This document shows positions 1 to 64,000 of a stretch of 64,000 nucleotides of DNA, piece by piece (the stretch's first letter is position 1; each line of letters begins with the position of its first letter). The stretch is from Streptomyces sp. NBC_01454 (lineage in GTDB: Bacteria; Actinomycetota; Actinomycetes; Streptomycetales; Streptomycetaceae). The notes beneath the pieces were generated by a model that was given only the letters and a program-made list of their open reading frames with translations, was not told where the DNA came from and did no database searches. Where the stretch lies: positions 3,348,001 through 3,412,000 of the forward strand of contig NZ_CP109460.1 of assembly GCF_036227565.1 (NCBI RefSeq). The letters run 5' to 3'. A program made the position numbers and the translations under genes.

Positions 1-231
1 CGTCCAGCTGTAGACGTGCACATCGACCTTGATGCCGGGGTGCTTCTTCTCGAAGCCGCGGGCGAGTTCGTCCCAGTAGTGCCGGGAGCCGTTGGACTTG
101 CCGCTGCCGTAGTCCGCGGCGACCAGCTGGAGCGTGACGTCGCCGCCGGAGCCGCTGCCGCAGCCGGTGAGAGTCACCGTCATGGTGGTGGCGATTGCCG
201 CTGCCGTCAGGCCCAAGTACCGCCGCTGCAC
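1..231 (-). CDS. Extracellular solute(sugar)-binding lipoprotein, N-terminal part
   Basis: Partial gene running off the left edge; only the first 77 codons are present. A GTG start at 231 follows an AGGCGG ribosome-binding site. The N-terminus has a charged start (VQRRY), a hydrophobic stretch and the lipobox LTGC, so this is a lipoprotein anchored outside the membrane. After the Cys come a Gly/Ser linker, LQLVAADYG and ARGFEKKHPGIKVDVHVYSW, typical of the first lobe of family 1 solute-binding proteins of sugar ABC importers. It is divergent from the aminosugar genes, with DasR-like sites between them, which points to an aminosugar or chitooligosaccharide substrate. The substrate is inference; MsiK (15073) would be the likely ATPase. 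Confidence 0.85.
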   Translation of the reverse strand, partial: MQRRYLGLTAAAIATTMTVTLTGCGSGSGGDVTLQLVAADYGSGKSNGSRHYWDELARGFEKKHPGIKVDVHVYSWT

Positions 232-339
232 TGCTGTTCCGCCTTTTGTTCTGTGTTTCCGCGCTTGCCGGGCCGCGGCCCGTCGCCGCGGGGTCTCCCC
301 TCGCGCGGCATGAAGTACGAGTCTCCCCCGAGCCCTTCC

Positions 340-355
340 GGAGGTCTACACCACC
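340..355. promoter_or_regulatory. DasR-like operator (dre), weaker copy
   Basis: GGAGGTCTACACCACC matches the published DasR consensus A(G/C)TGGTCTAGACCA(G/C)T at 12 of 16 positions. It lies about 110 bp upstream of the sugar-binding lipoprotein start and about 100 bp upstream of the ROK kinase start. DasR is the GntR-type repressor of aminosugar genes in Streptomyces. On its own this match is modest; it gains weight from the better copy at 416. Confidence 0.45.
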
Positions 356-415
356 CCCCTCGTTCCCCTTCCGACCCGGCTTCCGGGCGGCTCACCGGGC
401 GCGATCCGTCCGGCG

Positions 416-431
416 AGTGGACTAGACCTTT
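416..431. promoter_or_regulatory. DasR-like operator (dre) upstream of nagK-nagA
   Basis: AGTGGACTAGACCTTT matches the dre consensus at 13 of 16 positions, keeping the GG-CTAGACC core. It ends 27 bp before the GTG start of the ROK kinase, a position suited to repression. The nagKA operon is a known DasR target in S. coelicolor. Confidence 0.65.
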
Positions 432-458
432 CATGCCGGATCGCGCGAAACTGTTCCC

Positions 459-1424
459 GTGAGACACGTCATCGCCCTTGATGTGGGCGGCACCGGAATG
501 AAGGCCGCCCTCGTCGGGGTGGACACCGCGACCTGCGGGGAGGCCTCCGCCGGTGCGCCCCTGCTGCTCCACGAGGCACGGCGCCCCACCGGCCGCGACC
601 GCGGCCCGGACGCGGTCGTCGAGACCATCCTCGGTTTCGCCGCCGAGCTCCGCGCTCTCGGCGCGGCCCGCTACGGCGTCCCCGCCGCGGCCGCCGGCGT
701 CGCGGTGCCCGGCATCGTCGACGAACGGGCCGGCCAGGCCGTCTACGCCTCCAACCTCGGCTGGCGGGACGTCCCGCTGCGGGCGCTGCTGTCCGAGCGG
801 CTCGGCGGGGTGCCGGTCGCCCTGGGCCATGACGTCCGCACCGGCGGGCTGGCCGAGGGCCGCATCGGGGCCGGGCGGGACGCCGACCGGTTCCTGTTCG
901 TCCCGCTGGGCACGGGGATCGCCGGCGCCATCGGCATCGGCGGACGGATCGAGGCCGGCGCGCACGGCGGCGCGGGCGAGATCGGCCACATCGTCGTACG
1001 GCCCGGCGGGCTGGAGTGCGGCTGCGGTCAGCGCGGCTGCCTGGAGACGGTGGCCTCGGCCGCGGCGGTGGGCCGGGACTGGGCGGCCGCCTGCGGGGAT
1101 CCGCTGGCCGGTGCGGCGGACGCGGCCAAGGCCGTGGCGTCCGGCGACGAGCGGGCCCGCGCCGTGTGGCACCGCGCCGTCGACGCCCTCGCCGACGGTC
1201 TGGTCACCGCGCTCACCCTGCTCGACCCGCAGACGCTGATCATCGGCGGCGGGCTCGCCGAGGCCGGCGACACGCTGTTCACCCCGCTGCGGGAAGCCGT
1301 CCGCCGGCGCCTGACGTTCCAGCGGCTCCCCTCGATCGTTCCGGCGGCCCTGGGGGACGCCGCCGGGTGCCTGGGCGCAGGGCTTCTCGCCCGGGATCTT
1401 CTCTCCACGGAGGTAACCGCCTGA
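459..1424 (+). CDS. nagK: ROK-family sugar kinase (N-acetylglucosamine kinase type)
   Basis: 321 residues from a GTG start. The N-terminus IALDVGGTGMKAAL is the ROK phosphate-binding loop. GAGEIGHIVV supplies the catalytic and sugar-binding ExGH region, and CGCGQRGCLET is the zinc-binding CXCGXXGCXE motif of ROK kinases. It would phosphorylate GlcNAc or a related hexose at the 6-position in the cytoplasm. The stop overlaps the ATG of nagA in an ATGA arrangement, so the two are translationally coupled; this supports GlcNAc as substrate and the name nagK. A glucokinase-like role cannot be excluded from sequence alone. Confidence 0.88.
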   Translation: MRHVIALDVGGTGMKAALVGVDTATCGEASAGAPLLLHEARRPTGRDRGPDAVVETILGFAAELRALGAARYGVPAAAAGVAVPGIVDERAGQAVYASNLGWRDVPLRALLSERLGGVPVALGHDVRTGGLAEGRIGAGRDADRFLFVPLGTGIAGAIGIGGRIEAGAHGGAGEIGHIVVRPGGLECGCGQRGCLETVASAAAVGRDWAAACGDPLAGAADAAKAVASGDERARAVWHRAVDALADGLVTALTLLDPQTLIIGGGLAEAGDTLFTPLREAVRRRLTFQRLPSIVPAALGDAAGCLGAGLLARDLLSTEVTA

Positions 1425-2656
1425 TGGCTCAGCAACAGTCCGTGCCGCGGCCCTCGGGCCCCGGGCGCACCGTCCTGGCCGGCGCCCGTATCGCCCGGCC
1501 GTCCGGCATCGTCGAGCGCGGCCGGATCGCCGTCGAGGGCGGCCGGATCGCCGCTGTCCACAGCCGGGACGCCGACCTCGGCCGAGGCGGGTCCCTGGCG
1601 CCGGCCGCAGCCGCCGCCGACACCATGGACCTGTCGGGCCATCTCATCGTCCCCGGCTTCGTGGACATGCACGTCCACGGCGGAGGCGGCGGCTCCTTCT
1701 CGTCGGCCGACCCCGAGGAGTGCCTGACGGCGATCGCCACCCACCGCCGGCACGGCACCACCTCGATGGTCGCCTCCACCGTCACCGGCGAACTGACCGA
1801 TCTCGCCCGGCAGGCCGCGGTGCTCGCCGAGCTGGTCCAGCAGGGCGAGTTGGCCGGTATCCACTTCGAGGGCCCGTTCATCTCCCCGCACCGCTGCGGC
1901 GCCCACCAGCCGGAGCTGCTGCGCGATCCGGACCCGGCCGAGGTCCGCCGGCTCCTCGACGCCGCGCGCGGCACCGCGTCCATGATGACCGTCGCCCCCG
2001 AACTCCCCGGCGGCCTGGACTCCGTCCGCCTACTGGCCGACGCCGGGGTGATCGCCGCCGTCGGCCACACCGACTCCACCTACGACGCCACCCGCCGGGC
2101 CATCGAGGCGGGCGCCACCGTCGCCACCCATCTCTTCAACGCGATGCCCACGCTGGGCCACCGCACGCCCGGCCCGGTCGCCGCGCTCCTGGAGGACGAG
2201 CGGATCACCGTCGAGCTGATCAACGACGGCACCCATCTGCACCCCTCGATCCTCCAGTTGGCGGTCCGGCAGGCGGGCGACGGGCGGGTCGCGTTCATCA
2301 CCGACGCCATGGGCGCGGCCGGGATGAACGACGGGATGTATCCGCTGGGCCCGATGCGGGTCGAGGTCAAGGACGGCGTCGCGCGCATCAGCGAGGGGCC
2401 CACGGCCGGTTCGATCGCCGGCTCCACCCTCACCCTGGACCGCGCCTTCCGGCGCGCCGTCACCGTCGACGGCCTGACGGTCGACCAGGCCGTACAGGCA
2501 CTTTCGGCCACCCCCGCCCGCCTCCTGGGCATCGACGGCCGCACCGGCTCCCTGAGCGACGGCAAGGACGCCGACCTGGTGGTGCTGGACGCGGCCTACG
2601 CCGTGGTGGGGGTCATGCGCCGGGGCGAGTGGCTGGTGCACCCGCAGAAGGGGTGA
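1424..2656 (+). CDS. nagA: N-acetylglucosamine-6-phosphate deacetylase
   Basis: 410 residues; the ATG at 1424 overlaps the nagK stop and follows GGAGG. NagA removes acetate from GlcNAc-6-P to give glucosamine-6-P. The amidohydrolase motifs are clear: GFVDMHVHGGGG (metal-binding HxH), GIHFEGPFIS (metal Glu), VGHTDSTYD, ATHLFNAMP, INDGTHLHP and AFITDAMGAAG (catalytic Asp). The C-terminus carries the usual PARLLGI and GKDADLVVLD beta-sandwich ending. Length is normal for the family. A longer upstream frame exists but would run through nagK and is rejected. Confidence 0.95.
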   Translation: MAQQQSVPRPSGPGRTVLAGARIARPSGIVERGRIAVEGGRIAAVHSRDADLGRGGSLAPAAAAADTMDLSGHLIVPGFVDMHVHGGGGGSFSSADPEECLTAIATHRRHGTTSMVASTVTGELTDLARQAAVLAELVQQGELAGIHFEGPFISPHRCGAHQPELLRDPDPAEVRRLLDAARGTASMMTVAPELPGGLDSVRLLADAGVIAAVGHTDSTYDATRRAIEAGATVATHLFNAMPTLGHRTPGPVAALLEDERITVELINDGTHLHPSILQLAVRQAGDGRVAFITDAMGAAGMNDGMYPLGPMRVEVKDGVARISEGPTAGSIAGSTLTLDRAFRRAVTVDGLTVDQAVQALSATPARLLGIDGRTGSLSDGKDADLVVLDAAYAVVGVMRRGEWLVHPQKG

Positions 2657-2925
2657 CGGCGGGGCCGGTGTTCCTCGGGTGCGGTCCCGTAGCCGGCACG
2701 GCGGGCGCGGCCGGCGTCCCCCGCCCGGTGACCACAGGGCCTCCGGGCGACGGGACATCCGGGTGTCCGGCCGCTCGGGGCCGCCCCGGAGCAGGTCGGC
2801 CGGACCGGGTCTGGGCCAACGGCCACCGGCGATGGCATGATCGCTCGCGCACTTGTCCGTATGCACCGCCGCGCGCGGTCGCCCGACGCCCGGCCGCCCG
2901 GCCATGACTGCCCGGAGGGGCGACC

Positions 2926-3861
2926 ATGATCCTCACGGTCACGCTGAACGCCGCCCTGGACATCACCTACCGCGTTCCCCGGCTCCGCCCGCACACCACG
3001 CACCGGATCACCGAGGTGTCCGAACGCCCCGGCGGCAAGGGCCTGAACGTCGCCCGGGTACTGGCCGCGCTCGGCCACCGCACGGTCGCCACCGGCTTCG
3101 CGGGCGGCGGCACCGGCGAGGCGCTGCGCGCACTGCTCGCGGAGACCGAGGTCACCGACGCCCTGGTCCCCGTCGGCGGCGCCACCCGACGCACCGTCGC
3201 GGTCGCCGACACGGCCACCGGGGACACCACCCAGCTCAACGAGCCGGGCCCGGTCGTCACCCCCGCCGAATGGGACACCTTCCTCGCCACCTACCGCGAA
3301 CTGCTGGGCGAGGCACGGGCGGTGGCACTGTGCGGCAGCCTGCCGCCGGGCGTCCCGGTGGACGTCTACGCCCGGCTCACCCGGGCCGCGCGCAGCGTCG
3401 GCGTCCCGGTCCTGCTGGACACCAGCGGCGAACCGCTGCGCCGGGGCCTGGCCGCCCGCCCCGACCTCGCCAAGCCCAACGCCGAGGAACTCGCCGCCCT
3501 GACCGGCAGCACCGAACCGCTGCGCGCCGCCCGTGACGCCCGCCGCCGCGGCGCCCACGCGGTGGCCGCCTCACTCGGCCCGGCCGGCATGCTCGCCGTC
3601 ACCGCCGGCGGCGCCTGGCAGGCCACCCCGCCCGGCCGCATCGCCGGCAACCCGACCGGCGCCGGCGACTCGGCGGTGGCCGGTCTGCTGTCGGGACTGG
3701 TGGAGGACCTGTCCTGGCCGGAACGGCTGACCCGCGCGGTGGCCCTGTCCGCCGCGACCGTACGCGCCCCGGCGGCGGGCGAGTTCGACGCGGCTACGTA
3801 CGAGGAGCTGCTGCGGACGGTGGAGGTGGCAGCGCCCTCTCCGGAGGGGCGAAGCGCTTGA
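2926..3861 (+). CDS. PfkB-family sugar kinase (1-phosphofructokinase-like)
   Basis: 311 residues with an ATG start after GGAGGGGCGACC. TVTLNAALDITY at the N-terminus and GGKGLNVARVL are the substrate-binding signatures of the FruK/LacC branch of PfkB kinases. NPTGAGDSAVAG near residue 245 holds the anion-hole and catalytic Asp. The reaction is phosphorylation of a sugar phosphate such as fructose-1-P or tagatose-6-P; the exact substrate cannot be read from sequence. Its place after nagK-nagA suggests a role in the sugar-phosphate pool fed by aminosugars. The 269-bp gap leaves room for its own promoter. Confidence 0.85.
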   Translation: MILTVTLNAALDITYRVPRLRPHTTHRITEVSERPGGKGLNVARVLAALGHRTVATGFAGGGTGEALRALLAETEVTDALVPVGGATRRTVAVADTATGDTTQLNEPGPVVTPAEWDTFLATYRELLGEARAVALCGSLPPGVPVDVYARLTRAARSVGVPVLLDTSGEPLRRGLAARPDLAKPNAEELAALTGSTEPLRAARDARRRGAHAVAASLGPAGMLAVTAGGAWQATPPGRIAGNPTGAGDSAVAGLLSGLVEDLSWPERLTRAVALSAATVRAPAAGEFDAATYEELLRTVEVAAPSPEGRSA

Positions 3862-3884
3862 AGTGGCTTCCCTTCAACTGCGCT
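3853..3884 (+). terminator. Possible hairpin terminator of the PfkB gene
   Basis: TTGAAG (3858-3863) pairs with CTTCAA (3872-3877), and flanking AGCG pairs with CGCT. The stem starts inside the stop codon. There is no U-tract, so this is tentative. Confidence 0.35.
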
Positions 3885-3963
3885 GGCCAATATGTCACTT
3901 GTGATGCCACATTTTCGCTGGTTACGTTGCCTTTACCTTGATCATTATCTCTTGGAGGCAAAG

Positions 3964-4332
3964 GTGAGGACCACGAGAAAGCTCGTACGCATCGCGGCGA
4001 CGGGAGTGGCCACTCTCGGGATCGTGGCGGCCATGGGCGCCACCGCGACGACGGCGGGCGCCGTTGCCGCGGAGCAAGCCGGCGTTTGGGCAAAGGACGG
4101 CCATTCCTTCACCATCCGAGCCAATGCCAACACGTCCTCGGCCAAGCTGAAGACCATCAACGACCCTGGGGCAACGGTTGCTTGCACCCACACCCCCTGC
4201 GTGAGGAACAACAACGGCGGTTCCTACACCTGCTGGCGCGGGGGGCCGTCGGACAACGACTGGCTCAAGGTGACGTGGGGCAACAGGTCGGGGTGGGTCG
4301 CCGCTGCCTGCGTGGAGGGCGGCCGCATCTAG
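3964..4332 (+). CDS. Small secreted SH3-like domain protein
   Basis: 122 residues. The GTG start at 3964 follows TTGGAGG. A signal peptide (RTTRKLVR, then a hydrophobic stretch ending near ATTAGAVAA) precedes an 80-residue mature domain. Segments such as FTIRANANTSSAKLKTI and DWLKVTWGNRSGWVAAACV resemble bacterial SH3/KOW-like secreted domains (a turn followed by the GWV strand). Four cysteines (two in CTHTPC, one before WRGG, one near the C-terminus) could form two disulfides outside the cell. Many Streptomyces encode such proteins with no assigned function; cell-wall binding is a guess. Confidence 0.75.
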   Translation: MRTTRKLVRIAATGVATLGIVAAMGATATTAGAVAAEQAGVWAKDGHSFTIRANANTSSAKLKTINDPGATVACTHTPCVRNNNGGSYTCWRGGPSDNDWLKVTWGNRSGWVAAACVEGGRI

Positions 4333-4334
4333 CC

Positions 4335-4355
4335 TGACGAGCCTCCAGCTCGTCA
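4335..4355 (+). terminator. Hairpin terminator after the SH3-like gene
   Basis: TGACGAGC (4335-4342) pairs perfectly with GCTCGTCA (4348-4355) around a 5-nt loop, two bases after the stop codon. No U-tail. Confidence 0.5.
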
Positions 4356-4603
4356 ACCTCTGCACGTCGGTTTGTCGGCCTTTACCCAGAAGCCGCCAGC
4401 GAGGCGGATCGCGCCCCCTGGCGGCGACCGGCGCGGATCGGATCTCCACCCATCAGGGCATGCGATTGCCCGGCTCACAGGGACGTCGTGCGAACGAAGG
4501 GGGTGTGTCCCCGCTCCTGGGCAGATCGCTCGCCCACGCGGCCGACGCGCCTGCCTCGCCGAGCGCCACGGGGGCGGCTGTCACCGGCGGCGCCGGTGGT
4601 CCC

Positions 4604-5509
4604 TCAACTCCTGGCCAGCCAGAGCTTGTCGAGGTTCACATCGCACTGGTTGCCGCTCTCGCAGGACAGCTTGATGGTGTTGGCGCCCTGATTGAGCTGC
4701 ACATAGGACCAGGTCTTGGTCCAGCCCTTGTCCCAGGCGCCCTCCGGGGCGTGGGCGAAGTTCTCCATGTTCACGGGCCGGCTGTCGGGCTTGTCGTTCA
4801 CGGCCATCGTGAGGTTGGCATCCTTGCCGGGTACCCCGTAGCCGACCCAGAGCTTGTACTTGCCGGCCTTCTCGACGTTCACTGTCCAGGTTGCCGCGGC
4901 ACCGGGGGTGTTCATACCCGCCACATACGTCCCGTTGGCCGAGCGGGCGCCCGGGACGTCCTTCGCGGTGCTGGCACCGCCGTCCAGCCGCATGGCGCCC
5001 GCGTCCTCCTTGGGCAGCTCACCCGGCTTGGTCTTACCGGGCTTCTTGCCGCCGGGCTTGACGGAGTCGCCGGCCGTCGGGCCCGACTTGCCGGCCTCGC
5101 TGCCCTTCGAGTCCTTGCCGTTGGTGAGCATCGCGACGCCGATGCCTATGCAGACCACCGCAACCACCGCGACGGCGCCTATCAGCAGGCCGTTGCGGTT
5201 GCGGCGCGGCTCGGGGCCGTCGTGGGCCGGGACGCTGCGCGTGCGGTCGCCGCCGGGCAGCGTCTCCGGCGCGGCGTAGTGGGCGTTCTGCTGCCCGTAC
5301 GTCGTCGGCTGCTGGGGCTGCTGGCCGTACTGGCGCTGGCCGACCGCGCGCACCTGATTGTAGGACGTCCGCGGAATTCCCGGCTGGCGCGTCCCCGCAC
5401 CGGCGCCCGCCGAGCCCGGTGCGCCGCCCTCGCCGCCTTCCGAGCGGTAGAGATAGGCGAACGGGTCGTCGTTCTCCGGCGTGTCCGCGCCGTTGTTGCC
5501 GGCCGTCAT
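4604..5509 (-). CDS. Membrane-anchored carbohydrate-binding-module protein
   Basis: 301 residues, ATG start with GGGAG upstream. Residues 1-105 form a Gln/Tyr/Pro-rich cytoplasmic segment. A single transmembrane helix (about 107-129, LLIGAVAVVAVVCIGIGV) follows, then a Lys/Gly/Pro-rich extracellular linker. The C-terminal 145 residues read like a CBM35/CBM6-type beta-sandwich (MRLDGGASTAKDVPGARSANGTYVAGM, then AGKYKLWVGYG and LNQGANTIKL). It probably displays a glycan-binding domain outside the membrane; the ligand is unknown. No catalytic domain is visible. Two C-terminal cysteines (CESGNQC) could form a disulfide. Confidence 0.75.
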   Translation of the reverse strand: MTAGNNGADTPENDDPFAYLYRSEGGEGGAPGSAGAGAGTRQPGIPRTSYNQVRAVGQRQYGQQPQQPTTYGQQNAHYAAPETLPGGDRTRSVPAHDGPEPRRNRNGLLIGAVAVVAVVCIGIGVAMLTNGKDSKGSEAGKSGPTAGDSVKPGGKKPGKTKPGELPKEDAGAMRLDGGASTAKDVPGARSANGTYVAGMNTPGAAATWTVNVEKAGKYKLWVGYGVPGKDANLTMAVNDKPDSRPVNMENFAHAPEGAWDKGWTKTWSYVQLNQGANTIKLSCESGNQCDVNLDKLWLARS

Positions 5510-5780
5510 TCCGTGTCACTCCCAAGCGATCTGTGCGCGTCTGTCACGCGTCTCAACGCGTTCGCAGGCATCTTCTGCGCGAACTGTCTTTCGGGCCCCC
5601 GGCGGCGCCGCGCCGCATCGGCGCAGCCTACCCCGTCGACACGCCCGCACACCGAGCCCGGAGGGCCACAAGATCGCTACGGAACGGTGAACTGCTGGTG
5701 CGGGGGCCGGAGCGCGGCGGGTGTGAGATACGCAGCATCGGGCGCCGGCGGCTCGCTGCGGGCCCGGTGGAGGCCGCCGC

Positions 5781-7448
5781 TCAGCCCGCGGCCCGCCGGT
5801 TCGCCTTCGAGCGGGAGCGCTTTTCGACGTACATCCGCTGGTCGGCCGACTCCAGCACTTCCTCGGCCGTCATCCCGCAGCTCGCCCAGCCGATGCCGAA
5901 GCTGGCGCCCACCCGCACCGCCCGGCCCTCCACCCTGATCGGCGGGATGATCGCGTTGCGCAGCCGCACCGCGAGGTCCTGGGCGTCGGCCGTGCCGAGG
6001 CCGTCGGCGAGCACCACGAACTCGTCGCCGCCGAGCCGGGCGACCGTGTCGCCGTCCCGGACGCCGCTGGTCAGCCGCCGGGCGACCTCTATCAGCACGG
6101 CGTCGCCGGTGTTGTGCCCGAAGCGGTCGTTGATCGACTTGAAGCCGTCGAGGTCGCAGAAGAGGACCGCGAGCCCCTTGGACCCGTCGTCGGCCGGCCC
6201 GTCCGCGGGGGCGACGAGATGCACATGATGGTCGAACGGTGCCGGAGTGTTGCCCTCGAAGCCGTCGATGCCCTCGAACGGCTCCTTGCCGTCCGCCCGG
6301 AAACCGTGCGGATCGATGCCGAGGCCGCCCGAGGAGGCATAGGCGTCCGCCATCGAGCCCGGCGGCAGCGAGCACAGCCGGGCGCCGAGGCGGGCCCGCA
6401 GCTCGGCGCTGTTGGGCAGCCCGGTCAGCGAATCGTGGCTGGCGCGGTGGGCGAGCTGCAGCTCGTGCCGCTTGCGCTCCTCGATGTCCTCGACGTGGGT
6501 GAGCAGGAACCGGGGGCCATCAGCGGTGTCGGCGACGACGGAGTTGCGCAGCGAGACCCACACATAGGTGCCGTCCCGGCGGGCCAGCCGCAGCTCGGCA
6601 CGGCCACCCTCGGCGGAGGTGCGCAGCAGGGTGCCGATGTCCTCGGGGTGGACGAGGTCGGAGAAGGAGTAGCGGCGCATCCCGGAAGCCGGGCGGCCCA
6701 GCAGCCGGCACAGCGCGTCATTGGTGCGCAGCAGCCGTCCGTGCTGGTCACCGCCCATTTCGGCGACGGCCATCCCGCTCGGCGCGTACTCGAACGCCTG
6801 CCGGAAGCTCTCCTCGCTGGCCCGCAGCGCCTGCTGCTCGCGCTCCAGCCGGACCAGGGCGCGCTGCATGTTCGCCCGCAGCCTGGCGTTGCTGATCGCG
6901 ATCGCGGACTGGAAGGCGTACATCTGCAGGGCTTCCTGCCCCCAGGGACCGGGCCGCCGGCCATTGCGCGGCCGGTCCACGGAGATCACCCCGAGCAGCT
7001 CACCGCCGCCGTTGGCCGCGGTGTACATGGGCGCGAAGAGGCGGTCCATGGAGTGCCACTCGTCGGGGAAGCGGGGCGCGGGTCCGGCCGTGTGCCACTG
7101 GGGCACGTCGTCGTCATCGAGCACCCAGCCCTCGGTGTGCGGGATGAAGATGAGGTCGCCCCAGCGCTCGCCCATCGACAGCCGGCGGTCCCAGGCCGCC
7201 CGGGAGCCGACCCGCCCGGCCATCAGTGCCTCGGCCCCCGCACTGCCGGCGACCGCGGCGACGACGAGATCGCCGTCGGGGCGGACGAGATTGACCGCGG
7301 CCAGCTCGAAGCCGAGCCCGGTGATCGCGCCGTCGGCGACCGTCTGCAGGGTGTCCGCAAGGCTACGTGCGGTATTCAGCTCCGCGACCACTTGATGAAG
7401 CTGCCGCAGGGTCGCAAGGCGGACGTATGGCTCCGACTCGGTCTCCAT
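5781..7448 (-). CDS. cdgB: Diguanylate cyclase CdgB (GAF-PAS-GGDEF)
   Basis: 555 residues from the ATG at 7448, chosen because GGGGAG lies 8 nt upstream; a GTG at 7514 would add 22 residues but has no ribosome-binding site. Order: GAF domain (about 20-180), PAS/PAC (about 220-345, ending THVEDIEERKRHE), then a GGDEF domain. The catalytic motif RLGGDEFVV is intact, so it should make c-di-GMP from two GTP. An RxxD product-inhibition site (RDGD) sits five residues before it. The GGDEF domain has a roughly 60-residue acidic/Gly insertion between DSLTGLPN and VLFCDLDGFK. Architecture and neighbours match S. coelicolor CdgB (SCO4281), a developmental regulator and BldD target. Confidence 0.93.
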   Translation of the reverse strand: METESEPYVRLATLRQLHQVVAELNTARSLADTLQTVADGAITGLGFELAAVNLVRPDGDLVVAAVAGSAGAEALMAGRVGSRAAWDRRLSMGERWGDLIFIPHTEGWVLDDDDVPQWHTAGPAPRFPDEWHSMDRLFAPMYTAANGGGELLGVISVDRPRNGRRPGPWGQEALQMYAFQSAIAISNARLRANMQRALVRLEREQQALRASEESFRQAFEYAPSGMAVAEMGGDQHGRLLRTNDALCRLLGRPASGMRRYSFSDLVHPEDIGTLLRTSAEGGRAELRLARRDGTYVWVSLRNSVVADTADGPRFLLTHVEDIEERKRHELQLAHRASHDSLTGLPNSAELRARLGARLCSLPPGSMADAYASSGGLGIDPHGFRADGKEPFEGIDGFEGNTPAPFDHHVHLVAPADGPADDGSKGLAVLFCDLDGFKSINDRFGHNTGDAVLIEVARRLTSGVRDGDTVARLGGDEFVVLADGLGTADAQDLAVRLRNAIIPPIRVEGRAVRVGASFGIGWASCGMTAEEVLESADQRMYVEKRSRSKANRRAAG

Positions 7449-7539
7449 CGTTCGCTCTCCCCGAGACCTCGACAGCAAACTCCACGATTCTTTGTCGTCC
7501 GATTCCACGCTCACTGAATCACAGTGAGCTGTTCACTCG

Positions 7540-7552
7540 GTACACAGGGTCA
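7540..7552. promoter_or_regulatory. BldD-like box upstream of cdgB
   Basis: GTACACAGGGTCA matches the published BldD consensus TnACnC(A/T)GnGTnA at eight of nine fixed positions, failing only at the first T. It sits about 92 bp upstream of the cdgB ATG. BldD directly represses cdgB in S. coelicolor, so site and gene agree. Confidence 0.7.
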
Positions 7553-7567
7553 ACAATTAGCGCCTGC

Positions 7568-7583
7568 TGTGACTCAAGTCACA
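7568..7583. promoter_or_regulatory. CRP/FNR-type operator in the cdgB upstream region
   Basis: TGTGACTCAAGTCACA is a 7-bp-arm dyad that fits TGTGA-N6-TCACA exactly. It lies 16 bp beyond the BldD-like box, 120 bp upstream of cdgB and about 180 bp upstream of the divergent flavin reductase. Streptomyces has a Crp protein that binds GTG-N6-CAC-type sites. Confidence 0.6.
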
Positions 7584-7761
7584 GACCGTGAGGGACGGTT
7601 GGCGATCTTCCATATAAGCCGCAACGGGAGCGCGCCTTCACCCTTTCTACACTTCCTGAACGCAAATTCCGAGCGTTCCGGGATTCCGTCGTCAGACCTA
7701 GGACGCGAGTGGTCCGGGGGTCCGATGCGCGCCGGGGCGCGCCGAAGTTAGCGTTTATGGC

Positions 7762-8367
7762 GTGTTCACGAAAACCCCAGCCGATTCGACGGCCGCCGGG
7801 CCCGCCACCCCTTCCGCCCCGACCGTCGCCCTCGCCTCCGTGCCGGGCGACGCTCCGATCCCGCATTCTGTTGGGGTGAGTGACGACGAGTTCCGCGCTG
7901 CCCTGTCCCGCCTCGCCGCCGGCGTGGTGCTGATCACCGCCCATGATCCGGACGACGGACCGCAGGGCGAGGACGTCGGCATGACCGCCACCGCCTTCCT
8001 GTCCGTCTCCCTCGACCCGCCCCTCGTGATGGTGAGCGTTCGCAACGATTCACGGATGGACGACCTGCTGGAGCTGCAGCCGTCGTGGGCCGTTTCGGTG
8101 CTGTCGGGGCATCAGCGGCAGATTGCGGGGCGATTCGCGATGAAGGGCCGCATCAGCGACAGACTCCTCTTCAACGACATCCCCTTCATACGGGGCGAAG
8201 CGTCCGGCGCTCCGCTCGTCGAGGGCGCGCTGGCGACCCTGGAATGCCGCACCGAACAGCGGATCGTGGCCGGCGACCACACCCTCGTCATCGCCCGCGT
8301 CCTGACCAGCTCGGTCTCGAACGAGGACGACGGGCCGCTGACGTACTTCCGGGGGAAGTACCGGTAG
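7762..8367 (+). CDS. Flavin reductase family protein
   Basis: 201 residues from a GTG start; an internal GTG at 7876 is a possible alternative that removes the Ala/Pro-rich leader. The core FRAALSRLAAGVVLITA, GMTATAFLSVSLDPPLVMVSV, SVLSGHQRQIAGRFA and LATLECRTEQRIVAGDHTLV follows the flavin-reductase (FMN-binding split barrel) pattern. Such enzymes reduce FMN/FAD with NAD(P)H for a partner monooxygenase, but no partner lies nearby. It is divergent from cdgB. Confidence 0.85.
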   Translation: MFTKTPADSTAAGPATPSAPTVALASVPGDAPIPHSVGVSDDEFRAALSRLAAGVVLITAHDPDDGPQGEDVGMTATAFLSVSLDPPLVMVSVRNDSRMDDLLELQPSWAVSVLSGHQRQIAGRFAMKGRISDRLLFNDIPFIRGEASGAPLVEGALATLECRTEQRIVAGDHTLVIARVLTSSVSNEDDGPLTYFRGKYR

Positions 8368-8420
8368 TTGGGGTGAGGGGGCCAGGGGCGGGTGGCCGCG
8401 GGCGGGACGGGGCCGGACGG

Positions 8421-8849
8421 TCAGGTCCAGTCGCGGCCCGAGCGGCCGCGCTTGGTGTCGCCGCGCTGCTTCTTCTCGCGCAGCCGCCGCTCGTTGATGC
8501 CCCGCGGGATCCGTGACTTACGGCGCGGCTTGGGCGGCGGCGCGGTGGCCTCGGCGAGCACCGCGGCCAGCCGGACGGCGGCGGTCTCGCGGTTACGCCA
8601 TTGGGAGCGGTGCTCGGAGGCACGTACGGACAGCACGCCGTCGACGAGCCGGCCCGCCAGCCGCTCCAGGGCGCGCTCCTTCCACACCGGCGGCAGCGCC
8701 TGCGTCTTGTCGAGGTCGAAGCGCAGCTCGACCTGGCTGTCGCTGGTGTTGACGTGCTGGCCGCCCGGACCGGAGGACCGCGAGAAACGCCATACGAGCT
8801 CGGCCTCCGGAAGGGCGACCGAACCGCGGATGACATAGGGCCCGGACAT
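8421..8849 (-). CDS. arfB: ArfB/YaeJ-type peptidyl-tRNA hydrolase (GGQ protein)
   Basis: 142 residues. The ATG at 8849 follows AGGACTC; a longer upstream frame to 8948 lacks a good ribosome-binding site. SSGPGGQHVNTSDS contains the catalytic GGQ (residues 29-31) of class I release factors. There is no stop-codon recognition domain, and the tail is strongly basic (KPRRKSRIPRG, RRLREKKQRGDTKRGRSG), as in ArfB, where it inserts into the empty mRNA channel. It should rescue ribosomes stalled on non-stop mRNAs. Length matches E. coli ArfB. Confidence 0.88.
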   Translation of the reverse strand: MSGPYVIRGSVALPEAELVWRFSRSSGPGGQHVNTSDSQVELRFDLDKTQALPPVWKERALERLAGRLVDGVLSVRASEHRSQWRNRETAAVRLAAVLAEATAPPPKPRRKSRIPRGINERRLREKKQRGDTKRGRSGRDWT

Positions 8850-9052
8850 GAGTCCTATGATCCCGCGCGCCACGGAACCCGTCACCCGCTTTTCCCGGTC
8901 CATCGCGCCACATTCGCCCGCAGGGTTCGGCAAAGAAAGTAAAGACACCTGGAACCTCCTGGTCCCCTGATGGCGTTGTGGTGGGTGACGGTAGCTTCGT
9001 GCGCAGTACGGAGCCCGACGCTTCGACGAGTCGACAAGGAAAGGGACATCCC

Positions 9053-9628
9053 ATGGCTGTAAGCCTGTCCAAGGGCGGCAACGTCTCCCTCACCAAGGAG
9101 GCACCGGGCCTGACCGCCGTCACGGTCGGCCTCGGCTGGGACGTCCGCACCACCACCGGCACGGACTTCGACCTCGACGCGAGCGCCATCGCGGTCAACG
9201 GCAGCGGCAAGGTCTACTCGGACCAGCACTTCGTCTTCTTCAACAACAAGGCCACGCCGGACCAGTCGATCGTGCACACCGGTGACAACGTCACCGGCCA
9301 GGGCGAGGGCGACGACGAGCAGATCAACATCAACCTCGCGGCGCTGCCGGCCGACATCGACAAGATCGTCTTCCCGGTCTCCATCTACGACGCCGAGAAC
9401 CGCAGCCAGAACTTCGGCCAGGTGCGCAACGCCTTCATCCGCATCATCAACCAGGCCGGCGGCGCCGAGATCGCCCGCTACGACCTCAGCGAGGACGCCG
9501 CCACCGAGACCGCCATGGTCTTCGGCGAGCTCTACCGCAACGGCGCCGAGTGGAAGTTCCGCGCCGTGGGCCAGGGTTACGCCTCGGGCCTCGTCGGCAT
9601 CGCGCAGGACTTCGGCGTCAACGTCTGA
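9053..9628 (+). CDS. terD: TerD-family calcium-binding stress protein
   Basis: 191 residues, ATG after AAGGAAAGGGAC. The whole sequence is a single TerD domain: [39 protein letters not shown] with the Asp-rich Ca2+-binding loops, [18 protein letters not shown] and [12 protein letters not shown]. TerD proteins belong to chemical-damage response modules often labelled tellurium resistance; in Streptomyces single paralogues affect differentiation. No other ter genes are adjacent. Confidence 0.95.
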
Positions 9629-9664
9629 GCCGTCCGCCTGATTTCCGGCGCGCTGCGCGCTACG

Positions 9665-9697
9665 GAGGGCCGGTTCCCCTTGGGGGAGCCGGCCCTC
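9665..9697. terminator. Strong hairpin terminator after terD
   Basis: GAGGGCCGGTTCCCC pairs with GGGGAGCCGGCCCTC with one G-U pair and a short loop. It lies between convergent terD and the XRE gene and can serve both strands. Confidence 0.75.
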
Positions 9698-9742
9698 GGC
9701 GCGTTCCCGGGGACGGCGGCCGGGCGGCTGCGCGCCGCCCCG

Positions 9743-10015
9743 TCAGGCGACCGCGTCCTCCACGGCCTCCCGGGACGGGGCGGCCAGCGTCGCTACCTCG
9801 TCCAGGGACAGCCCCAGCGTCCCGGCCAGCGCGGCAACCGTGAAGAACGCCGGTGTCGGCGCCCGCCCGGTCTCGATCTTCCGCAGCGTCTCGGCGGACA
9901 GTCCCGCCGCCGCCGCGACGTCGACCATGCTGCGCGCGCCGCGCGCCGCACGCAGCAGCGCACCGAGCCGCTCACCGCGTTCACGTTCCCAAGGAGTCAG
10001 TGGAGTCCGCACCAT
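9743..10015 (-). CDS. Small XRE-family helix-turn-helix regulator
   Basis: 90 residues. ERLGALLRAARGARSMVDVAAAAGLSAETLRKIETGRAPTP is a complete XRE helix-turn-helix, with DVAAAAGLSAETLRKIE as the recognition unit. Only a short tail follows, so it carries no separate ligand domain. It is divergent from a methionine aminopeptidase gene, with repeated TACCGGTA palindromes between them. It most likely represses itself and the peptidase (inference). Confidence 0.82.
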   Translation of the reverse strand: MVRTPLTPWERERGERLGALLRAARGARSMVDVAAAAGLSAETLRKIETGRAPTPAFFTVAALAGTLGLSLDEVATLAAPSREAVEDAVA

Positions 10016-10029
10016 GCCCGTGATACTAA

Positions 10030-10051
10030 TACCGGTAAAGAAATACCGGTA
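10030..10051. promoter_or_regulatory. Repeated TACCGGTA operator between XRE gene and map
   Basis: The 8-bp palindrome TACCGGTA occurs at 10030-10037 and 10044-10051, each followed by AAG(A/T)AA, a 14-bp period. The A/T-rich block stands out from the GC-rich surroundings. It begins 14 bp upstream of the XRE start (10015) and ends 53 bp before map (10105). Confidence 0.65.
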
Positions 10052-10104
10052 AAGTAATAACGCCTGCCGCGGAGCACGGCCGGCGTTCTCGGGAGGTTGT
10101 ACGC

Positions 10105-10872
10105 ATGGTGGAGCTCAAGACGGATGCCCAACTCGACGCGATGCGGGCGGCCGGCCGGGTGGTGGCCGACGCACTGGCAGCGGTGCGCGCGGCGGCCGCC
10201 CCGGGCGTACGGCTGCTGGACCTCGACGAGGTCGCCCGAACGGTCCTGCACGAGGCCGGCGCCGACTCACCGTTCCTCGGCTACCGCCCGTCCTTCGCCC
10301 CCACCCCGTTCCCCGGCGTCCTCTGCGTCTCCGTCAATGACGCGATCGTGCACGGCATCCCGGACGGCTCCCGGCTGCGCGACGGTGACCTGGTGAGCAT
10401 CGACTGCGGCGCCCTCCTGGACGGCTGGGCCGGTGACGCGGCCCTCAGCTTCACGGTCGGCACCGCCGCCCCCGAGGACCAGCGGCTCATGGACACCACC
10501 CGGCAGGCCCTGGAGGCGGGCATCGCGGCAGCCGTCGTCGGCGCCCGGATCGGCGATATCGCCCATGCGATCGGCACCATCGGACGCGCCGCCGGCTACG
10601 GCATCCCCGAGGACTTCGGCGGACACGGCATCGGCCGCCGCATGCACGAGGACCCCGGGGTCCCCAACGAGGGCCGCCCGGGCCGCGGCCTCGTCCTCCG
10701 CCCCGGCCTGGCCCTCGCCATCGAGCCGATGTTCCTCGCCGGCGGCAAGGACACCTACTACGCAGCCGACGACGGCTGGACCCTGCGCACCACGGATGCC
10801 TCCCGCGCCGCCCACTTCGAACACACGGTGGCGGTGACGGAGGAGGGGCCGCGGGTGCTGACGGGGGTGTAG
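10105..10872 (+). CDS. map: Type I methionine aminopeptidase (paralogue)
   Basis: 255 residues, ATG after GGGAGG. It removes the initiator Met from nascent proteins. The five metal ligands are visible: Asp in SIDCGALLDGWAGDAALSF (two Asp), His in FGGHGIGRRMHED, Glu in LALAIEPMF and Glu in AHFEHTVAV. SVNDAIVHGIP is the substrate-pocket His motif. Streptomyces usually carry an additional map in the ribosomal-protein region (outside this window), so this is probably an accessory copy. Its pairing with a divergent XRE regulator suggests regulated expression. Confidence 0.92.
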   Translation: MVELKTDAQLDAMRAAGRVVADALAAVRAAAAPGVRLLDLDEVARTVLHEAGADSPFLGYRPSFAPTPFPGVLCVSVNDAIVHGIPDGSRLRDGDLVSIDCGALLDGWAGDAALSFTVGTAAPEDQRLMDTTRQALEAGIAAAVVGARIGDIAHAIGTIGRAAGYGIPEDFGGHGIGRRMHEDPGVPNEGRPGRGLVLRPGLALAIEPMFLAGGKDTYYAADDGWTLRTTDASRAAHFEHTVAVTEEGPRVLTGV

Positions 10873-10925
10873 GACCGCGGCGCGCGTGTGCGGGGGGGGC
10901 GAACCGCGACAACACGGGCCAGTGG

Positions 10926-10956
10926 CCAGCAGCCAGCAGCCAGCAGCCAGCAGCCA
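10926..10956. repeat. Tandem 7-bp repeat CAGCAGC (four copies)
   Basis: CAGCAGC is repeated four times from 10927 to 10954 without interruption in the map downstream spacer. One of three period-7 tandem arrays in the window. Confidence 0.9.
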
Positions 10957-11057
10957 CGATGATCAATCGCGGCACCCCCCCGTCAGCGGCTGTGGCGGGC
11001 GACCGCGACAGCCGACGCGGCCGGTCGCCCGCCACACCGGCGTGACACCATCAGCAC

Positions 11058-11555
11058 GTGATCGACGTCGGCTACTCCCTCTCCCGCCGCTTTCCGGACC
11101 CGCCGCAGACGGACTACCGGACCGCGGATGTGCGCACACTGCGCCATGACCTCTTCTGCGGCGACGTCTACATCGCCGACACGAAGACGGACCGGGAGCT
11201 GTCCACGGCCTGGGGCTGGGTGCCGGTCCTCGACTTCGCCTGGGCGCTGTGCGACATCGTCGAACAGCTCGACACCGACCCCCGCGGCAACCGCTCCGCC
11301 CGTCCGGTCCACGCCGAGCTGGACTTCACCGAATCCGCCGACCGGATCTTCTTCGAGCGCCGCTTCGGGTGGGTGGACGTCGACGCCGACTGGATGACGG
11401 CCGACGAGGCCCCGCTCACCTTCAACCACTCCGCGCTGCGCCGCGAGGCCCGCGACTTCCTGCACGACCTGATCGCCGACCTCACCGATATGCACGACGG
11501 CCTCGGCGACAACCCCGCCATCTGGGACCTCCAGGCCCGATTCCCGCGCGTCTGA
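11058..11555 (+). CDS. Conserved hypothetical protein, acidic
   Basis: 165 residues from a GTG start. Codon use is typical of the host. It is acidic and rich in aromatic residues (AWGWVPVLDFAWALCDIVEQLD, ELDFTESADRIFFERRFGWVDVDADWM) and ends in a helical segment (RREARDFLHDLIADLTDMH). No signal peptide, membrane helix or catalytic motif is seen, so it is probably cytoplasmic. I do not recognise the family with confidence. It is convergent with a pentapeptide-repeat gene. Confidence 0.7.
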   Translation: MIDVGYSLSRRFPDPPQTDYRTADVRTLRHDLFCGDVYIADTKTDRELSTAWGWVPVLDFAWALCDIVEQLDTDPRGNRSARPVHAELDFTESADRIFFERRFGWVDVDADWMTADEAPLTFNHSALRREARDFLHDLIADLTDMHDGLGDNPAIWDLQARFPRV

Positions 11556-11606
11556 CCACCACCCCGCGCTCCGGACCCGGCCCCCTCCCCCGTCACTCCG
11601 CCCACC

Positions 11607-12284
11607 TCACTCCACCCGTACTCCTATCTGCGCGGCGAACGCCGGGGCGAGATCGAGCAGTTGGGCAGCGCTGATCACCGCGCCCGACAGACGGTCGATC
11701 CCCCGCGCGATGTCCACCGCGGCCGCACCCCGGAGATCGACGTCCTTCATCCGCGCCTCGGAGAAGTCCACCCGCGCCAGGGTGCAGTCGTCGAACGTCA
11801 CCCGCTCCAGCTGCGCCCCCGCGAAGTCCGCCTCGATCAGCACACACCCCTCGAAGGCGACATCCCTCAGCTTGGCCATGCGCAGATTCGGGAAGTCGAT
11901 CTTCCCGCCGCGCACCACCACCCGTTCCAGCACCGCACCGTGCAGCTGCGTCCCGCCCAGCCGGGGGTCCGACACCTCCACATCGCGCAGCGAGGCCTGG
12001 GACAGATCCGTGCCCACTCCGCGCACCCCGCTCAGCACGCTGTCGATGATCCGCGCCCGGCCCAGCCCCGTCTCGTCGAGCGTGCACCTCCTGACCGCGC
12101 AGTCCATGAACCGGGCACCGCGCCCCGACTGCCCGCCCCAGTCGGCGTCCGCGAACTCCAGCCCGTCGTAATCCCCCTCCGCCTCCAGCTCCCCGCCGTC
12201 ATACGCGGTCAGCTCCGGCAACCGCACCGCCGGGCGCCGCACCGCCCGCACCGCCCGCACCGTCCCCTTGTCGCGCCCTGCCAC
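11607..12284 (-). CDS. Pentapeptide-repeat protein
   Basis: About 225 residues from the GTG at 12284 (AAGGCGG upstream); starts further upstream are possible. Degenerate A(D/N)LXX repeats run from about residue 60: LEFADADW, CTLDETGLGRARIID, DLSQASLRDVEV, TQLHGAVLERVVV, PNLRMAKLRDVAFEG, ADFAGAQLERVTFDD, VDFSEARMKDVDLRGA. These would fold as a right-handed quadrilateral beta-helix. A short C-terminal region (LSGAVISAAQLLDLAPAFAAQIGVRVE) follows, as in Streptomyces homologues. Function unknown; the Qnr/MfpA role at gyrase is known only for a few members. Confidence 0.78.
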   Translation of the reverse strand: MAGRDKGTVRAVRAVRRPAVRLPELTAYDGGELEAEGDYDGLEFADADWGGQSGRGARFMDCAVRRCTLDETGLGRARIIDSVLSGVRGVGTDLSQASLRDVEVSDPRLGGTQLHGAVLERVVVRGGKIDFPNLRMAKLRDVAFEGCVLIEADFAGAQLERVTFDDCTLARVDFSEARMKDVDLRGAAAVDIARGIDRLSGAVISAAQLLDLAPAFAAQIGVRVE

Positions 12285-12500
12285 GCGGTCACCGCCTTCC
12301 GTCCCGCCGCGCCGTCCGTGCCGGCCCACGACTCTCGCCACCTGCACGATCCATCGTGAACCACCCCACTGACAACGCACTCCGACCTGCGACGCAGCCA
12401 CCGGCCGCCACGATGCCGACCGACGAAGCCCCTGAGCCAGAACACACAAACGGGGCCGGCCGGCCAGGCCGGAAGGCCGGACCCGGAAAAACTCCCTCCC

Positions 12501-12536
12501 CTATCCCCATCACCTATCCCCATCACCTATCCCCCT
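12501..12536. repeat. 13-bp tandem repeat CTATCCCCATCAC (about 2.7 copies)
   Basis: Two perfect copies (12501-12513, 12514-12526) and a partial third run to just before the stop codon of the M24 peptidase gene. Confidence 0.8.
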
Positions 12537-12539
12537 CCC

Positions 12540-13655
12540 CTACCGCACCACCGCCATCTCCCGCCCCGTCTCATTCAGCCGCCGCCCGCCCGACTCGGTG
12601 CACGTCACGATGTCCTCGATCCGTACGCCGAACCGCCCCGGCAGATAGATCCCCGGCTCGATCGAGAAGCACATCCCGGGCACCAGCGTCAGATGCTCGC
12701 CCTCGACCAGATACGGCGGCTCGTGGGTGGTCACCCCGATGCCGTGTCCGGTCCGGTGGATGAAGTACTCGCCGTAGCCCGCCGCCTTGATCACCTTCCG
12801 AGCCACCCGGTCGATGTCCTGGCACGCGACGCCCGGCCGCACCGCCTCGAACGCCGCCTGCTGCGCCTCTCGCACGATGTCGTGCACCTTGCGCTCCTCG
12901 GCGCCCGGCTGCCCGACGTGCACGGTCCGTGTCGTATCCGAGCCGTACCCGTCCTTGAGGCCACCGAAGTCGAGCACCACCATGTCGCCGTCCTCGATGA
13001 CCCGCTCCCCGGCCTCGTGGTGCGGATTGGCCCCGTTCGGGCCCGAGCCGACGATCGTGAAGTCCACCTGGCTGTGTCCGTGCTCGCGCAGCAGCCGCGC
13101 CAGATCCGCCGCCACGTCGGACTCCCGCCGCCCGCCGAAGGGCAGCCGCACGATCTCCTCGTACGTCGCGTCCGCGGCGGCCCCGGCCGCGGCCAGCCGC
13201 GCCACCTCATGAGCGTCCTTGACCGCCCGCAGCATCGGCAGCCCCTCCGACAGCGCCGCGTAGGCGCTGCCCGGCAGCGACCGCTGGAGGCCCAGCAGGT
13301 GCATCGCCCAGGTCGAGTCGGACACCCCGTAACGCCCCTGCGGGTCCACCCACTTGGCGACCTCGGCATACGGGTCCGCACCGTCGGCCCACCCGGACAC
13401 CTCCAGCGCCCGGGCCCCTGCGGCATGCTCCGCGTCCGGCTGCTCCAATACGGGCACCAGCAGCCGCGAGCGCCGCCCCGGCTCGATCACCAGCGCGGTG
13501 AGCCGCTCGGTGACCGCCGTCGGCCGGTAACCGCACAGCCACGTCAGATCCGGCCCCGGCGTCACGATCAGCCCGGCCAGCCCGGCGTCAGCGGCAGCCC
13601 GCCCCGCCCGCACCATCCGCCGCTCGTAGTCCTCACACGTCATCGAAGTCACCAT
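12540..13655 (-). CDS. M24 family Xaa-Pro peptidase
   Basis: About 371 residues from an ATG at 13655. Residues 1-130 are the creatinase N-terminal domain (LAGLIVTPGPDLTWLCGYRPTA). The C-terminal pita-bread domain carries all five metal ligands: MVVLDFGG, YGSDTTRTVHV, RTGHGIGVTTHE, CFSIEPGIYL and RIEDIVTC. It should cleave Xaa-Pro bonds in cytoplasmic peptides. Length is normal for PepQ/PepP-like enzymes. The start is uncertain within a few codons because the ribosome-binding site is weak. Confidence 0.9.
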   Translation of the reverse strand: MVTSMTCEDYERRMVRAGRAAADAGLAGLIVTPGPDLTWLCGYRPTAVTERLTALVIEPGRRSRLLVPVLEQPDAEHAAGARALEVSGWADGADPYAEVAKWVDPQGRYGVSDSTWAMHLLGLQRSLPGSAYAALSEGLPMLRAVKDAHEVARLAAAGAAADATYEEIVRLPFGGRRESDVAADLARLLREHGHSQVDFTIVGSGPNGANPHHEAGERVIEDGDMVVLDFGGLKDGYGSDTTRTVHVGQPGAEERKVHDIVREAQQAAFEAVRPGVACQDIDRVARKVIKAAGYGEYFIHRTGHGIGVTTHEPPYLVEGEHLTLVPGMCFSIEPGIYLPGRFGVRIEDIVTCTESGGRRLNETGREMAVVR

Positions 13656-13767
13656 GCCGCCGAACTTACGCCGCCCCACCCCCACCGACCCACCGACCGG
13701 GCCGTCTTGTCGGCCATCGCCGACTGTGCTCCCCTGGAGGCGAGTTGAACCGACGGGTGGGAGCTGT

Positions 13768-14649
13768 GTGGGGGACTTACGCACGGAACGGTGGCGCCGC
13801 TACGGACACGATCGCGTGTACGTGAACCGTGCAGCGGATGCGGCCGCAGTGGCCTGGTACGACTGCAGAACCGGAAAAATCAACATCCTCGACGAGAGCT
13901 ATCGCGCCGAAGCCTTGTCCGCCCTGGCGCCGTTCCTGACCTCCGCGCCGGACGTCACACCCGTCGCGGCCCCGCCAGGCCGCCCCGCTCCCCCACCGGT
14001 CGCCGCCCCGGCACCGAGCCAAGACCTGGCCACCAACAAGCCGGGCGCCTCGCTACGACGTCGCATCGAAGATGTCGAGCCGAGCCCCCTCCTCCGCACG
14101 CTCAAACGGTGGTTCGGGCTGGACGCCGCATTACGCCCCTGGGAGACCGGCTTCCGGGGCGAGCGCATCGCGGGCAAGAGCTTGAACCGGCTGCGGCGCG
14201 ACGGCTGGTTCGTCCTGCACTCGGTGGAGCTCCCGAGCGGCGCCGACATCGACCACGTGGCCATCGGACCACCCGGTGTTTTCACCATCAACACCAAGCA
14301 TCACAGAGGCGGCAGGATCTGGCTGGGCGATCACGCCGCCATGGTCAACGGCCAGTCGACCCCATACGTCCGCAACAGCCTCTTCGAAGCACGGAGAGCG
14401 GCACGACTCCTGACCCACACCTGTGGCTTCCCGGTGGAGGTCCACCCCGTACTGGCCGTGGTAGGCGCCGCCACGGTGACCGTCCGCACCGCGACTCCCT
14501 CGGTACGCCTGATCGACGGCTCCCACGCGGCCCGCGAACTGTCCGGCCTCTCCCCCGTTCTCACCCCCTCCGACATCGAGCGCATCTACACCGCCGCACG
14601 CGAGGGAAACTCCTGGCTGACCCCGTCGAGAAAACCCGACCACACATGA
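13768..14649 (+). CDS. NERD (nuclease-related) domain protein
   Basis: About 293 residues; the GTG at 13768 follows GGGAG. The N-terminal 60 residues contain RVYVNRAADAAAVAWYDCRTGKINI, then comes a Pro/Ala-rich linker. The NERD domain spans about 130-220: GFRGERIAGKSLNRLRRDGW, SGADIDHVAIGPPGVFTINTKHH, keeping the Asp and Thr-Lys positions of the PD-(D/E)XK-like fold. Such proteins are predicted nucleases or DNA-processing factors; activity here is untested. It is divergent from the M24 peptidase and lies upstream of a tRNA gene. Confidence 0.82.
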   Translation: MGDLRTERWRRYGHDRVYVNRAADAAAVAWYDCRTGKINILDESYRAEALSALAPFLTSAPDVTPVAAPPGRPAPPPVAAPAPSQDLATNKPGASLRRRIEDVEPSPLLRTLKRWFGLDAALRPWETGFRGERIAGKSLNRLRRDGWFVLHSVELPSGADIDHVAIGPPGVFTINTKHHRGGRIWLGDHAAMVNGQSTPYVRNSLFEARRAARLLTHTCGFPVEVHPVLAVVGAATVTVRTATPSVRLIDGSHAARELSGLSPVLTPSDIERIYTAAREGNSWLTPSRKPDHT

Positions 14650-14820
14650 GGCCCCCGGCGCCCTGACCACGCGCAAACAACCCCCCGCAGCCGGAAACCC
14701 GCATCCACAGCTGCCCCGGTCGACCCGGCCCCGAACGACCGCCCCGCGCCGACACCCCCACAGACGTCAGAAGCCCCAGGCCATCCACCGGCCCGGGGCT
14801 TCGTCCCTGTTCAAGCTAAG

Positions 14821-14894
14821 AGCCCCCTGTCGGATTCGAACCGACGACCTTCGCTTTACAAGAGCGGTGCTCTGGCCAGCTGAGCTAAGGAGGC
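14821..14894 (-). tRNA. tRNA-Thr (anticodon UGU)
   Basis: Read on the minus strand, the acceptor arm GCCTCCT pairs with AGGGGGC. The T-arm holds GGTTCGAATCC and the anticodon loop CTTGTAA exposes TGT (Thr). The 3' CCA is not encoded. All four arms are present. Confidence 0.95.
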
Positions 14895-15004
14895 GCGCGT
14901 GAAGCAGTGTACCCAGGGTCGACGGATGTCCGTTCCCCAATTCGTGACTGCCGGCCTACTGACATCGGGAGCGGGCGCGGGTACCGTCGCGGAGAGTCCA
15001 TATC

Positions 15005-15020
15005 AGTGGACTACACCACT
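15005..15020. promoter_or_regulatory. DasR-like operator (dre) upstream of msiK
   Basis: AGTGGACTACACCACT matches the DasR consensus at 14 of 16 positions and has near-perfect dyad symmetry. It ends 52 bp before the msiK ATG. This is the best dre in the window and links msiK to the nagK-nagA regulon. Confidence 0.8.
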
Positions 15021-15072
15021 CCTTTTACTCGGATCGTCCGGCACGTTCCTGCCGGTGAAGGGATTTTTCACC

Positions 15073-16209
15073 ATGGCTACGGTCACGTACGACCAGGCAA
15101 CCCGTATCTACCCGGGTTCCGACAAGCCCGCCGTCGACAAACTGGACATCGCCATCGAGGACGGCGAGTTTCTGGTCCTGGTCGGCCCCTCCGGATGCGG
15201 CAAGTCCACCTCTCTGCGGATGCTCGCGGGGCTGGAGGACGTCGACGGAGGCGCCATCCGCATCGGGGACCGCGAGGTCACCCACCTTCCGCCCAAGGAC
15301 CGGGACATCGCCATGGTGTTCCAGAACTACGCGCTCTACCCGCACATGACGGTCGCGGACAACATGGGCTTCGCGCTCAAGATCGCCGGTGTGCCGAAGG
15401 CCGAGATCCGGCAGAAGGTCGAGGACGCGGCCAAGATCCTGGACCTGACCGAGTACCTGGGGCGCAAGCCCAAGGCGCTGTCCGGCGGTCAGCGGCAGCG
15501 CGTCGCGATGGGCCGGGCGATCGTCCGTGAGCCGCAGGTCTTCCTGATGGACGAGCCGCTGTCCAACCTGGACGCCAAGCTGCGGGTGCAGACCCGTACG
15601 CAGATCGCCGGGCTCCAGCGCCGGCTCGGCATCACCACGGTGTACGTCACGCACGACCAGGTCGAGGCCATGACGATGGGCGACCGGGTCGCGGTGCTCA
15701 AGGACGGGCTGCTGCAGCAGGTCGATTCGCCGCGGAGCATGTACGACCGGCCGGCGAACCTGTTCGTGGCGGGCTTCATCGGGTCGCCCGCGATGAACCT
15801 GGTGGAGGTGCCGATCACCGACGGCGGTGTGAAGTTCGGCAACAGCGTCGTGCCGGTCAACCGCGAGGCGCTGGCCGCGGCCGCGGACAAGGGTGACCGG
15901 ACGGTGACGGTCGGCGTGCGCCCCGAGCACTTCGACATCGTCGAGCAGAACGGCGAGGCCGCGAAGTCGCTGTCCAAGGAGACCGCGGACGCGCCGGCCG
16001 GGCTGGCCGTCACGGTCAATGTCGTCGAGGAGCTCGGCGCCGACGGCTACGTGTACGGCGCCGCGGAGGTCGGCGGCGAGGTCAAGGACCTGGTCGTACG
16101 GGTCAACGGCCGCCAGGTCCCGGCCAAGGGCGCCCGGCTGCACGTCGTGCCGCGCCCGGGCGAGACGCACGTCTTCTCGACGTCCTCCGGTGAGCGCCTC
16201 ACCGACTGA
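15073..16209 (+). CDS. msiK: Multiple-sugar ABC importer ATPase MsiK
   Basis: 378 residues, ATG at 15073. It is the shared ATPase that energises several sugar ABC importers (chitobiose, cellobiose, maltose types) at the cytoplasmic membrane. Walker A GPSGCGKST, Q-loop FQNYALYP, signature LSGGQRQR, Walker B VFLMDEPLSNLD and the H-loop VYVTHDQ are all present. The C-terminal 140 residues form the MalK/UgpC-type regulatory TOBE domain (VGVRPEHFDIV). No permease genes are adjacent, which fits a stand-alone shared ATPase. Family-wide identity with Streptomyces MsiK is evident by eye. Confidence 0.96.
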   Translation: MATVTYDQATRIYPGSDKPAVDKLDIAIEDGEFLVLVGPSGCGKSTSLRMLAGLEDVDGGAIRIGDREVTHLPPKDRDIAMVFQNYALYPHMTVADNMGFALKIAGVPKAEIRQKVEDAAKILDLTEYLGRKPKALSGGQRQRVAMGRAIVREPQVFLMDEPLSNLDAKLRVQTRTQIAGLQRRLGITTVYVTHDQVEAMTMGDRVAVLKDGLLQQVDSPRSMYDRPANLFVAGFIGSPAMNLVEVPITDGGVKFGNSVVPVNREALAAAADKGDRTVTVGVRPEHFDIVEQNGEAAKSLSKETADAPAGLAVTVNVVEELGADGYVYGAAEVGGEVKDLVVRVNGRQVPAKGARLHVVPRPGETHVFSTSSGERLTD

Positions 16210-16240
16210 CAGCCTGACAACGGGGCGGGAATCGCGTGAG

Positions 16241-16281
16241 AGCGGCGGCGGTCCGGGGAAGAACTCGGTACCGCCGCCGCT
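16241..16281 (+). terminator. Hairpin terminator after msiK
   Basis: AGCGGCGGCGGT (16241-16252) pairs perfectly with ACCGCCGCCGCT (16270-16281), 32 bp after the msiK stop. Confidence 0.65.
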
Positions 16282-16435
16282 GTGCTGCCCGGCTGCGCGG
16301 CATCGCCGCTACAGGGACATAACCGGGCTTTTCCTACCAGTACGTCAACACCTGTACCGCACTGACGGGCCATTGCGTCCCTCGATAAGGTGACCAAATG
16401 TCGCCAAATCATCACTCCTCGCTACCATCTCGACC

Positions 16436-16849
16436 GTGAACTCCGCAGCCCGCCGCATCGGCAGAACTCTCGCCCTGGTCCTTCCCGTCGTCCTCGTGCT
16501 GTCCGGGACCCTCGCGGTCACCCGCGTCCCCTGGGCATCGACGGCCACCGACTCACAGGTGCTGACCGCGTCCACCGGAAGCGCCGCCAAGGCCGCGCAC
16601 CTCGCCCCGGAGGAGGCCCTGCGCCAGCGCCTCCTGGTCGAGCTCCAGGAGAAGGATCCGGGCACCGCCCTGACCCACCTCCAGGAGGCGACCACCAAGC
16701 GGCCCTCGCTGGCCAAGCACTGCGCGTCCATCGCCCGTGACCTCGGCCGTGCCGCGGTCGCCAAGTACGGCGCCGCACACCGCGCCCAGGCCTTCTCCCG
16801 CCCGGTCTGCGACACCTCCTTCGCCACCGGCGTCGCCGCCGCCCAGTGA
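16436..16849 (+). CDS. Small secreted or membrane-anchored hypothetical protein
   Basis: 137 residues. The GTG start has no ribosome-binding site but has TACCAT about 7 nt upstream, so the mRNA is probably leaderless. The N-terminus RRIGRTLALVLPVVLVLSGTLAV is a signal peptide or anchor. The rest is helical and Ala-rich (EEALRQRLLVELQEKDPGTALTHL) with two Cys (KHCASIAR and RPVCDTS). HLQEATTKRPSLAKHCASIAR resembles secreted Streptomyces proteins of unknown function. No known family assigned. Confidence 0.7.
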   Translation: MNSAARRIGRTLALVLPVVLVLSGTLAVTRVPWASTATDSQVLTASTGSAAKAAHLAPEEALRQRLLVELQEKDPGTALTHLQEATTKRPSLAKHCASIARDLGRAAVAKYGAAHRAQAFSRPVCDTSFATGVAAAQ

Positions 16850-16879
16850 CCCCCGCGCGCACCGCATAGGGTGCGCACC

Positions 16880-17608
16880 ATGACAGGTGCCCAGCATCCT
16901 CATCCCACGCAGGCCGTGGTCCTGGCCGGCGGCCAGGGCTCACGTCTCCGCCCGTACACCGACGACCGCCCCAAGCCGATGGTCGAGATCCCCGGAACCG
17001 GGACCCCGATCATCGGCCATCAGCTGAACTGGCTGGCCGAGGAAGGCGTCACGGACGTGGTCGTCTCCTGCGGGCACCTCGCCGGCGTCCTCCAGGACTG
17101 GCTGGCCGACGCCCCACTCCCCTTGCGCGTGACGACCGTTGTCGAGACCGAGCCCCTGGGCCGCGGCGGCGGGCTCAAATACGCGGCCGGCTCGCTGCCC
17201 CGCCCGGACGAGCCCTGGTACGCCACCAACGGCGACATCTGGACCCGCTTCCCGCTCCGTGAGATGGCCGCCTTCCACCACGAGCGTGACGCCGAGGCCA
17301 CCCTCGCGCTGGCCCGCCCCCACATCCCCTGGGGTGCCGTGGAGACCGACGCGTTCGGGCATGTCCTGGACTTCATCGAGTCGCCGCCGTCGCCGTATCT
17401 CATCAACGCCGGCGTGTACGTGTTCTCCGCCGCCTTCACGGACCTGCTCCCCACCCGCGGCGACCACGAGCGCACCACCTTCCCGCGCCTCGCCCGCGAA
17501 CGCCGGCTGGCCGGTTTCCCGCTCCCGCAGGGTGCCTACTGGCGCGCGATCGACACCGCCAAGGACCTCACCGAGGCCGCCAAGGAGCTGAGCGCGCACG
17601 GGCGTTGA
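16880..17608 (+). CDS. Sugar-phosphate nucleotidyltransferase
   Basis: 242 residues from the ATG at 16880; TAGGGT sits just upstream, suggesting leaderless expression (GTG at 16871 is an alternative). VVLAGGQGSRLRPYTDDRPKPM is the NTP-binding signature of NDP-sugar pyrophosphorylases, and NGDIWTRFPL supplies the metal-binding Asp. INAGVYVFSAAF is the sugar-binding region. It would make an NDP-sugar from sugar-1-P and NTP in the cytoplasm; ManC/RmlA-like, exact substrate unknown. No C-terminal acyl or left-handed-helix domain is present. Confidence 0.88.
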   Translation: MTGAQHPHPTQAVVLAGGQGSRLRPYTDDRPKPMVEIPGTGTPIIGHQLNWLAEEGVTDVVVSCGHLAGVLQDWLADAPLPLRVTTVVETEPLGRGGGLKYAAGSLPRPDEPWYATNGDIWTRFPLREMAAFHHERDAEATLALARPHIPWGAVETDAFGHVLDFIESPPSPYLINAGVYVFSAAFTDLLPTRGDHERTTFPRLARERRLAGFPLPQGAYWRAIDTAKDLTEAAKELSAHGR

Positions 17609-17989
17609 GGCAGCGGAGGGCGTGGAGGGGCCGTGGGACCCGTTGAGACGAGGCCACGGAGCCCACTGAGGCCGTGAAGGCCGCAGCAGGCCCTTGAGGC
17701 CGTTGACCGCAGCCGCCGCCCGCGCGGGCCCCGCCCTGAAGCGGTCGGCTCTCACACCCGTCCGTGGCCGCGCTCTCCGCCTCCCTCGCCCGCCACGCCC
17801 TCCTCGTCGCCGGGCTCCCCGCCCTCACCGCTCCCCCGCCACCACGCTCCCGTACCCGCCTGTCCCGTACGGATCCGCTCCCACACAGGCCAGTCCCCGA
17901 CCACCCCGCCCTCCCCGTACCCGCCGGTGGATACGGCCGTACGGAGCGAGCGGGGCGATCGGGGACAGGTGCGGGCGGCGGGAAGCCGG
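17609..17989. other. 381-bp convergent spacer without a gene
   Basis: Lies between the nucleotidyltransferase and DoxX stops. Contains imperfect copies of GAGGCCGTTGA/GAGGCCGTGA and two CCCGTACCCGCC motifs. I see no gene, RNA or clear terminator. Confidence 0.5.
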
Positions 17990-19615
17990 TCAGCCCAGGA
18001 GGCCGCCGAGGGTGTCGCCGCGGCTGGAGTCGCCTCCGGAGCCGCCGTTCCCGGAGCTTCCGGTGCCGGTGGTGCCGCCGCCGGTGCCGCCCGCGCTGGT
18101 CGGCACCCGGCTCGGTACCGGGGCGCGGCGGGTCGGGACGGTCTGCTGCGGCGCGCTGGTGGTCGCCCCCGGCTGCTGGGAGAGGCCACTGGTGCTGCCC
18201 GCCGACCGGCCGGTGCCGGGCGCCGAGGCGGACGGGGTGCCGGGCTTGTGGGCCTTGCGCGAGGCGTCCGCGGAGGGCGTGCCGGGGCGCGGGGCAGCGC
18301 TGCCGGGGTGCCGCTTGCCGGGCCGGGCGGTGTGCTTGGGGCGGGGCAGCGGGGAGCCGGGCAGGTTGTTGATCGCGGGCTCGCCGGGCCGCGGGACGGT
18401 CGCCACCGTGGCGGACCGCACGGCGCCGCCCAGCAGCGAGCCGATGAGCAGGGTCAGTCCGGCCACCATCGTGGTCATCATGGCGCCGCGGCGCAGCACC
18501 CGGCGCCGCAGGTCGGCGACCTCGACGCGGGGACCGAGCCGCCGCCAGGCCTCGCCGGCCAGCCGGCCGTCCATGGAGTAGACCGGGGCGCCCGCGATGA
18601 TCAACGGGCTCCAGGCGGCGAGGTAGATGATGTGGGGGGCGTCGTAGGCGGGGATGGTGCGCCAGCTGACGGTCATCAGCAGCGCCGCGGACAGCAGGGC
18701 GCCGATCGACGCGGCGACGCGCTGCCACAGCCCGCAGATGGTCAGGACGCCGACGACGACCTGGAGGAAGGCGACGGTCAGACCGGCGCCGACCGGGTGC
18801 GAGACGGCGAAGTCCCGCAACGGCACGGCCAGTGCCCAGGGGTCGAGCGCCTGCAGCCACTTGACCATCGAGCCCCGCTCGCCGCCGTCGAAGTAGACGG
18901 GGTCGCAGAGCTTGCCCATACCGGCGTAGACGGAGATCAGGCCGAGGAAGATCCGCAGCGGGAGGAGGACGACGCCGAGGTTCATCCGGCGGCCCGGGTA
19001 GTACGCATGCCGCACGGACTCGGCGCCACGCCGCTTGGCGCCGGGGTCGTAGCCGTCCGGTGCCTCGAAGCGGTCGTCGTCGTAGCCGTCGTCGAACCGG
19101 CCGCGGTCGCGGTAGGGAGGGTTCCGGTAGGGATCGCTGTCGTATGCGCCGCCCACGGGGCGTACGCCGCGCAGCAGGGAGTCGGCGTCGGCGGGGCCGC
19201 GCTGTCCGATCACGGTCTGGGCGGGGGCGCCGTCGCCGAGACGGATCCGGGGCAGGACCTGGGTCGTGCCGACGTCCTCGGCCTGGCCGCCGTCGAGGCC
19301 GATGCCCGCGTCGCGCACCGCGTGCAGAAGCTGGCTGGTGGCGCCTGCCGTGCCGCCCGGTGCGGTGCGGCCGCTCCACACCACGGGTGCCCGGCGTCTG
19401 GCACCGGCGGCCGGGCTGCGGAGGGCGGGGATGCGCGCGGTGTCCACGGCGTGGCGCGCCACGGGCTCGGCGAGCTGTACGCGGAAGCTGGCGTGGTTGA
19501 CGATGACCTGCGCGGGATCGCACGGCACCTTGACCGAGCTCAGGCCCGGCTCGTCATCGAAGCCCGGCGAGCGTCCCCCCGTAGGCGTGCGGGGTGTTCT
19601 GGTGTCCACGCTCAT
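17990..19615 (-). CDS. DoxX-family integral membrane protein with long disordered ends
   Basis: 541 residues. The N-terminal 200 residues are soluble and low in structure (DPYRNPPYRDRGRFDDGYDDDRFEAPDGYDPG). The DoxX core follows: NLGVVLLPLRIFLGLISVYAGMGKL, a loop, LTVAFLQVVVGVLTICGLWQRVAASIGALLSAALLM and IIYLAAWSPLIIAG, giving four helices. A further helix (TTMVAGLTLLIGSLLGG) precedes a 130-residue Pro/Ser/Thr/Gly tail, probably outside the membrane. DoxX proteins are quinone-linked or redox-associated; this member's role is unknown. The ATG has no clear ribosome-binding site. Confidence 0.85.
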   Translation of the reverse strand: MSVDTRTPRTPTGGRSPGFDDEPGLSSVKVPCDPAQVIVNHASFRVQLAEPVARHAVDTARIPALRSPAAGARRRAPVVWSGRTAPGGTAGATSQLLHAVRDAGIGLDGGQAEDVGTTQVLPRIRLGDGAPAQTVIGQRGPADADSLLRGVRPVGGAYDSDPYRNPPYRDRGRFDDGYDDDRFEAPDGYDPGAKRRGAESVRHAYYPGRRMNLGVVLLPLRIFLGLISVYAGMGKLCDPVYFDGGERGSMVKWLQALDPWALAVPLRDFAVSHPVGAGLTVAFLQVVVGVLTICGLWQRVAASIGALLSAALLMTVSWRTIPAYDAPHIIYLAAWSPLIIAGAPVYSMDGRLAGEAWRRLGPRVEVADLRRRVLRRGAMMTTMVAGLTLLIGSLLGGAVRSATVATVPRPGEPAINNLPGSPLPRPKHTARPGKRHPGSAAPRPGTPSADASRKAHKPGTPSASAPGTGRSAGSTSGLSQQPGATTSAPQQTVPTRRAPVPSRVPTSAGGTGGGTTGTGSSGNGGSGGDSSRGDTLGGLLG

Positions 19616-19722
19616 CTAACCGAGTGACCCGCGCTTAAGACACTGCCTTGACCGGGTCGATCTGTCCGAGACCCGTCAAAAAGATCACGGGATAGCGCAA
19701 AGACCTACCGTGGGTCAGGCCT

Positions 19723-19766
19723 TGCCCCAGGGTGGGGCACCGGTACGTACCGACCACCCCGGGGCA
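19723..19766 (-). terminator. Hairpin terminator after rlmB
   Basis: TGCCCCAGGGTGG (19723-19735) pairs with CCACCCCGGGGCA (19754-19766) with one mismatch, placed 8 bp beyond the rlmB stop. Confidence 0.65.
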
Positions 19767-19773
19767 CCAGGAC

Positions 19774-20730
19774 TCAGCCGCGGCGGCGCGCCGCTTCCCA
19801 CAGGACGACACCGGCCGCGACACCGGCGTTCAACGACTCCGCGCCGCCCGGCATCGGGATCCGCACCCGGACGTCACAGGTCTCGCCGACCAGCCGCGAC
19901 AGGCCCTTGCCCTCGCTGCCGACCACGATGACGACCGGGCCGTCCAGCGCCGCGACGTCCTGGAGCTCCAGCTCGCCGTCCGCGGCCAGACCGACGACCG
20001 TCAGACCGGCCTTCTGGTACGACTCCAGGGTCCGGGTCAGGTTGGTGGCGCGGGCGACCGGCGTCCGGGCCGCGGTGCCCGCCGAGGTCTTCCACGCACC
20101 GGCCGTCATACCGGCCGCGCGGCGCTCCGGCACGACCACGCCGTGGCCGCCGAAGGCGCACACGGAGCGGACGACCGCGCCGAGGTTGCGCGGGTCGGTG
20201 ACGCCGTCGAGCGCGACGATCAGCGGGTCGTCGCCGTTGTCGAAGGCGGCCGCGGCCAGGTCCTCGGGGTGCGCGTAGTCGTACGGCGGGACCTGGAGGA
20301 CCAGGCCCTGGTGGTTGAGGCCGTTGGTCATCCGGTCCAGCTCGGGACGCGGCGCCTCCATCAGGTTGATGTCGCCGCGCTCGGAGGCGAGCTGGAGTGC
20401 GGCGCGCACCCGCTCGTCGCTGTCGATGAACTGCTGGACATAGAGAGTGGTCGCGGGCACGCCGTCGCGCAGCGCCTCGAAGACCGGGTTACGGCCGACG
20501 ACCAGCTCCGCGGTGCCCTTGGCGCCACCGCGGCGCGGCGCCGGGCGGCGCGCCGCGGCCTGCTTCGCCTGGGCGTTGGCGACGCGGTTCTTGACGTGTC
20601 CCTTACGAGCGGAGGCGGGCGGGGTCGGGCCCTTGCCCTCCAGGCTCCGGCGCCGCTTGCCGCCGCTGCCGACCTGCGCGCCCTTCTTGTTGGACGTGCG
20701 GCGGTTCCTGCGCTGGCTGTTGCCGGCCAT
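19774..20730 (-). CDS. rlmB: 23S rRNA (guanosine-2'-O)-methyltransferase RlmB
   Basis: 318 residues, ATG with AGGTGA upstream. After a Lys/Arg-rich N-terminal extension (about 80 residues, [17 protein letters not shown]), the SpoU substrate-binding domain begins at [19 protein letters not shown]. The C-terminal trefoil-knot SPOUT domain has [21 protein letters not shown] (motif 1), [15 protein letters not shown] (motif 2) and [20 protein letters not shown] (motif 3). It would methylate G2251-equivalent of 23S rRNA using SAM. It is the last gene of the carD-isp-cysS block. Confidence 0.93.
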
Positions 20731-20858
20731 GGGTCACCTGTTTCTTCACTGCTCTCGACGTCTCGCGACGTGGAGTGGGTACGAACGTATGGAATGAGTG
20801 TCGCCCGAGGCCACCGGGACGGTCGAATCCGGGTGGCCTGCGAAGGGCGGGAGGGGGG

Positions 20859-22253
<1,395 letters not shown>

Positions 22254-22377
22254 GGAACCAGGGTAGTCGGAACGAGGCAGTGCCCCGCGACCCACAGGGC
22301 CACGGGGGAAGGGATCGGCGCCAACCGCCCGATTCGCCGGAAGTGTCCGACGGAGCGCGGCGGGGCCGGCGCCGCCG

Positions 22378-22782
22378 TCAGATGCTGCCGACCACCTTGC
22401 GCGGGGTGATCCGGACGACGACCCGCGGGGCGTCGCCGCCCGCGGCGGGGTTGAAGTCGGCGTACGGCTTGCCGGTGTACTTCTGCGACAGCTCGTCGAT
22501 CAGCTGCTGACCGCCCTCGGTGCTGAGCGAGGCGGCGCCGCGCACCTCGGCGTAGGTGTACGGCGCGTCGAAGGGCTGGATGACGACCGAGACGCGGGGG
22601 TCGCGCCGGATGTTGGCCTCCTTGCGGCGGCCGAGGGTGGTCGAGAACAGCAGATCGTCGCCGTCCCGCTTCACCCAGACCGGGGAGACCTGCGGACTGC
22701 CGTCGGGCTGGATCGTGGCCACGGTCACGAAGACCGGGGAGTCCAGGAGCTGCTTGAGGTCGTCGGACAGGGTGGCGGTCAC
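22378..22782 (-). CDS. PPOX-class F420-dependent oxidoreductase
   Basis: 134 residues; the GTG at 22782 follows AGGAAGGA. LLDSPVFVTVATIQPDGSPQVSPVWVKRDGDDLLFSTTLGRRKEANIRRDPRVSVVIQ is the split-barrel fold of the PPOX/pyridoxamine-oxidase superfamily, in the short form common in actinobacterial F420-dependent enzymes. The substrate cannot be told. It interrupts ispF and cysS but is on the same strand and may be co-transcribed. Confidence 0.85.
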   Translation of the reverse strand: MTATLSDDLKQLLDSPVFVTVATIQPDGSPQVSPVWVKRDGDDLLFSTTLGRRKEANIRRDPRVSVVIQPFDAPYTYAEVRGAASLSTEGGQQLIDELSQKYTGKPYADFNPAAGGDAPRVVVRITPRKVVGSI

Positions 22783-22919
22783 GAGGGGTCCTTCCTGCGG
22801 GCCGAGCCGGTGGACACGAACACTCCGATCCTCCCCCAACAGCCGTGCGGCACCCGGAATTCCCGCGCCATCCGGGGGAATGCCGGGCGCCGCCACGCGC
22901 CTCGCGCCGGGCCGGGACG

Positions 22920-23453
22920 TCAGGCCGTACGGAAGACGAGCGCGGTGGCCACCGCGGCCAGGCCCTCGGCGCGGCCGGTCAGCCCCAGCCCGTCCGAGGT
23001 CGTCCCGGAGACCGAGACCGGCGCCCCGACGGCCGCCGACAGCGCCTTCTGCGCCTCGTCCCGCCGCTTGCCGACCTTCGGGCGTACGCCGATGACCTGC
23101 ACCGCGACATTGCCGATGGTGAAGCCCTCGGCCCGGACGATCCGCGCGGCCTCGGCCAGCAGGGTCACGCCGGAGGCGCCGGACCACTCGGGGCGGCCGG
23201 TGCCGAAGTGGGCACCCAGATCGCCGACGCCGGCCGCCGAGAACAGCGCGTCACAGGCGGCGTGTGCGACCACATCGCCGTCGCTGTGGCCGGCCAGGCC
23301 GTATCCGTCACTCTCCGCGGCGTCCCACAGCAGCCCGGCGCACCAGAGCTCACGCCCCTGCTCGAAGGCGTGCACGTCCGTGCCGATGCCGACGAGGGGC
23401 AGCACGGGGGGCTCGGCGGCCGGGCGGGGCGCGCTCTGCTCAGACATAGCCAT
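22920..23453 (-). CDS. ispF: 2-C-methyl-D-erythritol 2,4-cyclodiphosphate synthase
   Basis: 177 residues; the ATG at 23453 follows AGGAGG and lies 14 nt inside the ispD 3' end, so the two are coupled. GIGTDVHAF gives the zinc Asp/His and [29 protein letters not shown] the rest of the metal and CDP site. It forms MEcPP in the MEP isoprenoid pathway. The N-terminal 17 residues are a nonconserved extension. Confidence 0.96.
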
Positions 23454-24186
23454 CGGTGGCCCTCCTGCGGGCGAGTACGGCCTCGGCCAGGACCAGGTCC
23501 AGCGGCCGGGTCACCTTGAACGCCTCCTCGTGGCCAGGGACGACCACGACCGGCGAGCCGAGCCGTTCGACCAGCCCGGCGTCGTCCGTGGCGCCCTCGC
23601 CCTCGACGACGGTGTCGTGCGCCTTGCGCAGCGTCGCCAGATCGAAGCCCTGCGGGGTCTGCACGGCCCGCAGCAGGGACCGCTCCGGGGTGCCGACCAC
23701 CGGCTCGGGCGTGCCCGGCGGCTGTGGGTCGACCTGCTTGACGGTGTCCGCCAGCGGCAGCGCGGGGACGACGGCGGGCGCACCGGCCCGGACGGCGGCG
23801 ACCACCGCATCGACCGTGTCGGCCGGCACCAGCGGGCGCGCGGCGTCATGCACCAGCACGACCTCGATGGTGTCCGGGAGCGCCGCCAGACCGAGCTGTA
23901 CGGACTCCTGGCGGGTCTGTCCGCCGGGGACGACCACGAGGTCGGTGCGCTCGGCGAGCGGATGCTCGTGCAGGAGGCGGCTGACCTCGGTGGCGCCGTC
24001 GGGTGGGGCGACCACCACGATGAGCGAGACGGCACGGGAGGCGGCCATCGCGCGGACGGCGTGCACCAGCATGGGAGTGCCGCCCAGTGTGCGCAGTGCC
24101 TTGGGAGTGCCGGGACCGAGCCGGACACCGCGGCCGGCGGCGGGAATCACCGCGGCGGTGCGGACCGGGCGGGAGGGATCTGACAT
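23440..24186 (-). CDS. ispD: 2-C-methyl-D-erythritol 4-phosphate cytidylyltransferase
   Basis: 248 residues; the ATG at 24186 has GGAG six nt upstream. [21 protein letters not shown] is the CTP-binding N-terminal motif; [13 protein letters not shown] and [11 protein letters not shown] are typical of IspD. It makes CDP-ME from MEP. It is overlapped by ispF downstream and follows carD after 419 bp. A longer in-frame extension to 24453 lacks coding character and is not used. Confidence 0.96.
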
Positions 24187-24605
24187 CGATGACTCCGAAG
24201 TCCGGGGCGAGCCCGGAATTGGCGCAGACAGGTTTGTTTCCTCGGGCGGGGTGGGTATGGCCTGGGGGTGCCCCCTGCTCCTGGAGTCTGGGGGAGTGCC
24301 GGGCGCGACGCCTCGACCGGACCCTTCCGTGACACGGTTCGAGACAGCTGCCCGGGCCCGGCACGCCACAGTGAGTCGGCGGTCCTCGGCGAGGTTCATG
24401 AGTCGTGTCATGAATCGCCGATTCGCCAGCAGATATGCCGCAGCGCCCGGCAACAGACCACTCCGCTTGGGAAGCGGTCGTCACTCGGGCACCGCGGCAT
24501 TACTACGTCGGCATTGCTATGTCGTCGCTGCGTCGGCCACTTCGCCGGCGGACGCGTGACCCACGCATGCATGACCCTCACACGCTTGACCCACACACAG
24601 CGTCG
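24187..24605. other. 419-bp spacer between carD and ispD
   Basis: No convincing gene. It is noticeably less GC-rich around 24400-24600 and likely holds the ispD promoter or a processed carD-ispD linker. No hairpin with a U-tail is seen. Confidence 0.5.
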
Positions 24606-25088
24606 TCAGGACGCGAGCACCTCGTCGAGCAGGGCCTCGGCCTTGTCCTCATTGGTGTTTTCCGCGAGAGCGAGTTCGCTCACCAGAATCTGGCGTGCCT
24701 TCGCGAGCATGCGCTTCTCACCGGCGGAAAGCCCGCGCTCGCGCTCACGCCGCCACAGGTCGCGCACCACTTCGGCAACCTTGATCACATCACCGGAAGC
24801 GAGCTTCTCGAGATTTGCCTTGTAGCGACGGGACCAGTTCGTCGGCTCTTCGGCATACGGTGCGCGAAGCACCTCGAAGACCCGGTCCAGCCCGTCCTGA
24901 CCAACCACGTCGCGTACGCCGACGAACTCCGCATTGTCCGCTGGCACACGAACAGTCAAGTCGCCCTGGGCGACCTTCAGCACCAAGTAGGTCTTGTCCA
25001 CGCCTTTGATCTGGCGAGTTTCGATGGCCTCGATCAGCGCGGCCCCGTGATGGGGATAGACCACGGTGTCGCCAACCTTGAACGTCAT
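24606..25088 (-). CDS. carD: CarD-family RNA polymerase-binding regulator
   Basis: 160 residues from the ATG at 25088. The N-terminal domain ([27 protein letters not shown]) binds the RNA polymerase beta subunit. The C-terminal helical domain ([32 protein letters not shown]) contacts the upstream edge of the open-complex bubble; the conserved Trp is in NWSRR. It stabilises open complexes at rRNA and other promoters. The usual carD-ispD-ispF gene order is kept. Confidence 0.97.
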
Positions 25089-25918
25089 GTGACAGGTACC
25101 CCTTCCGTGGCTATCCATGCTAACACGGGAACGGGCCGTTCTGAATGGCGTTTTCGCAGGTCAGGGCATATCTCGGGGCTTGACAACAGTAACCGGAACG
25201 TGCTGCGAGGGGCCTCGGAAGGCGGGTATTCGCAGGTCGGAGGGGCTGCACGGGTGAGTCGAAACACGCCCGCCACACACCGGGAGAGCGCCGTTCGAGG
25301 GGCTGAACGTCCCGTTTTGCGCAGATCCACATGAGCGAGTTCCGCTACTCCGTTCGGCTGCTCGGGGACCTCTCCCGAGCGATTCTCGAATTGATCACCA
25401 CGCGCGGGCCGAAGAGTGTGATCAATTCCGCGAGGCCTTCACATTCCCTGCGAATACTGCTTTTCGCCGGGGGAACCTGCCGGCCGTCACCCGAACGGCC
25501 GCTTGTCGAAATTTCGGCCACGTTCTCGGTGTGTGTTCTCGTGATGCGGCCGGATCTGTGCGCCGAGGTGTGCGCCCTCGGTGTGCCGCTCCGCGTCCCT
25601 TCCGTGGCGCCCGCTCTCCTTTCTTCCGTTCCGTGCCCGCCTGCGCGGTGGCCGGCGCCCCTCCGGCCTCCGGGGGCCGCGCCCGAGGTCCGGGGCCGGA
25701 AACCGGCTGCGAGCGGCGGTGGCGGGCCCCTGATCGCGCTGGGGGCGGGTCGGGTGCGGCGGCGTGAGGACGGCTCGGTAACCTAGCGGCGCTGACACAC
25801 CCTTAGGGCGGCTTTACGCACCCGTCGTCGTGACGCGTACGCAGTGCCGCCCCAGCCGTCCATCCGCGACCGGGCACGAAGTTCGGCCGCCGTAGCTCGT
25901 CAAGGAGATGCCGCCGCC
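25089..25918. other. 830-bp divergent spacer between carD and a lipoprotein gene
   Basis: No supported gene. Its middle (25130-25560) is A/T-richer than flanking genes and contains an inverted repeat at 25388-25428. It should hold the promoters of both divergent genes, possibly several for carD. Confidence 0.5.
25388..25428. promoter_or_regulatory. 11-bp inverted repeat upstream of carD
   Basis: GAATTGATCAC (25388-25398) and GTGATCAATTC (25418-25428) are exact inverted copies separated by 19 bp. Either a regulator operator with two half-sites about 30 bp apart or an RNA hairpin in a long carD leader. Confidence 0.5.
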
Positions 25919-26563
25919 GTGAGCCGCAGCCTTCGACGCGGCGTCCTCGCCGCCACCGTCCTTTCGCTCTCGATCGCCACGCTGTCCGCGTGCGGGGCCG
26001 GGAACGACGCCCAGACGCTGGGGGTCAAGCCGGACAACGCCGCGACCTCCGTCGGCGATATCAAGATCCAGAACGCGTCCGTCATCACCCAGCCGGACGT
26101 GAACGCCAAGGGCCCGGCCGCGATTTCCGCGACGGTGTTCAACACCGGCGCCAAGGACCAGAAGCTGACCGCGATCTCCGTCGACGGCACCGGCCAGTCG
26201 GCCAAGCTCTCGCCGGGCGGTTCCGGCAAGGGCCAGGTCACCGTGCCCGCCGGCGGGTCCCTCGTGATCGGCGGCAAGGGCGCCGCCTCGGCCGTCCTGG
26301 CCAGCGGCCGGGAGGCCGTCAAGGACGGGAACGCCCAGCCGCTGACGTTCACCCTGAGCTCCACCGGCACGGTCAAGATCAACGCCTATGTCGTCCCGGC
26401 GAAGAGCTACTTCGCGGAGTACGGGCCCTCCCAGGTGCCGCAGCCGTCCGGTTCGCCGTCCCCGTCGGGTTCCGGCAAGCCCTCCGCGTCGGGCAAGCCG
26501 TCGGGTGCGCCCAGTGCGTCCGGTTCCGGCAAGCCCTCCGCGTCGGCGGGCAGCGGCCACTGA
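25919..26563 (+). CDS. Secreted lipoprotein of unknown function
   Basis: 214 residues; the GTG at 25919 has AGGAG upstream. RRGVLAATVLSLSIATLSAC is a lipoprotein signal peptide with lipobox LSAC. The mature part is a beta-rich domain (IKIQNASVITQ, GPAAISATVFNTG, KLTAISVDGTGQSA, GQVTVPAGGSLVIGG), reminiscent of the actinobacterial DUF461/copper-chaperone-like secreted proteins. It ends in a Pro/Ser/Gly-rich tail. No metal-binding Met/His cluster is obvious. It is convergent with phoP. Confidence 0.8.
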   Translation: MSRSLRRGVLAATVLSLSIATLSACGAGNDAQTLGVKPDNAATSVGDIKIQNASVITQPDVNAKGPAAISATVFNTGAKDQKLTAISVDGTGQSAKLSPGGSGKGQVTVPAGGSLVIGGKGAASAVLASGREAVKDGNAQPLTFTLSSTGTVKINAYVVPAKSYFAEYGPSQVPQPSGSPSPSGSGKPSASGKPSGAPSASGSGKPSASAGSGH

Positions 26564-26587
26564 CACCGGCCGGCACAGCACGACGTT

Positions 26588-26622
26588 CAGGGGCGCCTCT
26601 CCGGTCCGGAGGGGCGCCCCTG
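26588..26622. terminator. Bidirectional terminator between lipoprotein gene and phoP
   Basis: CAGGGGCGCCTCTCCGG pairs with CCGGAGGGGCGCCCCTG (one G-U pair), loop of one nucleotide plus breathing ends. Located in the convergent spacer. Confidence 0.75.
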
Positions 26623-26677
26623 CGCGTACGGCGGCCCCCAGCCGGGCGGGCCGGCGGCTGAGCCGCTCAGGCCGCGT

Positions 26678-27358
26678 TTACGGCTCGAACTTGTAGCCCA
26701 GGCCGCGGACCGTGACGAGGTAGCGCGGTGCGCCCGGGTCGGGCTCGATCTTGGCGCGCAGCCGCTTGACGTGCACGTCCAGGGTCTTGGTGTCGCCCAC
26801 GTAGTCGGCGCCCCAGACCCGGTCGATGAGCTGCATACGGGTCAGCACCCGGCCGGCGTTGCGCAGCAGCATCTCCAGGAGGTCGAACTCCTTGAGGGGC
26901 AGATCGACCTTGCCGCCGGAGACCGTGACGACATGGCGGTCCACGTCCATCCGGACCGGCCCGGCCTCCAGGGCCTGCGGGGTGACCTCCTCCGGCTCCC
27001 CGCGACGGCGCAGCACGGCACGGATACGGGCGACGAGTTCGCGGGAGGAGAAGGGCTTGGTGACATAGTCATCGGCCCCTATCTCCAGACCGACGACCTT
27101 GTCGATCTCGCTGTCCTTGGCGGTCACCATGATGACCGGGACGTTGGAGCGGCCGCGCAGCTGGCGGCACACCTCGGTGCCGGGCAGGCCCGGCAGCATC
27201 AGGTCGAGCAGGACGAGGTCGGCGCCGTTGCGCTCGAATTCGTCCAGTCCGTCGGGGCCCGTGGCCGCGATGGCGACCTCGAAGCCCTCCTTGCGGAGCA
27301 TGTAGGACAGCGCGTCGCTGAACGATTCCTCGTCCTCGACGACAAGCACTCGGGTCAC
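26678..27358 (-). CDS. phoP: Phosphate-response regulator PhoP
   Basis: 226 residues, OmpR family. The receiver domain starts VLVVEDEESFSDALSYML with phospho-acceptor Asp in LVLLDLMLPGLPG, Thr in VTAKDS and Lys in VTKPFSS. The C-terminal winged helix (LPLKEFDLLEMLLRNAGRVLTR, DTKTLDVHVKRLRAKIE) binds PHO boxes of 11-bp direct repeats. The GTG start overlaps the end of phoR. It controls phosphate scavenging and antibiotic production in Streptomyces. Confidence 0.97.
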   Translation of the reverse strand: MTRVLVVEDEESFSDALSYMLRKEGFEVAIAATGPDGLDEFERNGADLVLLDLMLPGLPGTEVCRQLRGRSNVPVIMVTAKDSEIDKVVGLEIGADDYVTKPFSSRELVARIRAVLRRRGEPEEVTPQALEAGPVRMDVDRHVVTVSGGKVDLPLKEFDLLEMLLRNAGRVLTRMQLIDRVWGADYVGDTKTLDVHVKRLRAKIEPDPGAPRYLVTVRGLGYKFEP

Positions 27359-28677
27359 GGAAGGACCTCCGGGGCTGGGTGAGCAGGGAGTGGATCGTTG
27401 AAGGTCTCGTACGGGCGGTCCTCGTCGTCGAGGCCCTCCGCGGAGAGGTCGGCAGGGCGGTCGCGGTCGCGGCCGGCCCCGGCTTCCGGGAGACGCAGGG
27501 TGAAGGTCGAGCCTTGTCCCTCAGCGCTCCACACCGTGACCTCCCCGCCGTGCGAGGCGGCCACATGCTTGACGATGGCGAGACCGAGGCCGGTTCCGCC
27601 GGTGGCGCGCGAGCGCGCCGGGTCCACGCGGTAGAACCGCTCGAAGATGCGGTCCCGGTCCCTCTCGGATATCCCGATGCCCTGGTCGGTCACCGCGATC
27701 TCGATCAGGTCGCCGCCGGGGGCGGAGACCCGCCGCCCGGCGATCCCGACGCGGGTGCGCGCCGGGGAGTAGTTGACGGCGTTCTCGACGAGGTTGCCGA
27801 GGGCCGCCGCGAGCTGGCCGCGGTTGCCCCAGATGCTCAGCTCGGCGCCGGCGCCCCCGGGCCGTGCGCCGCCGCCGCGGGCGGCGGAGCCGTCGGGCCC
27901 GCCGATCGACGTGGCCATGGTGATCTGCTTCGCGCCGGCCTGCTGGCGGCAGCGGTCGATCGCCTCGGCGACGAGTTCGTCGACCCGGACCGGCTCGGCG
28001 TCCTCCAGCGGGTCGTCGTTCTGCACCCGGGAGAGGTCGATGAGCTCCTGGACGAGGTTGGTCAGGCGGGTGGCCTCGTTCTGCATCCGGCCGGCGAAGC
28101 GCTCGACGGCCTCGGGGTCGTCGCTGGCGTCCATCACGGCCTCGGAGAGCAGCGAGAGCGCGCCGACGGGCGTCTTGAGCTCATGGCTGACGTTGGCGAC
28201 GAAGTCGCGGCGGACCGCTTCTATGCGGCGGGCCTCCGTGAGGTCCTCGACCAGCAGCAGGACCAGCCGGGAGCCGAGCGGGGCGACTCTGGCGGAGACC
28301 GCGAGCGCCTCGCCACGGCCGGTGCCGCGGCGCGGCAGATCCAGCTCGACCTGGCGTATCTCGCCGTCCCTGCGGGTGTCGCGGGCCATCTGCATCATCG
28401 GTTCGACGGCGAGCTTGCCGCCGCGGACCAGCCCGAGGGCGTAGGCGGCGGAGCTGGCCTTGACGACGGCGTCGGCCTCGTCCAGCACCACGGCGGAGGA
28501 GCGGAGCACGGACAGCACGGTGTCGACCCCGGGCGGCAGCACGGCGTCCGTGTGCAGGGAGGTGCGGGTGGGTTTGGCCTGGTCGCGTTCGCTCCAGCGG
28601 AACGCCAGCATGGCGAAGACGCCGGTGCACAGGCCGGCGATCGCTGCCACTGCGGCGACGGCCGCGTCCACGTTCAT
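27355..28677 (-). CDS. phoR: Phosphate sensor histidine kinase PhoR
   Basis: 440 residues. One N-terminal transmembrane helix (about 5-26), a PAS-like segment (VDTVLSVLRSSAVVLDEADAVV), then the H-box DFVANVSHELKTPVGALSLL with the phospho-His. N-box NLVENAVNYSP, G1 VTDQGIGI, F-box IFERFYRVD and G2 GTGLGLAIVKHV are intact. It phosphorylates PhoP under phosphate limitation. A Gly/Ala-rich insertion lies in the ATPase domain (PDGSAARGGGARPGGAG). It overlaps phoP by four bases. Confidence 0.97.
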   Translation of the reverse strand: MNVDAAVAAVAAIAGLCTGVFAMLAFRWSERDQAKPTRTSLHTDAVLPPGVDTVLSVLRSSAVVLDEADAVVKASSAAYALGLVRGGKLAVEPMMQMARDTRRDGEIRQVELDLPRRGTGRGEALAVSARVAPLGSRLVLLLVEDLTEARRIEAVRRDFVANVSHELKTPVGALSLLSEAVMDASDDPEAVERFAGRMQNEATRLTNLVQELIDLSRVQNDDPLEDAEPVRVDELVAEAIDRCRQQAGAKQITMATSIGGPDGSAARGGGARPGGAGAELSIWGNRGQLAAALGNLVENAVNYSPARTRVGIAGRRVSAPGGDLIEIAVTDQGIGISERDRDRIFERFYRVDPARSRATGGTGLGLAIVKHVAASHGGEVTVWSAEGQGSTFTLRLPEAGAGRDRDRPADLSAEGLDDEDRPYETFNDPLPAHPAPEVLP

Positions 28678-28750
28678 GACTCCAGGTTATGCGCCGGGTC
28701 GGACACTTCCCCAGGGTTGCGGGGCGCTGCCCGAACACCCGTCGCCCAGA

Positions 28751-28783
28751 GTTCACCGTGGCGTCCGCGCTGGTTCACTCCGG
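28751..28783 (+). promoter_or_regulatory. PHO box module 1 (three 11-bp units)
   Basis: GTTCACCGTGG, a degenerate middle unit CGTCCGCGCTG and GTTCACTCCGG form three adjoining 11-bp direct repeats, the arrangement bound by PhoP. About 75 bp upstream of phoR and in the phoU-directed orientation. Confidence 0.8.
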
Positions 28784-28866
28784 GGGCCGGTTGCGGGCGG
28801 GCGGCTGCCGGCCGGGTGTCCCTTGGGGATACGGCACGCGAGCCCCACCCCGCCGGAGTGTGGCCA

Positions 28867-28873
28867 GGTGAAC
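28867..28873 (-). promoter_or_regulatory. Single reverse-oriented PHO half-unit
   Basis: GGTGAAC is the reverse complement of the core GTTCACC and lies between the two PHO modules. Alone it is weak evidence. Confidence 0.3.
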
Positions 28874-28912
28874 CGCGCGGCCGGCCCCCCGGCAGTGGAT
28901 GCGTCGCCCAGA

Positions 28913-28945
28913 ATTCACCTTCACGTCGGTGCCGGTTCACTCCCG
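28913..28945 (+). promoter_or_regulatory. PHO box module 2 (three 11-bp units)
   Basis: ATTCACCTTCA, CGTCGGTGCCG and GTTCACTCCCG form three 11-bp units, again preceded by GTCGCCCAGA as in module 1. It lies 260 bp upstream of phoU. Confidence 0.75.
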
Positions 28946-29205
28946 GTGGCACCGCAGGTCGCGCGGTGCCCGCAGGGTGAGGGTGCGGGGGCCGGATCCC
29001 TTCCGCACCGCCGCGCGCCCGGACACCCGGAGTGACCGCGGGGCGACGGCCCGCCGGCACACCGGTGCCGCGGAGTGGTTGCTCCGCGGACCATCGCCCT
29101 TTCGGGGATGCGGCTCGTGCGGGCACCGACCGTGAGAGCGTGGGCAGAGGTCACCTGTACCCGTCCACCTCCCACACCACCACTCGATGCGAGAGAAGGT
29201 CACAG

Positions 29206-29886
29206 ATGCGGGACGCGTACCACGAGGAGCTTGATTCGATCGGCGAGGGCCTGGTCGAGATGGCCCGGCTCGTCGGCTCCGCGATCGGGCGCGCCACCAC
29301 GGCGATTCTCGACGCGGACCTCAAGCTGGCCGAGAACGTCATCGCCGCCGACGAGAAGGTCGACGGCCTCCAGCGCGATCTGGAGGCCCGGGCGATCGCC
29401 CTGCTGGCGCGGCAGCAGCCGGTCGCCACCGACCTGCGGATCGTCGTCACCTCACTGCGGATGAGCGCCGACCTGGAGCGCTCGGGCGACCTGGCCCAGC
29501 ACGTGGCCAAGCTGGCCCGGCTGCGCTTCCCGGAGACGGCCGTACCGCAAGATCTGCACGCCACCATCCTGGAGATGGGGCAGCTGGCGCAGCGCCTGAT
29601 GGCCAAGGCCGCCGAGGTCATCATCACCAAGGACGTCGACCTCGCGCTGCAGCTGGAGCAGGACGACGACGCGATGGACATGCTGCACCGCACCCTCTTC
29701 CAGCACCTGATGGACGACCGCTGGAAGCACGGCATCGAGACGGCCGTGGACGTGACCCTGCTGGGCCGCTACTACGAGCGCTTCGCGGACCATGCGGTCT
29801 CGGTCGCCAAGCGGGTCGTCTACCTCGTGACGGGTGAGCACGCCGACGAGATCGCCTCGTCGGCGGCGGCGGTGGAGGGCGCCTGA
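29206..29886 (+). CDS. phoU: Phosphate transport regulator PhoU
   Basis: 226 residues, ATG after GAGAGAAGG. Two PhoU three-helix-bundle repeats are visible. Repeat 1 has VEMARLVGSAIGRATTAI, then LRMSADLERSGDLAQHVAKLA with the metal-binding ExxxD; repeat 2 has LGRYYERFADHAVSVAKRVVYLV. PhoU tunes PhoR activity and phosphate uptake. It is divergent from phoR across a spacer holding two PHO modules, so PhoP probably controls both. Confidence 0.95.
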   Translation: MRDAYHEELDSIGEGLVEMARLVGSAIGRATTAILDADLKLAENVIAADEKVDGLQRDLEARAIALLARQQPVATDLRIVVTSLRMSADLERSGDLAQHVAKLARLRFPETAVPQDLHATILEMGQLAQRLMAKAAEVIITKDVDLALQLEQDDDAMDMLHRTLFQHLMDDRWKHGIETAVDVTLLGRYYERFADHAVSVAKRVVYLVTGEHADEIASSAAAVEGA

Positions 29887-30019
29887 CCGGAGGGGAGCGA
29901 AGGGAACGAGTCCGCTTCCCGCACCGGCGTGCGCGGTGGACGTGTGCCTCCACGCGCCGTTGACGCGCCTGGTCACCCGGGCATGCAATGGGCACCAGGT
30001 GACCCCTAGGAGGCAATGC

Positions 30020-30178
30020 ATGGCACCCATGGCGGACTCCCCCACCCCCGTACCCCACGGCGCCCCGACGGCCGTCGAGCGCCCGCGGCTCCCGCTGCTC
30101 GGCGCCTGCGGCTGCGGCCCCGGCTGCAGCTGCGGCTGCCAATCGGGCGGGCCGTGCCAGTGCGGCGGCAGCTGCTAG
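30020..30178 (+). CDS. Cys-rich 52-residue metallothionein-like protein
   Basis: ATG at 30020 with a perfect AGGAGG seven nt upstream. The first 27 residues are Pro/Ala-rich; the C-terminal 24 residues hold eight cysteines in CXC and CXXXC patterns (CGCGPGCSCGCQ, then PCQCGGSC). No signal peptide is present, so it is probably cytoplasmic. The cysteine pattern suggests a small soft-metal (Zn, Cu) or redox buffer like bacterial metallothioneins, but it is shorter and lacks the His of the zinc-finger SmtA fold. It ends just before a strong terminator. Confidence 0.75.
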   Translation: MAPMADSPTPVPHGAPTAVERPRLPLLGACGCGPGCSCGCQSGGPCQCGGSC

Positions 30179-30204
30179 CGACCCCGACGGCACAGCGCGA
30201 CGGC

Positions 30205-30236
30205 GGCCCCGACCGGATGATCCTCCGGTCGGGGCC
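30205..30236. terminator. Bidirectional terminator after the Cys-rich gene
   Basis: GGCCCCGACCGGA (30205-30217) pairs perfectly with TCCGGTCGGGGCC (30224-30236); flanking GACGG and CCGTC extend it. Confidence 0.8.
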
Positions 30237-30333
30237 GTCGCTGTTGCCGCCGCGTTGCCGTCGCTGTTGCCGTCGCCGTGCTTCCGTCGCCCCGGGATGG
30301 CCGGGGCGCACCGGTCGCAGCGGTACGTCCGCG

Positions 30334-30582
30334 TCACAGGCTGAGCGGCACCGGGTGGATCTCGTCGGCCTTGTGGCCGGCGCGCTCGTGGATGCGCTGG
30401 ACGGCGTCCGCCGAGGGGCCGTCCGACAGACAGAAGACGTCGCCGGAGTCGGGGTCGGCCCAGGTGTGCTCGAAGTGCACACCTTCCTGGGACTCGATGG
30501 CGAGGTCGGCCTGGTGCGCCGCCTTCAGCTGGTCGGCCGTGAGGCCCTCCATACCGCGGTGGATGTCCATGAACTTGGGCAT
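30334..30582 (-). CDS. Nickel-binding ferredoxin-fold protein (SCO4226/DUF4242 type)
   Basis: 82 residues; the ATG at 30582 follows GGAGG. PKFMDIHRGMEGLTADQLKAAHQADLAIE, HFEHTWADPDSGDVFCLSDGPSADAVQRIHERAG matches the DUF4242 family, whose S. coelicolor member SCO4226 was shown to bind nickel. Conserved His residues (IHRGM, KAAHQ, HFEH, IHERAGH) are candidate ligands. Cytoplasmic. It may buffer or deliver nickel; the true role is unknown. It lies next to the Cys-rich protein gene. Confidence 0.88.
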   Translation of the reverse strand: MPKFMDIHRGMEGLTADQLKAAHQADLAIESQEGVHFEHTWADPDSGDVFCLSDGPSADAVQRIHERAGHKADEIHPVPLSL

Positions 30583-31106
30583 CTGTCTCATCCTCCAGAT
30601 TGCGGACATGTGCCCCTCTTCCATGCTGCCCCCGCACGCCGCGGCACGCCGGGCCGCAGGGGCGGACCATGCCCGGCAGTCACCGGCCCCGCACCGCACA
30701 AAGCCCCCCACCGGCGGGAAATCCGCAGGCAGGGGGCTTTGTCGAGCGGCCTTCGACGGCGCAGGGACGGCCCGGAAGGCGAGCCGATCCGGTCTGCGGC
30801 CCGATGCTGAAGTGAAACGGTCCGTGGCCGGCTGTCGAGGCCGCGGTCACTTTTCGGAGCTAGCTCGCCCTGCGCTGAGCTGCTTCGACGCGTGAGAGGG
30901 AGGCCGGTGTTTCGTCGAGCGGAGAGGTCTCGTTCTCCCCGAGGTCCGGGGCCTGGAAGGGATTCGTCGCCGGAGGTGGCGATGCCGCACCGGCATGGCG
31001 GGGCGCCCGTTCCGGAGCGGAGAACAGCGAGGTCAGGTCGATGAGGGGTCTCCCATTGGTTACAGGGCCACGAAGGTGTCCGGCATGCCGTGACGGGCAA
31101 GTGCTG
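30583..31106. other. 524-bp spacer with one strong hairpin
   Basis: No gene supported. The clear structure is the hairpin at 30698-30742. The stretch 30800-31000 shows no coding bias or RNA gene. Confidence 0.5.
30698..30742 (-). terminator. Hairpin terminator in the spacer upstream of the nickel-binding gene
   Basis: ACAAAGCCCCC (30698-30708) and GGGGGCTTTGT (30732-30742) pair perfectly, with an inner GCGGG/TCCGC stem. It could end transcription from the 31107-31328 gene on the minus strand, though it is 360 bp downstream. Confidence 0.6.
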
Positions 31107-31328
31107 CTACAGCTTGCTCATCTTGGCGTACGGGCTCAAGATCCGCTCTTGAGCCGAACCGAAATCCACGAGTGCCGCGATTCCGTCCTCGATACCGATC
31201 ACACGGCCGAGGCCGTACATGTCGTGTGTGACCTGATCGCCCACGGCGAACCGCTTGGGGGACGGTGCGACAGGGGCCTTGAAGGGGCTGGTCGACAGAT
31301 AGCGCTTCGGTGCAGCTGACTTTGTCAT
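31107..31328 (-). CDS. Small CarD/KOW-like domain protein
   Basis: 73 residues from the ATG at 31328; a start 21 codons upstream is possible. After a basic N-terminus (TKSAAPKRYLSTSPF), FAVGDQVTHDMYGLGRVIGIEDGIAALVDFG resembles the Tudor-like RNA-polymerase-interacting domain of CarD and TRCF. It lacks any helical DNA-contact domain. It could touch RNA polymerase or nucleic acid, but this is inference. Conserved-looking in codon use and composition. Confidence 0.68.
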   Translation of the reverse strand: MTKSAAPKRYLSTSPFKAPVAPSPKRFAVGDQVTHDMYGLGRVIGIEDGIAALVDFGSAQERILSPYAKMSKL

Positions 31329-31677
31329 TGGCACCAGTATGGGCCTGCGGGTGCCCCTCGGTGCAGCTGTCCGCGTCCAATTGTTCGTCACATGGGCCGG
31401 GCGGCGAGGAGTGCCTGGCCCGGAAGGGCTGCGGAATCCGGCCGCTGGCCTGGGACTTCGACGCGCTGTGCCCCACCGGATACTGCCCCGAGTTTCCCGC
31501 TGATTCCCGTCCGATCGAGCACCGAGGGCACCGCCTCCACCGGTACGGCCGGTACGGCGGCCCGGCCCGGCGCTCCGGCCGCAAGAGCCGAGGCGCTGCG
31601 GGCCCAGCGTGGGTCCGGGCCGCGAAAACGCCCCCGATCTGCACCATAAGCGCAGGTCGAGGGCGTGATCACCACTC

Positions 31678-32439
31678 CTACTTCTTCTTCCCCTGGTTCT
31701 TCACTGCCTCGATGGCTGCCTTGGCGGCCTCCGGGTCGAGGTAGGTGCCGCCGGGCTTGACCGGGCGGAAGTCGGCGTCGAGCTCGTAGGCGAGCGGGAT
31801 GCCGGTGGGGATGTTCAGGCCGGCGATGTCCTCGTCGGAGACGCCGTCGAGGTGCTTGACCAGGGCGCGCAGGCTGTTGCCGTGGGCGGCGACCAGGACC
31901 GTGCGGCCGGTGAGGAGGTCCGGGACGATGCCGTCGTACCAGTACGGCAGCATGCGCGTGACGACGTCCTTGAGGCACTCCGTGCGCGGGCGCAGCTCGC
32001 CGGGGATGTCGGCGTAGCGCGGGTCAGCGCTCTGGGAGAACTCGGCGCCGTCCTCCAGCGGGGGCGGCGGGGTGTCGTACGAGCGGCGCCAGAGCATGAA
32101 CTGCTCCTCGCCGAACTCGGCCAGTGTCTGCGCCTTGTCCTTGCCCTGGAGCGCACCGTAGTGGCGCTCGTTCAGCCGCCAGCTGCGGCGGACCGGGATC
32201 CAGTGGCGGTCGGCGGACTCCAGGGCCAGCTGCGCGGTGCGGATGGCGCGCTTCTGGAGCGAGGTGTGCACCACGTCGGGGAGCAGGCCGGCGTCCTTGA
32301 GCAGCTCTCCGCCGCGGACTGCCTCCTTCTCGCCCTTCTCGTTGAGATTGACGTCCACCCAGCCGGTGAACAGGTTCTTCGCATTCCACTCGCTCTCGCC
32401 GTGGCGGAGGAGGATCAGCTTGTACGGTGCGTCGGCCAT
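31678..32439 (-). CDS. gpmA: 2,3-bisphosphoglycerate-dependent phosphoglycerate mutase
   Basis: 253 residues, ATG at 32439. [22 protein letters not shown] holds the phospho-accepting His; [11 protein letters not shown] the active-site Glu and Tyr; [12 protein letters not shown] the second His. It interconverts 3- and 2-phosphoglycerate in glycolysis. The Lys-rich C-terminal end (VKNQGKKK) is typical of actinobacterial GpmA. Confidence 0.97.
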
Positions 32440-32639
32440 GGCGTCGAGCGTAATCGAATCCCGGTCGGAGCCCTGTGGGGGTCCAGGACCTGGGCTTTGT
32501 GGCCGGGTATGACGCTTCCGGGCGGTGGGACGGCGGGGGTGACCTTGGCCGAATACGGGTTCCGCTCCGCCCCTGCGCCCCGGTGGCCGCGGGCCGGCAC
32601 CCCGATCGACCGGCTCGGCGCCTTCGCCGCCCATGAGGA

Positions 32640-32674
32640 CGCCGCCGGGGCCCTTTTCACGGGCCCCGGCGGCG
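32640..32674. terminator. Perfect 14-bp hairpin terminator
   Basis: CGCCGCCGGGGCCC (32640-32653) pairs exactly with GGGCCCCGGCGGCG (32661-32674) around TTTTCAC. It ends the minus-strand His-rich gene. Confidence 0.8.
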
Positions 32675-32723
32675 TACCGCACGGCTTACCGCCTCAGTCG
32701 GTCACGAGGCGGAGGGAGTCGGC

Positions 32724-33011
32724 TCAGCGGAAGGAGTGCGCCATCGCTCCGCCGCCGGTGTGGATGCCACCGATCGGCCGGTAGTGACGGTGGTGGTGAC
32801 GACGGTGGTGGTGCCTGCACTTGTGGTGGTGGCGACCCCAGCGGTGGTCGTCATCGCCTCTCCGGTGCTCGTCGTGGCGGTAGCTCGACGCCGAGTATCC
32901 ACTGTCCGTGTCACGGCCCTCGTCCGCGGACGAGGCAAGCGCGGTGGGAGCGGTGACCGCGAACACCGCGGTGATCACGGCTGAGGCGAACAACGTACGG
33001 GCAGTGCGCAT
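32724..33011 (-). CDS. Small secreted His-rich protein
   Basis: 95 residues; the ATG at 33011 follows AAAGGA. RTARTLFASAVITAVFAVTAPTALAS is a clear signal peptide. The mature 68 residues are first acidic (SADEGRDTDSGYSA), then extremely His/Arg-rich (DDDHRWGRHHHKCRHHHRR and HHHRHYRP), with one Cys. The His run suggests extracellular metal binding (Ni, Cu or Zn); it may also be simple repeat expansion of CAC codons. Function unknown. Confidence 0.72.
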   Translation of the reverse strand: MRTARTLFASAVITAVFAVTAPTALASSADEGRDTDSGYSASSYRHDEHRRGDDDHRWGRHHHKCRHHHRRHHHRHYRPIGGIHTGGGAMAHSFR

Positions 33012-33752
33012 AGGAGATGTTCCTTTCTGCCTACTGCGAAGGGAGACACATCGTCGGCCATCTGCATCACAGTAGTGATATGACCCACAGTCAGCCTTTA
33101 TGCCACGTTTCCTCCCGTGAACACGGCCCCCACGAGCGGAGAGTTGAGCTTTCCGGGTGGACTGCGCGCGTTTTTGACCCATCAGGCCGAACGGCGCGCC
33201 GGGGTGGGGTTTGGGCCGGGTGATGTCCGCCCAGGGCGGCCGGTGCCTGACGTGTCCGCCGCCGGCTGTGCGCAGCTGACGGCTCCTCACGTGCGCCCGT
33301 CACGCTGAGGGGCACGGACAATCAGCTGCCGTTCCCGAGCGGCCCTTGTGCGCGAATTCCCCTGCCGATCCCGCTTCAGGCCCTTCCTCGCCGTCGCGCC
33401 TGCTTCAGAATTCCTTCAGGAATTCAGGACCTCTTCAGGAATTCAGGAATCCTTCAGATAGGTGGGCTTTGAGGGTCTGGATTCACCGGGAAGGGGGCGG
33501 GAAAATGACGCGCCGCATTCAGGGTGTTACCGAAAGAAACACTTGGAGATAATCGGCGGATCTTGCTTCAAACGGGAGACATTCGGGTGTTACGGTTCTG
33601 GCAACTCCTGGCCGAGGTGCACATCGGCCGTTCAGGTATTGCGTACCCCGGAGGCGCCCTGGCGTGTATTGCGGTGCCTGAATGGAGAACAGGGGTTTTC
33701 CGGGGATTGAGCACACGGCTCGTTCCCTGCACGGAACGGAAAGGACACAGAC
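33012..33752. other. 741-bp spacer upstream of the amphipathic-peptide gene
   Basis: No ordinary gene. A/T-richer than flanks. It carries the CTTCAGGAATTCAGGA array (33403-33457), a repeated GGGTGTTAC (33522-33530 and 33585-33593, 63 bp apart) and a TTCAGG...CCTGAA pair (33631-33636, 33677-33682) around repeated GTATTGCG. It looks like a complex promoter region. Confidence 0.55.
33403..33457. repeat. CTTCAGGAATTCAGGA repeat array
   Basis: Two exact 16-bp copies at 33414-33429 and 33433-33448, plus shorter CTTCAG copies at 33403 and 33452. The last three copies start exactly 19 bp apart. A further CTTCAGG is at 33374. Confidence 0.85.
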
Positions 33753-33827
33753 ATGGACTGGGTTAGCTCCCTCATCTCCGCCATCGGCCCGATCATTTCC
33801 AACCTGGTGACGCACTTCCTGGGCTAG
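33753..33827 (+). CDS. 24-residue amphipathic peptide gene
   Basis: ATG at 33753 with GGAAAGGA eight nt upstream and a TAG stop at 33825. The peptide starts MDWVSSLISAIG and ends NLVTHFLG: alternating hydrophobic (W, V, L, I, F) and small polar residues, as in a membrane-active amphipathic helix broken by one Pro. It has no signal peptide and a near-neutral charge. A U-tailed terminator lies 42 bp downstream, making a compact transcription unit. Its size and composition recall phenol-soluble-modulin or small toxin peptides, but I know no matching family. Confidence 0.68.
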   Translation: MDWVSSLISAIGPIISNLVTHFLG

Positions 33828-33868
33828 GACCTTTAGACCGGGAGCCGTGAAGGTTTCTCGGTAGCGGG

Positions 33869-33910
33869 AGTATGGGGCGTGGAATATCCCGCCCCATACT
33901 TCTCGTTTTT
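33869..33910. terminator. Rho-independent terminator with U-tail
   Basis: AGTATGGGGCG (33869-33879) pairs perfectly with CGCCCCATACT (33890-33900), followed by TCTCGTTTTT. Rare U-tailed form in this GC-rich genome; it overlaps the end of the convergent YbjN gene. Confidence 0.85.
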
Positions 33911-34413
33911 CAGCCCTCCGGCTGCGTGCGTCCCCGGGTCAGATGCGTGAAGGCGTCCAGATTGCGGGTGGATTCGCCGCGGGAGACGCGCCAGTCGTAT
34001 TCCTTGCGGATGGCGGTGGCGAAGCCCATTTCGAGCAGGGTGTTGAAGCTGCCGTCGGCGTTTTCCAGGACGGTGCCGAGGAGGCGGTCGAGTTCGTCGG
34101 GGGTGACCGAGGCGAGCGGGAGTTTGCCGACGAGATAGATGTCGCCGAGCTTGTCGATGGCGTAACTGACGCCGTACAGGCGGGTGTTGCGCTCCAGCAG
34201 CCAGCGGTGCACGGCCGCGTGGTTCTCGTCGGGGTGGCGGACGACGAAGGCGTTGAGGGAGAGGGAGTGCTTGCCGACGATGAGCGAGCAGGTCGTGGAC
34301 AGCTTGCGGGTGCCGGGGAGTTTGACGACATAGGTCCCGTCGGTGGGGCTCTCCCATTCCAGGCCGGCGCCGTCCAGAGCCGCCTCGATCACCACGCGCG
34401 CGTCGTCACCCAT
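33910..34413 (-). CDS. YbjN domain-containing protein
   Basis: 167 residues. [71 protein letters not shown] is a YbjN domain, which has a type III secretion chaperone-like fold. The ATG lies inside the end of mshA (8-nt overlap), so they are co-translated. Function unknown; it always accompanies mshA in the streptomycetes I recall. The C-terminus ([14 protein letters not shown]) is polar. Confidence 0.85.
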
Positions 34414-35776
34414 GGGGTGATCGTAGGTGACGGCGCCGCTCCTGCATCGCGGCGGTGTACACCTCTGCGGTCGCCGCGGCGGCCGTGTCCCAGCCGAAGG
34501 ACTGGGCGTGGCGGGCGGCGTCGGTGCCCATGCGGGCGGGCAGTGCCGGGTCCGCGAGGAAACGGCTCAGGGTGCGGGCGTAGTCGGCGGGGTCGTGACC
34601 GGCGACGAGGAAGCCGCTGACGCCGTCGCGCACGGCCACCGGCAGGCCGCCGACCGCGGCCGCGACCACCGGGGTGCCACACGCCTGGGCCTCGATGGCC
34701 ACCAGCCCGAAGGACTCGCTGTACGAGGGCATGACCAGCACGGACGCGGCGCGGTACCAGTCGGCGAGCTGCTCCTGGCCGACCGGCGGGCGGAACTGCA
34801 CCAGATCGGCGACACCGAGCCGGGCGGCCAGCTTCTGCAGGCCCTCGGGCTTGGCCAGCCCGCTGCCGCTGGGGCCGCCGACGACGGGCACCACCAGGCG
34901 GGAGCGCAGCGAGGGATCCTCGTCGACCAGGGCGGCGACCGCCCGCAACAGGATGTCGGGGGCCTTCAGCGGCTGTATGCGGCCGGCGAAGAGCGGGATG
35001 ACCGCGTCCTGTGGCAGGCCGAGGCGGGCGCGGGCCGCGGCCCGGCTCTCGGCGACCTCGCCGCCGGTGGGCCGGAAGCGGTCGAGATTGACGCCGGGGT
35101 GCACCACCGCGACCTTGCCGGGCTCGGCCTCGTAATGCCGCACCAGCTCGTCGGACTCCTCGGCGGTGTTGGCTATCAGCCGGTCCGCGGCGCGCACGAT
35201 CTGCGTTTCGCCGATGACCCGGGCGGCCGGCTCGGGGGTGTCACCGGCGGCGAGTGCGGCGTTCTTGACCTTGGCCATGGTGTGCATGGCGTGCACCAGC
35301 GGGGCGCCCCAGCGCTCCGCGGCCAGCCAGCCGACATGGCCGGACAGCCAGTAGTGGGAGTGGACCAGGTCGTAATGGCCGGGGCGGTGGCCGGCCCAGG
35401 CCTGCATCACGCCATGGGTGAAGGCACACAGCTGCGCGGGCAGCTCCTCCTTGGCCAGACCCTCGTAGGGACCCGCGTCGACATGCCGTACGAGGACGCC
35501 GGGGGCGAGTTCGACGGCGGGCGGGAGGGTGCCGGTGGTGGCGCGGGTGAAGATCTCCACCTCGATGTTGATCGAGGCGAGCTTCCTGGCCAGCTCGACG
35601 ATGTAGACGTTCATGCCGCCGGCGTCGCCGGTCCCGGGCTGGTGCAGCGGGGAGGTGTGGACGCTGAGCATCGCCACCCGGCGCGGGCGGCGGGGGCTGC
35701 CCGGCAGGCGCAGCCGCGGCTGGCCCGCGAACTGGCCATGGGGACGGCCACGGAGCCGGGACACGTATGGGCTCAC
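34406..35776 (-). CDS. mshA: D-inositol-3-phosphate glycosyltransferase MshA
   Basis: 456 residues; the GTG at 35776 has AGGAGG nine nt upstream. It transfers GlcNAc from UDP-GlcNAc to inositol-3-P, the first step of mycothiol synthesis. GT4 fold: [18 protein letters not shown] (N-terminal glycine loop), [31 protein letters not shown] and [21 protein letters not shown] with the E-x7-E nucleotide-sugar site. A 35-residue basic extension ([19 protein letters not shown]) precedes the domain. Confidence 0.96.
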
Positions 35777-35987
35777 GTCGAGCTACCTCCTAGGCGGGGC
35801 GGGCGGCACGCCTCCGACCCCGTCCAACAACAGACCCCGGCCATCCATTTCCGTCCCGGGCGCTCCGCCCGCACTTTGCCAAAGCGTGACCAAGTGTGCA
35901 GCGGGAGTACGCCGGGGAGCCGCCCGCCGACGGGCCGAGGGGCCTCGGCGGAGGGCCCGCGCCCTGTCACCCCATACTCTCGACGGC

Positions 35988-36821
35988 ATGGCCCGCCGCC
36001 CCTCCGTCTCCGCCGCCCCGGCTCTCGCACCGTCCCGACCGGTCGGAACCGCCACCCGCGGGACCACCAACCCCAACCGACTGCGCCGCATGGACCGCTG
36101 GATAGCGGCCGAACACGGTGCGGTGCTGCGCCGCGCCGCCGACCCCGTGGCGGTCGACCTGGGCTACGGCGCGGCGCCCTGGACCGCGGTCGAGCTGCTC
36201 GGCCGGCTGCGGACGGTCAGGCCGGACGCCCGGGTCGTCGGCATCGAGATCGACCCGGCGCGGGTCGAGGCCGCCCGGTCCTACGAGCGGCCCGGGCTGG
36301 ACTTCGTCCACGGCGGCTTCGAGGTGCCGCTGCCCGGCCGGCGCGGCGGGGCACCGGTCCTCATCCGGGCGGCGAACGTGCTGCGGCAGTACGACGAGGA
36401 CGAGGTGGCCGCCGTGTGGCAGCGGTTGTGCGCCCGGCTGGCGCCCGGCGGACTGCTGGTCGAGGGCACCTGTGACGAGATCGGACGGCGGCACGTATGG
36501 GTGGCGCTGGGACCCGAGGGACCGCGCACGGTCACCTTCGCCGCCCGGCTCGGCTCCCTGCGGGCGCCCTCCGACCTGGCCGAACGCCTGCCGAAGGCGC
36601 TGATCCACCGCAATGTCCCGGGCGAGGCGGTCCATGCCTTCCTCCGGGACTTCGACCGCGCCTGGGCCGCGGCGGCCCCGCTGGGCACGCTGGGCGCACG
36701 CCAGCGCTGGCGCGCCGCCGTCCAGGCCCTGGCCACGGACTGGCCGCTGGCCGGGGATCCCCGGCGCCGCCGCCAGGGGGAGGTCACGGTGCGGTGGGAG
36801 GCCCTGGCCCCCAGGGGCTGA
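35988..36821 (+). CDS. Class I SAM-dependent methyltransferase
   Basis: 277 residues, ATG at 35988. TACTCT lies 8 nt before it and no ribosome-binding site is seen, so it may be leaderless. Motif I is VAVDLGYGAAPWTAVELL, followed by VVGIEIDPARVEAARSY (acidic residue binding SAM ribose) and IRAANVLRQYDEDEV. The substrate is unknown. It is divergent from mshA and conserved next to it as far as I recall. Confidence 0.83.
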   Translation: MARRPSVSAAPALAPSRPVGTATRGTTNPNRLRRMDRWIAAEHGAVLRRAADPVAVDLGYGAAPWTAVELLGRLRTVRPDARVVGIEIDPARVEAARSYERPGLDFVHGGFEVPLPGRRGGAPVLIRAANVLRQYDEDEVAAVWQRLCARLAPGGLLVEGTCDEIGRRHVWVALGPEGPRTVTFAARLGSLRAPSDLAERLPKALIHRNVPGEAVHAFLRDFDRAWAAAAPLGTLGARQRWRAAVQALATDWPLAGDPRRRRQGEVTVRWEALAPRG

Positions 36822-36837
36822 GCCGGTCGTTCCCCTG

Positions 36838-36858
36838 GGACACGCCTAGGGTGTGTCC
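36838..36858. terminator. Hairpin between convergent genes
   Basis: GGACACGCC pairs with GGTGTGTCC (one G-U pair), overlapping the stop codon of the XRE regulator on the minus strand. Confidence 0.5.
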
Positions 36859-37742
36859 GCCCCCGCGGCGGCCACGGACCGCCGCTCCCCCGCCACCCGC
36901 GCCCCGAGCTCCCGCAGCCGGCGCTCCGTCTGCGACCCGCGTGGGGCCGTGTACGTCACCAGCGCCTGGTCGGGGTCGGTGCTCAGCCGGAAGCTCTCGA
37001 AGGTGATCAGGAGCTCGCCGACGTGCGGATGCAGGATGCGCTTGGTGCCGCGCAGGCACTCGTACACCGCCTGGGTCTCCCACAGCCGCCGGAAGTCCGC
37101 GCTGCGGTCGAGGAGTTCGTTGACCACGGCACAGATCCGCGGGTCGTCGGGGTGCCGGCCACTGTCGGCACGCAGATTGCCGACCACCTCCAGGGCCTTC
37201 GCCTCCCAGTCCGGGTGCAGGGCGCGCGCCACCGGGTCGAGGAAGACCAGCAGCGCGGTGTTCCGCCGGTCCGGGGCGAGCGCCTCCAGGTCGAAGGCGA
37301 AGCGGCCGCCGAGCGTGTTCCAGGCCAGGATGTCCAGGCCGCGGCCGACGACCATGGCCGGGACGGTGGTGTCCATCGCGTCCAGCAGCTGCTGGACCTC
37401 CGGGCGGACGCGCTGCCCGGCGCCGGCCCCGGCGAGGCCCGAGTCGTCGGCGCCCGGGCGCCGCGGCAGGGCGACATTGCGCAGATACGTCACCTCGCCG
37501 CCGGTCAGCCGCAGCGCCCGGGCGATCGCGTCCAGCACGGAGTCCGAGATGGCGTGCGCCCGGCCCTGCTCGATCCGGGTGTAGTAGTCGACGCTGATGC
37601 CGGCGACCTGCGCGACCTCCTCGCGCCGCAGCCCGCGCACCCGGCGCCGGTTCACCCCGCCGGGCAGGCCGAGCTCGGCCGGGTCGAGCGCCGCGCGGCG
37701 CGCCTTGAGGAACGAGCCGATCTCGATTTCCGCGTACAGCAT
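36846..37742 (-). CDS. XRE regulator with MmyB-type ligand domain
   Basis: 298 residues from the ATG at 37742; GCATACT lies 10 nt upstream, suggesting a leaderless mRNA. The HTH is RRVRGLRREEVAQVAGISVDYYTRIEQGRAHAISDSVLDAIARALRL. The C-terminal 190 residues are a PAS-like MmyB domain (VPAMVVGRGLDILAWNTLGGRFAFD, NTALLVFLDPVAR, FRLSTDPDQALVTYTAP), which binds fatty-acid-like ligands in homologues. It is divergent from the aldo/keto reductase and probably controls it, as commonly seen. Confidence 0.9.
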   Translation of the reverse strand: MLYAEIEIGSFLKARRAALDPAELGLPGGVNRRRVRGLRREEVAQVAGISVDYYTRIEQGRAHAISDSVLDAIARALRLTGGEVTYLRNVALPRRPGADDSGLAGAGAGQRVRPEVQQLLDAMDTTVPAMVVGRGLDILAWNTLGGRFAFDLEALAPDRRNTALLVFLDPVARALHPDWEAKALEVVGNLRADSGRHPDDPRICAVVNELLDRSADFRRLWETQAVYECLRGTKRILHPHVGELLITFESFRLSTDPDQALVTYTAPRGSQTERRLRELGARVAGERRSVAAAGADTP

Positions 37743-37949
37743 CGGTCCAGTATGCGTCGCGCAGCCGGTCGGGTGGTTCCGCCGGACCCGGGCTGTGACG
37801 GGCCTGGTCCGCTCCGTGCACGCACCGCAAGGTGGTGCGAACACGCCTCAGGGGCGCCCCGGAGACGAACCGGTCCGCACTCGCCGCGGGACGGCCCGCC
37901 CGGCGCACGCCCCCGAGCGACCCCTCAGACCTGGCACAAGGAGCGGTTC

Positions 37950-38957
37950 ATGCAGCGCAGGATCCTCGGCGGCACCGGCATCTCGGTCAGCGAGTACGCG
38001 CTCGGCGCGATGATGCTCGGCGCCTGGGGCAACACCGACCACGACGAGTGCGTACGGCTGGTGCACCGTGCGCTGGACGCCGGGATCAACTTCGTCGACA
38101 CCGCGGACGTGTACGCCGCGGGCGAGTCCGAGGAGATCGTCGGCAAGGCGCTCCAGGGCCGCCGCGACGAGGTCGTCCTGGCCACCAAGTTCTTCCACCC
38201 GATGGGCCCGGACGCCCACCACGGCGGCAGCTCCCGGCGCTGGATCGTCCGCGCGGTGGAGGACAGCCTGCGCCGGCTGGGCACCGACCACCTCGACCTC
38301 TACCAGGTGCACCGGCCCGACCCGGCCACCGACATCGACGAGACCCTGTCCGCCCTCTCCGACCTCGTCCGGTCCGGCAAAGTGCGGGCGATCGGCACCT
38401 CGACGTTCCCCGCCGAGCAGCTCGTCGAGGCCCAGTGGACCGCCGAGCGCCGCGGCCACCAGCGCTTCCGCACCGAGCAGCCGCCGTACTCGATGCTGGC
38501 GCGCGGTGTGGAGAACGCGGTGCTGCCGACCGCGCAGCGCTATGGCATGGGCGTGCTGACCTGGGGTCCGCTCAGCGCCGGCTGGCTGTCCGGCCGGGAG
38601 CTGTCGGCCAGTTCACGGGCCGGGATGGAGACCCGGAAGTTCGACCTCTCGGTTCCGGAGAACGCCCGGAAGGCGGAGGCGGTGCGCGCGCTGTCGGCGG
38701 TCGCGGCCGAGGCGGGCCTGCCACTGCCGCACCTGGCGACCGCGTTCGTCCGCAGCCACCCCGCGGTGACGTCCGTGATCATCGGCCCGCGCACCCTCGA
38801 CCAGCTCGACAGCATGCTGGAGGGCTCGGACGTCACCCTCGACGCGGACCTCCTCGACCGGATCGACGCCATCGTCCCGCCCGGCACCGACCTCAACCGG
38901 GCCGACAACTACTACACCCCGCCGGCCATCGAGGACGCGTCGCTGCGGAGGCGGTGA
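37950..38957 (+). CDS. Aldo/keto reductase
   Basis: 335 residues, ATG after AAGGAG. (beta/alpha)8 NADPH-dependent oxidoreductase: GINFVDTADVYAAGESEEIVGKAL gives catalytic Asp and Tyr, VVLATKFF the Lys and LDLYQVHRPDP the His. SVIIGPRTLDQLDSML is the cofactor-binding C-terminal signature. It belongs to the YghZ/aryl-alcohol-type family. The physiological substrate is unknown. Confidence 0.93.
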   Translation: MQRRILGGTGISVSEYALGAMMLGAWGNTDHDECVRLVHRALDAGINFVDTADVYAAGESEEIVGKALQGRRDEVVLATKFFHPMGPDAHHGGSSRRWIVRAVEDSLRRLGTDHLDLYQVHRPDPATDIDETLSALSDLVRSGKVRAIGTSTFPAEQLVEAQWTAERRGHQRFRTEQPPYSMLARGVENAVLPTAQRYGMGVLTWGPLSAGWLSGRELSASSRAGMETRKFDLSVPENARKAEAVRALSAVAAEAGLPLPHLATAFVRSHPAVTSVIIGPRTLDQLDSMLEGSDVTLDADLLDRIDAIVPPGTDLNRADNYYTPPAIEDASLRRR

Positions 38958-39257
38958 GGGGCCGGGCCCAGGGCGGGGCCCCTGCACCGGGAGCAGGCCA
39001 CCGGATTTCCGGACCCTTCCCCGGAGAAAGATGGCTTCTCGATTGTCCCATTGAATTCCGCGGTCCTCGCGGAGCCGTGACCCGGCGATATGCCGCTCGA
39101 ATACCGGCCGAATCCGGTGAACCCACGGACCGGCGCGCCCCGCCTTGGGGCGCCGCCGAACCACCCCCTTTTCCGGGAAGCGGCCGACTCCCTCATGCGG
39201 ACGCCCGCCGAGGCCCCCGCCCACGGGGGTCCCCGGCAGCTTTTCCGGCTTTACCGG

Positions 39258-39584
39258 CTATTTCTTGGCCTTCCCGTAGGCCTCACGAAGGGAGGCGGGC
39301 ACCCGGCCTCGCTCGCTGACCTCGTACCCCTTCGACTTCGCCCATGCCCTGATGGCGGCGGTGTCCTCGCCGCCCGTCGCCGGTTGCCGCGGCTTTCTGG
39401 ACTTACGCGTCCGGCGGCCCACCCGCGTGAACGGCGCGACGGCCTCCAGCAGCTTGTCGTAGCTGTCCGGGCCCAGATCGATCTCGTAAGTGACGCCGTC
39501 AAGAGACAAGGTGTGAGTGGTGACCTCTGCGGTTTCTTCACCCGTGAGATCATCCGCGTAGATGGTGATTACTTTCTGTGCCAT
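39258..39584 (-). CDS. lsr2: Lsr2-family nucleoid-associated protein
   Basis: 108 residues. AQKVITIYADDLTGEETAEVTTHTLSLDGVTYEIDLG is the dimerisation domain. TAAIRAWAKSKGYEVSERGRVPASLREAY is the DNA-binding domain, with the AT-hook-like RGR that inserts in the minor groove. It binds A/T-rich, often horizontally acquired, DNA and silences it. Streptomyces have two paralogues (Lsr2 and LsrL); I cannot tell which this is. Confidence 0.95.
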   Translation of the reverse strand: MAQKVITIYADDLTGEETAEVTTHTLSLDGVTYEIDLGPDSYDKLLEAVAPFTRVGRRTRKSRKPRQPATGGEDTAAIRAWAKSKGYEVSERGRVPASLREAYGKAKK

Positions 39585-39732
39585 GACGCGATTTTACGTC
39601 CCCCCGGCGAAATCACCGCATCACGGATCCGGCAGGCCAGTTATGGATCCGTGCGGAGAATAGTACGGGCTCCGCGCATGAGCGTTTTCGGCGTCGCGCA
39701 CATGGATGCCGCGCCCCGCCCATGCCCGGCTC

Positions 39733-40152
39733 TCACGCCAGATGCAGCGCCGCGAGCAAGGCGTCCACCAGGGGCCGGTCCCGCTCCTGCGTGAGGCGGC
39801 GGCGGGCGTCGGCCGGGGAGAGCCACACCAGGCGGTCGACCTCACTGTTCGGCGTGAAGGCGCCCGCGAGGGCCTCGGCCGCCCAGTAACGGACCTGCTT
39901 GGGGTGGCCGTTGGCCACATAGCAGGAGGTGGGCAGCGGCGCGCCGGGCCGGCAGTCCATGCCGGTCTCCTCCGCCACCTCGCGCACCGCCCCGGCCAGG
40001 GCGCTCTCGCCGCGCTTCAACTTGCCTTTGGGGTGCGACCAGTCGTCGTACTTGGGGCGGTGCACCAGCGCGATCTCCAGGCCGTCCTCGGAGGCGGCGC
40101 GGCGCCACAGCACACAGCCCGCCGCCCGTACCGGCCGCTGGATCACCGTCAC
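39733..40152 (-). CDS. NUDIX hydrolase
   Basis: 139 residues from a GTG. The Nudix box is GKLKRGESALAGAVREVAEETGM (matches GX5EX7REUXEEXGU). VRAAGCVLWRRA and EIALVHRPKYDDWSHPKGKL resemble the N-terminal domain of mycobacterial MutT1 (diphosphoinositol or 8-oxo-dGTP hydrolase). It lacks the histidine-phosphatase second domain of MutT1. It is adjacent to CHAD and ppk, so polyphosphate or nucleotide polyphosphate substrates are plausible. Confidence 0.9.
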   Translation of the reverse strand: MTVIQRPVRAAGCVLWRRAASEDGLEIALVHRPKYDDWSHPKGKLKRGESALAGAVREVAEETGMDCRPGAPLPTSCYVANGHPKQVRYWAAEALAGAFTPNSEVDRLVWLSPADARRRLTQERDRPLVDALLAALHLA

Positions 40153-40207
40153 GTCCTCATCCCCTGCTGCCCGGTCATGGCATCCCTCCGGTGTTGTGGG
40201 GCGTTCC

Positions 40208-41503
40208 TCAGCCGGTCCGCTCGGGCGTGCGCGGCAGCCATACCCGGCCGAAGGCGTAGCGGGCCGCCTCCACCTCGTGCCGCTGGTCGGCGTGGAGCAC
40301 GCCGAGGGCGTAGGCGGTGGCCGGGGCGATGCGGGGGGTGCGGGCCGCGGCGGTGGCCGCGGCGGCCGCCTCCGCGGCGTCGCGGTGCCACTCCAGGGCC
40401 CGGCCCGCCTCCGCCAGTCGTTGCTCGGCGTACTCCGGAGCGATGACCTCCCGGGCGTAACGGCTCAGCCGCACCAGCATCCGTACCTGGTGCCAAGGCG
40501 CGTCCTGGCGCTGGTCGGCAGCGAGCGCGGCGGCGTTGTACGGGTAGCCGGCGCGGGACAGCGGCAGCGTGGCCACCGCCTCCACCAGCCGCCGGTACGC
40601 CTGGTCGGCGAGCGGCGGCAGCGCCTCGGCGGCGGGCAGTTCGGCGTTCTTGCCGGCCGGCGGGGCCTCGGAGGCGAGCACCGCCACGGAGTCGGCGACG
40701 GCGTGGAAGCGGGAGGAGCCCAGGGCCTGGAGTGCGGCGGAGTGGGCGCGGGTGCGGGCGAGGGTGAGCTGGCGGTCGAGCAGCGCCCCGGCCCGCGCGG
40801 CACCGGCCGCCAGGGCGCCGTCGGGGTCCGGCTCGGTGGCGGCGTCGGAGGCGGTGTCAGAGACGGCGGGCGGGGCGGCGGCCGCCGTGGCGGCGCGCCC
40901 CGGTGGCGTACGGTCCCGCCGGTTCCGCTGGTCGCGCTTCGCCTGGTCCCGGTCGTCGGGGCCGCCGCGGTCGGGCCGCTCCCCCCGGCCCGTGAGCCGT
41001 TGCAGGGCCGCCATCAGCCGGTCCCGGCGGGCCGCGCAGGCCTGTTCGCGGGCCAGGGTGCCGGACAGCCAGCCGAGTTCGGCGCGGAGCTGGTCGGCCC
41101 AGGCCTCCTCGGTCAGCGGCCGGTAGGTGTGCAGGGTGGCGCTGATCCGGCGGGCGGCGCGGCGCAGCTGCCGGGCCGCGTCGCCGGCGCCCTCCGCGTC
41201 CGCGCCGCTCTCGCGGTGCAGCCGCAGACTGCGCAGGAAGTCCGCGGCCTGCTGGTGCAGATAGCCGGCGAGGACCTCCTCGGCGGTGCGGGCGGTGAGG
41301 CCGGTGCCGGGGTCGGCGCCGGTGCCGTCGGCGTCCCCCGAGCCGTGGGTCATCAGCGGTCCGGGTGAGGTGCCGCGGGGGCTGCCGTCGTCCGCGCAGG
41401 GTGCGTCCACCACGGCGGAACGGGCTCCGGGCGCCCCGCCGGGCTCGTATCCGATGCCGATAAGACCCGCCGGCCCTCCGGTCTGCTGGTCATGTCGCTG
41501 GGC
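40208..41503 (-). CDS. CHAD domain protein
   Basis: About 431 residues from the GTG at 41503 (GGAGG 8 nt upstream), overlapping the ppk end by 14 nt. CHAD domains are helical bundles that bind polyphosphate through conserved His, Lys and Arg residues. Here [42 protein letters not shown] and [23 protein letters not shown] are typical. A Pro/Ala-rich acidic insertion splits the domain. Coupling to ppk fits a polyphosphate-granule role. Confidence 0.88.
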
Positions 41504-43772
41504 CACGCCGGCGCCTCCGGGCGTCAATGAGCATTTCCTGTATGTTGCGCAGCGGCGCGCCGTCCGCGTCGGCCGCGTGCCGGGTCCAGTCGCCGTCCGG
41601 GCCCAGGTGCCAGGAGGACGTGGCGTCCGATGTCCCGGTCTCCAGCAGCCGGTTGAGGGCGACGCGGTGGGCCGGGTCGGCGACCCGCACCAGTGCCTCG
41701 ATCCGCCGGTCCAGATTCCGGTGCATCATGTCCGCGCTGCCGAGCCACACCTCGGGCTCGCCGCCGTTGCCGAAGGCGAAGACCCGGGAGTGTTCCAGGA
41801 AGCGGCCGAGGATGCTGCGGACACGGATGTTCTCGCTCAGACCGGGGACTCCGGGGCGCAGCGCGCAGATGCCGCGTACCAGGATGTCGACCGGCACGCC
41901 GGCCTGCGAGGCGCGGTAGAGCGCGTCGATGACGGCCTCGTCGACCATCGAGTTGACCTTGATGCGGACGTAGGCCGCCCGGCCCGCGCGCTGGTGGGCG
42001 ATCTCCGTGGTGATGCGCTGTATCAGGCCGTCCCGCAGGGACTTGGGCGCGACCAGCAGGCGGCGGTAGGTCTCCCGCCGCGAGTAGCCGGAGAGCCGGT
42101 TGAACAGGTCCGAGAGGTCGGCGCCGACCTGCGGGTCGGCGGTCAGCAGCCCCAGGTCCTCGTAGAGCCGGGCCGTCTTGGGGTGGTAATTGCCGGTCCC
42201 CACATGGGAGTAGCGGCGCAGCATCTCGCCTTCCTGGCGGACGACCAGCGAGAGCTTGCAGTGCGTCTTGAGGCCGACCAGCCCGTAGACGACGTGACAG
42301 CCGGACTCCTCCAGCTTCCGGGCCCACTTGATGTTGGCCTGCTCGTCGAAGCGGGCCTTGATCTCGACCAGGACGAGGACCTGCTTGCCGGACTCCGCGG
42401 CGTCTATCAGGGCGTCGACGATCGGGGAGTCGCCGGAGGTGCGGTAGAGCGTCTGCTTGATCGCGAGGACGTCCGGGTCGGCGGCGGCCTGCTCCAGGAA
42501 CGCCTGGACGGAGGTGGAGAAGGAGTCGTAGGGGTGGTGCAGGAGGACGTCGCGGGCGCGCAGGGCGGCGAAGATGTCCGGGGCGGAGGCGGACTCCACC
42601 TCGGCGAGGTCGCGGTGGGTGCCGGCCACGAATTTGGGGTACTTCAGCTCGGGCCGGTCCAGGGCCCCGATCCCGAAGAGGCCGGTGAGGTCCAGCGGGC
42701 CGGGCAGCGGGTAGACCTCGGCGTCGGAGATCTTCAGCTCCTGGACGAGCAGATCGAGCACGGCCGGGTCGATGGACTCCTCGACCTCCAGGCGCACCGG
42801 CGGGCCGAAGCGCCGCCGCATCAGCTCCTTCTCCAGGGCCTGGAGGAGGTTCTCCGCGTCGTCCTCCTCGACCTCCAGGTCTTCGTTGCGGGTGACCCGG
42901 AACATGTGGTGGGCGCGCACCTCCATCCCCGGGAACAGCTCCTCCAGGTGGGCGGCGATGACGTCCTCGATGGGGACGTAGCGCTGCGGGGAGGCCTCCA
43001 GGAAGCGGGAGAGCAGCGGCGGCACCTTGACCCGCGCGAAGTGGTCGTGGCCGCTGACCGGGTTGCGTACGACGACGGCCAGATTCAGCGAGAGGCCGGA
43101 GATGTACGGGAAGGGGTGCGCGGGGTCCACGGCCAGGGGCGTGAGCACCGGGAAGATCTGCTGGCGGAAGAGCGTGAACAGGCGGGCCTGCTCCTTCTCG
43201 GTCAGCTCGGGCCAGCGGATCAGATGGATGCCCTGGTCGGCCAGCTCGGGGGCGACGTCCTGCTGGAAACAGGCGGCGTGCCGGGCCATGAGCTCACGCG
43301 AGCGGGTCCAGATCAGATCCAGCACCTCACGGGGCTGGAGTCCGGAGGCGGAGCGGGTGGCGACGCCGGTGGCTATCCGTCGCTTGAGTCCGGCGACCCG
43401 GACCATGAAGAACTCGTCCAGGTTGCTGGCGAAAATCGCAAGGAAGTTCGCCCGTTCGAGGAGCGGGGTGGCCGGGTCCTCGGCCAGTTCCAGCACCCGC
43501 TCGTTGAAGGCCAGCCAGCTGCGCTCGCGGTCCAGGAACCGGTCACCGGGCAGTTCCTCGCCGTCCACGCCCACCACGCCGCTGTCCTCGTACGCATCGG
43601 GATCGGCGTCGAGGTCGGGTTCCAGCCCGGGCACCGTCCCCCGGACCGCCTGCGGGCGGTGCGCGGCGATGGAGCCCACGGACGGCTGGGCCGAGGGGGC
43701 CGCGGCCTTGGGGGGCTTCGGGGTCGACGTCTCGGGCTGGACCTGTGCCTGAGCGCTGGGCTGCTGGTTCAT
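41490..43772 (-). CDS. ppk: Polyphosphate kinase 1
   Basis: About 760 residues from the ATG at 43772; an ATG at 43874 would add 34 residues but lacks a ribosome-binding site. After a disordered Pro/Gln/Ala N-terminus come the N domain ([20 protein letters not shown]), the head domain, and catalytic C1/C2 domains. The autophosphorylated His is in [20 protein letters not shown], and [19 protein letters not shown] carries the second conserved His. It makes polyphosphate from ATP reversibly. In Streptomyces, ppk is PhoP-regulated and influences antibiotic production. Confidence 0.97.
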
Positions 43773-44171
43773 GTCCTTATTCTTCCGCGTACCCGGGGTT
43801 CCAGGCGCGTCAGGAAGAGGCGGCGGCGCGACATGGAGCCTGGGAGTCGGGACGTTCGGCACAGCGGGCTGCATTCAGCGATGCTCGCAAGCGACGTTGA
43901 ATCGCCGGTAACGCGGATATGGCGGCCAGGCAAGCGGGGTGCTACTCCCCGGGGTATTCCGGGGGTGCCGGGCCCGGGCCGCCGGGGGTGTCCGGGCCCG
44001 TGTCCGGGTCCGCGGCCCGGCGCGTGACGCTGTGCGGGGACGTCCGGTCCGGTGCCGTCGGGCGGCGCGGGACGCCGGGGGCGGCGCCTCCCGGAGTCCG
44101 TTCCGGCGCCGGGCTCCGCGGTGCGGCGCGCCCCTGGTGCCTGCCCCGACGCGGCCGTAGTCACACGCCCG

Positions 44172-44177
44172 ATTATA
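44172..44177 (-). promoter_or_regulatory. Possible -10 element (TATAAT) reading toward ppk
   Basis: A perfect TATAAT on the minus strand, rare in this genome, 400 bp upstream of ppk. The sequence 17-18 bp upstream (AAAAGG) is a poor -35, so promoter strength is uncertain. Confidence 0.35.
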
Positions 44178-44433
44178 GACGGGAAATGCCCGGCCCTTTT
44201 GGATCACATTTGATCAAGCGGCAGGGTACGGAAAGGGGGCCGAAGGGGGCCGCCTGTTTCCGTTTCCCCGTTTATCAAGGATGCGACTTCCCACTTTGTT
44301 GGCCGCTCGTATGCGTTCGGGGCGGCGGGGAAGGCGTGGCGGGAGGCCGGAAGCCCGACCGGCCGGGCGGGGACTGCGCGCGATGCCTTGCGGGCGGGCG
44401 TGGTCGCCGGCCGCCCCGTCCGCCGCGGCGTAC

Positions 44434-44468
44434 GGCGAACGGCGAACGGCGAACGGCGAACAGCGAAC
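44434..44468. repeat. Tandem 7-bp repeat GGCGAAC (five copies)
   Basis: Four perfect GGCGAAC units and one AGCGAAC, contiguous. Confidence 0.9.
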
Positions 44469-44692
44469 GGGGCCCGGCCTCAAGGCATTTGGTCACCGGA
44501 ACGCTCCGCCACCCTCCCCCGGGAAGGAAATCCTCCCGGGGAAAGGAGAGACGGAGCGCAATGCACCGGAGAAGGAAATACGGGAGAGCGCGGAGGGGGT
44601 GGAGGGGGAGGAGGGGGTAATTCACCGAGCGGCCGCGGACCGGGAAAAGCCGGAAAGCGCCGTAAAAGGCCGGGGACCCCGCCCGCGCCCCC

Positions 44693-45739
44693 TCACCCGT
44701 GCCGGCGCCGCATCACCCGGAAGGCGAGCACGGTCAGTACCACCGCCGCCACCAGCACGATCCCGGCCTCGGTCCACGCCAGGGGCCAGTGGTGCGACAC
44801 CGGGTGGTGGTCCATGTACTGGCCGGCCACGTGGTGCCGGCGCAGACAGCCGGTGAAGTCCTGGTCGGGGCGGCACGGCAGCTCGGGCAGCCGCTCGCCC
44901 GAGGTGGTGTAGTACCCCTGCCCCACCAGCCAGGAGCTGTCCGGCACCTGGGTGGGCTCATCGGTCCCGAACTTGGTCGTGGTGAGCGGCATCAGATAGG
45001 GCCTGAGCTGTATGAACGCCGCCTGCACCAGGACCGTGGCGGTCAGCGTGACACCCATCGCCACGACCGTGCGGCGCAGCAGCAGACCGGTCAGCGTGCC
45101 GATCGCCAGGCCCAGCAGGGAGTAGGCGACGGGCACCGGGCCGAGCGAGTTGAAGCCGAGGGTGGAATACCAGTACGCACCGGACACCTCGTCGCCGCCG
45201 ACCTGCCAGAGCCAGGTGTAGGCCGCCGACAGCAGCGTGCCGACGGCGAGCACGACCGCGGCCGGCAGCGCCATCTTCGCCGTCAGCCAGCGCAGCGGAC
45301 CGACCGACTGGGACAGCACAGGCTTGTGGGTGCCGGCCTCCAGCTCCCGGGCGATCAGCGGGGCGCCGAGGAACAGACCTACCAGCGCGGGCAGCAGCAC
45401 CAGGCCCGCCTCGGCCAGTTTCAGCGACGAGCCGTAGGCGCCGCGGAAGGCGGTGACCGCGTCCTGGGTGCCCGAGCAGCGCGCGACGAGCGAGATCTGC
45501 GAACAGCCGGCGATGTGGTGCGCGTCGATGAACCCGGCCATCCGGCCGCGCAGCACCGCGCACCAGACCGCGCCGCCGACCGCCGCGGCGAGCAGCACGC
45601 CGAAGACCAGCCGGTGCTGGCGCCACACCAGCCAGACGAGGCCGCCCAGCGGTCCGCGGCCGCCCGTGGCGCGGGGGTGCTCCGGTGTGTCCGCGGTGCG
45701 CCCGTGCCCGCTCGCCCCGAGGTGTGCCGTGCTGGTCAT
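44693..45739 (-). CDS. ABC-2 type transporter permease
   Basis: 348 residues with six hydrophobic segments: LVFGVLLAAAVGGAVWCAVL, GLVLLPALVGLFLGAPLIA, AAVVLAVGTLLSAAYTWLW, VAYSLLGLAIGTLTGLL, VVAMGVTLTATVLVQAAF and a C-terminal AGIVLVAAVVLTVLAF. A large extracellular loop with Cys and His (LPCRPDQDFTGCLRRHHVAG) precedes the last helix. Its start overlaps the ATPase stop (ATGA), so the two form one exporter. The cargo is unknown; exporters of this kind often handle antibiotics or cell-envelope stress. Confidence 0.88.
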   Translation of the reverse strand: MTSTAHLGASGHGRTADTPEHPRATGGRGPLGGLVWLVWRQHRLVFGVLLAAAVGGAVWCAVLRGRMAGFIDAHHIAGCSQISLVARCSGTQDAVTAFRGAYGSSLKLAEAGLVLLPALVGLFLGAPLIARELEAGTHKPVLSQSVGPLRWLTAKMALPAAVVLAVGTLLSAAYTWLWQVGGDEVSGAYWYSTLGFNSLGPVPVAYSLLGLAIGTLTGLLLRRTVVAMGVTLTATVLVQAAFIQLRPYLMPLTTTKFGTDEPTQVPDSSWLVGQGYYTTSGERLPELPCRPDQDFTGCLRRHHVAGQYMDHHPVSHHWPLAWTEAGIVLVAAVVLTVLAFRVMRRRHG

Positions 45740-46836
45740 GCCGCCGCTCCCTTGCCGCTGTGATGGTCGTGCCGTGTGCGTTCCGTGCTGCGCGGCGGGC
45801 TCTCCCGGCCACCCGGCAGCCCCGCCGGGCGGGGCGGTCCGTTGCGCGGCATGCCGGGGATGCCGGGCTTGTGGCCGGGCCGGCGGCGCGGCGGCGCGGA
45901 GACCGGCTCCGCGCTCGGCGCGATCAGCTCGGGTGCGCCGGGCGCGCGGAGATAGGCGAGCAGAAGTTCCTCCAGGGACGGTTCCGCGGTCTCCCAGGGC
46001 CCGGGGGCGACCCGCCCGTCCCGCCGTACGAGCGCGGTGAAGCCCGGCCCGGACAGCTGCGCCTCGACGACCGGGTGCGCGGCGACCTCCGGCGGCAGCC
46101 CCGGCCCCCGGCGCCGCCCCATCACCAGGGCGTGCGCCCCGATGACGTCATCGACCTCGCCCGCGAGCCGGACCCGGCCGCCGCCCAGCACCAGCAGATA
46201 GTCACAGACCCCGTCCAGCTCGGCGAGCAGGTCCGACGACAGCACGACGGTGGTGCCGTGCTCGGCCGCCTCGGCCAGCAGCAGCGCCGCGATCCGGTGC
46301 CGTACGAGCGGGTCGAGGTCGGCCAACGGCTCGTCGAGCAACAGGAGTTCGGGGCGCTTGGCGAAGGCGAGGGCGAGCGCGAGGCGGGTGCGCTGCCCGC
46401 CGGAGAGGGTGCCGACACGGGCACCGAGGGGGATCTCGCCGTCGTGGACGAGCCGCTCGGCGTACCGCCCGCTCCAGCGGCCGGGGTTGAGCGCGCGGCC
46501 CAGCTCCAGCGTCTCGGCGACGGTCAGCCGGCGGTAGAGCGGCTTGTCCTGGGCGAGATGGGCGATCACGGGGCGGGCCGGGGCGGTGGCGGGGGTCCCG
46601 CCGCAGACCCGTATCGAGCCCTCGCTGGGGCGGGTCAGCCCGGCGGCCAGCGAGAGCAGGGTGCTCTTGCCGGCGCCGTTCGGTCCGACCAGTGCGCAGA
46701 TGCGGCCGGCCGGCAGCCGGAAGGTGCAGTCGCGCAGTGCCCAGCGGCGGCGGTAGCGCTTGCCGAGGCCGATCGCCTCGATGGCGGTGCGCCCCGAGGC
46801 CCGGCCGGCCCCTTCGCCCCTGGTCATCGGCCGCAT
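45736..46836 (-). CDS. ABC transporter ATP-binding protein (exporter type)
   Basis: 366 residues; the ATG at 46836 has a GGGGGG ribosome-binding site. Walker A LVGPNGAGKST, Q-loop LAQDKPLY, signature LSGGQRTR, Walker B LLLLDEPLADLD and the switch SSDLLAE (Ser in place of the usual H-loop His) are present. The last 60 residues are Pro/Arg-rich and disordered. It is the first gene of the pair; a palindromic operator sits 24 bp upstream. The H-loop substitution could reduce hydrolysis but occurs in other exporters. Confidence 0.9.
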   Translation of the reverse strand: MRPMTRGEGAGRASGRTAIEAIGLGKRYRRRWALRDCTFRLPAGRICALVGPNGAGKSTLLSLAAGLTRPSEGSIRVCGGTPATAPARPVIAHLAQDKPLYRRLTVAETLELGRALNPGRWSGRYAERLVHDGEIPLGARVGTLSGGQRTRLALALAFAKRPELLLLDEPLADLDPLVRHRIAALLLAEAAEHGTTVVLSSDLLAELDGVCDYLLVLGGGRVRLAGEVDDVIGAHALVMGRRRGPGLPPEVAAHPVVEAQLSGPGFTALVRRDGRVAPGPWETAEPSLEELLLAYLRAPGAPELIAPSAEPVSAPPRRRPGHKPGIPGMPRNGPPRPAGLPGGRESPPRSTERTRHDHHSGKGAAA

Positions 46837-46859
46837 CGCCGCCCCCCTCTGATGCATTC

Positions 46860-46875
46860 CACTAATTAAGTAGTG
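46860..46875. promoter_or_regulatory. Palindromic operator upstream of the ABC exporter
   Basis: CACTAATTAAGTAGTG is an inverted repeat with CACTA/TAGTG arms around a TTAA centre, A/T-rich against the surroundings and 24 bp upstream of the ATPase start. It resembles operators of YtrA-type GntR repressors; no such regulator gene is adjacent. Confidence 0.6.
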
Positions 46876-46930
46876 AAAGGGTGAGGGAAGTGGGCTGCAC
46901 CTGTCAACCTCCACTGCGTACGCTGCCCGC

Positions 46931-47545
46931 GTGCCCCTGCCATCCGTGCCCGTGAGGCCACCGCTGCCGTACACGCCCGACTACCCGATACGCACCGAAC
47001 GCCTGGATCTGCGCCCCGTCACCCACGACGACCTCGCGGCGATCCACGCCTACCAGCGCCTCCCCGAGGTCTGCCGCTACCTCTACTGGGGACCGCTCGA
47101 CGAGGCCGGTTCCCGGGCCTCCGTCGCCGCCAAGACCACCCGCACCACGCTGCGCGAGTCCGGCGACGTCCTCCAGCTCGCCGTCGTGGTCCGGGCGAGC
47201 GGCGTCCTGGCCGGCGATGTCACCTTCGTCTGGAAGAGCCGTGAGCACCGCCAGGGCGGTATCGGCTACGTCTTCCACCCCGGCCACGCCGGCCACGGCT
47301 ACGCGACCGAGGCGAGCCGGGCGCTGCTGCGGCTCGGCTTCGAGGAGCTGGGGCTGCACCGCATCCAGGCGGAGCTGGACGGGCGCAACACCGCCTCGGC
47401 GCGGCTCCTCGAACGGCTGGGGATGCGCCGCGAGGGCCATCTGCGGGAGAACGAGTTCCTCGACGGGGAGTGGGCCGACGAGGTCGTCTACGCGATGCTG
47501 GCGCGCGAGTGGCGGGCGCGGCAGCAGCCCGGACCCGGGCGGTGA
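46931..47545 (+). CDS. GNAT acetyltransferase (RimJ/RimL type)
   Basis: 204 residues from a GTG with TACGCT 7 nt upstream and no ribosome-binding site, so probably leaderless. IRTERLDLRPVTHDDLAAIHAY begins the GNAT fold. IGYVFHPGHAGHGYATEASRALLRLGF contains the acetyl-CoA-binding R/Q-x-x-G-x-G/A equivalent (HAGHGYA), and ASARLLERLGMRREGHLRENEF is the C-terminal motif. It likely acetylates a protein N-terminus or small amine; substrate unknown. Confidence 0.87.
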   Translation: MPLPSVPVRPPLPYTPDYPIRTERLDLRPVTHDDLAAIHAYQRLPEVCRYLYWGPLDEAGSRASVAAKTTRTTLRESGDVLQLAVVVRASGVLAGDVTFVWKSREHRQGGIGYVFHPGHAGHGYATEASRALLRLGFEELGLHRIQAELDGRNTASARLLERLGMRREGHLRENEFLDGEWADEVVYAMLAREWRARQQPGPGR

Positions 47546-47549
47546 GGAG

Positions 47550-47577
47550 CGGGGCGGGCCGCCGTGGGCCCGCCCCG
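47550..47577. terminator. Bidirectional terminator between GNAT gene and mshD
   Basis: CGGGGCGGGCC (47550-47560) pairs perfectly with GGCCCGCCCCG (47567-47577), loop GCCGTG. Confidence 0.75.
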
Positions 47578-47618
47578 TGAGGTGTCCTCAGCGGCCCGCT
47601 CCCGCGGGCCCGGCGCGC

Positions 47619-48563
47619 TCACGTCTCCGAGCGGTACATCAGATCCGTCTCATGGGTGGCGAACCCCATCCGCTCGTACACACTGACCGCCGCGGCATTG
47701 TCCGCGTCCACGTAGAGCATCGCCGTCGGCAGCCCCTCGGCGGCCAGATGACGCAGCCCGACCGAGGTCAGCGCCTTGCCCAGGCCACCGCCCTGCGCGC
47801 CCGGACGGACCCCGAGGACATAGACCTCACCGAGCCCCTCGTCGACGTGCACCTTGGTCCAGTGGAAGCCGACCAGCCGCCCCGCCTTCTCCGCCAGGAA
47901 GAACCCCTTGGGGTCGAACCACGCCGCGGCCTTGCGGTCGTCCAGGTCGCGCTGGACCAGTGAGCCCTGCTCCGGGTGGTGCGCGAACGCCTCCGCGTTC
48001 ACCTCCAGCCAGGCCGCGTCATCGGTACCCGGCTGGAAGGTCCGTACGGTCACCCCCTCGGGGAGCACCGGCTCCGGCAGCTCCAGATCCGTCAGCGGGC
48101 GCCGCATCTGCCGCAGCTCCCGGAACATCGTCAGCCCCAGGGTCTGGGCGAGGTGCCGGGCGGCCGGATGCCCGCCGTGCGCCCAGACCCGCAGCCGGCG
48201 CCCGGACTGCTCCAGCAGCTCGCCGCCCAGCGCCCGGCCGTGCCCGCGGCCGCGGTGCCCGGGGTGCACCACCAGCTCGGCGGCCGGCGCCTCCACCGGG
48301 TCGGTGTCCTCCAGCTGCCCGTAGGCGACCAGTTCCTCGCCCTCGGCCTCGTCGCCGGGTACGTACACCAGCACATGGCGCACGCCGGGGCGCCGGCCCC
48401 CGCGCAGCTGCAGCCGCCCCTGCTCGGACACGGCGGGCTGTCCGTCCGTCCGTGCGGCCCGCTCGATCAGATCGACGACGGCCGCGGACGTCTCCGGCGC
48501 GACCTCGTCGACCACCTGGATCCTGCGGCCGACCCGGCCCATCTCCTGTGCAGCGTCAGTCAT
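47619..48563 (-). CDS. mshD: Mycothiol synthase MshD
   Basis: 314 residues, ATG at 48563. Two GNAT domains in tandem: the N-terminal one with VVHPGHRGRGHGRALGGELLEQ and the C-terminal one with VLGVRPGAQGGGLGKALTSVGLRHLA and LYVDADNAAAVSVYERMGF. The second is the catalytic acetyl-CoA site that acetylates Cys-GlcN-inositol in the last step of mycothiol synthesis. With mshA (34406) the window holds two of the four pathway genes. Confidence 0.95.
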   Translation of the reverse strand: MTDAAQEMGRVGRRIQVVDEVAPETSAAVVDLIERAARTDGQPAVSEQGRLQLRGGRRPGVRHVLVYVPGDEAEGEELVAYGQLEDTDPVEAPAAELVVHPGHRGRGHGRALGGELLEQSGRRLRVWAHGGHPAARHLAQTLGLTMFRELRQMRRPLTDLELPEPVLPEGVTVRTFQPGTDDAAWLEVNAEAFAHHPEQGSLVQRDLDDRKAAAWFDPKGFFLAEKAGRLVGFHWTKVHVDEGLGEVYVLGVRPGAQGGGLGKALTSVGLRHLAAEGLPTAMLYVDADNAAAVSVYERMGFATHETDLMYRSET

Positions 48564-48717
48564 GTGTGAAGCGTACGACCCTGCCGGGTTCCCCGAGGGG
48601 TACCACCCGCGCACCCCGCCCCTGACCCGCAACCAGGTCGTCACCTGTTCCCCCTGTTGCGCTACGCGCGTCGACAATAAGCTGCCGTCCGCTCAGGACC
48701 ATCCAGGAGGGGAACAC

Positions 48718-50529
48718 ATGCCAGCGAGACCGCAACGGCGCCGCACCATCAGCAGATTGACGATCGGCGCCGCCGTACTGGCCGCGGCCGCCACGGTCAC
48801 CGCCGCCGCCCTGCCGGCCGGCGCCGACACCGGCCACGGCGCACACGCCGGCCGCACCGTCGAGGTGCAGCTGCTCTCCTTCAACGACTTCCACGGCAAC
48901 CTCGAACCGCCGCAGGGCTCCTCCGGCACCGTCGAGGAGCTCCAGCCGGACGGCAGCAAGAAGAACATCACGGCGGGCGGCGTCGAGTACCTCGCCCAGT
49001 CGCTGCGCACGGCCCGTAAGGGTCACCCCTACTCCGTCACCGCGGCGGCCGGCGACCTGGTCGGCGCCAGCCCGCTGCTGTCGGGGCTGTTCCACGACGA
49101 GCCGACCATCGAGGCGATGAACAAGCTGGGCCTCGACGTCACCTCCGTCGGCAACCACGAATTCGACGAGGGCCGGGCGGAACTGACGCGCCTGCAGAAC
49201 GGCGGCTGCCACCCCAAGGACGGCTGCTACGAGAAGGGCAAGAAGTTCCGGGGCGCCGGCTTCCCGTACCTCGCCGCCAACGTCACGGACGAGAAGAGCG
49301 GAAAGCCGCTGCTCAAGCCGTACACCGTCTGGAAGCACAAGGGCGTCAAAATCGGCTTCATCGGCGTGACGCTGGAGGGCACCCCGAACGTCGTCAGCGC
49401 CAACGGCGTCAAGGGCCTGAAGTTCCACGACGAGGTCGAGACGATCAACAAGTACGCCAAGGTCCTCAACCACCAGGGCGTGAAGGCGATCGTCGCCCTC
49501 ATCCACGAAGGCGGCCTGCCCGCCTCCACCTCGTACAACTACCACTGCGACAGCCCCGGCCCCGGTGACGGCATCTCCGGCCCGATCACCGACATCGCCA
49601 AGCACGTCACCCCGAAGGTCGACGCGCTGGTCACCGGCCACACCCACCAGGCCTACGCCTGCACCATCCCGGACCCCTCCGGCCGGCCCCGCACCGTCAC
49701 CTCCGCGGCGTCCTACGGCAAGCTCTACACCGACACCACGCTGACCTATGACCGCCGCACCCAGGACATCGTGCGCACCCGCGTCAAGGCGCCCGGCGCG
49801 GTCAACCACGTCGTCGACCGCACCCAGCCCAAGGCCGCGGACATGACGTCGCTGATCGCCCGCTGGAACAAGCTGGCCGCCCCGGTCGCGAACCGCCCCG
49901 TCGGCCACATCTCCGCCGACATCGCGGGCCGCGGCGCCGAGGCCCCCGAGTCACCGCTCGGCGACGTCATCTCCGACGCCCAGCTGGAGGCCACCAAGGC
50001 CGCCGACAAGGGCGGCGCCCAGCTCGCCCTGATGAACCCCGGCGGCATCCGCTCCGACCTCGCCTTCAAGGCCTCCGGCCCGGAGGGCGACGGCGTGGTC
50101 ACCTACGGCGAGGCGTTCACCGTCCAGCCCTTCACCAACATGATGAACGTCGTCGACCTCACCGGCGCCCAGCTCCTGACCGCACTCCAGCAGCAGGTCA
50201 GCGGCCCCAACGAGGCCTCCCCGAAGATCCTCCAGGTCTCCAGGGGCCTGACCTACACCCTGGACATGAAGAAGTCCGGCGCGGACCGCCTCGTCAAGGA
50301 CTCGGTGAAGCTGGACGGCACCGCCCTCGCCCCGGACAGGACCTACCGCGTCGCGATGAACGAGTTCCTGGCCGGCGGCGGCGACGGCTTCCCCGTCTTC
50401 AAGGACGCCAAGAACAAGTACGTCGGCCCCTCCGACCTGGACGCCCTCACCACCTACCTGACCGCACACTCCTCGGCATCCACCCCCCTGACCCCGCCGA
50501 AGGCGGACCGGATCACGGTGGTGAAGTAG
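48718..50529 (+). CDS. ushA: Secreted 5'-nucleotidase / metallophosphoesterase
   Basis: 603 residues, ATG after AGGAGGGG. A signal peptide (RRRTISRLTIGAAVLAAAATV, ending near LPAGADT) is followed by the calcineurin-like domain: VQLLSFNDFHGNLEP (Asp, His), AAGDLVGASPLLSG, TSVGNHEFDEG (Asn, His), IALIHEGG and VTGHTHQAY (His-x-His). The C-terminal 5'-nucleotidase domain has MNPGGIRSDL and AFTVQPFTNMMNVVDLTG. It releases phosphate from nucleotides outside the cell. Homologues are phosphate-starvation genes. The symbol is by homology. Confidence 0.92.
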   Translation: MPARPQRRRTISRLTIGAAVLAAAATVTAAALPAGADTGHGAHAGRTVEVQLLSFNDFHGNLEPPQGSSGTVEELQPDGSKKNITAGGVEYLAQSLRTARKGHPYSVTAAAGDLVGASPLLSGLFHDEPTIEAMNKLGLDVTSVGNHEFDEGRAELTRLQNGGCHPKDGCYEKGKKFRGAGFPYLAANVTDEKSGKPLLKPYTVWKHKGVKIGFIGVTLEGTPNVVSANGVKGLKFHDEVETINKYAKVLNHQGVKAIVALIHEGGLPASTSYNYHCDSPGPGDGISGPITDIAKHVTPKVDALVTGHTHQAYACTIPDPSGRPRTVTSAASYGKLYTDTTLTYDRRTQDIVRTRVKAPGAVNHVVDRTQPKAADMTSLIARWNKLAAPVANRPVGHISADIAGRGAEAPESPLGDVISDAQLEATKAADKGGAQLALMNPGGIRSDLAFKASGPEGDGVVTYGEAFTVQPFTNMMNVVDLTGAQLLTALQQQVSGPNEASPKILQVSRGLTYTLDMKKSGADRLVKDSVKLDGTALAPDRTYRVAMNEFLAGGGDGFPVFKDAKNKYVGPSDLDALTTYLTAHSSASTPLTPPKADRITVVK

Positions 50530-50549
50530 CCCCGGCTCCGCCCCTTCAC

Positions 50550-50588
50550 CGCGCCCCCGCTCCGGCCGTGTGCTGGGGCGGGGGCGCG
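50550..50588. terminator. Bidirectional terminator after the 5'-nucleotidase
   Basis: CGCGCCCCCGCTCC pairs with GGGGCGGGGGCGCG (one mismatch) 20 bp after the stop; the convergent methyltransferase ends at 50604. Confidence 0.75.
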
Positions 50589-50603
50589 GGTCGTGAGTGG
50601 GCC

Positions 50604-51422
50604 TCACGCGGTACAGACGAGCATTCCGCCAAGACACCCGATCTCGAACGCGCCGTTCCTCTCGATGTGCTCCGTCACGATCTCCCGGGCCCGCTCCACC
50701 GTCTCCTCGAACGGGACCGCATGCTGATCGGCCCACGCGCGATACGACTTCATGTGCGCGATGACCGGCTCGGGACTGCGCACGGCGATGGTTCCCGGCA
50801 GCTCAATCGTCTCGACCGTGCCGAACGCCGCGCCGAGCAGGTCCGATGCCCGCTCCAGTGGGAAGCGGGCACTCAGCGAAATCCTGGCCGGTCCCTTCTC
50901 CACACCGAGCACATCGCCCGCGGAACGCTCCCACAGACGGTCGAGTTCCGCTTTGTCCCGGGCACTGTTGGTGGACGCCACCACCACTCCGCCCGGTGTG
51001 ACGACTCGGGCGAGTTCCTTGATCGCCGCCGGAATGTCCTCGACGTGGTACAGCATGTGCAGGGCCAGCGCACCGTCGACACCCGCCGACGCCAACGGCA
51101 GGTGCGCGGCATCCGCAACAGCGACGGGACGCGGCACTCCGGCAAGGATGCCGAGCGAGACATCCAGACCGAGCAGCCGCAGGTCGGGCCGGTCCCGCCG
51201 CAGACGCTCGATGAACCTCCCGTTGCCGCATCCCACATCGACGACCGTGCCTCGCGTCCGCCGCAACCGCTCGACGACGATGCCCGGCAGGTCGTAACGC
51301 GGCGTTTGCCACTGATAGATCGACTGCCGGGCGGAGAGGTGCCGCCCGGTGTTGTAGGCACTCCCGGCAAGGATCGCGCGATCGGTCACGGCGGCGTCGT
51401 GCTCAGTCGAATGGTCGGTCAC
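50604..51422 (-). CDS. Class I SAM-dependent methyltransferase (accessory island)
   Basis: 272 residues; the GTG at 51422 lies one base after the stop of the upstream regulator, with GGAG ten nt before, so the two are one operon. TVVDVGCGNGRFIERLRRDRP is motif I, LLGLDVSLGIL motif II, VAVADAAHLPLASAGVDGALALHMLYHV motif III and LARVVTPGGVVVAST motif IV, all of the Methyltransf_11 type. The substrate could be the 40-residue peptide at 54172 or a small molecule; this is inference from context. Confidence 0.85.
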   Translation of the reverse strand: MTDHSTEHDAAVTDRAILAGSAYNTGRHLSARQSIYQWQTPRYDLPGIVVERLRRTRGTVVDVGCGNGRFIERLRRDRPDLRLLGLDVSLGILAGVPRPVAVADAAHLPLASAGVDGALALHMLYHVEDIPAAIKELARVVTPGGVVVASTNSARDKAELDRLWERSAGDVLGVEKGPARISLSARFPLERASDLLGAAFGTVETIELPGTIAVRSPEPVIAHMKSYRAWADQHAVPFEETVERAREIVTEHIERNGAFEIGCLGGMLVCTA

Positions 51423-51423
51423 G

Positions 51424-52776
51424 TCAGCGGCTCCGGGGAGTAGCGGCAGACGCTGCCGCGGGCACAGCAGCGTGCACAATGCGAGCACGCAGATGAGCAA
51501 TCTGCGGTGAGCCACGGTACTGCGCGGCTCCCAGCTCGTCGGCCAATGCTCCAAGCCGGTTGAGGATGCTGGCGGAAAGCTGCCCCGGCCCGGAGTCCAG
51601 AACCGCGCCCAGCAGCACCTCAGCCGCCTCGGTCTCCCCCGCGAGCATGCGCCCCCGAGCGAGGTCGAGGTTTGCGGCGAGCAGGTCGAACGTCGAGCGG
51701 TCGTCGGGTGCGGCTGCGTGGTACAGGTTGACTGCCGTCTCAGCGCAATCGATCGCCTGCCGCACATGTTTTGGGCCGCCAATTGCCAAGTGCATGGTTC
51801 CGGCGTACGTGAATTGCTTGGCGGTGGGGAAGCCGAAAACGCCGGGCATCATGTCCGGCCCCTTCATCGCGTCTCTGACCTTCTCGGCTGTCATCAGCGC
51901 CGCGACGGCGCCTTGTGCGTCACCGGCGACGGCGAGAGCCCTTGCCTCAAGACTCGCGAGCCGAACACCCACGCTCCCGTGGGCCACGTAGCGCTGACCG
52001 TGCTTGGCGAGGTCCGCCGCTCGCTGCGGGTTGCCATTCCAAAAGGCAATGAGCGACTCAACCGACCTGACCCAGGCTTGCATCTCGTGGTGCCCGGCAG
52101 CCTCCGCGCAGGACCAGGCAGCGCGCGCATGACTGCCCGCTGAGTCGTAGTCGCCGGCATCGAGGCAGACGTGGGCCGACAGACCGCACAGCCTGCTCGC
52201 GGCGACCAACAGGTCGGACGTCTGCTGTGGCCGTTGCCGCCCCCGCAGCAGATCGAACGTCTCGTCACGAAGCTCGCGAATCTCTGCGTACAGCTCCTTC
52301 AGCGGGCGGCTGACGAAGTGCCGAGCGAGCCGGGCAATATCCGCGTCGAGCTGTTCGACCGTGGTCTCATTCGAGTTCGTCGACGCGATGAACCGCGCGA
52401 ACCTCGCCGACCGCGCTGCGTCCGCGGCGAGCACACAGGCAGACGGAGGCACGGCTGCCCGCCCGGCAGCGGCCATTGCAGCCGTCGGAGCTGACCGGGC
52501 CGTCTTCCCGCATTCCTCTGCCTTGCGCCGCCGACTGGACGCATGGGCCTGATCCAACAGCGCCGGGTCGACACCGAACACCCGCGCCAGGATGCTGCGC
52601 GTTCTCTCGGAGGGCAGACGCACCTCGCGCTCGTATCTGCCGATTTCCTTGCCTGTCATCGTGGGCACAGCACTGCCCTCGACCTCGTTGAATTCCGCTG
52701 CGACCTTCGCCTGCGTCACCGATCCGCGAGCGTTGCGCAGCCGAACGAGCAGCTCCCCGATACCTGACTCGTTCAT
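51424..52776 (-). CDS. XRE regulator with TPR-like C-terminal domain
   Basis: 450 residues from the ATG at 52776. The HTH (ELLVRLRNARGSVTQAKVAAEFNEV, TGKEIGRYEREVRLPSERTRSIL) is followed by a linker and a 300-residue helical repeat domain (ELYAEIRELRDETFDLL, LLVAASRLCGLSAHVCLDAGDYDSA, HEMQAWVRSVESLIAFWNGNP). Regulators of this shape often accompany accessory biosynthetic islands in Streptomyces. Several stretches are less GC-rich than flanking core genes. It is divergent from the DUF6415-like gene and forms an operon with the methyltransferase. Confidence 0.85.
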   Translation of the reverse strand: MNESGIGELLVRLRNARGSVTQAKVAAEFNEVEGSAVPTMTGKEIGRYEREVRLPSERTRSILARVFGVDPALLDQAHASSRRRKAEECGKTARSAPTAAMAAAGRAAVPPSACVLAADAARSARFARFIASTNSNETTVEQLDADIARLARHFVSRPLKELYAEIRELRDETFDLLRGRQRPQQTSDLLVAASRLCGLSAHVCLDAGDYDSAGSHARAAWSCAEAAGHHEMQAWVRSVESLIAFWNGNPQRAADLAKHGQRYVAHGSVGVRLASLEARALAVAGDAQGAVAALMTAEKVRDAMKGPDMMPGVFGFPTAKQFTYAGTMHLAIGGPKHVRQAIDCAETAVNLYHAAAPDDRSTFDLLAANLDLARGRMLAGETEAAEVLLGAVLDSGPGQLSASILNRLGALADELGAAQYRGSPQIAHLRARIVHAAVPAAASAATPRSR

Positions 52777-52809
52777 CCCACCCCCCAGCACATCTGTACC
52801 GGCCCCCAT

Positions 52810-52831
52810 ATTGGCCCCCCAATTGGCTCCC
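52810..52831. promoter_or_regulatory. Direct repeat ATTGGC(C/T)CCC in the divergent promoter
   Basis: ATTGGCCCCC (52810-52819) and ATTGGCTCCC (52822-52831) are 12 bp apart in the 100-bp divergent spacer between the XRE gene and the DUF6415-like gene. Candidate operator for the XRE protein. Confidence 0.4.
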
Positions 52832-52876
52832 TTGCAGGCTCCCGACCCGAATGAGCGATGGCAGTTCACTGAAGTC

Positions 52877-53416
52877 ATGCCGTCACGAAACGTCAGTACT
52901 GCACCTACGCGGCCGACCCTGAGCGTCGGTACACCAAGCCCCTCGCTGCCTGGCCCTCCCGAACCTGGTCCGGACAGCCGCCGCCTGCCCGCGAATTCCC
53001 GCTCGGACAGGCGGTCGGCGACGGAAGGCTCCGCGGTGAAACCGCAACAACTGAAGTCGGCGGGTGAGGCACCCACAACGAGCCGCGACCGAAGGGCTCC
53101 CCTCGACCTCGACGCCATGCGGTACACGATCAGCCGCGCACGAGGTCAGAGCAGCGTGCCGCTCCGCTATGACGAGCTGACCGAGCTGGAGTCCGAACTC
53201 CGTGGCCACATCGAAAGGTTGCTGCCGACCACCCGCGAGGCTGTCGACAGGCTGTGGCACGGCGGGACTGTATGGCATCAGCAGATTTCCCGTCTGGACG
53301 GCATCGAGCGCCAGGTCGGACAGGGGCTGGGCACAGGTGTGCTCTCCGCACACGTGCAAGTGCAGCAGCTCGCGAAGGACTGCCAATGGCTCATCGACCA
53401 CCAGAGGCAGCAGTAA
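52877..53416 (+). CDS. DUF6415-like protein of the accessory island
   Basis: 179 residues from the ATG at 52877; a later GTG near 53034 is possible because the first 60 residues are disordered (PTRPTLSVGTPSPSLPGPPE). The C-terminal 100 residues are helical: DLDAMRYTISRARG, DELTELESELRGHIERLLPTT, EAVDRLWHGGTVWHQQISRLD, HVQVQQLAKDCQWLIDHQR. This looks like the Streptomyces DUF6415 family, which databases associate with natural-product loci; my recognition is moderate. The stop overlaps the next ATG (TAATG), so the two are coupled. Confidence 0.65.
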   Translation: MPSRNVSTAPTRPTLSVGTPSPSLPGPPEPGPDSRRLPANSRSDRRSATEGSAVKPQQLKSAGEAPTTSRDRRAPLDLDAMRYTISRARGQSSVPLRYDELTELESELRGHIERLLPTTREAVDRLWHGGTVWHQQISRLDGIERQVGQGLGTGVLSAHVQVQQLAKDCQWLIDHQRQQ

Positions 53417-54015
53417 TGGCTGACCGGTCAGGGCCGCACCTGCCGAAGGTCGCCCCCGATCGGAGGCAGCGACCGCCACACAAGTCGTGGCTCCCGCCCT
53501 CGGGGGCCCAGGTGATCCCCGTGCGGATCGGTCCGATCCTGGACGTGGTCGAAGCCCCCGACATCATCGGCAAGGCAATGCTCGCCCTGGGGACCACTCC
53601 TGTCCCGCACATCGTCACCCCTGATGACGGCACGGTTCACTGGCTGCTGCCGCATCGCGCCGCCCGCCATCGTCCCTGGCCGTGGGCTCGCATCTCCCGA
53701 TATGTCAGGGTCCTCACGGGTCTTGAGGAGTTCGGCATACCCGGAAGCTGCCTCACCGGCGGGCCCGGCCCGCACTGGGCGTATCCGGATGGCTGGGTCG
53801 GCAGCCACCTCGCTGATGAGTGGCTCGTGGAAGACCTCGCCGTTTGCACCCTCGACCACCTCGGACAGCCGGCGCAGCGCTGCGAACTGTGCCCCGAACC
53901 CCTGTGGCCCGAGGACGGCGTTCGTGTCGTTCTCCCCCGCTCTCCCTCGCGGACACTCCCCCGTGCCACCGTCCGCGTCCACGCACATTGCGCCCGGGCA
54001 CAGGGCTTCACGTGA
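53416..54015 (+). CDS. Hypothetical protein with Cys pair and His/Cys tail
   Basis: 199 residues; the ATG overlaps the upstream stop. No family recognised. It is rich in Pro, Trp and His (HKSWLPPSGAQVIPVRIGP, VHWLLPHRAARHRPWPWARISRYV). Near the C-terminus CELCPEPLWPEDGVRVVLPR and, 40 residues on, HAHCARAQ could form a zinc ribbon (Cys-x2-Cys and His-x-His-Cys). No signal peptide. As part of the same transcription unit it may be an accessory or recognition protein for the peptide downstream; unproven. Confidence 0.65.
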   Translation: MADRSGPHLPKVAPDRRQRPPHKSWLPPSGAQVIPVRIGPILDVVEAPDIIGKAMLALGTTPVPHIVTPDDGTVHWLLPHRAARHRPWPWARISRYVRVLTGLEEFGIPGSCLTGGPGPHWAYPDGWVGSHLADEWLVEDLAVCTLDHLGQPAQRCELCPEPLWPEDGVRVVLPRSPSRTLPRATVRVHAHCARAQGFT

Positions 54016-54171
54016 CCGTCGCCGAGCCCGGAGGACCTGGAGGGGGCGGGGCGAAACCCGCCGCGATGGATCACGTCCCTGAGACGGCCCGTGCCCCACC
54101 GGTGCGGGCCGGCGACTGCACGACGGGGCGGGGAGAGTCCCCGAACCGCACAACGTGAGGAGGTAAGAGTC

Positions 54172-54294
54172 ATGACACTCAAGGAAGCACTGAAACGCGC
54201 AGGAACCGTTCGCGGCGGTGACGAGGACGACGACGGCGGGGGCGGCAACCCGCCGACGGGCGACTCCGACGACGGGCGCGACTACCTGTGCTGA
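54172..54294 (+). CDS. 40-residue acidic peptide with GG motif and C-terminal Cys (putative precursor)
   Basis: ATG at 54172 with AGGAGG nine nt upstream, one of the strongest ribosome-binding sites in the window. The N-terminal part MTLKEALKRAGTVRGG is a basic amphipathic helix ending in a double glycine. The rest is very acidic and Gly-rich (DEDDDGGGGNPPTGDSDD) and ends GRDYLC. The layout resembles a RiPP leader plus core with a GG cleavage site and a modifiable Thr/Ser/Tyr/Cys. A hairpin separates it from the kinase gene. No family known to me. Confidence 0.7.
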   Translation: MTLKEALKRAGTVRGGDEDDDGGGGNPPTGDSDDGRDYLC

Positions 54295-54319
54295 CCGGCA
54301 GTAGTCTCCCCTGACCTGT

Positions 54320-54352
54320 GGGGCCGACCGTCTGACACAGGTGGTCGGCCCC
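54320..54352 (+). terminator. Hairpin (attenuator) between the small peptide and the kinase
   Basis: GGGGCCGACC (54320-54329) pairs with GGTCGGCCCC (54343-54352) around a 13-nt loop, 25 bp after the peptide stop. No U-tail, so partial termination is likely. Confidence 0.6.
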
Positions 54353-54373
54353 TGCCGCCGAGAGGACTTCACC

Positions 54374-55204
54374 ATGCCCAGCCAAGGACCATTCGATCTC
54401 CCTGGCCACGTGCAACGAGTTGTCACTCCCCTGAGCAAGCGACTCGTCATCAACCGGCGCGGCTCGACCGTCTGGGACGTACGCGCTCCCGACGGCCGAT
54501 TCGCCGTCAAGCTGGGCTATCCCAGCCGGACACATGCATGGACGGCGTGGGCCCCCGCCCGGGAAGCCGCCATCCTTCGCCAGCTCATCCCCGAGGAAGT
54601 GTGGTCCGGAGAATGGGAGGAAGGCACGTGGAGCGCGCAGCCGTGGCGCGAGGGCCAATCGCTCCACGACCTGTGGGAGCCCCATCGACGGGCGAAGGAA
54701 CCCGCGGCCCCTTCGCACGGGGACGCGCTTTCATGTGCGGCCGCACTGGCCAAGCTGCATCAGGGCGGATGGGCGCACGGCGACGTCCAGCCCAACCACT
54801 TCGTCCTCGGACCCACCGGAACCTTCCTCATCGATCTGGCTCTGGCACATGGCGGCGAGGTCCCCGAAAGCCACGACTTCCGATACCGGGGATGTCTGGT
54901 CCACTACGAAGCGCCGGAGATCTCGCGGAGCATCTTGGAGAGCGGCACCGCCGTGCCGACGAAGGAGGCTGACGTCTACGCACTGGGCGCTTCCCTGTTC
55001 CTCTCCGCCACCGGCTTCAGGCACGTCTCCTACCCGGACGACGCCAGCCGGGGAGACCAGCGGCAAGCCATCGTGGACAAGCCGCACCGGCCGGTCAACG
55101 TGCCGGGCCCGCTGGGCACACTCATGGAGCAGATGATGAGCCGCAATCCGGCCGACCGGCCGAGCAGTGCAGAGGTCTGCCGGGAACTGCGCGGGGCACC
55201 CTGA
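54374..55204 (+). CDS. Stand-alone protein-kinase-fold enzyme of the accessory island
   Basis: 276 residues, ATG after GAGAGGA. Kinase landmarks: FAVKLGYP (ATP-binding Lys), REAAILRQL (helix C Glu), GWAHGDVQPNHFVL (catalytic loop, HGD in place of HRD, with Asn replaced by His two residues after Pro-Asn), FLIDLALAHGG (Asp of DFG kept as IDL), VHYEAPEIS (APE) and EADVYALGASLFLSATG (helix F Asp). It has no transmembrane or sensor domain. It may phosphorylate Ser/Thr of the neighbouring peptide or of a regulator; inference only. Confidence 0.8.
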   Translation: MPSQGPFDLPGHVQRVVTPLSKRLVINRRGSTVWDVRAPDGRFAVKLGYPSRTHAWTAWAPAREAAILRQLIPEEVWSGEWEEGTWSAQPWREGQSLHDLWEPHRRAKEPAAPSHGDALSCAAALAKLHQGGWAHGDVQPNHFVLGPTGTFLIDLALAHGGEVPESHDFRYRGCLVHYEAPEISRSILESGTAVPTKEADVYALGASLFLSATGFRHVSYPDDASRGDQRQAIVDKPHRPVNVPGPLGTLMEQMMSRNPADRPSSAEVCRELRGAP

Positions 55205-55282
55205 GCCCCTATACGCCGGCCATCCACGCTCCGCGAGCAGGGGGCACCGCCGCCCCTCCCGGAGCACACGGCGCCCCGCCCC

Positions 55283-56164
55283 TCAGGAAAAGTCCGCCAC
55301 GTGGTCCCGGGCCCACTCGGCGTACGTCCGGCCCGGATGCCCGGTGACGCGTTCCACGGCGTCCGAGACGGGGAACGACGGCGCGTCGACCATCTTGCCG
55401 AACAGCCCGACCAGTTCCCGTGCGGCCTCCAGCGGCAGATGCGGCCCGGCCATCGCCTCGGCCGCCGCCTCCTCGGAGATCTGCTCGACCCGCGTCTCGC
55501 GCCCGGTCGCCCGGCCGATCTCGGCGACCTGCTGCGCCACGGTCAGCACCTCCGGGCCGGTGACGAGGTACGCCTGACCCTGATGCGTGCCGCTGCGGTC
55601 CAGCAGGGCGACCGCGGCGACGTCGGCGAGGTCGGCCTCGTGCACGGGCGTGCCCTGGGCGCCGGGGTGTGCCTCGCGCACCACGCCGGACGTACGGATC
55701 GACGGGGCCCAGGCGAGGGTGTTGGTGGAGTAGTTGCTGCCGCGGAGGAAGGTCCATTCCAGGCCGGAGTCGCGCACCGTGCGCTCCAGGGCGGCGTGCA
55801 TGCGGGCGATGTGGTTCGAGTCGTCGGCGGGGGTGCCGGTCACCGCCATCGAGGAGTTGAGGACGATCCGGCGGACGCCGGCCGCGACGGCGGCGTCGAC
55901 CAGCGCCGTCACGGCCCGGTCGCCGCCGGCCGCCAGGTTGAGGAACAGCGCGTCGGCGCCGGCCAGCAGCGGTGCGAGGTCCGGTGTGCCGGTGAGGTCG
56001 GCGCGGACCGCCTCGGCGCCGGCCGGCAGAGCGGCGCGCGCCGGATCGCGGGTCAGCGCGCGCACGGCGGCGCCGTCCGCGAGGAGCCGGCCGACAAGGC
56101 AGCGGCCGATGTTTCCGGTGGCCCCGGTGACCACGATCACGGGGGCGCGTTCAGGAGAGTTCAT
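55283..56164 (-). CDS. NmrA-type NAD(P)-binding oxidoreductase
   Basis: 293 residues, ATG at 56164. VIVVTGATGNIGRCLVGRLL is the Rossmann glycine motif of atypical SDRs (GxxGxxG). LFLNLAAGGDRAVTALVDAA and IVLNSSMAVTG continue the fold, and EWTFLRGSNYSTNTLAW is typical of QOR2/NmrA-like proteins. The SDR YxxxK pair is absent, consistent with a redox sensor or a quinone reductase-like role. Upstream lies a heptamer repeat and no strong ribosome-binding site. Confidence 0.87.
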   Translation of the reverse strand: MNSPERAPVIVVTGATGNIGRCLVGRLLADGAAVRALTRDPARAALPAGAEAVRADLTGTPDLAPLLAGADALFLNLAAGGDRAVTALVDAAVAAGVRRIVLNSSMAVTGTPADDSNHIARMHAALERTVRDSGLEWTFLRGSNYSTNTLAWAPSIRTSGVVREAHPGAQGTPVHEADLADVAAVALLDRSGTHQGQAYLVTGPEVLTVAQQVAEIGRATGRETRVEQISEEAAAEAMAGPHLPLEAARELVGLFGKMVDAPSFPVSDAVERVTGHPGRTYAEWARDHVADFS

Positions 56165-56491
56165 GGGATGAGGTCCGTCTTCCGGTTGTCGGGCCAAGGG
56201 GCAAGGGGCAAGGGGCAAGGGGCAAGGAAAGTCGAGGAGTTGGTCGGGACGGCGAGGCACGGGGTGAGGGGGCGGCGCGGGGCCGCCGGGCCGGGTGGGG
56301 CGGGGCGGCATGGATCAACGGCCCCGGGCGCGGTGGGGCCTCGTCCGGGTCACTCAGAGGTGTGACGGTAGTTCAGCGCGGCCCACAAGCAAGGCAATTT
56401 TTTGTCAAGACCGGCACGACAAGCCGGGCATACGCGACTTACGCCCGGGGCAACTTGCGTTCGAGGGACCCGCTCATGGTGGGATGTACGG
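56165..56491. other. 327-bp divergent spacer with a heptamer repeat
   Basis: Holds the CAAGGGG repeat, the start region of NmrA and the promoter of the LmeA-like gene; AGGCAATTTTTTGTC (56390-56404) is a rare T-run. No gene. Confidence 0.5.
56195..56222. repeat. Tandem 7-bp repeat CAAGGGG (four copies)
   Basis: Four perfect contiguous units followed by CAAGG, 31 bp upstream of the NmrA-type gene start. Confidence 0.9.
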
Positions 56492-57883
56492 ATGCGCACC
56501 CCCACACGCATACCGTCGCCCACGCCCGCCGCGCCGCGTACCGATTCTCTTGCGGCGGGCAGCCCGGACGACCCCGCCGGCGAGACCAGAAAGCTCACCC
56601 CGGTCAGCCCGGTCAACCCGTACGCGGATCTGGCGGCCCTCGCCGACCCCGAGCCGGAGCCCGAGCCGGAATTCGACTCGTACGACGCCGACGGCACGCC
56701 CCGGCGGCGCAGCTATCTCAACGAGCGCGACGACAGCGACGACCCGCTGGGCCTGGGGCTGCGCTCGGACGACGAGACGGACGCGGCCTGGAAGCCGCCG
56801 AACCACCGCCGCAAGAGCCGCAAGAAGCGCGGCATCAGCCGCTTCGCGGCCATCCCGATCGCCCTGAAGCTGCTGGTCGCGGTGCTGGTCGGCACCTCGT
56901 TCCTGGCGCTCGGGGACCGGTTCGCGGTGCTGTACGCGCAGAACGCGGCCGCCAAGAAGCTGAAGGAGTCGCTGCATCTGAACGCGACCCCGGAAGTCGA
57001 CATCCAGGGTTTCCCGTTCCTCACCCAGCTCGCGGACAAGCGCGTCGACCAGGTCAAGGTGACCATTCCCGACCTGGCCGCCGACCGGGTTTCGCTGGCC
57101 AAATTCGAGGCCACCGCGAAGGACGTACGTCTCGACGGCGATCTGCCCAGCTCCATCAAGGGCGCCACGATCGGCACGATGAACGGCAGTGTGCTGCTCG
57201 CCTTCGACGACATGAACCGCGAACTGGGCGCCTCGCAGGTCAAGTTCAGCGAGATGGGCCCCAACGCGGTCCGGGCGGTCGGCCAACTGCCCATCGCCGG
57301 GCATGACTTGCGGGTCCACGCCCAGGCGAACATCCACCGGTCCGGCGACCGCGGCATCTCCACCGAGATCAGCCGGATGCGCCTGGACATCGGCGACATC
57401 GCCGTCTACCGCCCCGGCACCGGCAAGGAGGAGGGGCTGCGGCTGACCCGCAAGACCGCGGCGCAGCTCAGCCGGGAGGCCGCCAAGGTCAAGGCGATGC
57501 TGAGCATCCCGGCGATCGCCGACCGGATCGGCATCCCCAAGACCTACATCCAGGACGCCCTGAGCAGCGAGGAGAAGCTGCACGAGCTGACCGGCTCGCC
57601 GCGCTTCGTCCAGCAGCTGATGAAGGTCAATCTCGTCGATGTGGTCGCGGACCACCCCTGGCTGCTGCAGAAGGTCGGCATCGACCCGAAGATCTTCGGC
57701 ACGCTGTCCGGCCTGACCAAGCCGCAGATCGCCGACCAGCTGTCGCTGTCCTTCCAGCTCCCCAAGACGCCCGGGAACGTCCGGCTGCGGCACATCACCG
57801 TCGAACGGGACGGCATCCGCGCCGACCTCTCGGGGACGGAGCTGCCGTTCGGGGACGCGGCGAAGAAGCACGGCGGGAAGTAG
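56492..57883 (+). CDS. LmeA-family (DUF2993) phospholipid-binding protein
   Basis: 463 residues, ATG at 56492. A 135-residue acidic and then basic cytoplasmic segment (DPEPEPEPEFDSYDADG, HRRKSRKKRG) precedes one transmembrane helix (LKLLVAVLVGTSFLALGD). The outside domain starts AKKLKESLHLNATPEVDIQGFPFLTQLADKRVD, the hallmark of DUF2993/LmeA lipid-binding TULIP-like proteins, and includes a second unit (LSFQLPKTPGNVRLRHITVERDGI). In mycobacteria LmeA acts in lipoglycan synthesis. Role in Streptomyces unknown; the long N-terminus is unusual. Confidence 0.88.
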   Translation: MRTPTRIPSPTPAAPRTDSLAAGSPDDPAGETRKLTPVSPVNPYADLAALADPEPEPEPEFDSYDADGTPRRRSYLNERDDSDDPLGLGLRSDDETDAAWKPPNHRRKSRKKRGISRFAAIPIALKLLVAVLVGTSFLALGDRFAVLYAQNAAAKKLKESLHLNATPEVDIQGFPFLTQLADKRVDQVKVTIPDLAADRVSLAKFEATAKDVRLDGDLPSSIKGATIGTMNGSVLLAFDDMNRELGASQVKFSEMGPNAVRAVGQLPIAGHDLRVHAQANIHRSGDRGISTEISRMRLDIGDIAVYRPGTGKEEGLRLTRKTAAQLSREAAKVKAMLSIPAIADRIGIPKTYIQDALSSEEKLHELTGSPRFVQQLMKVNLVDVVADHPWLLQKVGIDPKIFGTLSGLTKPQIADQLSLSFQLPKTPGNVRLRHITVERDGIRADLSGTELPFGDAAKKHGGK

Positions 57884-57934
57884 CCGGGAAACGTCCGGAA
57901 CGGGCCCCGCAGGAGCCCCCGGAGTCCGCCGCCG

Positions 57935-59431
57935 CTACCGCGGCGTGGGAGGCGGCTCCTGGGGCCGTTGCGGATCCGGCGCACCCGGCGGCGGGGTCGT
58001 GGCGCCCGGCAGCGTCAGCACCGCCTCGGTGCCGCCGAGGTCCGCGGACCGCAGCCGTACCGCGCCGCCCGCCTGCTCCGCCGTCCGCGCCACGATCGAC
58101 AGGCCCAGTCCGCTGCCCGGCAGGCTGCGCGCGGACGGGGAGCGCCAGAACCGCTCGAAGACATGCGGCAGTTCGTCCTGCGGGATGCCCGGACCGTGAT
58201 CGCGTACGGTCAGCTCGCCGCCGGTCAGCCGGACCTCGACGGTGGCTCCGGGCGGGCTGAACTTCACCGCGTTGTCGAGCAGATTGACCACCGCCCGCTC
58301 CAGCGCGGCCGGCTCCGCCCGGACGTACCAGGGGTGCAGGTCCGCCGCGAAGTGCAGCGACGGGCCGCGCAGCCGGGCCCGCTCCAGCGCCGCGCCGACG
58401 ATCTCGTGCAGCGCGACGACCGCGATGGCGCTCTGCCCCGGCTCCGGGGGCCGCGACAGCTCCTGCAGATCGCCGATCAGCGCCGCCAGCTCCCCCATCT
58501 GGGCCTTCACCGAGGCCAGCAGCGCCTCCTTGTCGGCGGGCGGGATCGGCCGGCCGGACTGCTCGCTGCGCACCAGCAGATCGATGTTGGTGCGCAGGGA
58601 GGTCAGCGGCGTGCGCAGCTCGTGGCCCGCGTCCGCGATCAACTGCTGTTGCAGATCGCGGGAGGCGGCCAGCGCCGCGGTCATGGAGTTGAAGGAACGC
58701 GACAGCCGGGCGATCTCGTCCTCGCCGTCGGCCGGGATCCGGATGGCCAGGTCCTCGGTGCGGGCGACGTGCTCGACGGCGTCGGTCAGCCGGTCCACGG
58801 GTTTGAGACCGGAGCGGGCGATGACCAGCCCGGCGGTGCCCGCGCCGACGACGCCCAGCCCCGCGACGGCCGCCAGCAGCAGCGCGAGGCGGTTCAGCGC
58901 GCTGTCGACCTCGGTCAGCGGGCGCGAGATGGACACCGCGAACTGCACGCCCTGGACACCGATGTGCTTGGTCAGCACCCGCACGTCCGCCCCGCTCGTG
59001 GTGACGGCGTCGTGCAGGGTGTCCCGCTGCACGCCCAGCGCCACCCCGACGTCCGCGGTCTGCACCTTCACCGGCTGGGAGTTGGGCCCGATGCACCGCG
59101 AACCGTCGACCTGCACGATCTGGACGTTGTAGAACCCGGGCGGGGCGTTCTTGTTCTCGGTCGGGTCACTGGCCCGGCAGTTGGCGTAGGTCGCCTGCAG
59201 ATACTCCGCGCCGATGTTGACGTTCTGCAGCGTGTTGTCCACCTCGTCGCGCAGCTGGGCGCGGGTGAGCAGCCAGCAGGCCAGCGCGGAGACCGCCACC
59301 GCCACCGCCACCGCGGCCGCGGTGAGCAGGGTCAGCCGCGAGCGCAGCGGCAGCCGTGCGAAGCGGGCGCCGAGCCTGCTGTACGCCGGGCCCGTGCCGC
59401 CCGTCGCGGGTGTCCTGGTGCCCTGGCTCAT
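57935..59431 (-). CDS. cssS: Sensor histidine kinase (CssS/MprB-like)
   Basis: 498 residues. Two transmembrane helices (about 35-55 and 180-203) flank a 125-residue extracytoplasmic sensor with a Cys pair (YANCRASD and SRCIGPNS). HAMP follows ([18 protein letters not shown]), then the H-box [21 protein letters not shown]-box [12 protein letters not shown]1 VRDHGPGI, F-box VFERFWR and G2 [12 protein letters not shown]. It overlaps the response-regulator stop by four bases. By position and sequence it corresponds to the S. lividans CssS secretion-stress sensor. Confidence 0.93.
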
Positions 59432-60162
59432 TCCGCACCGCCGTCCGCCCGCAGGACGTAGCCGACCCCCCGCACCGTGTGCACCAGCCGCGGCTCGCCG
59501 CCCGCTTCCGTCTTGCGGCGCAGATACATCACGTAGACGTCCAGGGAGTTGGAGGTGGGCTCGAAGTCGAAGCCCCAGACGGCCTTGAGGATCTGTTCCC
59601 GGGTGAGCACCTGCCGCGGATGGGCGAGGAACATCTCCAGCAGGGTGAACTCGGTACGGGTCAGCTCGACCGGCCGGCCGGCCCGGGTCACCTCGCGGGT
59701 CGCCAGGTCCATCCGCAGATCGGCGAAGGTCAGCGACTCGCCCTCCTCGGGGCCGCCCCCGCCGGCCGCGTACGAGCTGCGGCGCAGCAGGGCACGGATC
59801 CGGGCCAGCAGCTCGTCCAGCTCGAAGGGCTTGACGAGGTAGTCGTCGGCGCCGGCGTCCAGCCCGGTGACCCGGTCGCCGACCGTGTCGCGGGCGGTCA
59901 GCATCAGGATCGGCACCGTCACCCCGCTCGCCCGCAGCCGGCGGGCGGCGGTCAGCCCGTCCATCCGGGGCATCAGGACGTCCAGCACGATCAGTTCGGG
60001 GTCCCAGGCCGCGACCTTCTCGACCGCGTCCAGACCGTCGACCGCCTGCTCGGTCACATAGCCCTCGAAGACCAGGGAACGCTGCAGGGCCTCCCGGACC
60101 GCGGGCTCGTCGTCGACGATCAGGATGCGGGCGGGGTGGTCACCGTGCTCGGCGGGGCTCAT
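59428..60162 (-). CDS. cssR: OmpR-family response regulator (CssR/MprA-like)
   Basis: 244 residues. The receiver has [18 protein letters not shown], phospho-Asp in [15 protein letters not shown], Thr in LMLTARDTV and Lys in [11 protein letters not shown]. The DNA-binding winged helix ([44 protein letters not shown]) is intact. It is expected to activate genes for extracytoplasmic proteases, including the adjacent htrA-like gene, when misfolded exported protein accumulates. Confidence 0.93.
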
Positions 60163-60300
60163 GTGCGTGGCTACCTCGGGTCGATGGGGAACGGCCGGTC
60201 CTCAGCCTTGCACGACGGGGTGCCTCCCGCTGGGGCGACGCGAAGCGTCTCGTACCGGGGCAGGGCGGGACGGGGGACCTCCCAGGGGGAGGGCGGAGGG

Positions 60301-61392
60301 TCAGACGCCGCCGTTGCTGCCCCCGCTCCCGCCGCCGCGCAGTGAGTCGAGGTCGGCCTTGACGGTGTTGATCGGGATGGCGAAGCCGAGGCCGATGCTG
60401 CCCGCCGAACCGCCCGCCGAGCTGTTCGAACCCGAACTCGGCGCATACATCGCGGAGTTGATGCCGATGATCTGCCCCTGCATGTTGATCAGGGCGCCGC
60501 CGGAGTTGCCCGGGTTGAGCGAGGCGTCGGTCTGTATCGCCTTGTAGGAGGTCTTCGACGAGCCGGTGTCGCCGTTGAACTGCCGGCCGCCGAACTCGAA
60601 CGGCCAGCCGCCGCCGTCGCCCCCGTTACCCTGCTGCCCCTGGCTCTCCTCCTTGGGGACGGTGACATCCCGGTTGAGCGCGGAGACGATGCCGCTGGTC
60701 ACCGAGCCGGTCAGCCCCTCGGGCGAGCCGATCGCCACCACCCCGTCACCCACCGCGACCTTGTCGGAGTCGCCGAGCGAGGCCGCGGTCAGGTTCTTGG
60801 CGCCGTTGACCTTGACCATCGCCAGGTCCTTGTCGGGGTCGGTGCCGACGACCTTGGCCGTCTTCCGGCTGCCGTCGCTGAAGGTGACGCTCACCGAGTG
60901 CGCGCCGGACACCACGTGGTTGTTGGTGACGATCTCACCGTTGCTGGTGACGATCACCCCGGAGCCGGTGGACTCCCCGCCCGCGGTCCGGGCCTTGATC
61001 TCCACGATCGCCGGGCTGACCGCCTTGGCCACCCCGGAGACCCCGCTGCCGCTGGGCTTGTCGCCCGCATTGACCAGCGGGGTGGAGGAGGTGTTCTGCG
61101 TCGCCCGGTCGGTGGCGTCGGCGATCAGTGCCGCGCTGCCGCCGCCGATGAGACCGGAGATGAGGGCCACCGCCGCGATCAGCGCGACCGGGCGGCGGGG
61201 CCGGCGTCGTGAGGGGGGTTCGTACGGGGGCGGCGGTGGCACCGCCTGCCCCGTACCGCCCGGGACGCCGCCGTGGGCGTCCTGGCCGTGCGCGCTGCCG
61301 TACGCGAAGGCGTAATTGTCGGCGTGGGTGCCGTACGAGGACGGCCGGTCCTGGGGCGTCTCATCGCCGCTTCGGCGGTAGTTCTCGGTCAT
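60301..61392 (-). CDS. HtrA-type membrane-anchored serine protease without PDZ domain
   Basis: 363 residues. An 65-residue cytoplasmic Pro/Tyr-rich part precedes a transmembrane helix (PVALIAAVALISGLIGGGSAALI). The trypsin-like domain has the full triad: His in EIVTNNHVVSG, Asp in PDKDLAMVKVNG and Ser in NPGNSGGALINMQGQ. HtrA proteins normally continue into a PDZ domain; here the chain ends after PINTVKADLDSLRGGGSGG. It lies next to cssRS and is probably its target as a quality-control protease. Confidence 0.92.
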   Translation of the reverse strand: MTENYRRSGDETPQDRPSSYGTHADNYAFAYGSAHGQDAHGGVPGGTGQAVPPPPPYEPPSRRRPRRPVALIAAVALISGLIGGGSAALIADATDRATQNTSSTPLVNAGDKPSGSGVSGVAKAVSPAIVEIKARTAGGESTGSGVIVTSNGEIVTNNHVVSGAHSVSVTFSDGSRKTAKVVGTDPDKDLAMVKVNGAKNLTAASLGDSDKVAVGDGVVAIGSPEGLTGSVTSGIVSALNRDVTVPKEESQGQQGNGGDGGGWPFEFGGRQFNGDTGSSKTSYKAIQTDASLNPGNSGGALINMQGQIIGINSAMYAPSSGSNSSAGGSAGSIGLGFAIPINTVKADLDSLRGGGSGGSNGGV

Positions 61393-61500
61393 GTCGAAAA
61401 CATTGCGCCCGGTCCATGAGAAGCGGCTGAGAGCGTCCTGAGAGACCCGACAGAAGTGGGTATGCCCGGTATAAAGGCGCCCGGGCCGGGCTCCGTCGGC

Positions 61501-62526
61501 TCAGCCGCCGCAGCCGCAGGAGTGCCGCACCACCAGCCGCGACGGGAACTGCCGCAGCCGCTCGCGGCGGGAGCCGACCACCCGCAGCCCGTCGTCCAGC
61601 ACCAGATCGACCGCCGCCCGCGCCATCGCCTCACGGTCCGAGGCGACGGTGGTCAGCGGCGGATCGGTCAGCGCCGCCTCCTTCACGTCGTCGAAGCCCG
61701 CGACCGCCAGCTCACCGGGCACCTCGATGCGCAGCTCGCGGGCGGCCCGCAGCACCCCGATCGCCTGGTCGTCGGTGGCGCACATGATGGCCGGCGGCCG
61801 CTGTGGCCCGGCCAGCAGCTTCAGCGCGACCTGGTAGGCGTCGTAGCGGTTGTACGGGGCCTGGAAGTAGCGCCCCTCCGTGGACTTCTGGGACTCCTGC
61901 ATGGCCCGCCGCCAGCCCTCGACATGGTCGGTGACCGGGTCGCCGGACTTCGGGGTCTCCTCCGTGCCGCCGAGGAAGGCGACGTAGGGGTGGCCGTGCT
62001 CCAGCAGATGCCGGGTCGCCAGCTGCGCGCCCCAGATGTCGTCCGTCATCACCGCGACGTCGTCGATGGCGTCCGGCCGGCGGTGCAGCAGCACCACCCG
62101 GGCGTCCCAGGCGTCGATCTCGGCGGCCGCGTGCTCACTGGGGCCCTGGCTGATGAGGATCAGCCCGGACACCCGCATCCCGAGGAAGGCGCGCAGATAG
62201 TGCACCTCGCGCTCGTCGAGGTAGTTGGCGTTGCCGACCAGGACCATCTTTCCGCGCTCGGCGGCGGCCTGTTCGACGGCGTGCGCCATCTCCGCGAAGA
62301 ACGGCTGCCGGGTGTCCGGCACGATCAGACCTATGAGGTCGGTACGGCGGGACGCCATCGCCTGCGCCACCCGGTCCGGCCGGTAGCCGAGCTCCTTGAT
62401 GGCGGCGAGTACCCGCTCGCGCGTGGCCGGGGCGACCGGCCGTGGTCCGTTGTTGATGACGTAACTGACAACGGCGGTGGACGTACCCGCCAGTCTTGCC
62501 ACATCATCCCGCGTCACCTTGGCCAC
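61501..62526 (-). CDS. LacI-family transcriptional regulator
   Basis: 341 residues from a GTG. The HTH is [47 protein letters not shown], including the hinge helix [11 protein letters not shown]. The periplasmic-binding-protein-like effector domain follows ([73 protein letters not shown]). It ends in HSCGCGG. It likely responds to a sugar; the operon it controls is not evident here. Its stop lies 25 bp beyond the glnR-side intergenic region. Confidence 0.93.
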
Positions 62527-62550
62527 GCGCGGCAGTCTACGCGGGTGGTG

Positions 62551-63396
62551 CTACCGGCGGGCAGGCTGCGCCCCGGGGGATTCCGCGCCGGCGCCGAGCG
62601 CCTTCCCGGAGCCGTCACCACCCGGTGCGCCGCGGTCGCCCCGCTGCGCCGTGCCCGGGGTCCCCGGGGGTTCAGCCGCCTTCGCGGCCTCGCCCTTGCC
62701 CTTGCTCTCGCCCGAGCGCTCCGGCTTCTCCGGCACCACGAAGCGGTAGCCGACGTTGCGGACCGTGCCGATCAGCGACTCGTGCTCGGGACCGAGCTTG
62801 GCGCGCAGCCGCCGGACGTGGACGTCGACCGTCCGCGTGCCGCCGAAGTAGTCGTAGCCCCACACCTCCTGGAGGAGCTGGGCGCGGGTGAAGACCCGGC
62901 CGGGGTGCTGGGCCAGATACTTCAGCAGCTCGAACTCCTTGAAGGTCAGGTCCAGGACCCGGCCCTTGAGCTTCGCGCTGTACGTCGCCTCGTCCACCGA
63001 GAGATCGCCGCTGCGGATCTCCATCGGGCCGTCGTCGGTGGTGATCTGCTGGCGGCCCATGGCCAGCCGCAGCCGGGCCTCGACCTCGGCGGGGCCCGCC
63101 GTGTCCAGCAGGACGTCGTCCACGCCCCAGTCGGCGGTGACGGCCGCCAGCCCGCCCTCGGTGACGACCAGCACCAGCGGACAGCCGGGCCCGGTGGACC
63201 GCAGCAGCTGGCACAGGGACCGTACGTGGGGCAGGTCGCGGCGGCCGTCGATCAGTATGACGTCGGCCCCGGGGGTGTCGATGAGTGCTGGTCCCTCGGC
63301 AGGGGCCACCCGCACGCTGTGCAGCAACAGGCCGAGCGCCGGGAGCACCTCCGTCGACGGCTGGAGTGCATTGGTCAGCAGCAGGAGTGAACTCAC
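62551..63396 (-). CDS. glnR: Nitrogen regulator GlnR (atypical OmpR type)
   Basis: 281 residues; the GTG at 63396 has AGGTGG upstream. [29 protein letters not shown] and [12 protein letters not shown] are diagnostic of GlnR: the receiver keeps Asp-50 but lacks the full phosphorylation pocket, as in known GlnR, which works as an unphosphorylated dimer. The winged helix ([46 protein letters not shown]) binds GlnR boxes of glnA, amtB and other nitrogen genes. The C-terminal 65 residues are a Gly/Ala/Pro-rich tail, longer than I recall for S. coelicolor. Confidence 0.95.
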
Positions 63397-63505
63397 GTGC
63401 GACCACCTGCCCAGTTCTCGGGTTGGTCCGCCCTTTGCTGTGTGCGGTCCTGCCTGCTTCGCTCGCCCATGACGTCTGGTTCCTCCTCGGTCCCTGCGAC
63501 GGGGG

Positions 63506-63530
63506 CACCCCCCGGCCTCGGCCGGGGTGT
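63506..63530 (-). promoter_or_regulatory. GC-rich hairpin in the glnR leader
   Basis: CACCCCCCGGCC and GGCCGGGGTG pair around TC, about 110 bp upstream of the glnR start. Confidence 0.5.
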
Positions 63531-63588
63531 CTGCGGCACTGCTTCGTACGGGTCCTGACAGCCGCGCGGCACGTGGCTGAAAGCACAA

Positions 63589-63620
63589 AAGGATCCGGGG
63601 GCAACGCTGCCCGGATCCTT
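63589..63620 (-). terminator. Intrinsic-type terminator in the glnR upstream region
   Basis: AAGGATCCGGG and CCCGGATCCTT pair perfectly; on the minus strand the stem is followed by TTGTGCTTT. It faces glnR, 193 bp upstream of its start, and is 23 bp upstream of the divergent hydrolase gene. Confidence 0.6.
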
Positions 63621-63642
63621 CCTGCCCAGCAGAATAGCTCAC

Positions 63643-64000
63643 ATGACTCCCGGACCCGAGGCCGATTTTGCGCGTTCTTGTGTTCCCTCGATCACTTCGA
63701 GTGGTCAGCGGGTGTGTCTGTTGACCTCCGACGGGGTCCGGATCGAGGCCGCCCACACCCCCCGCCGGGCCCCGTACGGAGCGGATCCGGGCGCCTGCGC
63801 CGACGCCCCGGCGATCGTCCTCGCACACGGCTTCACAGGGGCGCTGGAGCGCCCCGCACTGCGTCGGGTGGCCGCCGCATTTTCCCAGCATGCGGACGTG
63901 ATCACGTTTTCTTTCCGTGGACATGGCGGCTCCGGCGGGCGGTCCACCGTCGGCGACCGCGAGGTGGAGGATCTGGCCGCCGCGGTCCGCTGGGCCCGCG
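63643..64000 (+). CDS. Alpha/beta hydrolase, N-terminal part
   Basis: Truncated by the right edge; 119 codons seen from the ATG at 63643. After a short leader, [20 protein letters not shown] and [24 protein letters not shown] contain the oxyanion-hole HGFTG of alpha/beta hydrolases, and [14 protein letters not shown] is the strand-turn after it. The nucleophile elbow lies beyond the window. An internal GTG (QRVCLLTS) is an alternative start. Divergent from glnR. Confidence 0.85.

Follow-up and report, generated by a model that had tools for sequence, protein, structure and literature searches.

The 40-residue peptide encoded in the analysed stretch of Streptomyces sp. NBC_01454 DNA (64,000 nt, hereafter the window) and the Hanks-type protein kinase gene downstream of it form a conserved two-gene unit that recurs among Streptomyces. 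This unit belongs to an apparently undescribed family of peptide cassettes, in which the N-terminal module, the core and the partner protein are exchangeable. We fetched 60 kinase loci by the kinase alone and then checked them for an upstream open reading frame (ORF) with the tail of the peptide. An ORF ending in D-x-D-x-G-R-x-Y was found just upstream of the kinase in 56 of the 60 loci (55 with a stricter script) and upstream of 0 out of 300 control genes; the peptide frame is thus kept beside the kinase in other strains, and its loss there had been named in the earlier note as the result that would overturn its reading. The intact tail gene was missing in four kinase loci (L129, L151, L161 and L166), and five loci carried two tail motifs in tandem, resembling a multi-core precursor. 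A composition test alone recovered only 15 of the 60 loci, because the CDSDCGRPY version of the tail is too poor in acidic residues, and the motif test is therefore the suitable one there. The small gene and the partner gene were about 20–125 nt apart.

All six genes of the island described in the earlier note were located on the two strands by ORF check and domain scans (Table 1), together with the ribosome-binding site of the peptide gene and the tight coupling on both strands (a 1-nt gap between the methyltransferase and regulator genes and the TAATG overlap). The XRE/TPR regulator matched the NCBIfam family NsdA_fam_reg (123.9 bits, cut-off 75), and the CxxC protein had no match in Pfam or NCBIfam. 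The six genes did not recur as one system: the methyltransferase, the NsdA-type regulator and the CxxC protein were unmatched at E 1e-3 in all 25 other stretches compared (nearly all of them peptide loci, some short and some representing one locus twice), and among 84 tail loci just 6 had DUF6415, also taken for a part of the system, upstream. A search of the open PMC literature for DUF6415 returned a single work, concerned, to judge by its title, with spider peptidase inhibitors.

Table 1. Position and annotation of the features of the island, numbered from the first nucleotide of the window.
Feature	Position	Strand	Remarks
Methyltransferase	50604-51422	minus	272 aa; Methyltransf_11, E 7e-16 (Pfam)
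XRE/TPR regulator	51424-52776	minus	450 aa from chosen start; longer starts exist
DUF6415 domain	~53117-53401, frame end 53416	plus	Pfam PF19979, 69 bits; start codon ambiguous
CxxC protein	53416-54015	plus	199 aa; TAATG overlap with DUF6415 frame
Ribosome-binding site of peptide gene, GAGGAGG	54157-54163	plus	read from sequence
40-aa leader-core peptide gene, MTLKEALKRAGTVRGGDEDDDGGGGNPPTGDSDDGRDYLC	54172-54294	plus	49 protein-search entries including itself
Leader, residues 1-16, MTLKEALKRAGTVRGG	54172-54219	plus	varies among homologues; replaced by other leaders or HHNP domain
Acidic Gly-rich linker, DEDDDGGGG	54220-54246	plus	similar linkers in peptides with other cores
Conserved core/tail, NPPTGDSDDGRDY (core 1)	54247-54285	plus	generic motif D-x-D-x-G-R-x-Y
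Stem-loop, strong, no T run	54320-54352	plus	fold of 54295-54373
Hanks-type protein kinase (partner A)	54374-55204	plus	276 aa; Pfam Pkinase 32.3 bits, cut-off 31.7

The window peptide is more than a chance ORF. A search of 5.8 billion proteins (E up to 1) gave 49 entries, the query's own included, and NPPTG, the D.D.GR.Y motif and a GG ahead of the acidic linker were each present in 48 of the 49. The window's own genome had one match to the peptide at E up to 0.001 and contains a second cassette; its seven further GDEDD-type sites all lay inside long frames. The 13-codon core was written in 19 different DNA versions (22 loci), with Ser encoded by both TCN and AGY, and its pN/pS was 0.18 in this set, which was partly ascertained by protein sequence. 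Judged from the homologues, conservation of the peptide lies in the C-terminal D-x-D-x-G-R-x-Y tail rather than in the "GG leader" or at the final Cys; this Cys, taken earlier as a hallmark of the core, was found in 3 of the 49 homologues and is strain-specific. Since the search motif demanded D, D, G, R and Y, their invariance among the matched sequences follows from the method. The distance from motif to stop codon varied from 0 to 6 residues across loci. Scans against Pfam, NCBIfam and PHROGs gave nothing above cut-off for the peptide, it was not in the plasmid collection, its consensus was not in the phage collection, and no occurrence of three tail strings was found in the open PMC literature.

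Modularity was seen at every level of the cassettes. The N-terminal module is the LKEAL short helix of the window, another short leader or an HHNP domain of ~130 residues, and in most kinase loci the tail ORF encodes a ~150-aa protein with this conserved domain (55 of 72, by clustering). Related peptides have the same leaders and acidic Gly-rich linker with other cores, and precede partner types B, C and D. In particular, the LKEAL leader was combined with core 1 (window), GGCGDGDGCGRK (L253) and DNTDIEDGDG (L254, L256), and the MRYRLD leader with core 1 (L051) and GGCGDGDGCGRK (L247), so leaders and cores are exchanged independently of each other. Core 1 was found in front of A, B and C alike, and the tail is therefore not kinase-specific; cores 1, 2 and 3 also substitute for one another before the same partner B or C. 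No match above cut-off in Pfam, NCBIfam or PHROGs and no significant PDB profile match was obtained for the HHNP proteins or for the B and C partners tested, and B and C were unrelated to each other by profile comparison. Partner D had no Pfam match, and B, C and D were absent from the phage collection searched. A GRDP/DUF1399-like identity of the HHNP domain was dropped after Pfam scans gave no such match.

The architecture of the cassette is RiPP-like, with shared leaders, swapped cores and an enzyme-type partner. The earlier proposal of a RiPP-like precursor stands as far as the swappable leader, the linker and the conserved core are concerned; it fails in that the leader is the variable part and the tail motif the conserved element. 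A gene-encoded precursor with separable leader and core is present, whereas the only adjoining candidate for an enzyme of a recognised RiPP class is the kinase, with a weak LanL likeness. Among the neighbour clusters present in at least 5 loci (72 loci, read by eye), we saw neither a protease, a transporter or a lyase nor any other RiPP enzyme. No C39-type gene was found among the window's six proteins (Pfam, NCBIfam) or the neighbour clusters (by eye), and no lyase or cyclase among the six proteins (Pfam, NCBIfam) or the recurrent neighbours of the 72 loci (by eye).

Lanthipeptide-type chemistry is unlikely, because no Ser, Thr or Cys was common to all tails. Six of 68 kinase-linked tails had Ala in place of Ser, and 2 of the 19 core DNA versions had Gly there; of the two Cys in CDSDCGRPY, one occurred in 51 and the other in 50 out of 55 sequences, and core 1 has neither. 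Phosphorylation–elimination thus fails as a common logic of the tails, and we rejected both lanthionine chemistry and chemistry on a C-terminal Cys. In NCBIfam, the window kinase scored highest against LanL, a lanthionine synthetase of class IV (57.7 bits, cut-off 650), and LanL also has its precursor gene before the enzyme gene; unlike LanL and LanKC (class IV/III), partner A is a stand-alone protein with no lyase or cyclase part, and the tail of the peptide lacks an invariant Ser, Thr or Cys. Class V-type and kintamdin chemistry likewise requires Ser/Thr and Cys. These systems resemble the cassette in having a stand-alone kinase-like protein for a precursor peptide, the kintamdin pathway pairing the KinD kinase with the HopA1-like lyase KinC, and the inactive kinase homologue KinH with KinI (PMC9415263); in contrast, neither a HopA1-like lyase nor an HFCD flavoprotein was found among the window's six proteins or the recurrent neighbours (by eye).

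Partner A shares the fold and catalytic residues of bacterial Hanks-type Ser/Thr kinases: the Lys, Glu, HxD Asp and DFG-type Asp are conserved in the family, with K46, E64 and D154 invariant and D137 conserved in at least 90% of 68 sequences (roles assigned by eye). Its profile matched canonical kinases in PDB, and its structure model had a pLDDT of 93.9. It differs from them in its small size, with a kinase domain only (Pfam), in its tie to a peptide gene and in H142, invariant in the 68 sequences where the catalytic-loop Asn is expected (alignment to the canonical loop by eye). Kinase activity is likely, yet not certain because of this His. In the tree, the window kinase fell in a supported set (100/99) of 10 members, where 7 short-peptide and 3 HHNP-type tandem forms were interleaved; kinase and core 1 are constant within this set while the N-terminal form changes.

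Between the peptide and kinase genes, the fold of the 54295–54373 interval reached -38.3 kcal/mol (z -2.3), and its stem-loop was not scored as a terminator. A stem-loop was present in the 24 loci folded; across loci the median z was -1.8, a modest gain over shuffles. Some cassettes lie in virus contigs of Streptomyces, and others apparently inside pSAM2-like integrative elements. A RepSA, DUF2637, SCO3933-family or TraSA-position gene was within 6.5 kb in 14 of 72 kinase loci, in 27 further loci the genes from these clusters were limited to Nudix or XRE types, and 31, window included, had none of these element-type genes in that range. In those 14 loci the kinase cassette precedes genes of the kind known from pSAM2-type actinomycete integrative and conjugative elements (SCO3933-family or Pra-type, DUF2637 and/or RepSA), and a Nudix gene frequently comes ahead of the cassette; the peptide, the HHNP domain and the partners would be cargo of such elements and have no mention in the available sections of PMC8584621. 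The kinase was not found on PLSDB plasmids.

We tentatively favour, at somewhat less than even confidence, a reading of the cassette as a precursor–enzyme pair, in which the kinase would phosphorylate the tail protein and the product would serve the mobile element. The D-x-D-x-G-R-x-Y tail would be the working end, presented by whichever N-terminal module is there, short helix or HHNP domain, and the stem-loop may favour an excess of peptide over kinase. The kinase would bind the tail protein and phosphorylate it; should the tail be the substrate, the Tyr of GR-x-Y is predicted as the common acceptor, because no other hydroxyl residue is shared by all 68 kinase-linked tail motifs found, with the Ser of D-S-D as a putative second site where present. 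Any release of the marked peptide would rely on a host protease, and its purpose may be exclusion, competition or host control. The regular presence of the tail beside the kinase, the tandem tails, the N-terminal forms interleaved in the kinase tree, the exchange of cores behind one leader type, the conserved catalytic residues, the LanL likeness and the pSAM2-type genes near 14 loci speak in favour of this pair. Several observations count against it: core 1 also stands before B and C, no other RiPP enzyme was seen among the recurrent neighbours, and, unlike in most RiPPs, conservation lies in the core and variation in the leader; to these we add the catalytic-loop His, the tail-less kinase loci, the residue invariance imposed by the search motif and the modest stem-loop signal.

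A broader proposal, possible though rather unlikely in our estimate, is that the cassettes form a mobile-element peptide system of a new class, in which a single exchangeable chassis (an acidic GG linker preceded by the leader helix or the HHNP domain) would serve at least 3 cores and at least 4 partners (A, B, C and D). The elements would exchange core and enzyme independently of each other, giving different small signals or weapons, and the kinase version would mark the tail Tyr instead of using Ser/Thr–Cys chemistry. A single 40-codon ORF has in any case led to a family with clear rules of module, core and partner. Should the pairs make modified peptides, these would escape searches keyed to known RiPP enzymes; should they be devices for exclusion or signalling, the family makes the cargo carried by integrative elements of Streptomyces accessible to experiment.

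The strongest alternative, which we consider doubtful, is that the tail is a docking tag and no substrate of the partner: a putative conserved host protein would recognise it, and the small protein would recruit or restrain the element's effector (kinase, B, C or D) for exclusion, defence or host control. One tail before three partner types would fit this, but cores 1, 2 and 3 interchange before the same B or C. The pSAM2-like surroundings of some cassettes include Nudix genes, and the pSAM2 Pif is a Nudix protein that gives conjugal immunity (PMC3218068). The kinase also has distant PADLOC matches (e.g. PD-T4-6, 39.9 bits), although these could arise with any Hanks kinase.

A toxin–antitoxin pair on mobile DNA, with the kinase (or B, C, D) as toxin and the small acidic protein as antitoxin, is improbable. 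The two-gene units do have the small gene first, some are on mobile elements and the peptide is short and acidic; however, an antitoxin normally fits only its own toxin, yet core 1 is common to three partner types, the intergenic spacing and the stem-loop do not suit such a pair, and no family of this kind was obtained above cut-off (Pfam, NCBIfam) for the peptide, the kinase, B, C or the HHNP-tail protein. Partner C had one sub-threshold antitoxin match (11.2 bits). Less probable still is an attenuator, in which the small upstream ORF would serve regulation, its C-terminus stalling the ribosome and, together with the stem-loop, controlling the next gene: the conserved C-terminus near the stop codon, the stem-loop and the several unlike downstream genes recall such a device, but the prevailing HHNP-domain ORFs, the three unlike cores, the variable motif-to-stop distance and the modest stem-loop z argue against it. 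Finally, a six-gene RiPP cluster, with methyltransferase, kinase and regulators all acting on the peptide, is suggested by the proximity of the genes in the window and is very improbable in view of the 25 stretches and the DUF6415 counts given above.

The surroundings of the window's island were also scanned. Neither a sigma-70-type promoter nor a T-tailed terminator was found in 52700–55300, Rfam gave sub-threshold matches only, and no replication or transfer genes of the pSAM2 kind adjoin the window copy. No tRNA is close to the island, the window's single tRNA being at 14820. When LmeA was used to look for an empty site in 26 genomes, 7 gave a match, the window's own genome included and the others at 45–61% identity. 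A perfect 17-nt direct repeat flanks the island, at 50277–50293 (in the nucleotidase gene) and 55999–56015 (in a reductase-like gene).

All six genes that the earlier note had assigned to the island were found in place, and the peptide (core 1 being its C-terminal tail, D-x-D-x-G-R-x-Y) was the only match to itself in the 9.46-Mb genome at E up to 0.001. A protein search with this peptide returned 49 entries, query included (E up to 1), of which 48 contained NPPTG and 48 contained D.D.GR.Y, while the N-terminal part varied in both sequence and length. The impression of a precursor-like peptide holds, with the weight moved from the variable leader to the conserved C-terminal tail; the terminal Cys lost its importance, as only 3 of the 49 entries end in Cys. 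Within the genus, 11 out of 392 genomes, the own one included, had a peptide match at E up to 0.001. The pattern PPTGDSDDGR was recovered in 10 stretches of species genomes and 5 virus contigs, and the named genome records carrying the core belonged to nine Streptomyces (one a MAG) and one Streptantibioticus. The codons of 19 different cores varied synonymously (Ser was written both TCN and AGY), with a pN/pS of 0.18 that is biased low because many of the cores were located via the protein pattern. Judged from these sequences, the tail is conserved at the peptide level.

Coordinates of the main features (positions in the window, in the named locus stretch or in the genome)
Feature	Location	Strand	Remarks
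40-aa peptide MTLKEALKRAGTVRGGDEDDDGGGGNPPTGDSDDGRDYLC	window 54172-54294	+	RBS GAGGAGG; 79 nt from peptide end to kinase
Direct repeat, 17 nt, perfect	window 50277-50293 and 55999-56015		in nucleotidase and in reductase-like gene
HHNP protein of L172	L172 3562-4074	reverse complement	CDSDCGRPY, then further acidic extension
Partner D	L256 (virus contig) 1540-2289		249 aa, LAVDWDFFF...HHDAGY; no Pfam match
L259, C partner of second cassette	G000:C1:3269017-3269379	-	outside window

We then considered the Hanks-type kinase (partner A). A close kinase (61-79% identity) was present in 8 out of 10 genome records with the peptide core and in 0 out of 5 virus records, and it directly followed the peptide in all 12 kinase-bearing peptide loci that were read, window included. 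At E up to 1e-50 the kinase occurred in 69 out of 392 genomes at 72 places; five of these were known peptide loci, 60 of the other 67 were fetched, and six of the seven left out were partial matches. An ORF with D.D.GR.Y at its end (fewer than 12 residues beyond the motif) was found in 56 out of the 60 kinase-chosen loci, or in 68 out of 72 once the 12 peptide-chosen loci are included; a stricter script recovered the tail in 55 of the 60 and in none of 300 control genes of the same stretches. The proposal that peptide and kinase belong together was right. The loci without an intact tail were L129, L161, L166 and L151, the last with a remnant, SDCGRPYGQA, in a disrupted frame. A different small protein (TYRLECVHED...), which may be yet another module, preceded the kinase in L161 and L166. 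Among 55 aligned tails, the motif itself forces D, D, G, R and Y to be invariant; the informative result is that other positions varied (Ser 50/Ala 5; Pro 47/Asp 8), and the first and second Cys were present in 51 and 50 tails, respectively. The kinase fold was recognized by profile and the catalytic residues are conserved; the best NCBIfam match, LanL, scored far below the LanL cut-off, and PADLOC kinase matches were weak (best 39.9 bits).

By clustering, 55 out of 72 kinase loci had a protein of ~150 aa before the kinase. The N-terminal ~130 residues of these proteins form a family with VDxxxH...T..Y....HHNP (HHNP domain), followed by the tail CDSDCGRPYGQA or similar; the domain had no Pfam match, and its best hit in a PDB profile search (E 0.24) was not significant. 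Five loci carried tandem tail motifs, a CDSDCGRPY-type followed by GG-acidic-NPPTGDSDDGRDY or a variant; one of these loci, L074, had an interrupted HHNP frame. In the kinase tree the window grouped with nine other rows in a supported set (100/99) in which 7 short-peptide and 3 tandem forms were interleaved; therefore the N-terminal domain was gained and lost while core and kinase stayed. The bootstrap of this tree was not fully settled, the fork between the window and its nearest tandem form was weak (87/8), and the label of L114 is wrong through a regular-expression error.

Loci that lack the kinase had a different gene behind the same peptide. One such partner, B (~150 aa, RVTIFPLLHDWE), followed core 1 in L040, L042-L045 and L050-L052 (L043 and L045 are near-identical), and partner C (121-170 aa, HWHAFAWTG) in L049, L055 and L174-L177; in L179 partner C followed an HHNP domain with CDGDDGRDY. 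Partner B had 219 homologues and a confident model (pLDDT 91.9), with no match in Pfam and PDB searches. One homologue, P0226, came from a 5-kb contig of a Sinomonas MAG, which may reflect either transfer or a binning error. Searching 256 genomes with partner B gave 22 matches in 14 of them. Immediately upstream of 15 matches an ORF terminated in an acidic, Gly-rich stretch (14 out of 21 places, as L212 and L214 make up a single one); most of these ORFs had a third core, DNTDIEDGDGGGGNPSPGHR, or were HHNP proteins whose tails resembled CGDTCGDDGGGGNP. Partner C matched in 91 out of 256 genomes, and such an end was found in 9 out of the 30 listed loci that were examined, with two more (L237, L244) recognized by eye, mostly as a second core, GGCGDGDGCGR; the remaining loci failed the test, so partner C also exists without such a peptide. 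Among control genes, 1 out of 350 passed this test.

Leaders were shared across these combinations. LKEAL-type leaders, as in the window, occurred with core 1 before A and before B, with core 2 before C (virus L253), and with core 3 before B (virus L254) and before partner D (virus L256), where the leader almost equals the one in the window peptide; an MRYRLD leader occurred with core 1 before B (L051) and with core 2 before C (L247). Another cassette lies in the genome of the window itself, ~79 kb ahead of the window start, where MRFRLDPVKYGGDEDDDQGGSPNGGCGDGQGCGRQ precedes a C-type gene. Leaders, cores and partners are exchanged as modules, and we regard a modular cassette family, as a description, as well supported.

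A DNA pattern for the tail motif occurred in 113 out of 392 genomes, many sites being those before kinases. We examined 20 sites outside known-kinase loci: five preceded partner C (L174-L177, L179), two belonged to HHNP proteins for which no partner was read (L172; L183, where the contig ends), one (L184) preceded a short kinase-like ORF, and 12 were chance-like or ambiguous, most inside long frames, among them the second site of the window's genome (L186). No kinase of the family was seen behind the HHNP gene of L172.

The idea that all six genes form one system was not upheld: the methyltransferase, the NsdA-type regulator and the CxxC protein were unmatched in 25 other stretches, as were the nucleotidase and LmeA. 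These stretches include L078, which is not a peptide locus, L053, where the peptide was not seen again, a few loci present twice (e.g. L039 and L050) and some of only 2-8 kb. A DUF6415 profile built from three proteins (window, L043, L051) matched within 4 kb upstream in 6 out of 84 tail loci, namely its sources plus L045 (near-identical to L043), L174 and L177; DUF6415 therefore recurs more than the other island genes, yet it is no fixed part. It was also present where the partner differs from the kinase (L043, L045, L051, L174, L177), and it may have a part in regulating some cassettes.

Our best guess at the mechanism, a tentative one, is that of a precursor and its enzyme, in which the kinase would act on the peptide. 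RiPP pathways with stand-alone kinases are described in PMC9415263, where the kinase KinD acts together with a HopA1-like lyase, KinC, and KinH, an inactive kinase homologue, pairs with KinI; the window's six proteins include no HopA1-like lyase. No Ser, Thr or Cys is common to all tail copies, and Tyr is the sole hydroxyl residue present in all 68 tail motifs. A stem-loop between peptide and kinase (z -2.3 in the window; modest across 63 loci, with a median z of -1.8 and 28 below -2) may hold the peptide in excess. Core 1 precedes B and C as well as the kinase, which argues for the main rival: a factor distinct from the partner may read the tail. In open-access papers we found no literature on this cassette family.

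Some cassettes lie in a mobile setting. Clustering of the genes up to 6.5 kb away from 72 kinase loci showed that 14 had one or more genes from a block comprising an SCO3933-family gene (84.5 bits; cut-off 80), a 472-aa gene named by its TraSA position (its N-terminal piece had no Pfam match), DUF2637 and RepSA (E 4.5e-45); in 27 further loci the only members of these clusters were Nudix or XRE genes, and 31 had none of these genes. A pSAM2-like remnant holds SCO3933 (Pra-like), SCO3934 (TraSA-like) and SCO3936 (RepSA-like) (PMC8584621), Nudix genes are frequent in such elements, and pSAM2 Pif confers conjugal immunity (PMC3218068). Neither the peptide nor any of B, C and D had a match in a named phage collection, and a plasmid collection gave none to peptide or kinase. 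In L256, a long ORF on the opposite strand past partner D reads as amidase/endolysin-like.

No mobile-type neighbours were found around the window copy at 40-64 kb of the window. The GC content of the island (0.66-0.70) is only slightly low (flanks up to 0.75 in parts; adjacent nucleotidase 0.69-0.71). A gene caller whose codon statistics came from the flanks and from relatives recovered two of the six genes whole (methyltransferase and peptide), cut two and missed two, and this failure on four genes hints at a foreign origin and recent acquisition. Finally, the direct repeat flanking the island could be chance or the trace of an insertion.
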